A stretch of 24,420 bases of DNA from a virus, in the IMG/VR virus record IMGVR_UViG_3300017749_000126, positions 1-24,420 of that record, one strand, 5' to 3'. Below are positions 1 to 24,420 of this stretch, one piece after another. The notes beneath the pieces were generated by a model, which was not told where the DNA came from, did no database searches, and worked only from the letters and a program-made list of their open reading frames with translations. Each line of letters begins with the position of its first letter. Position 1 is the stretch's first letter. A program made the position numbers and the translations under genes.

Positions 1-511
1 TGCTTATGTAGTAATTGAAAGTAACGATGCTGGTTCAGTTGTATGTAATGGATTATATTACGATTTAGAATATGAAAATATGTTTGTAGAATCTAGTATT
101 AAGGCAAATGCTTTAGGTTGTACAATGACTAAAAGGGTAAAAAGAATTGGATGCTCAAATATAAAAGATTTAATAGAAACAAAACGAATAGATATACACG
201 ATTCTAATACAATTGTAGAATTAAGTACCTTTGTGATGAAAGGTAATTCTTATCAAGCATCACCGCCAAACCATGATGACCTTATGATGAATTTAGTTTT
301 ATTTGCATGGTTTACATCAACTGATATATTTGAAAATTTATCTAATATCGATATGAAAGATTTATTATTTAGAGAAAAGTTAGCAGCAATACAAGATGAT
401 ATGCTACCGTTTGGTTATATAGATGATGGTAATCCAGTAGGTATAAATAAAGGTATAAAGGACGATGATGGAAACATCTGGTTCGAGCAAGAGTGGAAAC
501 AGAGCTTCTAA
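1..511 (+). CDS. 17: Large terminase subunit gp17, C-terminal part (5' end outside window)
   Basis: The reading frame is open from base 2 and ends with TAA at 509-511, giving about 169 residues. This is the C-terminal nuclease half of the T4-type terminase motor, which packages and cuts the concatemeric genome. Visible marks are VIESND near the left edge (probably one of the catalytic acidic residues), LYYDLEYEN, TMTKRVKRIGCSNIKDLIE, HDSNTIVELSTFV and NHDDLMMNL, whose HDD is the conserved late acidic motif of the RNase H-like nuclease. The ATPase domain lies outside the window. The stop codon overlaps the next ATG (TAATG), so the downstream gene is probably translationally coupled. The family call is secure; only the N-terminus is missing. 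Confidence 0.93.
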   Translation, partial: AYVVIESNDAGSVVCNGLYYDLEYENMFVESSIKANALGCTMTKRVKRIGCSNIKDLIETKRIDIHDSNTIVELSTFVMKGNSYQASPPNHDDLMMNLVLFAWFTSTDIFENLSNIDMKDLLFREKLAAIQDDMLPFGYIDDGNPVGINKGIKDDDGNIWFEQEWKQSF

Positions 512-1950
512 TGGAAAAGTTTAACGATTATTTTACAGTAACAGAGCAAACAGAGGATATTCCTATTGAGGATATGCAAATTGTCATATTAGGTTATGGT
601 GATGCTGATGGCACGTTTGCTAATTTACTTAAAAAGGTTGCAAAGAAAAAGAAAATTTCATGTGAACTTATTGATGTTAATGAGGCTTTCATTTCGGCGT
701 CAGACGTTGAAATTGGTAAAGTAACTATTCAAAATTATGATGGTGAAGACAATTCATTAGATATAGAAACACGTAATACACTTATTTTTGTAAGAGGTGG
801 AGCTGTTGAAAGTTTAACTTCACAATCATTAGTATCATCTTTACAAACTATTGGATTTTTCTTGGTAAATGATTTAGAATCTATGATGTTATGTAGTAAT
901 AAAATGTCAAACGCTATTGCACTAGAAAGAAATAATATAACCATACCTAAAACATCTATTGTAAATAATGTTAAATCAATAGAAGATGCTCATAGAAGAA
1001 TTGGTGGTAAATTTCCAGTAATTATTAAAACACTGACTGGTACTCAAGGAGTTGGCGTAGCTAAAGTAAACGATATGAGTTCATTAGTTTCTGTATGTCA
1101 ATCTCTATGGAAATACGATGCATCTATTTTATTACAAGAATTTTTAGATGTAAGTTCAGATGTTAGAACTTTATTAGTAAATGGTAAAATTATTGGTGCT
1201 GCTGAAAGGGTTAGACAAAAAGAAGAAAAAGATTTTAGAAACAATGTTCACTTAGGTGCAGATACAAGACCGTATAAACTATCAGACGAAGAAAAAGAAT
1301 TAGTTATAAATGCGGCTAGAAGCAGTGGAGCCTCGTATTGTGGTGTTGACCATTGTGTATATAAAGGCACATCATATATATTAGAAGTAAACGGCAGTCC
1401 TGGTATTCGTTCTCACTTTATGGGTTACGATTATAAAACTCAAAAATCCACTAAAAAGATTTCTGATGAAGAAACAATAGAACATATATTAAACATATAT
1501 TCAGATGAGAGAACCAGAAGAGCTTTAATGAGACAAGAAGCAGGGTATATTGAAAGTATACAATTAGAAGGTATGGAACATGACCCTATTAGAGCAAAGC
1601 TTGATACTGGTAATAGTGCTACTGCTACTATGCTACATGTCGACACTATGGAAGCTGATGGAGATTTTGTAAAATGGACAAAAAATGGTTCATCTTTCAA
1701 AAGCGAGGTATTATATGTATCTGAACCACAAAGAGGTTTAAAACCATTTGATAGAAGACCAGTAATAGAACACACAATTATATTCAATAATAAACGTTAT
1801 AATGCAGAATTAGGATTATCTACCAAGGACACGGCGTCCGAAATGTTAGTTAATCGTAAATTAATGACCAAATTTAAGGTTGCAATTAACCCAAATAAAC
1901 GCTTTATACTAAGCGATGTGGTAGAAGCAAACGATTCAACAGACCATTAA
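511..1950 (+). CDS. RimK-like ATP-grasp ligase fused to RimB-like retropepsin-type protease domain
   Basis: This is a 479-residue protein starting at the ATG in a TAATG overlap with gene 17; an in-frame GTG at 493 is an alternative start. Residues about 1-130 form a pre-ATP-grasp region. Residues about 140-305 are a RimK-type ATP-grasp domain: FPVIIKTLTGTQGVGV (168-183), LLQEFLDVSSDVRTLLVNG (207-225), DFRNNVHLGA (241-250), GVDHCVYKG (278-286) and ILEVNGSPGIRSH (290-302). E. coli RimK uses this fold to add glutamates to ribosomal protein S6. Residues about 345-470 match the RimB/ATP-dependent zinc protease family: an aspartic-protease-like AKLDTGNSATATMLHV (362-377), a late RRPVIE (415-420) and an NRKLM motif. 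RimK and RimB are normally separate partners. Placement between genes 17 and 18 suggests late expression. Substrate unknown: ribosomal S6, another host protein or a virion protein are all possible. Confidence 0.8.
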   Translation: MEKFNDYFTVTEQTEDIPIEDMQIVILGYGDADGTFANLLKKVAKKKKISCELIDVNEAFISASDVEIGKVTIQNYDGEDNSLDIETRNTLIFVRGGAVESLTSQSLVSSLQTIGFFLVNDLESMMLCSNKMSNAIALERNNITIPKTSIVNNVKSIEDAHRRIGGKFPVIIKTLTGTQGVGVAKVNDMSSLVSVCQSLWKYDASILLQEFLDVSSDVRTLLVNGKIIGAAERVRQKEEKDFRNNVHLGADTRPYKLSDEEKELVINAARSSGASYCGVDHCVYKGTSYILEVNGSPGIRSHFMGYDYKTQKSTKKISDEETIEHILNIYSDERTRRALMRQEAGYIESIQLEGMEHDPIRAKLDTGNSATATMLHVDTMEADGDFVKWTKNGSSFKSEVLYVSEPQRGLKPFDRRPVIEHTIIFNNKRYNAELGLSTKDTASEMLVNRKLMTKFKVAINPNKRFILSDVVEANDSTDH

Positions 1951-1971
1951 GGCTTATAAAATAGTATAACT

Positions 1972-1979
1972 TATAAATA
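1972..1979 (+). promoter_or_regulatory. T4-type late promoter upstream of gene 18
   Basis: TATAAATA, preceded by CT-type context (ACTTATAAATAATAC), lies in the 88-bp gap before the tail sheath gene. It matches the late element recognised by gp55-programmed RNA polymerase in T4. A degenerate TATAAAATA lies about 20 bp upstream. The predicted start near 1985 leaves a leader of about 50 nt ending in GAGAGG, 8 nt before the sheath ATG. Confidence 0.8.
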
Positions 1980-2038
1980 ATACTAGTGAATATACGTATT
2001 ATGAAACTTATTAACTAACTCAAAGAGAGGATAAAGCG

Positions 2039-3733
2039 ATGGCATTTCAAGTATCACCAGGCGTTCAAGTCAAGGAAATTGACGCAACGAACGTAGTTCC
2101 AGCCGTATCAACCAGCATTGGTGGATTCGCAGGAGCATTCGTCTGGGGTCCAGCACATGAGGTTGTAACCGTAGGTTCTGAAAACGAACTAGCTGAAAAG
2201 TTCGGTGCACCCATTGATGCAGACACAGCGAAACACTTTTTGAATGCGGCATCTTTTTTAAAGTATGGTAACGCATTAAAAGTGGTTAGAGGAGTTGGAG
2301 CAGCACTAAACGCTACAGGCGGGACGGCTGGAAGACTCGTATCTAACGAAACAGAGTATGACCAAGCAACACTAGCGACCGGCACAGACGGTCAATGGAT
2401 TGCTAAATACCCTGGCGCTATTGGTAATTCCCTTCAAGTAGAAGTTTGTACTAACGCAGCTGGATTCGGAACATGGGCCCATAAAGGCCAATTCGAAGCA
2501 GCACCTAGTACATCCGATTACGTAAAAGGAAAAGGATTAGCAGCAGGCGCGGACGAAATGCATATAGCAGTAATTGATGAAGAAGGCCTATTTACTGGCA
2601 CAAGAGGAACTGTATTAGAAACTTTTAGTTTCCTATCACAGGCTTCTGACGCTAAGGATAGTTCAGGTTCTTCATTATTTTACAAAGACGTCATTAATAA
2701 CAAATCAGAATATATCTGGTGGGCAACCCACGATACAGGATTAACAAAAGCAGGAGACACAGTTGCAGAATTGAAGGCAGCAAGTGGTTCCGCTTATGTT
2801 ACATCTGATACCGTATTGGTTGAAGACCTAGGTTTAGGAGTATCTGATAACGCCCTAACTGCAGGCGAAGTATCGACTGCATTAGATTATTTAGCCGATG
2901 GTGAAACAGTAGATGTAAATTTATTGTTTGCAGCACCTGATGCTGATGGTGTAGATACTATCGGAGAAAAACTGATTTCTATAGCCGAGGCAAGAAAAGA
3001 TTGTATAGCATTCATTTCACCTCCTATAGACGATTCAACTGGAACAGACCCAGTTACTGACGTTGTAGCGTATGCAAATTTATTACCGTCAACATCTTAC
3101 GCATCATTAGATAGTGGTGCTGTATATTTGTATGACAAATACAACGATGTATATAGATGGATTGGAAGTAACGGCCTGTGTGCAGGTCTTTGTGCTAACA
3201 CCGATTCAGTAGCTGACGCATGGTTCTCACCAGCAGGTGTGAATAGAGGTCAATTACTAGGTGTAGCAAAATTAGCTTACAACCCAACTAAAGCTCAAAG
3301 AGACACACTTTATAAGGCAAGGATTAATCCATTAGTTTCTTTCCCAGGTCAAGGTACAATGCTTTTTGGTGATAAAACACTATTAAGTAGAGCATCAGCC
3401 TTTGATAGAATTAATGTAAGAAGATTATTCATTGTTATAGAGAAAGCGATTTCAACAGCTGCTAAATCACAACTATTTGAATTCAATGACGAATTCACAA
3501 GAGCTCAGTTTAGAAATTTACTAGAGCCATTCTTGAGAGATGTGAAAGGCAGAAGAGGAATTACAGATTTCTTAGTGGTTTGCGATGAGTCAAACAATAC
3601 CGGACAAGTAATAGATACAAATAGATTTGTAGCTGACATTTTTGTTAAGCCTGCAAGGTCTATTAACTTTATTACTCTTAATTTTATTGCAACAAGAACC
3701 GGAGTCGACTTTACTGAAGTCGCTGGCGGATAA
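2039..3733 (+). CDS. 18: Contractile tail sheath protein gp18
   Basis: This 564-residue protein begins MAFQVSPGVQVKEIDATN, the typical N-terminus of T4-like sheath proteins, followed by the conserved GGFAGAFVWGPA stretch. The C-terminal third carries the sheath core: FSPAGVNRGQLLGVAKLAYNP, RINPLVSFPGQGTMLFGDKTL, ASAFDRINVRRLFIVIEKAI, and the end KPARSINFITLNFIATRTGVDF. It is somewhat shorter than T4 gp18 (659 residues), with the difference in the variable middle domains that project from the sheath. It has a good ribosome-binding site (GAGAGG) and its own late promoter. Gene 19 follows after 12 bp and is presumably co-transcribed. Confidence 0.96.
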   Translation: MAFQVSPGVQVKEIDATNVVPAVSTSIGGFAGAFVWGPAHEVVTVGSENELAEKFGAPIDADTAKHFLNAASFLKYGNALKVVRGVGAALNATGGTAGRLVSNETEYDQATLATGTDGQWIAKYPGAIGNSLQVEVCTNAAGFGTWAHKGQFEAAPSTSDYVKGKGLAAGADEMHIAVIDEEGLFTGTRGTVLETFSFLSQASDAKDSSGSSLFYKDVINNKSEYIWWATHDTGLTKAGDTVAELKAASGSAYVTSDTVLVEDLGLGVSDNALTAGEVSTALDYLADGETVDVNLLFAAPDADGVDTIGEKLISIAEARKDCIAFISPPIDDSTGTDPVTDVVAYANLLPSTSYASLDSGAVYLYDKYNDVYRWIGSNGLCAGLCANTDSVADAWFSPAGVNRGQLLGVAKLAYNPTKAQRDTLYKARINPLVSFPGQGTMLFGDKTLLSRASAFDRINVRRLFIVIEKAISTAAKSQLFEFNDEFTRAQFRNLLEPFLRDVKGRRGITDFLVVCDESNNTGQVIDTNRFVADIFVKPARSINFITLNFIATRTGVDFTEVAGG

Positions 3734-3745
3734 TAGGAGAATAAC

Positions 3746-4273
3746 ATGGCAATTTTAGGCATAGACGATTTTAAATCGAAGCTAGTAGGGGGCGGTGCAA
3801 GACCCAACCTTTTCAAAGTAACATGTAATTTTCCAGGCTATGCACAGGGTGATGTAGAATTAACATCATTTATGTGTAAGGCTGCTCAATTACCTGCATC
3901 CGTTCTTACCAATATCGAAGTTCCTTTTAGAGGAAGAAAACTAAACATGGCTGGCGATAGGTCTTTTGAACCTTGGACAATTACTGTTTATAACGATATC
4001 GATTTTGGTGTTAGAGACGCATTTGAAAGATGGAGCAATGGTATTAATGCACATAGTGCAAATACAGGGCTTGCAAACCCAACGGATTATATGGCTGATA
4101 TGATTGTAGAACAATTAGATAACAGCGGTAATCCAGTTAAAAAATACGACTTTAGAGGAGCGTATCCAACAAACATTGGAGCTATCGAATTAAGTTACGA
4201 TGAAGCTTCAGCGATTGAAGAATTCACAGTAGAATTAAACATTCAATACTGGGAATCTAATACGACTTCGTAA
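3746..4273 (+). CDS. 19: Tail tube protein gp19
   Basis: This 175-residue protein is close to the size of T4 gp19 (163). It is recognised by its position after the sheath and by motifs typical of the family: ARPNLFKVTCNFPGY, FMCKAAQLPASVLTNIEVPF, GRKLNMAGDRSFEPWTITVYND, FERWSNGIN, and a C-terminus GAIELSYDEASAIEEFTVEL ending in IQYWES. It polymerises as hexameric rings to form the inner tube through which DNA passes. A GGAGAAT element precedes the ATG. A second tail-tube-fold gene sits at 9239. Confidence 0.95.
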   Translation: MAILGIDDFKSKLVGGGARPNLFKVTCNFPGYAQGDVELTSFMCKAAQLPASVLTNIEVPFRGRKLNMAGDRSFEPWTITVYNDIDFGVRDAFERWSNGINAHSANTGLANPTDYMADMIVEQLDNSGNPVKKYDFRGAYPTNIGAIELSYDEASAIEEFTVELNIQYWESNTTS

Positions 4274-4276
4274 GGT

Positions 4277-4284
4277 TATAAATA
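4277..4284 (+). promoter_or_regulatory. T4-type late promoter upstream of gene 20
   Basis: TATAAATA (context GGTTATAAATAATAT) begins 4 bp after the gene 19 stop codon. The predicted transcription start near 4290 would put the hairpin at 4293-4312 at the extreme 5' end of the gene 20 message. Confidence 0.75.
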
Positions 4285-4292
4285 ATATTTGA

Positions 4293-4312
4293 GGAGGGAT
4301 TAATTTCCCTCC
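4293..4312 (+). other. 5'-leader hairpin enclosing a Shine-Dalgarno copy
   Basis: GGAGGGA (4293-4299) pairs perfectly with TCCCTCC (4306-4312) around a 6-base TTAATT loop. No T-run follows, so it is a poor intrinsic terminator. It sits between two copies of ATAATATTTGAGGA (4282-4295 and 4314-4327). The second copy provides the working ribosome-binding site of gene 20; the GAGGA of the first is partly buried in the stem. Confidence 0.6.
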
Positions 4313-4332
4313 GATAATATTTGAGGATAAAC

Positions 4333-5841
4333 ATGGCAGAATTTTTTGGTTTTGAAATAAAACGTAAAGGTTCAAACACAGGCGTAGATACAGTCAGACC
4401 ATCATTTGTACCTAATACAGATGAAGATGGTGCTGGTGTAATTCAAGCAGGTGGTCATTTTGGTGCTTACCTAGATTTAGATGGTGACAAGGCTAAAAAT
4501 GAAATTGAACTTATTTACAAATACAGAGACATAGCGTCACAGCCCGAGTGCGATGCCGCTATTGAAGATATAGTGAATGAAGCCATTATTGGCGATAATG
4601 TAGAAGTTCCCGTTAGATTAGTTTTAGACCAAGTGGAAGCTTCGGATAAAATTAAAAAGACATTACAAGAAGAATTTCAACACATATTAGGCTTATTAAA
4701 CTTTAACCAATACGCGCACGATATTTTTAGAAGATGGTATGTTGATGGTAGATTACCATATCATATTATTATTGATTCTGAAAACGCGAAAAGTGGTATT
4801 AAAGAATTAAGATATATTGACCCTACTAAATTAAGAAAGGTCAAAGAAATAGAAGAGGAAGAAGACCCAAAGACTGGTGCAAAATTAATTAAGAAGCAAA
4901 AAGAATACTTCTTATTCCAGGACAATAAAATGGGTAATCATAATCAGGGATTAAAAATTCACCCTGATGCAATTGCATATTGTACATCTGGTGTATTAGA
5001 TACAAGCAGAAAAAGAATTTTATCATATTTGCAAAAGGCAATTAAACCAGTTAACCAATTAAGAATGATGGAAGATTCATTGGTTATCTACAGAATTTCA
5101 AGAGCTCCTGAAAGAAGAATATTCTATATCGATGTTGGTAACTTACCAAAAGGTAAAGCAGAAGAATATTTGAAAAACATTATGGGTCAGTATAGAAACA
5201 AACTGATTTATGATGCTAAAACAGGAGATATTAAAGACGATAAGAAACATATGTCAATGTTAGAGGACTTTTTCTTACCTCGTAGAGAAGGTGGAAGAGG
5301 AACAGAGATCTCAACATTACCTGGTGGCGAAAACCTAGGACAGATTGATGATATTATATACTTCCAAAAGAAACTATATAAATCACTTAATGTTCCAATG
5401 AATAGGTTAGAACAAGAAGCTCAGTTTAGTTTAGGTAGAGCTTCAGAAATAACCAGGGACGAAGTTAAGTTTAAAAAATTCATCGATAGATGTAGAAAAA
5501 GATTCTCCGATATATTCATGCAGTTATTAAAAACCCAATTATTATTAAAAGGGATTATAACTAAAGATGATTGGAATAATTGGAAGAATCAAATTAGCTA
5601 TAACTTTATCGAAGACAATTATTTCGCAGAGCTAAAACAAGCAGAAATCTGGAGAGAAAGATTCGATATGTTAGGTGCTCTTGACGAATATGTGGGAACA
5701 TTTATTTCTAATGAATGGGTTAGAAAAAATGTATTACAATTTGACGATGAAGATATTAAAGATATCCAGAAACAAATTGATAAAGAGAAAAAAGCTGGAG
5801 ACGATATGGCTCCTGACCCAGATGACCCACGTTGGGCATAG
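4333..5841 (+). CDS. 20: Portal vertex protein gp20
   Basis: The protein has 502 residues from the ATG at 4333, which has GAGGA 5 nt upstream; a TTG 12 bp earlier lies on that ribosome-binding site and is rejected. T4 gp20 has 524 residues. Family features are YRDIASQPECDAAIEDIVNEAI, FRRWYVDGRLPYHIII, LRYIDPTKLRKVKEI, YRISRAPERRIFYIDVGNLPK (the best-conserved portal segment), EDFFLPRREGGRGTEISTLPGG and LNVPMNRLEQEAQFSLGRASEITRDEVKF. The dodecameric portal seeds prohead assembly and docks the gp17 motor and later the tail. The genes for prohead core, protease, scaffold and capsid follow. Confidence 0.96.
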   Translation: MAEFFGFEIKRKGSNTGVDTVRPSFVPNTDEDGAGVIQAGGHFGAYLDLDGDKAKNEIELIYKYRDIASQPECDAAIEDIVNEAIIGDNVEVPVRLVLDQVEASDKIKKTLQEEFQHILGLLNFNQYAHDIFRRWYVDGRLPYHIIIDSENAKSGIKELRYIDPTKLRKVKEIEEEEDPKTGAKLIKKQKEYFLFQDNKMGNHNQGLKIHPDAIAYCTSGVLDTSRKRILSYLQKAIKPVNQLRMMEDSLVIYRISRAPERRIFYIDVGNLPKGKAEEYLKNIMGQYRNKLIYDAKTGDIKDDKKHMSMLEDFFLPRREGGRGTEISTLPGGENLGQIDDIIYFQKKLYKSLNVPMNRLEQEAQFSLGRASEITRDEVKFKKFIDRCRKRFSDIFMQLLKTQLLLKGIITKDDWNNWKNQISYNFIEDNYFAELKQAEIWRERFDMLGALDEYVGTFISNEWVRKNVLQFDDEDIKDIQKQIDKEKKAGDDMAPDPDDPRWA

Positions 5842-5847
5842 TAATCT

Positions 5848-5855
5848 TATAAATA
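5848..5855 (+). promoter_or_regulatory. T4-type late promoter upstream of the prohead core operon
   Basis: TATAAATA in the context TCTTATAAATATATAC lies 7 bp after the portal stop. The predicted start near 5861 gives a leader of about 14 nt containing AGAAGGA ahead of the ATG at 5875. It should serve the prohead core gene and genes 21, 22 and probably 23. Confidence 0.8.
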
Positions 5856-5874
5856 TATACAGAAGGAAAAAATT

Positions 5875-6054
5875 ATGAATGTTGAAAATTTAATTAAAGC
5901 TTTAAATGATGGTGATAATGTAACGGCACAAAAGGAGTTTGAAACTGCTATGGGCCAAAAGATATCCGACGCTCTAGACGCCAAAAAGATTGATATTGCA
6001 TCAGGAATGGTAAATAGAGACGAGGTTATTACACAAACCGCAGATAACGAATAA
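5875..6054 (+). CDS. 67: Small prohead core protein (gp67-like)
   Basis: This 59-residue protein begins MNVENLIKALNDGDNVTAQK and ends in ITQTADNE. It has AAGGA about 9 nt before the ATG, and its stop overlaps the ATG of the protease gene (TAATG). The assignment rests on position (T4 gene 67 lies between 20 and 21), small charged helical character, and the segment MGQKISDALDAKKIDIASGM, which resembles the end of T4-like prohead core proteins. T4 gp67 has 80 residues and is degraded by the gp21 protease during head maturation. The reading frame is certain; the function is inferred mainly from synteny. Confidence 0.82.
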   Translation: MNVENLIKALNDGDNVTAQKEFETAMGQKISDALDAKKIDIASGMVNRDEVITQTADNE

Positions 6055-6710
6055 TGAAATTAATAGCAGAATACATCGATAGCGATTTAGAGGTTATCGA
6101 AGAAAAAGTAAACGGTAAAAAGTCACTTGCAATCGAAGGCGTATTCATGCAAGCGGACCAAAAGAACCGTAATGGCCGTATATACGAGAAAGGTATTCTC
6201 GAAGCGGCGGTAAACAAATATGTAACAGAACAAGTAAAGACTGGTAGAGCGGTCGGTGAATTAAATCACCCAGATGGACCGACTATCAATCTTGATAAAG
6301 TTTCACACAAAATTACAGACCTCAAATGGGAAGGAAGTAATGTTGTTGGAAAGGCTTCAATCTTAGACACCCCTATGGGACAAATCGTAAAAGGTTTATT
6401 AGAGGGTGGAGTTAAGCTTGGGGTATCAAGTCGTGGTATGGGTAGTCTTGTGAATAAGAAAGGTACAACCTATGTAAATAACGACTTTCTATTAGCAACC
6501 GTTGATATTGTTCAGGACCCTAGTGCTCCTGAAGCATTTGTTAATGGTATAATGGAAGGCGTAGATTGGATATGGGAAAATGGTGTGCTGGTTCCACAAG
6601 AAATTGAAGAAATTGAGACTGAAATAACGAGGGCTAGGAAAGTAGGCGATTCAAACGTTGAAATCAAAGCATTCAAAAGTTTCCTCTCTAAACTAAACTC
6701 TAAAATATAG
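6054..6710 (+). CDS. 21: Prohead maturation protease gp21
   Basis: This 218-residue protein matches T4 gp21 (212) in size and order of motifs: IEGVFMQADQKNRNGRIYEK, then the catalytic His in GELNHPDGP, the nucleophilic Ser region LGVSSRGMGSL, and VDIVQDPSAPEAF. It is a herpesvirus-type serine protease that assembles inside the prohead, cleaves core and capsid proteins after (I/L)xE, and finally degrades itself. The charged C-terminal tail (from about residue 180) is probably the removable part. The start is coupled to the gp67-like gene by TAATG, and gene 22 follows after 9 bp with GGAG upstream. Confidence 0.95.
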   Translation: MKLIAEYIDSDLEVIEEKVNGKKSLAIEGVFMQADQKNRNGRIYEKGILEAAVNKYVTEQVKTGRAVGELNHPDGPTINLDKVSHKITDLKWEGSNVVGKASILDTPMGQIVKGLLEGGVKLGVSSRGMGSLVNKKGTTYVNNDFLLATVDIVQDPSAPEAFVNGIMEGVDWIWENGVLVPQEIEEIETEITRARKVGDSNVEIKAFKSFLSKLNSKI

Positions 6711-6719
6711 GAGAACGTT

Positions 6720-7835
6720 ATGTCACTCGAAGATGTAAAAAACGAAAATCTAGTCGAAGAGGATGTGGCTGAAGAGCTTCAAGAGGAAGAGCTCGTTCAA
6801 GATGAGAATTTAGACGAGGAATCTCTAGAAGAGGATAAGAAAAAGGAAGAAGTAGAAGAAGGCGGACACGAAGAGGAAGAAGAGGAAGAAGAAAAAGAAT
6901 CTAAAGCCGAAGCCGTTTCCGTACCTAAAACTAAAGCCGGTGTTATCCAAGCAGCAGTCGAAATCCTAAAACAAGCTAGAAAAGAAGATGCGCAAAAACT
7001 CTTTGCAAAGATGACGAAAATGGATGAGTCAGAAGATGACGGTTCAGTTAAAAAGGCTGTTAATGCAGCTCCTAAAGCAGCAGCACCAAGTGTTAAAGCG
7101 AAGGTAGAATCAACTGACTTTGACGAAGATTTAGATGCACTAATCTCAGAAGAAGCAACTCTTTCCGATGAATTCAAAGGAAAAGCAGGAGCTATTTTTG
7201 AAGCTGTGTTAACATCTAAGCTTTCACAACACATCGAAAATCTTGATGCAGAGTATGCACAAAACCTAGAAGAAGAGGTATCTGAAATTCAATCAAACTT
7301 AGTAGAGAAGGTAGATTCATATCTTAACTATGTAGTTGAAAATTGGATGAAGGAAAATGAAGTTTCAGTAACTAATGGTTTAAGAACCGAAATTGCTGAA
7401 GAGTTCATGTCTTCTTTACAAACAGTGTTCAAAGAACATTATATTGAAGTTCCAGAAGGTAAAGTTGACCTTGTTGATGATTTATCAGCACAAGTCAATG
7501 AGCTAGAGGAGCAGCTCAATAAATCCACAGATGATAATATCAAACTACATCAATCAGTTCAAGATTTTGAAAAGAACGAAGTAGTAAGAGAACAATCATC
7601 AGGGCTTGCTGAAACTGAAGCTGAGAAATTAGCATCATTAGTTGAAGATATCGAATTTGATAGCAGAGAATCTTTCGAAATGAAAGTTAAAACTGTTAAA
7701 GAATCATACTTTACTAAAGATTCTAACGAAGCGGCTGATGAAGTAGCTAGTGTTATTGGAGAAGATTCAATCGATATCGATTTATCAGACCCAATGGCTA
7801 GATACACACAAGCTATAACTAAATTTAATAAATAA
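6720..7835 (+). CDS. 22: Prohead core scaffold protein gp22
   Basis: The protein has 371 residues, longer than T4 gp22 (269). The extra length is an extremely acidic N-terminus (about residues 1-65, mostly Glu, with a run of eight Glu residues) and an Ala/Lys linker. The remainder is highly helical and charged, with coiled-coil character (VDLVDDLSAQVNELEEQLNK), and ends in the typical DPMARYTQAITKFNK. The scaffold fills the prohead and is cleaved by gp21 to small peptides; many (I/L)xE sites are present. The assignment rests on position between 21 and 23, composition and the conserved C-terminus. Confidence 0.92.
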   Translation: MSLEDVKNENLVEEDVAEELQEEELVQDENLDEESLEEDKKKEEVEEGGHEEEEEEEEKESKAEAVSVPKTKAGVIQAAVEILKQARKEDAQKLFAKMTKMDESEDDGSVKKAVNAAPKAAAPSVKAKVESTDFDEDLDALISEEATLSDEFKGKAGAIFEAVLTSKLSQHIENLDAEYAQNLEEEVSEIQSNLVEKVDSYLNYVVENWMKENEVSVTNGLRTEIAEEFMSSLQTVFKEHYIEVPEGKVDLVDDLSAQVNELEEQLNKSTDDNIKLHQSVQDFEKNEVVREQSSGLAETEAEKLASLVEDIEFDSRESFEMKVKTVKESYFTKDSNEAADEVASVIGEDSIDIDLSDPMARYTQAITKFNK

Positions 7836-7853
7836 CTATAGGGAAAAACGAAA

Positions 7854-9167
7854 ATGTTTAATGCAGATTCACAATTAATAGAAAAATGGGGTCCCGTTTT
7901 AGAGCACGAAAGTGCACCTGAAATTAAGGACAGATATAAGAGAGCAGTAACAGCTCGCTTATTAGAAAACCAGGAAGTTGCCCTAAGACAAGAAGCAGCA
8001 CAAATGCAAGGTAATATGATTTCTGAAACAGCAGCTAACGCTACTGGTTCAAACGTATCAAACTTTGACCCTGTGCTTATCTCTCTTGTTAGAAGAGCAA
8101 TGCCTAACTTAATCGCTTATGATATCTGTGGTGTTCAGCCAATGACTGGACCTACTGGATTAATCTTCGCGATGAAATCAAAATACTCAACTCAAGGCGG
8201 AACAGAGGCTTTATTTAATGAAGCTGATACCGACTTCTCAGGAGCTGGTACTCATCAAGCTGAACCAACAGGTTTAGGTGGAGTAACTGATGCTGATACC
8301 GATGGAACAATCGCTGACGAAAGTGATACAGTTTCTACATTCGGTGCTGGTATGACTACAGCTGCTTCTGAAGCACTAGGTAATACTGGTGGCGCATTTG
8401 GCGAGATGGCTTTCTCAATCGAAAAAGCTACAGTTGAAGCTAAGTCAAGAGCTTTAAAAGCTGAGTACACAATGGAATTAGCACAAGACCTTAAAGCAAG
8501 CCACGGCCTGGATGCTGAAGGCGAATTAGCGAATATCTTATCTGCTGAAATCTTAGCTGAAATCAACAGAGAAGTAGTTAGAACTATTCTAACAAAAGCT
8601 AAAATCGGTGCTACACAAAGTTCAACAGCAGTATCTGGTATCTTTGATGTCGCTACAGACTCAGACGGCAGATGGATGGTTGAGAAATTTAAAGGTCTAA
8701 TCATGCAACTCGAAAGAGAAGCTAACGTAATTGCTAAAGAAACAAGAAGAGGCAAAGGTAACTTTGTAATCGTTTCTTCAGACGTAGCTTCAGCTTTAGC
8801 AGCTGCTGGTCAAATGGATTACACTCCTGCATTATCAACAGACTTAAATGTTGATGATACTGGTAACACATTCGCTGGTGTTCTTAACGGTAAATTAAAG
8901 GTCTATATCGACCCTTATGCAACTGTTGACTTCGCTTGTGTAGGTTACAGAGGTTCAAATCCTTATGACGCTGGTCTTTTCTACTGCCCATACGTACCTT
9001 TAACCATGGTTAAAGCTGTTGGGGAGAGTGATTTCCAACCAAGAATCGGATTCAAAACAAGATATGGAATGCAACAAAATCCATTTGTAGGCAACGCATC
9101 AGGCGCTGGTACAGATAGAGCTAACCCATACTTCAGAATCTTCAGAATTGATGACATCATGGTGTAA
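7854..9167 (+). CDS. 23: Major capsid protein gp23
   Basis: The protein has 437 residues against 521 in T4, so the surface insertion domain is probably smaller or absent. Recognition is secure: LIEKWGPVLEHESAPEI, then LVRRAMPNLIAYDICGVQPM, GPTGLIFAMKSKY, SRALKAEYTMELAQDLKASHGLDAE, and GDENF-type variants replaced by the family-typical RIGFKTRYGMQQNPF. The gp21 cleavage site is probably after Glu58 in ISE-TAANAT, matching the (I/L)xE rule and the T4 arrangement. AGGGAAAAA precedes the ATG. An AATAAATA at 7827-7834, one base from the late element, might be a weak promoter of its own. A strong terminator follows. Confidence 0.97.
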   Translation: MFNADSQLIEKWGPVLEHESAPEIKDRYKRAVTARLLENQEVALRQEAAQMQGNMISETAANATGSNVSNFDPVLISLVRRAMPNLIAYDICGVQPMTGPTGLIFAMKSKYSTQGGTEALFNEADTDFSGAGTHQAEPTGLGGVTDADTDGTIADESDTVSTFGAGMTTAASEALGNTGGAFGEMAFSIEKATVEAKSRALKAEYTMELAQDLKASHGLDAEGELANILSAEILAEINREVVRTILTKAKIGATQSSTAVSGIFDVATDSDGRWMVEKFKGLIMQLEREANVIAKETRRGKGNFVIVSSDVASALAAAGQMDYTPALSTDLNVDDTGNTFAGVLNGKLKVYIDPYATVDFACVGYRGSNPYDAGLFYCPYVPLTMVKAVGESDFQPRIGFKTRYGMQQNPFVGNASGAGTDRANPYFRIFRIDDIMV

Positions 9168-9169
9168 AC

Positions 9170-9185
9170 CTGATTAATTAATCAG
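9170..9185. other. Perfect 16-bp palindrome after gene 23
   Basis: CTGATTAATTAATCAG begins 3 bp after the gene 23 stop codon. It could form a small A/T-rich hairpin just upstream of the terminator, perhaps acting as a 3'-end stabiliser, but no function is shown by the sequence. Confidence 0.4.
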
Positions 9186-9194
9186 ATTCATTTT

Positions 9195-9222
9195 AGAGGG
9201 GATTTTAAATCCCCTCTTTTTT
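9195..9222 (+). terminator. Intrinsic terminator after gene 23
   Basis: AGAGGGG and CCCCTCT pair around an ATTTTAAAT loop that can itself zip further, followed by a run of six T. It is the strongest terminator in the window and separates the head operon from the tail-tube-fold gene, whose own late promoter starts 4 bp later. Confidence 0.92.
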
Positions 9223-9225
9223 GCT

Positions 9226-9233
9226 TATAAATA
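9226..9233 (+). promoter_or_regulatory. T4-type late promoter placed 5 bp before an ATG
   Basis: TATAAATA (context GCTTATAAATAGAT) directly follows the gene 23 terminator. In T4 late promoters this element occupies the -10 region, so transcription should begin within about 5-7 nt, at or next to the ATG at 9239. The same 16 bases, TATAAATAGATATATG, occur again at 12576-12591. Confidence 0.75.
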
Positions 9234-9238
9234 GATAT

Positions 9239-9700
9239 ATGAGTACATTAACTACAAACAAAAACTTTTTATCACCAGTCGGATTTCAGTTTTCTATTGA
9301 TAGAGAACAATTTGCTAATGTAGAATATTTTTGCACAGCTGTAAATTTACCAGGAATCAATTTAGGAAACGTAGATTTAGGATATCGTGGCGGAACATTT
9401 ACCGAAACAGGCGATAGGCTAGAATTTTCTGAATTATCGATTACATTTAATGTCACTGAAGACATGGATAATTATTTAGAAATCACTAATTGGATGCATC
9501 GTATAGTGAACCAAAAAGGTGATTTTAAATCTGATGCAACACTACTAATTATGAATTCTCATAATAACGTAGCAAAGGAAGTAAAATTCAATTCAGTATT
9601 TCCAATAAGTATTAGTGAATTATCCTTTGATACAGCAGGTGAAGTTGAATATTTAAAGGCTACGGTATCATTTCAATATACCACATACGAATTTAAATAA
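9239..9700 (+). CDS. Tail tube-fold protein (gp19/gp3/gp54-like)
   Basis: The protein has 153 residues, beginning MSTLTTNKNFLSPVGFQFSI. The pattern is that of the contractile-tail tube superfamily: SPVGFQFSIDREQF, AVNLPGINLGNV, DRLEFSELSITFNVTEDMDNYLEITNWM, DATLLIMNSHNN, VFPISISELSFDTA, and a final KATVSFQYTTYEF. It is distinct from the main tube gene at 3746, so it is likely a tail-completion, tube-initiator or sheath-terminator protein. In marine T4-like phages the gene after 23 is often annotated as gp3, which fits, but I cannot separate gp3 from gp54-like by eye. No Shine-Dalgarno sequence precedes the ATG; the TTG at 9221 is inside the terminator and promoter and is rejected. Confidence 0.75.
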   Translation: MSTLTTNKNFLSPVGFQFSIDREQFANVEYFCTAVNLPGINLGNVDLGYRGGTFTETGDRLEFSELSITFNVTEDMDNYLEITNWMHRIVNQKGDFKSDATLLIMNSHNNVAKEVKFNSVFPISISELSFDTAGEVEYLKATVSFQYTTYEFK

Positions 9701-9704
9701 ACAC

Positions 9705-9733
9705 TGTACATATATCATTTTTAATGGTATAAT
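9705..9733 (+). promoter_or_regulatory. TGTACA-class promoter for uvsY
   Basis: TGTACA (9705-9710), a 17-bp spacer ending in TGG, and TATAAT (9728-9733). The TG before the -10 is an extended -10 element. It lies in the 63-bp gap between the tail-tube-fold gene and uvsY; the leader carries GAGGAA (9755-9760) close to the ATG. Confidence 0.85.
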
Positions 9734-9763
9734 AATATTATATGATATGATTATGAGGAAATT

Positions 9764-10210
9764 ATGAATACATTAGAACAAATACATGAAATGTGGAAAA
9801 AAGATTGTCTTATTGACAAAATCGACCTGGACAAATCTGCCAGAGACTCAGCCAAACTCCATTCTAAATACCTAGAAATTTATTCAGTTAATAAGCTTAA
9901 AGTTAGAAAACTAGATAATGACTTTAAGGTACTACTTAAGAACAAATGGTTACATTATAACGGCAAATTGAGTAAAGAAGAAATTGATGACTTAGGATGG
10001 ACATATGACCCTATGAATGGACTCACAGTTCTTAAAGGTGATATGGATAAGTTTTACGACTCTGACCCTATGATACAAGACCATCAGGCCAAAATACAAT
10101 ACGCTCAAGAAATAGTTGATACACTAAAAGAAATCCTAGAAAACATTAAATGGCGACATCAGAATATTAAAAACATTATAGAATGGAATAAGTTTACTAG
10201 TGGAATATAA
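9764..10210 (+). CDS. uvsY: Recombination mediator UvsY
   Basis: The protein has 148 residues; T4 UvsY has 137. Visible similarities are LEQIHEMWKKDCLIDKIDLDKSARDSAKLHSKYLEIYS (an N-terminal helix pair matching the T4 N-terminus), a Lys-rich middle, and a C-terminal helix ending IKWRHQNIKNIIEWNKFTSG. UvsY loads the UvsX recombinase onto gp32-coated single-stranded DNA. It heads an operon with the following glycosyltransferase-like gene and uvsW, the same uvsY-uvsW neighbourhood as in T4 relatives. It has its own TGTACA-class promoter and a GAGGAA ribosome-binding site. Confidence 0.87.
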   Translation: MNTLEQIHEMWKKDCLIDKIDLDKSARDSAKLHSKYLEIYSVNKLKVRKLDNDFKVLLKNKWLHYNGKLSKEEIDDLGWTYDPMNGLTVLKGDMDKFYDSDPMIQDHQAKIQYAQEIVDTLKEILENIKWRHQNIKNIIEWNKFTSGI

Positions 10211-11084
10211 GATACACCAATATCGGTACGATAATTTTTCAAAATTCGAAGCAATTATAAGAAGTGCTATGGAAGAATTAGGTCATACCGAAACTTCTGA
10301 TTTATCTGCTGATGTTCATATCTATAACCATTGCCTTTTAAACGAAATATCTACTCAAGATAAAATTAATATTATTTTTAAACCTACTGCACCATCTGCA
10401 GATTATTTTGCACTAGATACTATAGGATATGCTGGTGCTTCAGAACTTGCCTTTGAAGAACCTGTTGAAGTTGGAGCAGTTGATTTTACTGATGCTTGGT
10501 CTATAGTAGATAAGTTAAAAAAAGATAAAGCTAATAAATGGGATGATTCTATATTACTAAAATGGAGAAAAGGTAAAAGAACTAAAAGCGACCATATATT
10601 AGTAATCGGTCAAATGCCAGATGACGAAACAGTAACCAATTTTAGTTTTGGCGACCATACTAAAAAGTTAGAATCTATATGTCGAACTTTAAAAGATGAA
10701 AGAAATGTAGTTTTAAAATTACATCCTAGATATAAACCAACAAAAGAATTTATAAAAAGAATAAAAAGCTATAATGTAGAAATTATAGATGGATTCATTA
10801 GCATTCATGATATATTACCTCACACTAAAGTAGCTATTATTGAGAATAGCACAGCAGGAATTGAGTGTATGATGCATGATGTTCCTATTATTAGTTACGG
10901 TTATCCAGAGTATCATTGGGTTACCAAAAAATTACAATCACTAACACAATTACCATATTTAGTAAAAGATACTCATTGGTATGATTCTGGTTATGCAATT
11001 AACTTCGTGTGTTGGTATATAAACCATTATCTTTGTAGAGATATAAATACAACTAGGAACCGATTAAGAGATTTTGAATTGTAA
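10200..11084 (+). CDS. Capsule-polysaccharide-synthesis-like glycosyltransferase (KpsC/KpsS-like)
   Basis: The protein has 294 residues from a GTG that overlaps the uvsY stop by 11 bp; a GGA lies about 12 nt upstream. The C-terminal half resembles the capsule synthesis/KpsC-KpsS type of nucleotide-sugar transferase, with a GT-B-like C domain: HILVIGQMPDD, then VVLKLHPRYKP, a segment VEIIDGFISIHDILPHTKVAIIENSTAGIECMMHDVPIISYGYPEYHW. The IENSTAGIE and KLHPRY blocks correspond to the usual NSTxGxEAL and KxHP motifs. The N-terminal half is unrecognised. It lies between two recombination genes and overlaps both (TAATG with uvsW), so it is probably a cargo gene carried in that operon. A role in surface-glycan change or DNA/virion decoration is possible; the substrate cannot be inferred. 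Confidence 0.6.
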   Translation: MEYKIHQYRYDNFSKFEAIIRSAMEELGHTETSDLSADVHIYNHCLLNEISTQDKINIIFKPTAPSADYFALDTIGYAGASELAFEEPVEVGAVDFTDAWSIVDKLKKDKANKWDDSILLKWRKGKRTKSDHILVIGQMPDDETVTNFSFGDHTKKLESICRTLKDERNVVLKLHPRYKPTKEFIKRIKSYNVEIIDGFISIHDILPHTKVAIIENSTAGIECMMHDVPIISYGYPEYHWVTKKLQSLTQLPYLVKDTHWYDSGYAINFVCWYINHYLCRDINTTRNRLRDFEL

Positions 11085-12580
11085 TGGACATAATTGAAGT
11101 TAAAAAGCGAAACGAAGCTTTTTTAGAAATTAAAACAGAACCAAGCGTAGAACAAGAGTTATCAGAACACTTTTGTTTCTATGTACCTGGTTATAAGTTT
11201 ATGCCAGCATATAAAAATCGTATGTGGGATGGAAAAATACGATTATATGACATGAGAAAGAAAACTTTATATACTGGACTATATAAGTATCTTACACAAT
11301 TCGCAAATGAAAGGCAATACGATATTGTCTGTAAAGAAGATGCCTTCTATGGCACTCCTGACGAGGTACTAAACCACGACATAGACACCTTTTTGGCCCA
11401 TTTGACGGCTAGCGTGAACGGAGAGGATATAACCCCTAGGGATTACCAAGTAGATGCCTTCTCGCTCTTGTTAAAAGAAACTAAAAGCCTTTTACTATCA
11501 CCAACTGCTTCTGGGAAGTCATTAATCATTTATATGGCATTGAGATATTACCTTGAAATGTACGAGGATAATGTGTTAATAATTGTCCCTACTACATCAT
11601 TGGTAGAACAGATGTATTCTGATTTTGCTGACTACTCAAGTAAGGACACTTGGGATTGTGATAAAAATTGTCATAGAATATATGCAGGTAGAGACAAATA
11701 TAACTATAAAAATAGAGTTACTATTACCACATGGCAATCAATCTATAAATTAGGGCCTCAATGGTTCCAAAAATTTGGTATGGTTATAGGCGATGAAGCA
11801 CATAATTTTAAAGCTAAATCACTTACGGCAATATTAGAAAAATGTACTGAAGCAAAATATAGGATTGGAACTACTGGTACACTCGATGGAACACAAACTC
11901 ATCAGTTAGTATTAGAAGGATTATTTGGACCAGTTCATCAAGTCACGACGACGAAAAAATTAATGGACAATAAAGATTTAGCCAAATTAGATATTAAAAT
12001 ATTATTAATGAAATACGAAGATGCTATATGTAAAGAAATGGCTAAAAGAAAATACCAAGAAGAAGTAGATTATATTGTCAAATACATACCTAGGAATAAA
12101 TTTATTTCTAACCTAGCATTAGACCAAAATGGTAATACACTAATATTATTTCAGTTTGTAGATAAACATGGTAAGCCATTGCATGATATGCTATCAGAAA
12201 AGATAAATAAAGATAGGAAACTTTTTTATGTATCAGGAGAAACAGATGTCGATACCAGAGAATCAATCCGTGAGATTACCGAGACGCAGACCAATGCCAT
12301 TATTGTTGCTTCCATGGGTACCTTTTCTACTGGTATTAATATTCGTAATCTTCATAATATTATCTTTGCCAGCCCTACTAAAAGCCAAATTAGAGTCCTA
12401 CAATCGATAGGACGAGGATTGAGAAAAAGTAATGATGGAAGAAATACTGTAGTTTATGATTTGGCTGATGATATGCATTGGAAATCAAAGAAGAATTATA
12501 CATTAAACCATGCAGCCGAAAGAATTAAGATATACAGTAAAGAAAAATTTAATTACGAGATACACGAAGTAAAGATATAA
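11084..12580 (+). CDS. uvsW: Recombination and RNA:DNA helicase UvsW
   Basis: The protein has 498 residues; T4 UvsW has 503. The N-terminal domain includes FCFYVPGYKFMPAYKNRMWDGKIRLYD, typical of UvsW. The superfamily 2 helicase motifs follow: Q-motif-like TPRDYQVDA (117-125), Walker A SPTASGKS (139-146), IIVPTTSLVEQM, DEAH (237-240), GTTGT, and the C-terminal VASMGTFSTGINIRNLHNIIFA and QSIGRGLRKS. UvsW unwinds R-loops and branched DNA and helps switch from origin- to recombination-dependent replication. The ATG overlaps the preceding stop (TAATG). A TATAAATA inside the preceding gene (11042-11049) could give late expression, as UvsW is late in T4, but may be chance. Confidence 0.95.
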   Translation: MDIIEVKKRNEAFLEIKTEPSVEQELSEHFCFYVPGYKFMPAYKNRMWDGKIRLYDMRKKTLYTGLYKYLTQFANERQYDIVCKEDAFYGTPDEVLNHDIDTFLAHLTASVNGEDITPRDYQVDAFSLLLKETKSLLLSPTASGKSLIIYMALRYYLEMYEDNVLIIVPTTSLVEQMYSDFADYSSKDTWDCDKNCHRIYAGRDKYNYKNRVTITTWQSIYKLGPQWFQKFGMVIGDEAHNFKAKSLTAILEKCTEAKYRIGTTGTLDGTQTHQLVLEGLFGPVHQVTTTKKLMDNKDLAKLDIKILLMKYEDAICKEMAKRKYQEEVDYIVKYIPRNKFISNLALDQNGNTLILFQFVDKHGKPLHDMLSEKINKDRKLFYVSGETDVDTRESIREITETQTNAIIVASMGTFSTGINIRNLHNIIFASPTKSQIRVLQSIGRGLRKSNDGRNTVVYDLADDMHWKSKKNYTLNHAAERIKIYSKEKFNYEIHEVKI

Positions 12581-12583
12581 ATA
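12576..12583 (+). promoter_or_regulatory. T4-type late promoter over the uvsW stop codon
   Basis: TATAAATA overlaps the uvsW TAA (12578-12580). With the downstream bases it forms TATAAATAGATATATG, identical to 9226-9241. The expected start is at or near the ATG at 12589, leaving either no leader or, for the ATG at 12601, a 12-nt leader containing GGAAG. Confidence 0.65.
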
Positions 12584-12588
12584 GATAT

Positions 12589-13008
12589 ATGGAAGATAAA
12601 ATGGATATCAGACACATTAAGTTCATTAACGGAGATGAAATTATCGCACTTGTTAGTCGAAATAATGATGACAATATGTTAGTAGAGAGACCATGTGCTG
12701 TTAAGGCAAATATGATTGGTACCTATAATCTAAGTCCATACTTTCCATTTTCATCAAGTACATTATTTAAATTTTTAAAGAATAGAGTCTTATGTAGCGT
12801 TAAGGTCGATGATTCTTTAAAGCAAAAGTATTTGGGTTATGTGCTTCAGATGAGAGCTCCCACCGGTGAACTGTTGGCTGGTGAGAGTGAAATGCTACAA
12901 CAGTATCAAGACGTATTGAAAGAATATGCTACTCAGGTGGCTGAAGATGAGGACTATTATTATGAAGAAGATGAACCCGTTACACCGGCTAAAAAGATAC
13001 TTCATTGA
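12589..13008 (+). CDS. Small acidic-tailed protein, possible Sm-like fold
   Basis: The protein has 139 residues from the ATG at 12589, or 135 from the ATG at 12601, which has GGAAG 5 nt upstream and matches the usual start of short Sm-like proteins (MDIRHIKFINGDEIIALV). Residues about 5-90 are a beta-rich stretch: HIKFINGDEIIALVSRNNDD, LVERPCAV, then LCSVKVDDSL and YLGYVLQMRAP. The pattern suits an Sm/Hfq-like barrel. The C-terminus is helical and then strongly acidic (EDEDYYYEEDE). An Sm-like protein of presumed cyanophage origin is known structurally; identity with that family is my inference. Its place beside gp55 would suit an RNA-binding or transcript-control role. Both ends are non-coding regulatory DNA. 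Confidence 0.6.
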   Translation: MEDKMDIRHIKFINGDEIIALVSRNNDDNMLVERPCAVKANMIGTYNLSPYFPFSSSTLFKFLKNRVLCSVKVDDSLKQKYLGYVLQMRAPTGELLAGESEMLQQYQDVLKEYATQVAEDEDYYYEEDEPVTPAKKILH

Positions 13009-13045
13009 CTATTGCTATATCTACCCCGCCCCAGTATACAATACT

Positions 13046-13074
13046 ATTATATACTATAAACAACGTTTTGTACA
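13046..13074 (-). promoter_or_regulatory. Minus-strand TGTACA-class promoter
   Basis: Read on the minus strand: TGTACA (13069-13074), a 17-bp spacer, and TATAAT (13046-13051). Immediately upstream on that strand, the 28 bases 13096-13069 match 16832-16859, which include the upstream element of the VWA-gene promoter, at 27 positions. It lacks the TGG before the -10. It points left, toward the Sm-like gene in antisense; no minus-strand coding frame follows, so the product would be antisense or small RNA. Confidence 0.55.
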
Positions 13075-13107
13075 GTGTTTTCTGCAAATAAATGCAATAA
13101 AAATGCC

Positions 13108-13136
13108 TGTACAAACAGCTCATCTTATGGTATAAT
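13108..13136 (+). promoter_or_regulatory. TGTACA-class promoter for the gp55-gp47-gp46 operon
   Basis: TGTACA (13108-13113), a 17-bp spacer ending ATGG, and TATAAT (13131-13136). The expected start near 13143 leaves a leader of about 20 nt with GGAGGAA (13148-13154) before the gp55 ATG. It stands back to back with the minus-strand promoter at 13046-13074. Confidence 0.85.
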
Positions 13137-13162
13137 ATACACATTATGGAGGAAACCCAACT

Positions 13163-13732
13163 ATGGCTTTAAAACCAAAAGAAAAACCACACTATGTAAA
13201 TAACAGAGAGTTCTCTCAAGCAGTAATGGATTATGTTACTGAAAAGAATTTAGCAGAAAGTAAAGGAAAAGATATTCCTAAAGTTACTGATTATATTGCT
13301 AAATGTTTTATTAAAATTGCAGAAGGATTATCCCATAGACCGAACTTCGTGAGGTATACTTATCGTGAAGAAATGGTTATGGATGCAGTAGAAAATTGCC
13401 TAAGAGCAATCGGAAACTATAACCTTGAAACAGCTACGAGAACTGGTAAACCAAACGCATTCTCATACTTTACTCAAATTTGCTATTTTGCTTTTATCAG
13501 AAGAATCACTAAAGAGAAGAAGCAACAAGATATTAAATTTAGATTTATTGAAAGAATGGGAATTGAAGAATTTGTAACTGCTGGTATGGATAACGAAATG
13601 GCAGCCGAAACTATGGCGTATGTCGATACTCTAAAATCTAGAATTGCAAGAGTTAGAACAAACGATGACAAAGTTAAGAAATTTGCTAAAAAAGAAAAGG
13701 CTCAGCAAAAGCTTGAGCTATTCATGAAATAA
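13163..13732 (+). CDS. 55: Late-transcription sigma factor gp55
   Basis: The protein has 189 residues; T4 gp55 has 185. Family features are KEKPHYVNNREFSQAVMDYV at the start, PKVTDYIAKCFIKIAEGLSHRPNF, YREEMVMDAVENCLRAIGNYN (region 2-like) and AFSYFTQICYFAFIRRITKEKKQQ. gp55 replaces the host sigma on RNA polymerase and recognises TATAAATA, the element found before the structural genes here. It leads an operon with the two subunits of the gp46/gp47 nuclease; its stop overlaps the gp47 ATG (TAATG). It has a strong GGAGGAA ribosome-binding site. Confidence 0.95.
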   Translation: MALKPKEKPHYVNNREFSQAVMDYVTEKNLAESKGKDIPKVTDYIAKCFIKIAEGLSHRPNFVRYTYREEMVMDAVENCLRAIGNYNLETATRTGKPNAFSYFTQICYFAFIRRITKEKKQQDIKFRFIERMGIEEFVTAGMDNEMAAETMAYVDTLKSRIARVRTNDDKVKKFAKKEKAQQKLELFMK

Positions 13733-14793
13733 TGAAAGTAGCTATATTAAACGACACCCATTGTGGTGTAAGAAATTCAAGTGACATTTTTCTAAGATAT
13801 CAAGAACGATTCTATGAAGAAGTCTTTTTCCCTTATCTAAAAGAGCATAACATTAAGAATATTTTGCATTTAGGAGATTATTATGAACACAGAAAATTCG
13901 TCAATTTTAAAGCTCTTAATCAAAATCGCAAACATTTTCTTGAGCCTATGCGGGATGCTGGTATTACTATGGATATCATTCCTGGTAATCACGATGTTTA
14001 TTTTAAAAATACTAACGAGTTGTGCTCACTCAAAGAGTTGCTCGGATATTTTACTTCAAATGTCAACATTATTATGAAACCAAAAGTCCTGGATTATGCA
14101 GGATGTAAAGTTGCTGTAATTCCATGGATTAATAATAGTAATTACCAAGAATACACTAAATGGGCTATGAATTGTAAAGCATCTATTCTTGGTGCACATT
14201 TAGAGTTAAAAGGATTTGATTTATTACCTGGAGTACCAAACCCACACGGAATGAGTGCTGATGTATTTGAAAGATTTGAAATGGTTCTATCCGGACATTT
14301 TCATACCAAATCGTCCAGAGATAATGTCACATATCTTGGTTCTCAAATGGAATTTACTTGGGCTGATGTAGATGACCCAAAATATTTCCATGTATTAGAT
14401 ACAGAAACAAGAGAAATTACACCAGTAAGAAATCCAATTACGATGTTCAAAAAAGTAATTTATGATGATACAAAAGTAAATTATGATGATATCGACATGA
14501 GTCAGTTTGAAAGGAAATTTATTAAGCTGATTGTTATTAATAAAAACGACTTGTATATGTTCGATAAATTTGTCGACAAATTACAAAGTATTGAAACATA
14601 TGAATTAAAGATTGCAGAATCATTTGAAGAGTATCTAGGTGATAGCGTGGAAGACGACAAAGTTTCACTAGAAGATACTACCGAACTGCTTGATTCTTAT
14701 GTCGATGCTGTAGATACAGATTTAGATAAAGACCATTTAAAAGTCGAATTGAGAAAGCTTTATACTGAAGCTCAAAACTTGGAAGTAGTATGA
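13732..14793 (+). CDS. 47: Recombination nuclease subunit gp47 (Mre11/SbcD-like)
   Basis: The protein has 353 residues; T4 gp47 has 339. The calcineurin-like phosphoesterase motifs are intact and in order: NDTHCG (Asp8, His10), LGDYYEHR (Asp49), PGNHDV (Asn86, His87), GAHLE, and LSGHFHTKS. These bind the two metal ions. Together with gp46 it forms the Mre11-Rad50-type complex that resects DNA ends for recombination-dependent replication. The start is coupled to gp55 by TAATG and its stop overlaps the gp46 ATG (ATGA), so the three are made together. Confidence 0.96.
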   Translation: MKVAILNDTHCGVRNSSDIFLRYQERFYEEVFFPYLKEHNIKNILHLGDYYEHRKFVNFKALNQNRKHFLEPMRDAGITMDIIPGNHDVYFKNTNELCSLKELLGYFTSNVNIIMKPKVLDYAGCKVAVIPWINNSNYQEYTKWAMNCKASILGAHLELKGFDLLPGVPNPHGMSADVFERFEMVLSGHFHTKSSRDNVTYLGSQMEFTWADVDDPKYFHVLDTETREITPVRNPITMFKKVIYDDTKVNYDDIDMSQFERKFIKLIVINKNDLYMFDKFVDKLQSIETYELKIAESFEEYLGDSVEDDKVSLEDTTELLDSYVDAVDTDLDKDHLKVELRKLYTEAQNLEVV

Positions 14794-16505
14794 TACATTT
14801 TAAATCTGTTTCCTGGAAGAATTTTCTTTCAACAGGAAACGACCCTATTACTATATCATTAAACAAATCACCGACTACACTTATTGTAGGTCAAAATGGT
14901 GCAGGTAAATCAACATTACTAGATGCATTATCATTTGGATTATTTGGTAAACCACACAGAGATATCAATAAGAAACAATTGATGAATTCAATTAATCGTA
15001 AAGGTACTGTTGTCGAAGTCGAATTTACTATTGGCGATTCTGATTTTAAAATCGTAAGAGGAATCAAACCAACTAAATTTGAGATTTGGCAAAATAGTAA
15101 TATGATTAATCAAGCATCTAATGTTAGAGATTATCAGAAGTTTTTAGAAACAAATATTTTAAAACTCAACCATAAATCATTTCATCAAGTAGTTGTACTA
15201 GGAAGTAGTTCATTCATTCCATTTATGCAATTACCTGCTTGGTCAAGAAGAGCTGTAATTGAAGATTTATTAGATATCGGTATTTTTTCTAAAATGAATC
15301 AGTTGTTAAAAGAGAGAAACTCAAAGATTCGTGAAGAATTGGTCGACATTAATCATAACATTGATTTATATAAAACAAAAATTGAAGCACAATCAAAATA
15401 TATTAAAGATTTAGAAAGTCTAAACGAAGAACAAGTTGATATAAAGCGTGATGCAATTAATGTTTATAAAGAAGAAATAGCAGAAGTTTTTGAAGAATCT
15501 AAAAATCTAGGTAAAAACCTACAGACAATGATTCAGGGTGAAGAAAAGAACTATAAGTATTTTGGCGATAAAATGTCAGACATGAAAGCTTATAATAAAG
15601 ACTTTAATAATAAAATTAAAAATCTAGTTGAAGAAGCCAGATTCTTTGAGGATAACGATATTTGTCCTACATGTGAGCAGGATATAGACGCAACTATTAA
15701 AGTAAAAAAATTAGATGTACTTAAGGAAAAGGCAAAGGATGTTCAAGAACATAAAAACTCTTTAGAAAAAGAAGTAAATACTTTAGAAAAAGAAGGTCAA
15801 GAAATTATGAACAACCTTAATCAATTAAGGCAAAAACAATCAAGGATAAATTCAAATAATGACAAGGTTGCACTCTTACAAAAGGAAATTGGCAAAACCC
15901 AAAAGGAAATCGATACGCTCCTTAAAACGTCAGGAGACAGCAAGACGGCAAAGAAGGATTTATCGACTCTTAGAAAGAGTAAAGAATCTACTACCGAAAA
16001 GAAACTAGAGTACGTTGAGGAAAGAACTTATAACGAAGCTATTGGTGAGATGTTAAAAGATACAGGTATTAAAACCAAAGTTATCAAACAATATCTGCCA
16101 GTCATGAATAGGTTAATCAATCAATATTTACAAGTATTAGATTTCTTTGTTGCATTCCATCTCGATGAAAATTTTGACGAAACTATTAGGTCGCGTCATA
16201 GAGATACATTTAATTATGCATCATTTTCTGAAGGAGAGAAACAAAGAATTGATTTGGCATTACTCTTTACTTGGAGACAAATAGCTAAAATGAAAAATAG
16301 TGCATCGACTAATCTATTAGTATTGGACGAAACATTTGACTCAAGTTTAGATATGGATGGAATCGATAACCTAACCAAAATCCTGGATACGCTAGAAGAT
16401 GGTTCTAATGTATTCATCATCTCTCATAAAGGAGATGTCTTAGAGAATAAATTTAGGTCTAAGATTGAATTCTTTAAAGATAGAAATTTCTCTAAAATAA
16501 GGTAA
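14790..16505 (+). CDS. 46: Recombination nuclease ATPase subunit gp46 (Rad50/SbcC-like)
   Basis: The protein has 571 residues; T4 gp46 has 560. It is an SMC-type ATPase split by a coiled coil: Walker A GQNGAGKS (34-41), a long charged coiled coil (about 180-450) with the zinc hook CPTC at Cys292 and Cys295, the signature SEGEKQR (about 480-486), and Walker B LLVLDETFDSS with Asp513 and Glu514. It drives the gp47 nuclease. It closes the operon; no clear terminator follows, and the next 136 bp hold tandem repeats and the tRNA promoters. Confidence 0.96.
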   Translation: MIHFKSVSWKNFLSTGNDPITISLNKSPTTLIVGQNGAGKSTLLDALSFGLFGKPHRDINKKQLMNSINRKGTVVEVEFTIGDSDFKIVRGIKPTKFEIWQNSNMINQASNVRDYQKFLETNILKLNHKSFHQVVVLGSSSFIPFMQLPAWSRRAVIEDLLDIGIFSKMNQLLKERNSKIREELVDINHNIDLYKTKIEAQSKYIKDLESLNEEQVDIKRDAINVYKEEIAEVFEESKNLGKNLQTMIQGEEKNYKYFGDKMSDMKAYNKDFNNKIKNLVEEARFFEDNDICPTCEQDIDATIKVKKLDVLKEKAKDVQEHKNSLEKEVNTLEKEGQEIMNNLNQLRQKQSRINSNNDKVALLQKEIGKTQKEIDTLLKTSGDSKTAKKDLSTLRKSKESTTEKKLEYVEERTYNEAIGEMLKDTGIKTKVIKQYLPVMNRLINQYLQVLDFFVAFHLDENFDETIRSRHRDTFNYASFSEGEKQRIDLALLFTWRQIAKMKNSASTNLLVLDETFDSSLDMDGIDNLTKILDTLEDGSNVFIISHKGDVLENKFRSKIEFFKDRNFSKIR

Positions 16506-16507
16506 TC

Positions 16508-16573
16508 GCACTTTTATGTAGATATAAGTGTACAAAAGTTGCACTTTTATGTACATATAAATGTAATACCTTT
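16508..16573 (+). repeat. Imperfect 33-bp tandem repeat with TGTACA boxes
   Basis: Two adjacent units begin GCACTTTTATGTA at 16508 and 16541 (period 33) and stay similar through GATATAAGTG versus CATATAAATG before diverging. TGTACA occurs at 16529-16534 and 16550-16555. The second box is placed exactly 17 bp before a TATAAT. Confidence 0.65.
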
Positions 16574-16578
16574 ATAAT
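16550..16578 (+). promoter_or_regulatory. Upstream TGTACA-class promoter of the tRNA region
   Basis: TGTACA (16550-16555), a 17-bp spacer, and TATAAT (16573-16578). It has no TG extension before the -10, so it is a weaker match than the promoter 46 bp downstream. It would make a transcript running into the same tRNA genes. Confidence 0.5.
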
Positions 16579-16595
16579 ATAAACGCATTTTTTTC

Positions 16596-16624
16596 TGTAC
16601 AAACATACTTTACTATGGTATAAT
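16596..16624 (+). promoter_or_regulatory. TGTACA-class promoter for the tRNA genes
   Basis: TGTACA (16596-16601), a 17-bp spacer ending TATGG, and TATAAT (16619-16624). The predicted start is near 16631, about 11 nt before tRNA-Arg. GTACAG follows the -10 at 16626-16631, as it does after the clamp promoter at 20575-20580. Confidence 0.85.
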
Positions 16625-16641
16625 GGTACAGAATTAATTAT

Positions 16642-16718
16642 CTGCCCTTAGCTCAGCTGGATAGAGCAACGGTCTTCTAAACCGTAGGTCGGAGGTTCGA
16701 ATCCTCCAGGGCAGGCCA
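16642..16718 (+). tRNA. tRNA-Arg(UCU)
   Basis: It is a full 77-base cloverleaf including an encoded CCA. The acceptor stem CTGCCCT/AGGGCAG is perfect, with discriminator G and CCA (16716-16718). The D arm is GCTC/GAGC, the anticodon stem ACGGT/ACCGT, loop CTTCTAA with anticodon TCT at 16676-16678, and the T stem GGAGG/CCTCC with loop TTCGAAT. It reads AGA, the dominant arginine codon of the neighbouring genes, so it probably supplements the host supply for this A/T-rich phage. Confidence 0.97.
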
Positions 16719-16734
16719 ATATTTAGCCTGATAG

Positions 16735-16818
16735 GCCCACATGGTGGAATTGGTAGACACAAGGGACTTAAAATCCCTCGCTTATGGCGTCCCGGTTCGA
16801 GTCCGGGTGTGGGCACCA
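16735..16818 (+). tRNA. tRNA-Leu(UAA)
   Basis: It is an 84-base class II tRNA with encoded CCA (16816-16818). The acceptor stem GCCCACA/TGTGGGC is perfect; the anticodon stem is AGGGA/TCCCT with loop CTTAAAA and anticodon TAA at 16769-16771; the long variable arm is CGCTTATGGCG and the T stem CCCGG/CCGGG. It reads UUA, frequent in this genome. It is 16 bases from tRNA-Arg and probably co-transcribed. The inverted repeat TTTAGCCTG/CAGGCTAAA (16722-16730 and 16817-16825) brackets it. Confidence 0.97.
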
Positions 16819-16853
16819 GGCTAAAAAAACATGCAATTATTTGCAGAAAACAC

Positions 16854-16882
16854 TGTACAAATGGCTCAAGCTATGGTACAAT
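16854..16882 (+). promoter_or_regulatory. TGTACA-class promoter for the VWA gene
   Basis: TGTACA (16854-16859), a 17-bp spacer ending TATGG, and TACAAT (16877-16882). The spacer start AAATGGCTCAA and the upstream GCAGAAAACAC are nearly shared with the AAA+ gene promoter at 19092. The leader ends AAATAAAGGAGTGA, 7 nt from the ATG. Confidence 0.85.
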
Positions 16883-16912
16883 ATACATATATTCAAATAA
16901 AGGAGTGATTAT

Positions 16913-19063
16913 ATGAATACCACAATCGCAAAACTACTAGCAAAAGAAGACGTTATCGTTCAAACCGGTGCATATTCTACTGCTTGGTTTGACATCAAAA
17001 ACAGAACTCTAGGTCTTCCAGATTGGAAAGATATGGGTAAAGATGTCAAAGACCTTCTTATTGGTCACGAAGTTGGCCATGCACTATATACTCCTTTTGA
17101 GGGATGGCACGATAGTCCAGAGAAATTGGAAGGATGCCCTAGGTCATATATTAATGTAGTTGAAGATTGCAGAATTGAAAAGAAAATCAAAAGAGATTAT
17201 CCTGGTCTTATCGGACCAATGTCAAGAGGCTATAAAAAACTAGTAGCTGACGAATTTTTTGGCGATGTCGATTCTATCGATTGGGACAAAGTAAAACTCA
17301 TTGATAAAATTAATCTAAAAGCTAAAATTGGTAATCTTCTTGATGTACCAATGTCAGATGTAGAATTATCGTTTTATAATAAATCTATGCAGACAGAAGA
17401 GTTTTCAGAAGTACTCGATGTTGTTAGAGAAATCCTAGCTTGGACTCAAGAAAACCAAGAGGAATTAATTCAAAAACCAGAAACAGCTGAAGATGATTTT
17501 GACGAAGAAGAATCCGAAAACGAAGACCCAACACAAAACATGGGTCACGATGACTACGAAGATGAAGAAGAAAACAAAAAAGAAGAAAACACTCAAGGCA
17601 ATTCAAACCCTGGAGACGAAGAATTAGATGATGAAGAAACTGATGAAGGTTCTCTAAAAACTGCACTACCTGAGCATACTGACGAAGATATTTCAGTTAC
17701 TGATTCTATTTTTAGAGCTATGGAAAAAACATTACTTCCAGAGTCTACTGAATTTGTTTATGCCAATGAAATTTCTAAAGAAGTTTTCAAAAAGGTAGTT
17801 TTCAAATATGACGAATTGGCTAAACTAAGAATAAATCAAAAAATCCTAGAAAACCAATACGGTTGCTATAACAATAGTATTGGACCTTTTTATAAAGCAG
17901 ATTCAGAAGAAAAATTTAAAGCTTATATGAAAAGAGTTAAAAAAGCTATAGTTCCAGCAGTAAAAGAATTTGAGCAGAAAAAAGCTGCACATCAATGGAT
18001 GCATGCAACTACTGCAAAAACTGGTAGAATTGATGTTAACAAATTGCACAGCTATAGAGTTTCAGAAGATATCTTTGCAAAAACTACTAAAATGGCCAAC
18101 AGTAAAAATCATGGAATGTTTATGATTATCGATTACTCTGGGTCAATGTTTGATTCACTGAACAATGTTTTAGACCAACTAATACACAGCGTAATGTTTT
18201 GTAAAGCAGTTAATATTCCATTTGATGTATATGCATTTACTTCTGGTAATAATGTAAATGAGCTATATAGAGATGGCGACCTTTACATGGATAGCTTATC
18301 AATGCCTCAGCTAATTCACAGTGGTTTAACCAAATCAAAATTTGAAGAAGCTTTAAAGCATATATTCTCAAGAATGGCACAATGTAATGGTCCTTATGAC
18401 AGATGGTCAAGAGCCGAATGTGAAGACTTTGGTTCAACACCTTTAAACCAAGCACTTATTGTATCTCACAAATTAGTTAGAGAATTTAAAAAGAAGTTTG
18501 GTATTGAAAAGGTAACATTCCTTACAATCACTGATGGCGATACTAATAGGCTATCAGTTATGCAAAGCCATAAAATCGATAGAATACCACAAGAGAGAAA
18601 TTATAATCCAAAACACAAAGTAGAAATTGATGGTAGGAGTGTAATTCTTAAAGACGCTAGAACTGGCGGAACTAAAGATTTACTAGATAATCTAAAGAAA
18701 AGATACGGTGTTCAAACTATGGGATTCTTTATTGCTGACCATAGAAACGATTTCAACCATGCAATATCAAAAGCACATTTTGACGGCAATGACGATATGT
18801 GGTGGTCAAACGAATTTACTCAAGCTAAAAAGAAATATTTTGCAGAGCACAAAAAACAAAAATGTGTACACTTTAAAGATTCAATGGGATACAATAATTG
18901 GTATGTCGTTAAAAATGATACCTTTAAAGCTGACGAAGATAACGAAATTGAAGCTGATTCAGATATGACTAAAGGTCAAGTTTTAAGAGCATTCAAGAAG
19001 TTCTCAAATAACAAGAAGAATAATAAGAACCTAATGAGCAAATTTGGTCAGGCAGTGGCATAA
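16913..19063 (+). CDS. CobT-like VWA protein with a HEXXH metallopeptidase-like N-terminus
   Basis: The protein has 716 residues. The N-terminal domain has HEVGH (52-56) with NVVEDCRIEKK downstream (Glu84 candidate third ligand), the arrangement of a gluzincin zinc peptidase. A highly acidic, low-complexity linker follows (about 185-255). The C-terminal von Willebrand A domain has the MIDAS motif DYSGS (Asp407, Ser409, Ser411) and TDGD (Thr540, Asp541). Cyanophage relatives are often annotated as CobT or peptidase. VWA proteins of this type work with a MoxR/CobS AAA+ ATPase, which is the next gene and has a near-identical promoter and leader. No cobaltochelatase large subunit is present, so a cobalamin role is unsupported here; AAA+-driven remodelling or proteolysis is an inference. 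Active-site residues appear intact. Confidence 0.78.
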   Translation: MNTTIAKLLAKEDVIVQTGAYSTAWFDIKNRTLGLPDWKDMGKDVKDLLIGHEVGHALYTPFEGWHDSPEKLEGCPRSYINVVEDCRIEKKIKRDYPGLIGPMSRGYKKLVADEFFGDVDSIDWDKVKLIDKINLKAKIGNLLDVPMSDVELSFYNKSMQTEEFSEVLDVVREILAWTQENQEELIQKPETAEDDFDEEESENEDPTQNMGHDDYEDEEENKKEENTQGNSNPGDEELDDEETDEGSLKTALPEHTDEDISVTDSIFRAMEKTLLPESTEFVYANEISKEVFKKVVFKYDELAKLRINQKILENQYGCYNNSIGPFYKADSEEKFKAYMKRVKKAIVPAVKEFEQKKAAHQWMHATTAKTGRIDVNKLHSYRVSEDIFAKTTKMANSKNHGMFMIIDYSGSMFDSLNNVLDQLIHSVMFCKAVNIPFDVYAFTSGNNVNELYRDGDLYMDSLSMPQLIHSGLTKSKFEEALKHIFSRMAQCNGPYDRWSRAECEDFGSTPLNQALIVSHKLVREFKKKFGIEKVTFLTITDGDTNRLSVMQSHKIDRIPQERNYNPKHKVEIDGRSVILKDARTGGTKDLLDNLKKRYGVQTMGFFIADHRNDFNHAISKAHFDGNDDMWWSNEFTQAKKKYFAEHKKQKCVHFKDSMGYNNWYVVKNDTFKADEDNEIEADSDMTKGQVLRAFKKFSNNKKNNKNLMSKFGQAVA

Positions 19064-19077
19064 AAACATGCATGTTT
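19064..19077. other. 14-bp palindrome between the VWA and AAA+ genes
   Basis: AAACATGCATGTTT directly follows the VWA stop codon, upstream of the AAA+ promoter. A shorter AAACATGC is present at the matching place before the VWA promoter. It could be a binding site or a weak hairpin. Confidence 0.35.
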
Positions 19078-19091
19078 CTGCAACAAAACAC

Positions 19092-19120
19092 TGTACAAAT
19101 TGGCTCAAACCTGGTACAAT
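19092..19120 (+). promoter_or_regulatory. TGTACA-class promoter for the AAA+ gene
   Basis: TGTACA (19092-19097), a 17-bp spacer ending CTGG, and TACAAT (19115-19120). Both the spacer (AATTGGCTCAAACCTGG) and the upstream AAAACAC resemble the VWA promoter, and the leader again contains TTAAAGGAGTGA. It therefore looks like a duplicated cassette. Confidence 0.85.
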
Positions 19121-19158
19121 ACTATTATAAATTAAATTAAAGGAGTGAAATTTATATT

Positions 19159-20283
19159 ATGATGAAAGTGAATACAAATACAATAGTTGAGAAACTACAA
19201 GCAAGTTATCCCGACCAAACCATTTTTAGGAAAGCAGTTATCGTCGATACTGCAAAATCTTTAGGATTTTCTAAAGCTGATTGGTCTCCACTACTCGAAG
19301 TGAAAAGCGATGTCAGAGGTCAATATGATTTATCCTCAGTTATCGTTCCTTTGAGACAAAAAGAAGAAACTAATAGTTCAACCTTGCAAATGCAATCAAT
19401 TGTTAATCAAGAAAAAAGTTATGCTAAAGCCGACCCAACGTTCGTACCTTGGGGTCCTTTTAAAGACATAACACAAATCCTAAAATCAGAAATGTTCTAT
19501 CCAACTTATATCTCTGGATTATCAGGGAATGGTAAAACATTTATGGTAGAACAATCATGTGCAAAACTTAATAGGGAGTTTATACGTGTACAAATCAATC
19601 CTGAGACAGATGAAGACGACCTTATTGGAGGTTTCAGACTTATCAATGGAGAAACTGTTTTTGCTAAAGGCCCAGTTCTTAAAGCAATGGAAAACGGTGC
19701 AGTGCTATTACTCGATGAAATCGACAGAGCTACAAATAAAATTATGTGTCTTCAAGGTATACTTGAAGGTAAACCAGTTGTTGTTAAAAAGACGGGTGAA
19801 ACAATTACTCCGCAACCTGGATTTAATGTAATCGCTACTGCGAATACAAAAGGTAAAGGTTCAGATGACGGTAGGTTTACAGCAGCATCTATAATCGATG
19901 AAGCATTCCTAGAAAGATTTACTATTTCTATCGACCAACAATTTCCTTCACCAAGAGTTGAACAGAAAATTGTTATGAAGCACATGGCAAAATTTGATGC
20001 AATAGATGGAGACTTCGCAGAAAACCTAGTCGCATGGGCAGATATCATAAGAAAAACTTTTTATGATGATGGTGTCGATGAGGTCATTTCAACAAGAAGG
20101 CTCTGCCATATTGTTCAAACCAATTCAATCTTTAACGATAGAATGAAAGCAATCGACCTATGTATTGCAAGGTTTGATGATGATACTAAAGAAGCATTCC
20201 TTGACCTCTACTCAAAAGTAGATGCAGGAGTCGATTTTAATGAGGAACAAAATGTCGAAGAAACAGACGAAGATAGATTATAA
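19159..20283 (+). CDS. MoxR/CobS-like AAA+ ATPase
   Basis: The protein has 374 residues. Walker A is GLSGNGKT (120-127), followed by NPETDEDDLIGGFRL; Walker B is LLLDEID (183-189); sensor 1 is IATANTKGKG (Asn229); the arginine-finger region is FLERF (Arg253). The pattern DEDDLIGGF plus VFAKGPVLKAMENGAVLLLDEID is characteristic of the CobS/MoxR clade. These ATPases form hexamers that act on a VWA partner, here the preceding gene. Marine T4-like phages commonly label it cobS; cobaltochelatase activity cannot be judged from sequence and no cobN is here. The AGGAG is 13 nt from the ATG, longer than usual, and a second ATG follows at once. Confidence 0.85.
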   Translation: MMKVNTNTIVEKLQASYPDQTIFRKAVIVDTAKSLGFSKADWSPLLEVKSDVRGQYDLSSVIVPLRQKEETNSSTLQMQSIVNQEKSYAKADPTFVPWGPFKDITQILKSEMFYPTYISGLSGNGKTFMVEQSCAKLNREFIRVQINPETDEDDLIGGFRLINGETVFAKGPVLKAMENGAVLLLDEIDRATNKIMCLQGILEGKPVVVKKTGETITPQPGFNVIATANTKGKGSDDGRFTAASIIDEAFLERFTISIDQQFPSPRVEQKIVMKHMAKFDAIDGDFAENLVAWADIIRKTFYDDGVDEVISTRRLCHIVQTNSIFNDRMKAIDLCIARFDDDTKEAFLDLYSKVDAGVDFNEEQNVEETDEDRL

Positions 20284-20554
20284 GTTTAATGAAGGAGCTC
20301 TAATCGATGAGCTCCAAAATTATATTGATAGTACTTACAATAGTCACTACTCTAAAAATAAATTTCAATCAACAGAATTTATTTTAGATTGTGGCCATGG
20401 TATGGGCTTCACAATAGGAAATGTATTGAAATACGCACAAAGGTATGGACGTAAAGGAAGTAGTCAGGACCATAGAAAAGACCTAATGAAAGTTTTACAC
20501 TATTCCATTATTGCACTTTCAATACATGATAGCGAAAATAAACCTGTACAATGA
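20252..20554 (+). CDS. DUF3310-like phage protein
   Basis: The protein has 100 residues from the ATG at 20252, chosen because GAGGA lies 5 nt upstream; the frame is open further 5' inside the AAA+ gene but without a better start. It overlaps the end of the AAA+ gene by 32 bp. The C-terminal half GFTIGNVLKYAQRYGRKGSS, then DLMKVLHYSIIAL, fits the DUF3310 pattern (GNxxKYxxRxxxKG, then DLxK), found in many phages and in the tail of T7 gp1.7, a nucleotide kinase. No kinase domain is present here. It shares the AAA+ transcript. Function unknown. Confidence 0.7.
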   Translation: MSKKQTKIDYKFNEGALIDELQNYIDSTYNSHYSKNKFQSTEFILDCGHGMGFTIGNVLKYAQRYGRKGSSQDHRKDLMKVLHYSIIALSIHDSENKPVQ

Positions 20555-20573
20555 TTCGCTTTTATGGTATAAT
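20545..20573 (+). promoter_or_regulatory. TGTACA-class promoter for the sliding clamp gene
   Basis: TGTACA (20545-20550), a 17-bp spacer ending TATGG, and TATAAT (20568-20573). Its -35 box overlaps the end of the DUF3310-like gene. The leader carries AAGGAA before the gp45 ATG. Confidence 0.85.
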
Positions 20574-20600
20574 AGTACAGAAATATAAAAAGGAAATATT

Positions 20601-21275
20601 ATGAATTTAAGTAATGATACAATTAACGTATTGAAAAACTTTGCGACCATTAATCCTAATTTGGTAATTAAACCTGGTCAAAAACTGAAAACAATTTCTG
20701 AGGCTAAAACTATTTTGGCTTCATCTGATATTGTTGAAGATTTTGCACAAGAGTTTGGAATCTATGATTTAAACGAATTCTTATCAGTGTATGGTCTTAT
20801 TGACGATGCCCAATTAGAATTTGGTGATAAATCTGTTACCATTAAGAACGATGAAAGTAAAAGGATTCAATATTACTTCTCTGAAATTGATATTCTAACT
20901 CAACCATCCAAGGATATTACAATGCCTGATGCTGAAGTTGGAATCAATCTTACAGATGATAACCTTAAAGCTCTCAAGCAAGCCAGCTCAGTTCTAGGTC
21001 ATACTGACTTAGCTCTAGTCGGTGAAAACGGAGTTATCACTGCTAAAGTATTTGATGAAAAAGATGCAACATCTAATACATTCGAACTAACACTAGATAG
21101 AGATAATGCATGTAAAAACGATTTTAATTTCGTTGTAAATATGCCAAATCTCAAGTTATTACCTGGTGATTATTTTGTAAGTATTTCATCTAAGCTAATT
21201 TCTAATTGGACAAACAACGATTATCCAGTAGAATATTTTATCGCTTTAGAGAAATCATCAACATACAATGTATAA
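20601..21275 (+). CDS. 45: Sliding clamp gp45
   Basis: The protein has 224 residues; T4 gp45 has 228. The start MNLSNDTINVLKNFATINPN parallels the T4 N-terminus. Other family blocks are FGIYDLNEFLSVYGLIDDAQLEF, INLTDDNLKALKQASSVLG, DFNFVVNMPNLKLLPGDYFVSI and the end YFIALEKSSTYNV. The trimeric clamp tethers the DNA polymerase and, in T4, also travels along DNA to activate gp55-dependent late transcription. It begins the 45-44-62-regA block, with two extra small genes inserted between 45 and 44. A late promoter overlaps its stop codon. Confidence 0.96.
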   Translation: MNLSNDTINVLKNFATINPNLVIKPGQKLKTISEAKTILASSDIVEDFAQEFGIYDLNEFLSVYGLIDDAQLEFGDKSVTIKNDESKRIQYYFSEIDILTQPSKDITMPDAEVGINLTDDNLKALKQASSVLGHTDLALVGENGVITAKVFDEKDATSNTFELTLDRDNACKNDFNFVVNMPNLKLLPGDYFVSISSKLISNWTNNDYPVEYFIALEKSSTYNV

Positions 21276-21387
21276 ATATATTATACAACCGAATTCTCAT
21301 ACTAATTATGAGGATAATGTAGGAAATGCCGAACACGGGTTTCCTATCTTAGTCTATAAACTTTGCAAAGGAGAAACAAATGACTGA
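21268..21387 (+). CDS. Possible 39-residue leader or micro-ORF
   Basis: An ATG at 21268 overlaps the gp45 stop and opens a 39-codon frame ending at TGA 21385-21387, inside the start of the next gene. The peptide begins MYKYIIQPNSHTNYEDNVGN and includes EHGFPILVYKL, a plausible protein-like composition. There is no clear Shine-Dalgarno sequence, so it would depend on reinitiation after gp45. The late promoter at 21271 and a hairpin lie inside it, which argues that the region may be regulatory rather than coding. Confidence 0.3.
   Translation: MYKYIIQPNSHTNYEDNVGNAEHGFPILVYKLCKGETND
21271..21278 (+). promoter_or_regulatory. T4-type late promoter over the gp45 stop codon
   Basis: TATAAATA overlaps the gp45 TAA. 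A start near 21284 gives a leader of about 96 nt, containing a hairpin, before the 88-residue gene. It would allow late expression of genes downstream of 45 apart from the clamp itself. Confidence 0.55.
21320..21346 (+). other. Leader hairpin before the 88-residue gene
   Basis: TAGGAAA (21320-21326) pairs with TTTCCTA (21340-21346), with an inner CCG/CGG helix (21329-21331 and 21336-21338) closed by AACA. No T-run follows. It lies between the late promoter and AAAGGAG. Confidence 0.5.
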
Positions 21388-21646
21388 AGAAGTAAACGCA
21401 CCTGAAGGTGTACAAGAGGAGCAACAAGCCCCTCAGCTCAGTCTTCAAGATATTGCAACCGCAGTTCAGGTAATTGATATCTGTTCAAAGCGTGGAGCAT
21501 TTGAAGGCGGAGAGCTAGAAGTAGTAGGCGGTGTAAGAAATAGAATTCTTTCATTCCTACAAGCTGCTGCACCTAAGGACGAAGTTCCTGAAGGTGAAGT
21601 ACCAGTTGCTGATGAGCAACCATCTGAAGAAGATTCAGACGCTTAA
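21380..21646 (+). CDS. Small acidic protein of unknown function
   Basis: The protein has 88 residues, with a strong AAAGGAG ribosome-binding site 6 nt upstream. It has a disordered, Glu/Gln-rich N-terminus, a central helical block LSLQDIATAVQVIDICSKRG, then FEGGELEVVGGVRNRILSFL, and an acidic Pro/Glu tail. The central block looks compact and constrained; similar short proteins occur in marine T4-like phages next to capsid or replication genes, but I do not recognise a named family. It is bounded by a late promoter and leader hairpin upstream and an intrinsic terminator downstream, so it may be expressed as a separate unit. Confidence 0.75.
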   Translation: MTEEVNAPEGVQEEQQAPQLSLQDIATAVQVIDICSKRGAFEGGELEVVGGVRNRILSFLQAAAPKDEVPEGEVPVADEQPSEEDSDA

Positions 21647-21651
21647 CCTGA

Positions 21652-21676
21652 GGGGAAGACATTCCCCACATTTTTT
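21652..21676 (+). terminator. Intrinsic terminator after the 88-residue gene
   Basis: GGGGAA and TTCCCC pair around GACA, followed by ACA and a run of six T. It lies between the small acidic gene and the SH3-fold gene, so it partly isolates gp45 and the small gene from gp44, gp62 and regA. Confidence 0.85.
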
Positions 21677-21691
21677 ATTAAGGATTATATT

Positions 21692-22006
21692 ATGGAACGA
21701 ACTGAAAAAACAAAGCTACTCGAAGCACTAAAGACTGGAAACGTAACAGTCACATTCAAAAAGATAGGTACTGGCGAAATTAGAATTATGCCATGTACTC
21801 TTAACCCCGAACTACTAAAAGAACAAGGTGTTGATATCACTGTCAGCATGTCGGCCGATTCTGAAGCATATGCCGTTTGGTCATTAGACAAAAGAGCATG
21901 GAGAAGCTTCAGACTGGATACTGTTAAGCAGTGGGATGTCAACTGGCCAACCAGAGTTGTAGATGACGCTGGAGTCGATTTAGCAACGGGGAAATTTGTA
22001 GGATGA
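21692..22006 (+). CDS. SH3 beta-barrel-like small protein (DUF2693-like)
   Basis: The protein has 104 residues. The sequence KTKLLEALKTGNVTVTFKKIGTGEIRIMPCTLNPELL, with VWSLDKRAWRSFRLDTVKQW near the middle, fits the DUF2693 'SH3 beta-barrel fold' phage family: an N-terminal helix that introduces a small barrel modifying a 'KxGxxRxMxCTLNP' loop. The molecular role of the family is not established. It starts after AAGGA and its stop overlaps the gp44 ATG (ATGA), which ties it to clamp-loader expression. Confidence 0.75.
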   Translation: MERTEKTKLLEALKTGNVTVTFKKIGTGEIRIMPCTLNPELLKEQGVDITVSMSADSEAYAVWSLDKRAWRSFRLDTVKQWDVNWPTRVVDDAGVDLATGKFVG

Positions 22007-22938
22007 ATGAATTTTTATGGGTAGAAAAGTATCGTCCTAAAACCATTGACGACTGTATATTACCAGACAACATTAAGCAAACTTTTAAAGCGGTTGTTAA
22101 CGGAGGTGAATTGCACAACATGCTATTGACTGGCACAGCTGGTCTTGGTAAAACTACAGTCGCCAAAGCGTTATGTAACGAACTCGATTTAGATTATTTA
22201 TTAATTAATGGTTCAGAAGAATCAGGTATTGATACACTAAGAAACAAAATTAAACAATTCGCTTCATCGGTCTCACTCCAAGGTGGCTACAAAGTAGTTA
22301 TCCTCGATGAAGCGGATTACCTTAATCCACAATCTACACAACCAGCACTAAGAGGATTTATCGAAGAGTTCTCAGCTAATTGTAGATTTATACTTACATG
22401 TAATTTTAAGAACCGAATTATTGACCCATTGCATTCTCGCTGTAGTGTGATTGAATTTAATATCTCTAAAAAAGAGTCGGTAAAATTATGTGGTTCTTTT
22501 CTACAAAGAAGCAAAAACATTCTTGCTGAAGAAGGTGTTGCATATGACGAAAAGATTTTAGCAGAACTCATTATGAAATATATGCCAGATTGGCGAAGAG
22601 TTCTAAATGAATTACAGCGATACGGAACATCGGGTAATATTGATTCAGGTATTCTTGTTTCACTATCTGATGTATCAATCAATGAGCTAATGAACGCTCT
22701 TAAACTTAAAGACTTTAAAAAGATGAGACAATGGGTGTCTAATAATATTGACTCAGACCCAGCTCAGCTATTCAGAAAAATATATGATAATATGAACGAT
22801 TATGTAAATCCACAGAGTATTCCACAGTTGGTTCTTATTCTCGCCGATTATCAATATAAGAATAGTTTTGTTGCTGACCATGAACTCAATATGGTTGCTT
22901 GTTGTACAGAAATAATGGCAGGAGTACAATTCAAATGA
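22003..22938 (+). CDS. 44: Clamp loader large subunit gp44
   Basis: The protein has 311 residues; T4 gp44 has 319. It is an AAA+ ATPase of the RFC type: WVEKYRPKTIDDCILP at the start, Walker A GTAGLGKT (44-51), Walker B VVILDEAD (98-105), sensor 1 LTCNFKNRI (Asn134) and the SRC motif (145-147) with the trans-acting arginine. Four gp44 and one gp62 load the gp45 clamp. ATGA overlaps link it to the gene before and the gene after. Confidence 0.96.
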   Translation: MNEFLWVEKYRPKTIDDCILPDNIKQTFKAVVNGGELHNMLLTGTAGLGKTTVAKALCNELDLDYLLINGSEESGIDTLRNKIKQFASSVSLQGGYKVVILDEADYLNPQSTQPALRGFIEEFSANCRFILTCNFKNRIIDPLHSRCSVIEFNISKKESVKLCGSFLQRSKNILAEEGVAYDEKILAELIMKYMPDWRRVLNELQRYGTSGNIDSGILVSLSDVSINELMNALKLKDFKKMRQWVSNNIDSDPAQLFRKIYDNMNDYVNPQSIPQLVLILADYQYKNSFVADHELNMVACCTEIMAGVQFK

Positions 22939-23102
22939 GATGGGATATTATTGTAGTTAGTTATGACGGTGCTGAAAAATATAGGGCATGCCGATTTAAT
23001 GAAGATAATGTAATAACCAAAGAACAAACCTTTGAAAACAAAATCGAAGCAGAGGTTTATATCGCATACGAACAAAAACAGGAACAGAATGAATCCGTTT
23101 GA
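22935..23102 (+). CDS. Small protein of unknown function between gp44 and gp62
   Basis: The protein has 55 residues from the ATG at 22935, which overlaps the gp44 stop (ATGA); an earlier in-frame ATG lies within gp44 and is less likely. Sequence blocks are MRWDIIVVSYDGAEKYRACR and FENKIEAEVYIAYEQKQEQ. It has a beta-strand start and a charged helical end, and no family that I recognise. It overlaps the start of gp62 by 14 bp. Tight overlaps on both sides support a real gene. Confidence 0.65.
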   Translation: MRWDIIVVSYDGAEKYRACRFNEDNVITKEQTFENKIEAEVYIAYEQKQEQNESV

Positions 23103-23472
23103 CTATTTAAAATCTATTAATTCGACCAAGAAAAACATTATGGTCGATGATGTAACTGAAAAAGAATACAGTCCATTTATTATTAATCGTGGATTGTCAT
23201 TCTTTCCAGATACGATTTTATATGCTAACGAAATGAATCTAAAACACCACCTAGACCATAGGCTTCAATATGATTTTCTTATAAATATAATTAAGAAGAA
23301 AAAACGGTTCTCAAAGTGGGTTAAGCCACAAGAGGTTACCGATATCGAAGTCATAAAAGAATATTATGGATATAGCGACGAAAAGGCTAAATCTGTTATA
23401 CAATTATTAAATGATGATAAAATAGAAGAATTGAAACAAAGGATTTATAAAGGTGGAAAACGAAAATATTGA
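23089..23472 (+). CDS. 62: Clamp loader small subunit gp62
   Basis: The protein has 127 residues from the ATG at 23089, which has AGGAA 5 nt upstream; the frame extends upstream of this start but only within the preceding gene. It is shorter than T4 gp62 (187), as is usual for marine relatives. Recognisable parts are EYSPFIINRGLSFFPDTILYANEMN, HLDHRLQYDFLINIIKKKKRFSKWVKP and a C-terminal EVIKEYYGYSDEKAKSVIQLL. It pairs with gp44 and is followed by regA with overlap, the T4 order 44-62-regA. Confidence 0.9.
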   Translation: MNPFDYLKSINSTKKNIMVDDVTEKEYSPFIINRGLSFFPDTILYANEMNLKHHLDHRLQYDFLINIIKKKKRFSKWVKPQEVTDIEVIKEYYGYSDEKAKSVIQLLNDDKIEELKQRIYKGGKRKY

Positions 23473-23878
23473 AATAAAAAACTGGTCACCAGCTGATATG
23501 CTAGAAGTATCTTTAAACGAACCGGACGATTTTCTTAAAGTACGAGAAACATTAACTCGTATTGGAGTCGCGTCAAGAAAAGATAACAAACTTTTTCAGT
23601 CATGTCATATTTTGCATAAGCAAGGTAGGTACTTTTTAGTACACTTTAAAGAATTATTCTTATTAGATGGTAAGCCGTCTAATTTAATCGAGAATGATTT
23701 ACAAAGAAGAAACACAATTGCCACCTTATTGGCTGATTGGGGTTTAATTAGTATAATTAAAAAAGGCCCTGTAACAGAACTTGCACCATTGAGACAAATT
23801 AAGGTTATACCTTTTAAAGAAAAAGCTCATTGGGAATTATGTCCAAAATATAACATTGGTAACTCGAATAAGCAGTAA
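23453..23878 (+). CDS. regA: Translational repressor RegA
   Basis: The protein has 141 residues from a GTG overlapping gp62, or 126 from the ATG at 23498, which aligns with the T4 start (T4 RegA has 122). The core is unmistakable: LNEPDDFLKVRETLTRIGVASRKDN, FQSCHILHKQGRYFLVHFKELFLLDG, RRNTIATLLADWGLI and WELCPKYNIGN. RegA binds the start regions of many early mRNAs and represses their translation, including its own. The extra N-terminal ENENIEIKNWSPAD reads like true coding sequence, so I prefer the GTG, with moderate certainty. Confidence 0.92.
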   Translation: MENENIEIKNWSPADMLEVSLNEPDDFLKVRETLTRIGVASRKDNKLFQSCHILHKQGRYFLVHFKELFLLDGKPSNLIENDLQRRNTIATLLADWGLISIIKKGPVTELAPLRQIKVIPFKEKAHWELCPKYNIGNSNKQ

Positions 23879-23884
23879 AAGTCT

Positions 23885-23892
23885 TATAAATA
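23885..23892 (+). promoter_or_regulatory. T4-type late promoter for the right-edge structural gene
   Basis: TATAAATA in the context TCTTATAAATAATAG begins 7 bp after the regA stop. The predicted start near 23898 gives a short leader with TAGGAG before the ATG at 23915. It fits a structural gene following the replication block. Confidence 0.8.
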
Positions 23893-23914
23893 ATAGTAAA
23901 TTATAGGAGATTAA

Positions 23915-24420
23915 ATGAGTACACTAACAACAAATGGTTCATTAGCATTTTCTGAAATAGAACTTGAGTACGATGTATATCAAGGTTCTTCACCGTTCGG
24001 AATAAATGGCTATTATGATGCAGACCCGTATCATGATGTACCAGTTTCTGGAACCATTAGCGTAGATGATATGCGCGGTACAAGTAAACAAACTGTTAGA
24101 ATAGAAGCTGGAGAATCCAGCGACAGTTCTACACGATATGGATTTAGTGAATATCAAGGAAGTTCATATTACGTAGCTGAAAGCGGAGAATCAGCTGCTG
24201 CATTTGGAACCGAAAGTAGAACAGCTGACGTTTTAACAGATACAACAGATATTAGAGGTATAGTTGCTGAGTTGTCTGGTTATATGGGAGGCCAAGCCAC
24301 GCAAAGTGCTAGTGCAGGTAGTACAGTCGCAGGAAGTGGTGTTAATCTTTTAATATCTATTAATACTTCAACGACCAGTGGGTGGAGCAACTGTTCAGCA
24401 TTTTGTGATAGTCTACCACA
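23915..24420 (+). CDS. Virion structural protein, N-terminal part (3' end outside window)
   Basis: The frame is open from the ATG at 23915, with TAGGAG 6 nt upstream, to the window edge (168 full codons). It starts MSTLTTNGSLAFSEIELEYD, followed by GINGYYDADPYHDVPVSGTISVDDMRGTS, a pattern like the N-terminal adhesion or structural-protein repeat 'SGxISxxDxRG' seen in marine T4-like virion proteins. After it comes a Ser/Gly/Thr-rich stretch (SAAAFGTES and QATQSASAGS), with low charge and fibre-like composition. The late promoter supports a virion role, possibly tail fibre or head/neck decoration; I cannot choose. The first seven residues match the gene at 9239. Confidence 0.7.
   Translation, partial: MSTLTTNGSLAFSEIELEYDVYQGSSPFGINGYYDADPYHDVPVSGTISVDDMRGTSKQTVRIEAGESSDSSTRYGFSEYQGSSYYVAESGESAAAFGTESRTADVLTDTTDIRGIVAELSGYMGGQATQSASAGSTVAGSGVNLLISINTSTTSGWSNCSAFCDSLP

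What the first reader, a model, noticed from the sequence alone, without database searches (positions are those of the whole stretch)
511..1950. RimK-type ligase fused to its usual protease partner, inside the head-tail module
One protein contains an intact-looking RimK ATP-grasp domain and a RimB/zinc-protease-type DTG domain. In bacteria RimK polyglutamylates ribosomal protein S6 and RimB trims it, as separate proteins. A fusion next to gene 18 suggests a phage enzyme that both adds and removes residues, aimed at host ribosomes or at a virion protein. Established: the family roles of RimK and RimB. Seen: both motif sets in one frame without a stop. Inferred: the coupling of activities.
Basis: partly seen in the sequence, partly recalled or inferred. 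Interest (0 to 1): 0.8.

Follow-up and report, generated by a model that had tools for sequence, protein, structure and literature searches.

The report
Phage protein-tagging enzyme fused to trimmer
A virus of marine bacteria carries one protein that joins an enzyme of the kind that adds glutamate tails to proteins with a protease of the kind that trims such tails; the same two-in-one gene recurs at different places in several phage lineages, so it looks like a portable tool for controlling the infected cell rather than a part of the virus particle.

Summary
ORF 511-1950 (479 aa) is a real K-B fusion: a RimK-type ATP-grasp ligase (Pfam RimK 1.5e-34; best folds RimK, Z 27.9) followed by a RimB/RloA-type retropepsin domain (Z 14.1 to RloA), an aspartic, not a zinc, protease fold. 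Catalytic residues of both halves are invariant in 100 of 100 full-length relatives and in 79 of 79 of a second lineage; both halves are under purifying selection. The inference from position also fails: the gene is an optional insert between gene 17 and the gene 18 late promoter (33 of 45 readable junctions carry it, 12 do not); elsewhere it sits beside regA and gene 43 (Mosig type) or directly behind a perfect sigma-70 promoter (14 of 31 group II loci). Most likely it is an accessory host-takeover enzyme that adds and trims glutamate tails on a host protein, with ribosomal protein S6 the leading but unproven target. New variant of a known kind. Activity, amino acid and target are untested.

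The parts
511..1950 (+). K-B fusion gene ('RKB'), 479 aa: RimK-type ATP-grasp ligase followed by a RimB/RloA-type retropepsin domain
841..1440 (+). ATP-grasp part (residues 111-310); K131, K173, D217, R219, R233, R243, N245, D280, E292, N294 invariant in 100 of 100
   Evidence: alignment to RimK structures
1441..1542 (+). linker (residues 311-344), less constrained than either domain (median dN/dS 0.119)
1543..1914 (+). RimB/RloA-type retropepsin domain (residues 345-468)
1603..1611 (+). catalytic motif DTG, residues 365-367 (D and G 100 of 100; T 84, S 16), followed by N368 (100 of 100) where the cellular RimB-type rows read here have A
509..513 (+). TAATG overlap of the gene 17 stop and the fusion's start codon
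2..511 (+). 3' end of gene 17 (terminase large subunit), upstream neighbour
1972..1979 (+). TATAAATA, late-promoter-like box that belongs to gene 18; within 140 nt downstream of the fusion in 68 of 71 group I loci and in the empty site of 12 of 12 non-carriers
2039..3733 (+). gene 18 tail sheath, downstream neighbour

Best explanation
An accessory phage enzyme that writes and trims glutamate tails in one polypeptide. The N-terminal RimK-type ATP-grasp domain would use ATP to ligate glutamate, one after another, to the C-terminus of a target protein. The C-terminal RimB/RloA-type retropepsin domain, pairing with that of a second subunit, would cut poly-glutamate and may stimulate the ligase, as RimB stimulates RimK in Pseudomonas. 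Fusion would fix the two at one to one and hold the tail at a set length. The gene is cargo: it sits at different sites in T4-like marine phages and is most simply read as a host-takeover gene acting on a host protein, with ribosomal protein bS6 the leading candidate. Shown here: the architecture, invariant catalytic residues, purifying selection on both halves, the opposite domain order to the published bacterial hybrid, and the changing genomic position. Inferred: both activities, glutamate as the amino acid, dimerisation in the fusion, early action and the target. My sub-estimates: architecture 0.95, both domains catalytic 0.75, glutamate chemistry 0.65, host rather than virion target 0.6, bS6 itself 0.35.
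For: ATP-grasp: Pfam RimK 1.5e-34; top structural matches are RimK, including RimK with RpsF 5zk6 Z 26.7; RimK residues K100, K141, D187, R189, R211, N213, D248, E260, N262 (numbers counted on the alignment; their roles recalled) are conserved as K131, K173, D217, R219, R243, N245, D280, E292, N294 in 100 of 100 and 79 of 79. Protease; D365 and G367 in 100 of 100 and 79 of 79; the poly-Glu contacts K46 and R114 described for RloA (PMC12239564) map, by the alignment and spacing, to K363 and R416, invariant in both sets, and R137 maps to position 439 (K 86, T 9, R 4, L 1 of 100; R 79 of 79). Bacterial precedent that RimB cuts RpsF tails and stimulates RimK: PMC11957791. Cargo, not a structural gene: 33 of 45 readable gene 17-18 junctions have it, 12 have 81-91 nt with the gene 18 late box instead; Mosig-type copies lie behind regA in 79 of 80 (1 at a contig end); group II copies have a perfect TTGACA-N17-TATAAT 5-6 nt before the ATG in 14 of 31 usable loci. 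YerA41's copy is of the middle expression class (PMC7354516, matched by gene order). Two-sided constraint.
Against: No activity has been measured. The window protein misses the curated cut-offs of PF05618 (23.3 of 27), TIGR00768 (135.9 of 143.4) and the S6-ligase equivalog NF007764 (84 of 331). The protease motif is DTGN in the full-length phage copies, DTGA or DSGA in the cellular RimB-type sequences read, which could change specificity; YerA41 has Leu at the K363 position. The one bacterial hybrid tested cut tails but did not glutamylate the RpsF offered (PMC11957791). In the window's own lineage the gene overlaps late gene 17, which fits late expression, and 7 of 69 group I copies have TATAAATA within 150 nt upstream, as the window does (442-449). 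17 of 31 group II copies lack the perfect promoter. YerA41's copy was found in purified particles (PMC7354516), though with polymerases and nucleases too. The ligase tree puts the Mosig, Melnitz and YerA41 ligase parts with the cellular side (88/83, midpoint root), so one origin of the phage fusion is not shown. The host, and the C-terminus of its S6, are unknown.
Confidence: 0.5

Rival explanations
1. The target is a virion or assembly protein: the fusion tags a head or tail protein, or its protease half cuts an acidic run in one, and the place between genes 17 and 18 reflects that.
For: Position beside genes 17 and 18 in 74 of 106 distinct viral-contig loci classified (Mosig-type loci, fetched later, not in this count). 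The window's scaffold protein gp22 has a run of 8 Glu, and RimB cuts an internal 8-Glu linker (PMC11957791). Runs of 5 or more Glu alone are in 10 of 24 carriers and 1 of 8 non-carriers (counted from the listing). YerA41's copy was found in purified particles (PMC7354516).
Against: Other lineages keep it away from genes 17 and 18. Acidic (Glu or Asp) runs of 5 or more in gp22 occur in 13 of 24 carriers and in 8 of 8 non-carriers, so they do not track the gene. The insert is precise and optional. YerA41 particle proteins include many replication enzymes.
Confidence: 0.13
2. The ligase half adds something other than protein-linked glutamate: free poly-alpha-glutamate, another amino acid, or a small-molecule substrate, as in other RimK-like enzymes.
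For: Second-best NCBIfam match is the tetrahydromethanopterin:glutamate ligase MptN, 119.1 bits, and LysX/ArgX structures follow RimK closely (Z 26.8 and 26.6). RimK itself makes free poly-Glu (PMC11957791). The S6-ligase equivalog cut-off is far from met.
Against: The fused RimB-type domain, a protease whose characterised relatives cut poly-Glu, keeps the mapped poly-Glu contacts K363 and R416. I saw no LysW-like carrier gene kept beside the fusion, but made no search for one; a YerA41 gene 3.6 kb away bears a LysW-like note in its record.
Confidence: 0.2
3. The enzyme works against a host RimK/RimB system: the protease half strips host-made glutamate tails and the ligase half mainly positions the substrate.
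For: The tested bacterial hybrid showed protease but no ligase activity on RpsF (PMC11957791).
Against: Ligase residues are invariant in 100 of 100 and 79 of 79 and the ATP-grasp half is the more constrained of the two (median dN/dS 0.051 against 0.086). Melnitz keeps a ligase alone at the matching locus.
Confidence: 0.1

Closest known systems
Bacterial RimBK hybrid (Desulfotalea psychrophila DP2392; Little et al. 2025, PMC11957791)
   Same: One polypeptide with a RimK ATP-grasp ligase and a RimB retropepsin domain; mostly in Flavobacteriales and Rhodobacterales, largely aquatic (their text).
   Different: RimB is N-terminal there and in the two plasmid hybrids read here (Thioclava L125, Aureibacter L126), C-terminal in the phage; the two plasmid hybrids' RimK parts group with bacterial RimK (91/97, drawn open), and 14 of 14 phage RimB domains form one clade (100/98).
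Separate RimK and RimB of Pseudomonas and others
   Same: Same two domains, same catalytic residues, same inferred chemistry.
   Different: Separate genes, in Pseudomonas with a third partner RimA; DTGA in the cellular RimB read versus DTGN in the phage; distant in sequence (27-35% over the ligase part in the plasmid hits listed; 22% between the window's protease part and Vibrio RimB).
[quoted passage not shown] PMC12239564)
   Same: RloA structures are among the best fold matches of the C-terminal domain; two MAG contigs carry a TIGR02291-type ligase fused to a C-terminal RloA-type domain, i.e. ligase-protease order (that TIGR02291 is RloC's type is my inference).
   Different: RloA proteases are secreted; the ligase of the MAG fusions belongs to another ATP-grasp subfamily (TIGR02291), the phage ligase half is RimK-type.
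Fusion proteins of pelagiphage Mosig EXVC030M and Yersinia phages YerA41 and vB_Yru_GN1
   Same: Same K-B order; DTGN motif in Mosig and YerA41. Named 'glutathione synthetase' or 'structural protein' in the records; the YerA41 paper's table has 'Ribosomal protein modification protein'.
   Different: 26-29% identity to the window protein and other gene neighbourhoods (regA and gene 43; ribonucleotide reductase).
Cyanophage 'ribosomal protein S6 glutaminyl transferase' (S-RIM8, S-RIM12, S-RIM32; S-RIM8-type RimK noted in PMC6722890)
   Same: RimK-type ligase in T4-like marine phages, in S-RIM8 just upstream of gene 17.
   Different: About 296 aa, ligase only in the two I read (S-RIM8, S-RIM12), and a separate origin: these two group with a Pseudoalteromonas ligase (100/100).

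Membership tests
RimK-type ATP-grasp ligases (PF08443) | Score over the curated Pfam cut-off | tested here: met
   119.7 bits against 21
RimK-type ATP-grasp ligases (PF08443) | RimK fold with ATP- and metal-binding residues | tested here: met
   Z 27.9 to 7qys over 288 residues; residues aligned with K141, D248, E260, N262 of RimK invariant in 100 of 100
RimK subfamily and S6-specific RimK (TIGR00768, NF007764) | Score over the curated NCBIfam cut-offs | tested here: not met
   135.9 of 143.4 and 84 of 331 bits; so not filed as the S6 ligase
RimK subfamily and S6-specific RimK (TIGR00768, NF007764) | Adds glutamate to the C-terminus of S6 | not testable with these tools
   needs an assay
RimB-type retropepsins (PF05618, clan AA) | Score over the Pfam cut-off of 27 bits | tested here: not met
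   23.3 bits for the window protein; same-architecture relatives Mosig 28.0 and YerA41 29.0 pass, L037 26.1 and L042 25.4 do not
RimB-type retropepsins (PF05618, clan AA) | Retropepsin fold closest to RimB/RloA-type structures | tested here: met
   9g58 Z 14.1, 2pma 14.0, 9g59 12.9; retroviral proteases 9.4 and lower; profile hits
RimB-type retropepsins (PF05618, clan AA) | Catalytic D-[TS]-G | tested here: met
   D and G in 100 of 100, T 84 and S 16; 79 of 79 DTG in the Mosig type
RimB-type retropepsins (PF05618, clan AA) | Cleaves poly-glutamate; active as a dimer | not testable with these tools
   needs an assay
Bacterial RimBK hybrid | RimB N-terminal, RimK C-terminal | tested here: not met
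   phage order is RimK then RimB in the full-length copies aligned

The most novel reading that the evidence does not exclude
T4-like marine phages carry a portable, self-contained ribosome-tuning enzyme: it adds and trims glutamate tails on host bS6, changing the 30S platform to favour phage mRNAs. In one lineage it is made at once from a probably leaderless early mRNA, and the marine carriers examined also bring their own bS21, a neighbour of bS6 on the platform (position recalled).
Probability: 0.17. Interest if true: 0.85.

Novelty: new variant of a known kind. Interest (0 to 1): 0.56.

Why it matters
Reversible C-terminal glutamylation of the ribosome is a recently worked-out bacterial control. 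A widespread phage gene holding both the writer and the trimmer, in the opposite order to the published bacterial hybrid, suggests that phages use this modification too, and offers a compact enzyme in which ligase and protease coupling can be tested. It also bears on names in public records: 'glutathione synthetase' in Mosig and 'structural protein' in YerA41 and GN1 hide this enzyme. A cultured pelagiphage (Mosig, host HTCC1062) carries it, so the question can be tested.

Tried and rejected
Virion-substrate idea from an acidic run: the window's gp22 has 8 consecutive Glu, but runs of 5 or more acidic residues are in 13 of 24 carriers and 8 of 8 non-carriers; dropped. Counting Glu alone (5 or more), the same listing gives 10 of 24 and 1 of 8, one lineage and too few to use. 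In six named reference phages no gp22 has such a run, but they are more distant.

K-B fusion in Vibrio: tblastn joined residues 114-468 in Vibrio campbellii, but the ORFs are two adjacent genes, rimK then rimB; not a fusion. I did not check the ORFs of the second Vibrio record.

Bacterial source of the RimK-type K-B order: the one genome-contig scan gave 2 loci, both with a lone RimK-like gene matching the query; the ligase-protease fusions beside them have a TIGR02291-type ligase and an RloA-type protease. That scan used phage-like motifs and would miss canonical RimK, so absence in bacteria is not shown.

A phage-coded S6 as target: no PF01250 match in 8 of 8 records, six of them contigs that may be fragments. 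A phage-coded bS21 as target: of six sequences read besides Mosig's, four end in Arg or Lys, one in RRY, and HTVC008M's ends REREQ; two further loci (L298, L300) were not recovered by that script (an earlier attempt found none of the eight). bS21 co-carriage (8 of 9 fusion carriers searched; also Melnitz and HTVC008M, not C48C1, S-BM3 or S-SKS1) is weak: few records, shared ancestry. YerA41_074, noted as LysW-like in its record, does not end like LysW (LysW recalled).

Whole-protein fold search did not list RimB-type structures among its 50 rows, because the ligase filled the list; the domain was therefore folded alone.

Recount: searches counted a few re-fetched copies or placed one group II locus (L108) into group I. 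recount without these faults; the report uses those numbers. Earlier values: 103 full-length copies, dN/dS 0.049 and 0.087, late box 68 of 74 and 7 of 70, promoter 13 of 30 and 1 of 71. No conclusion or odds changed.

Papers: read by passages PMC11957791, PMC12239564, PMC7354516, PMC4431377, PMC6722890, PMC9004378, PMC7824862, PMC10580990; PMC7343187 seen in the search listing only. Iyer et al. 2009 (amidoligases) is not held and may mention phage ATP-grasp ligases. I found no paper on a phage RimK-RimB fusion in searches, which cover CC-licensed PMC papers only and list titles and abstract starts.
Full report
1. The thing itself. ORF 511-1950 on the + strand encodes 479 aa. Its ATG overlaps the stop of gene 17 (TAATG, 509-513) and it ends 88 nt before gene 18. 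The listed ORF begins with GTG 493; conservation supports ATG 511. Pfam gives RimK PF08443 at 1.5e-34 and the RimB family PF05618 at 6.5e-5, the latter under its cut-off (23.3 of 27 bits). Relatives of the same build in Mosig and YerA41 pass that cut-off (28.0 and 29.0 bits); L037 and L042 do not (26.1 and 25.4). NCBIfam places it near, but under, the RimK subfamily cut-off (135.9 of 143.4) and far from the S6-ligase equivalog (84 of 331).

2. Folds. A model of the whole protein (24-row alignment, mean pLDDT 77.3) matches RimK first: 7qys Z 27.9, rmsd 2.9 over 288 residues, and RimK bound to RpsF, 5zk6, Z 26.7; LysX and ArgX stand at 26.8 and 26.6, so the fold does not separate RimK from these relatives. 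The C-terminal domain modelled alone (residues 340-479, mean pLDDT 83.2) matches the RimB/RloA-type proteases 9g58 (Z 14.1), 2pma (14.0) and 9g59 (12.9), then retroviral proteases from 9.4 down. Sequence profiles agree: 9g59 at 1.7e-8 with the 13-row profile and 1.4e-5 with the domain profile. So the protease half is an aspartic, retropepsin-like domain; 'zinc protease' is an old family name (PMC11957791 and PMC12239564, passages).

3. Conservation. In 100 full-length copies from distinct viral contigs (75 different proteins, 54 clusters at 95% identity) the residues aligned with RimK's ATP and metal sites are invariant, as are D365, G367 and N368; position 366 is T in 84 and S in 16. By alignment to RloA2 and RloA and the contacts listed in PMC12239564, K363 and R416 correspond to poly-Glu contacts K46 and R114 (100 of 100 each), and position 439 to R137 (K 86, T 9, R 4, L 1). 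This mapping is my inference from alignment and spacing. In the Mosig type the same positions are invariant in 79 of 79, with R at 439. Median dN/dS (Nei-Gojobori; 262 pairs at 88-98.5% identity, 233 and 253 usable) is 0.051 for the ATP-grasp part and 0.086 for the protease part. Both halves are kept, so both probably work. One difference runs through the full-length phage copies: DTGN, where the cellular sequences read have DTGA or DSGA. YerA41 also has Leu at the K363 position.

4. Where it lives. Of 106 distinct viral-contig loci classified, 74 show the gene between genes 17 and 18 (66) or beside one of them (8) (group I), and 32 lie just upstream of a small gene of family phrog_7595 (group II). 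Group II surroundings in L037 are nucleotide-metabolism and lysis genes, and its primase is nearest to Sinorhizobium T4-like phages. A scan with the Mosig protein gave 221 viral loci; of the 80 kept, 79 have regA directly upstream (1 at a contig end) and 67 have gene 43 downstream (13 at contig ends). YerA41 has it beside ribonucleotide reductase. Melnitz has only the ligase at the Mosig site.

5. It is cargo. The gene 17-18 junction could be read in 45 of these 80: 33 carry the fusion and 12 do not. In the 12 empty sites 81-91 nt separate gene 17 from gene 18, all with TATAAATA and a tract resembling the one between the fusion and gene 18 in the window. TATAAATA lies within 140 nt downstream of the fusion in 68 of 71 group I loci and within 150 nt upstream in 7 of 69. 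In the window this box occurs 10 times against 4.6 expected (4 of 100 shuffles reach 10); that it is the T4-type late promoter box is recalled. So the gene was inserted between the gene 17 stop and the gene 18 promoter. Nearness to gene 18 says little about its target.

6. Timing. In group II, 14 of 31 usable loci have a perfect TTGACA-N17-TATAAT whose TATAAT ends 5 or 6 nt before the ATG (13 of 30, plus L108); near-identical contigs are counted apart, and among the 30 the 13 amount to 7 different upstream sequences of 16. In group I one search found 1 site within 2 mismatches in 71, and that one is L108, which belongs to group II (inferred from the sequence printed). The group II loci hold 38 perfect sites in 300,201 bases of the + strand, 13 of them ahead of the fusion; simple shuffles of two loci gave means of 0.0 and 0.05. 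The promoter types share the boxes but not the 17-nt spacer, which points to selection. A start 6-7 nt past the TATAAT would make the mRNA leaderless; this is inference. YerA41's copy (g112, matched to YerA41_066 by gene order, my inference) peaks in the middle class and was detected in purified particles, together with polymerases and nucleases (PMC7354516). In the window's lineage, overlap with gene 17 fits late expression. Timing therefore differs by lineage, and on balance speaks for a role in the infected cell.

7. Relation to bacteria. [quoted passage not shown] Two plasmid-borne hybrids (Thioclava, Aureibacter; annotated rimK) have the same B-K order. In trees of 26 ligase and 21 protease sequences, the two hybrids' ligase parts lie with bacterial RimK (fork 91/97, drawn open), and all 14 phage protease domains used form one clade (100/98). 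In the ligase tree, however, the parts of Mosig, Melnitz and YerA41 fall with the cellular side (88/83, midpoint root), and long branches make this unsure; one origin of the phage fusion is not shown. The two cyanophage ligases used group with a Pseudoalteromonas ligase, a separate acquisition. Ligase-then-protease order also exists in two bacterial MAGs, but with a TIGR02291-type ligase. Phage K-B fusion is thus a new variant, not a new kind.

8. Target. No ribosomal protein S6 gene was found in 8 of 8 records searched, some of which may be fragments, so an S6 target would be the host's. bS21 genes are in 8 of 9 fusion-carrying records searched (not YerA41) but also in HTVC008M without the fusion and in Melnitz with the ligase alone, and not found in three other non-carriers. 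That is a theme, not proof. Phage ATP-grasp ligases have been proposed to modify host proteins (R2K families: PMC4431377, PMC7824862, passages). The virion-target rival was tested through the acidic run of gp22 and not supported.

9. Verdict. Interest lies in a widespread, mobile, intact writer-plus-trimmer in phages that can be tested in culture.

Noticed in passing
L019 165, L034 266: Group II phage loci hold perfect TTGACA-N17-TATAAT promoters elsewhere too, some only 2-7 nt before an ATG; whether those ATGs start genes was not checked, and in L020 the listed ORF near the first one starts 7 nt further on.
   Followed up: no
L057 3581-4975 and L058 3512-4912: Two bacterial MAG contigs carry a TIGR02291-type ATP-grasp ligase fused to a C-terminal RloA-type retropepsin, followed by a lone RimK-like gene.
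   Followed up: partly
window 6720-7835: Scaffold protein gp22 has a run of 8 Glu near its N-terminus; acidic runs there come and go among relatives.
   Followed up: yes
L297, L299, L301, L302, L303: Phage-coded bS21 of group I contigs has an N-terminal stretch like PRKRHPRDKRP that Mosig's bS21 lacks.
   Followed up: no
L004 82-1131 and L005 7761-8810: Melnitz phages keep a ligase-only gene near regA and the DNA polymerase where Mosig has the full fusion: loss of the protease domain or an ancestral ligase-only state.
   Followed up: no
L037 9410-9781 and L020 8656-9027: A 123-aa gene of unknown family phrog_7595 overlaps the stop of the fusion in group II; the family was found in 5 of 5 group II records and 0 of 6 others. 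Possible partner or substrate.
   Followed up: partly
L006 5686-6564: In cyanophage S-RIM8 a ligase-only rimK lies just upstream of gene 17, so the gene 17-18 region may be a landing site for more than one such gene.
   Followed up: no
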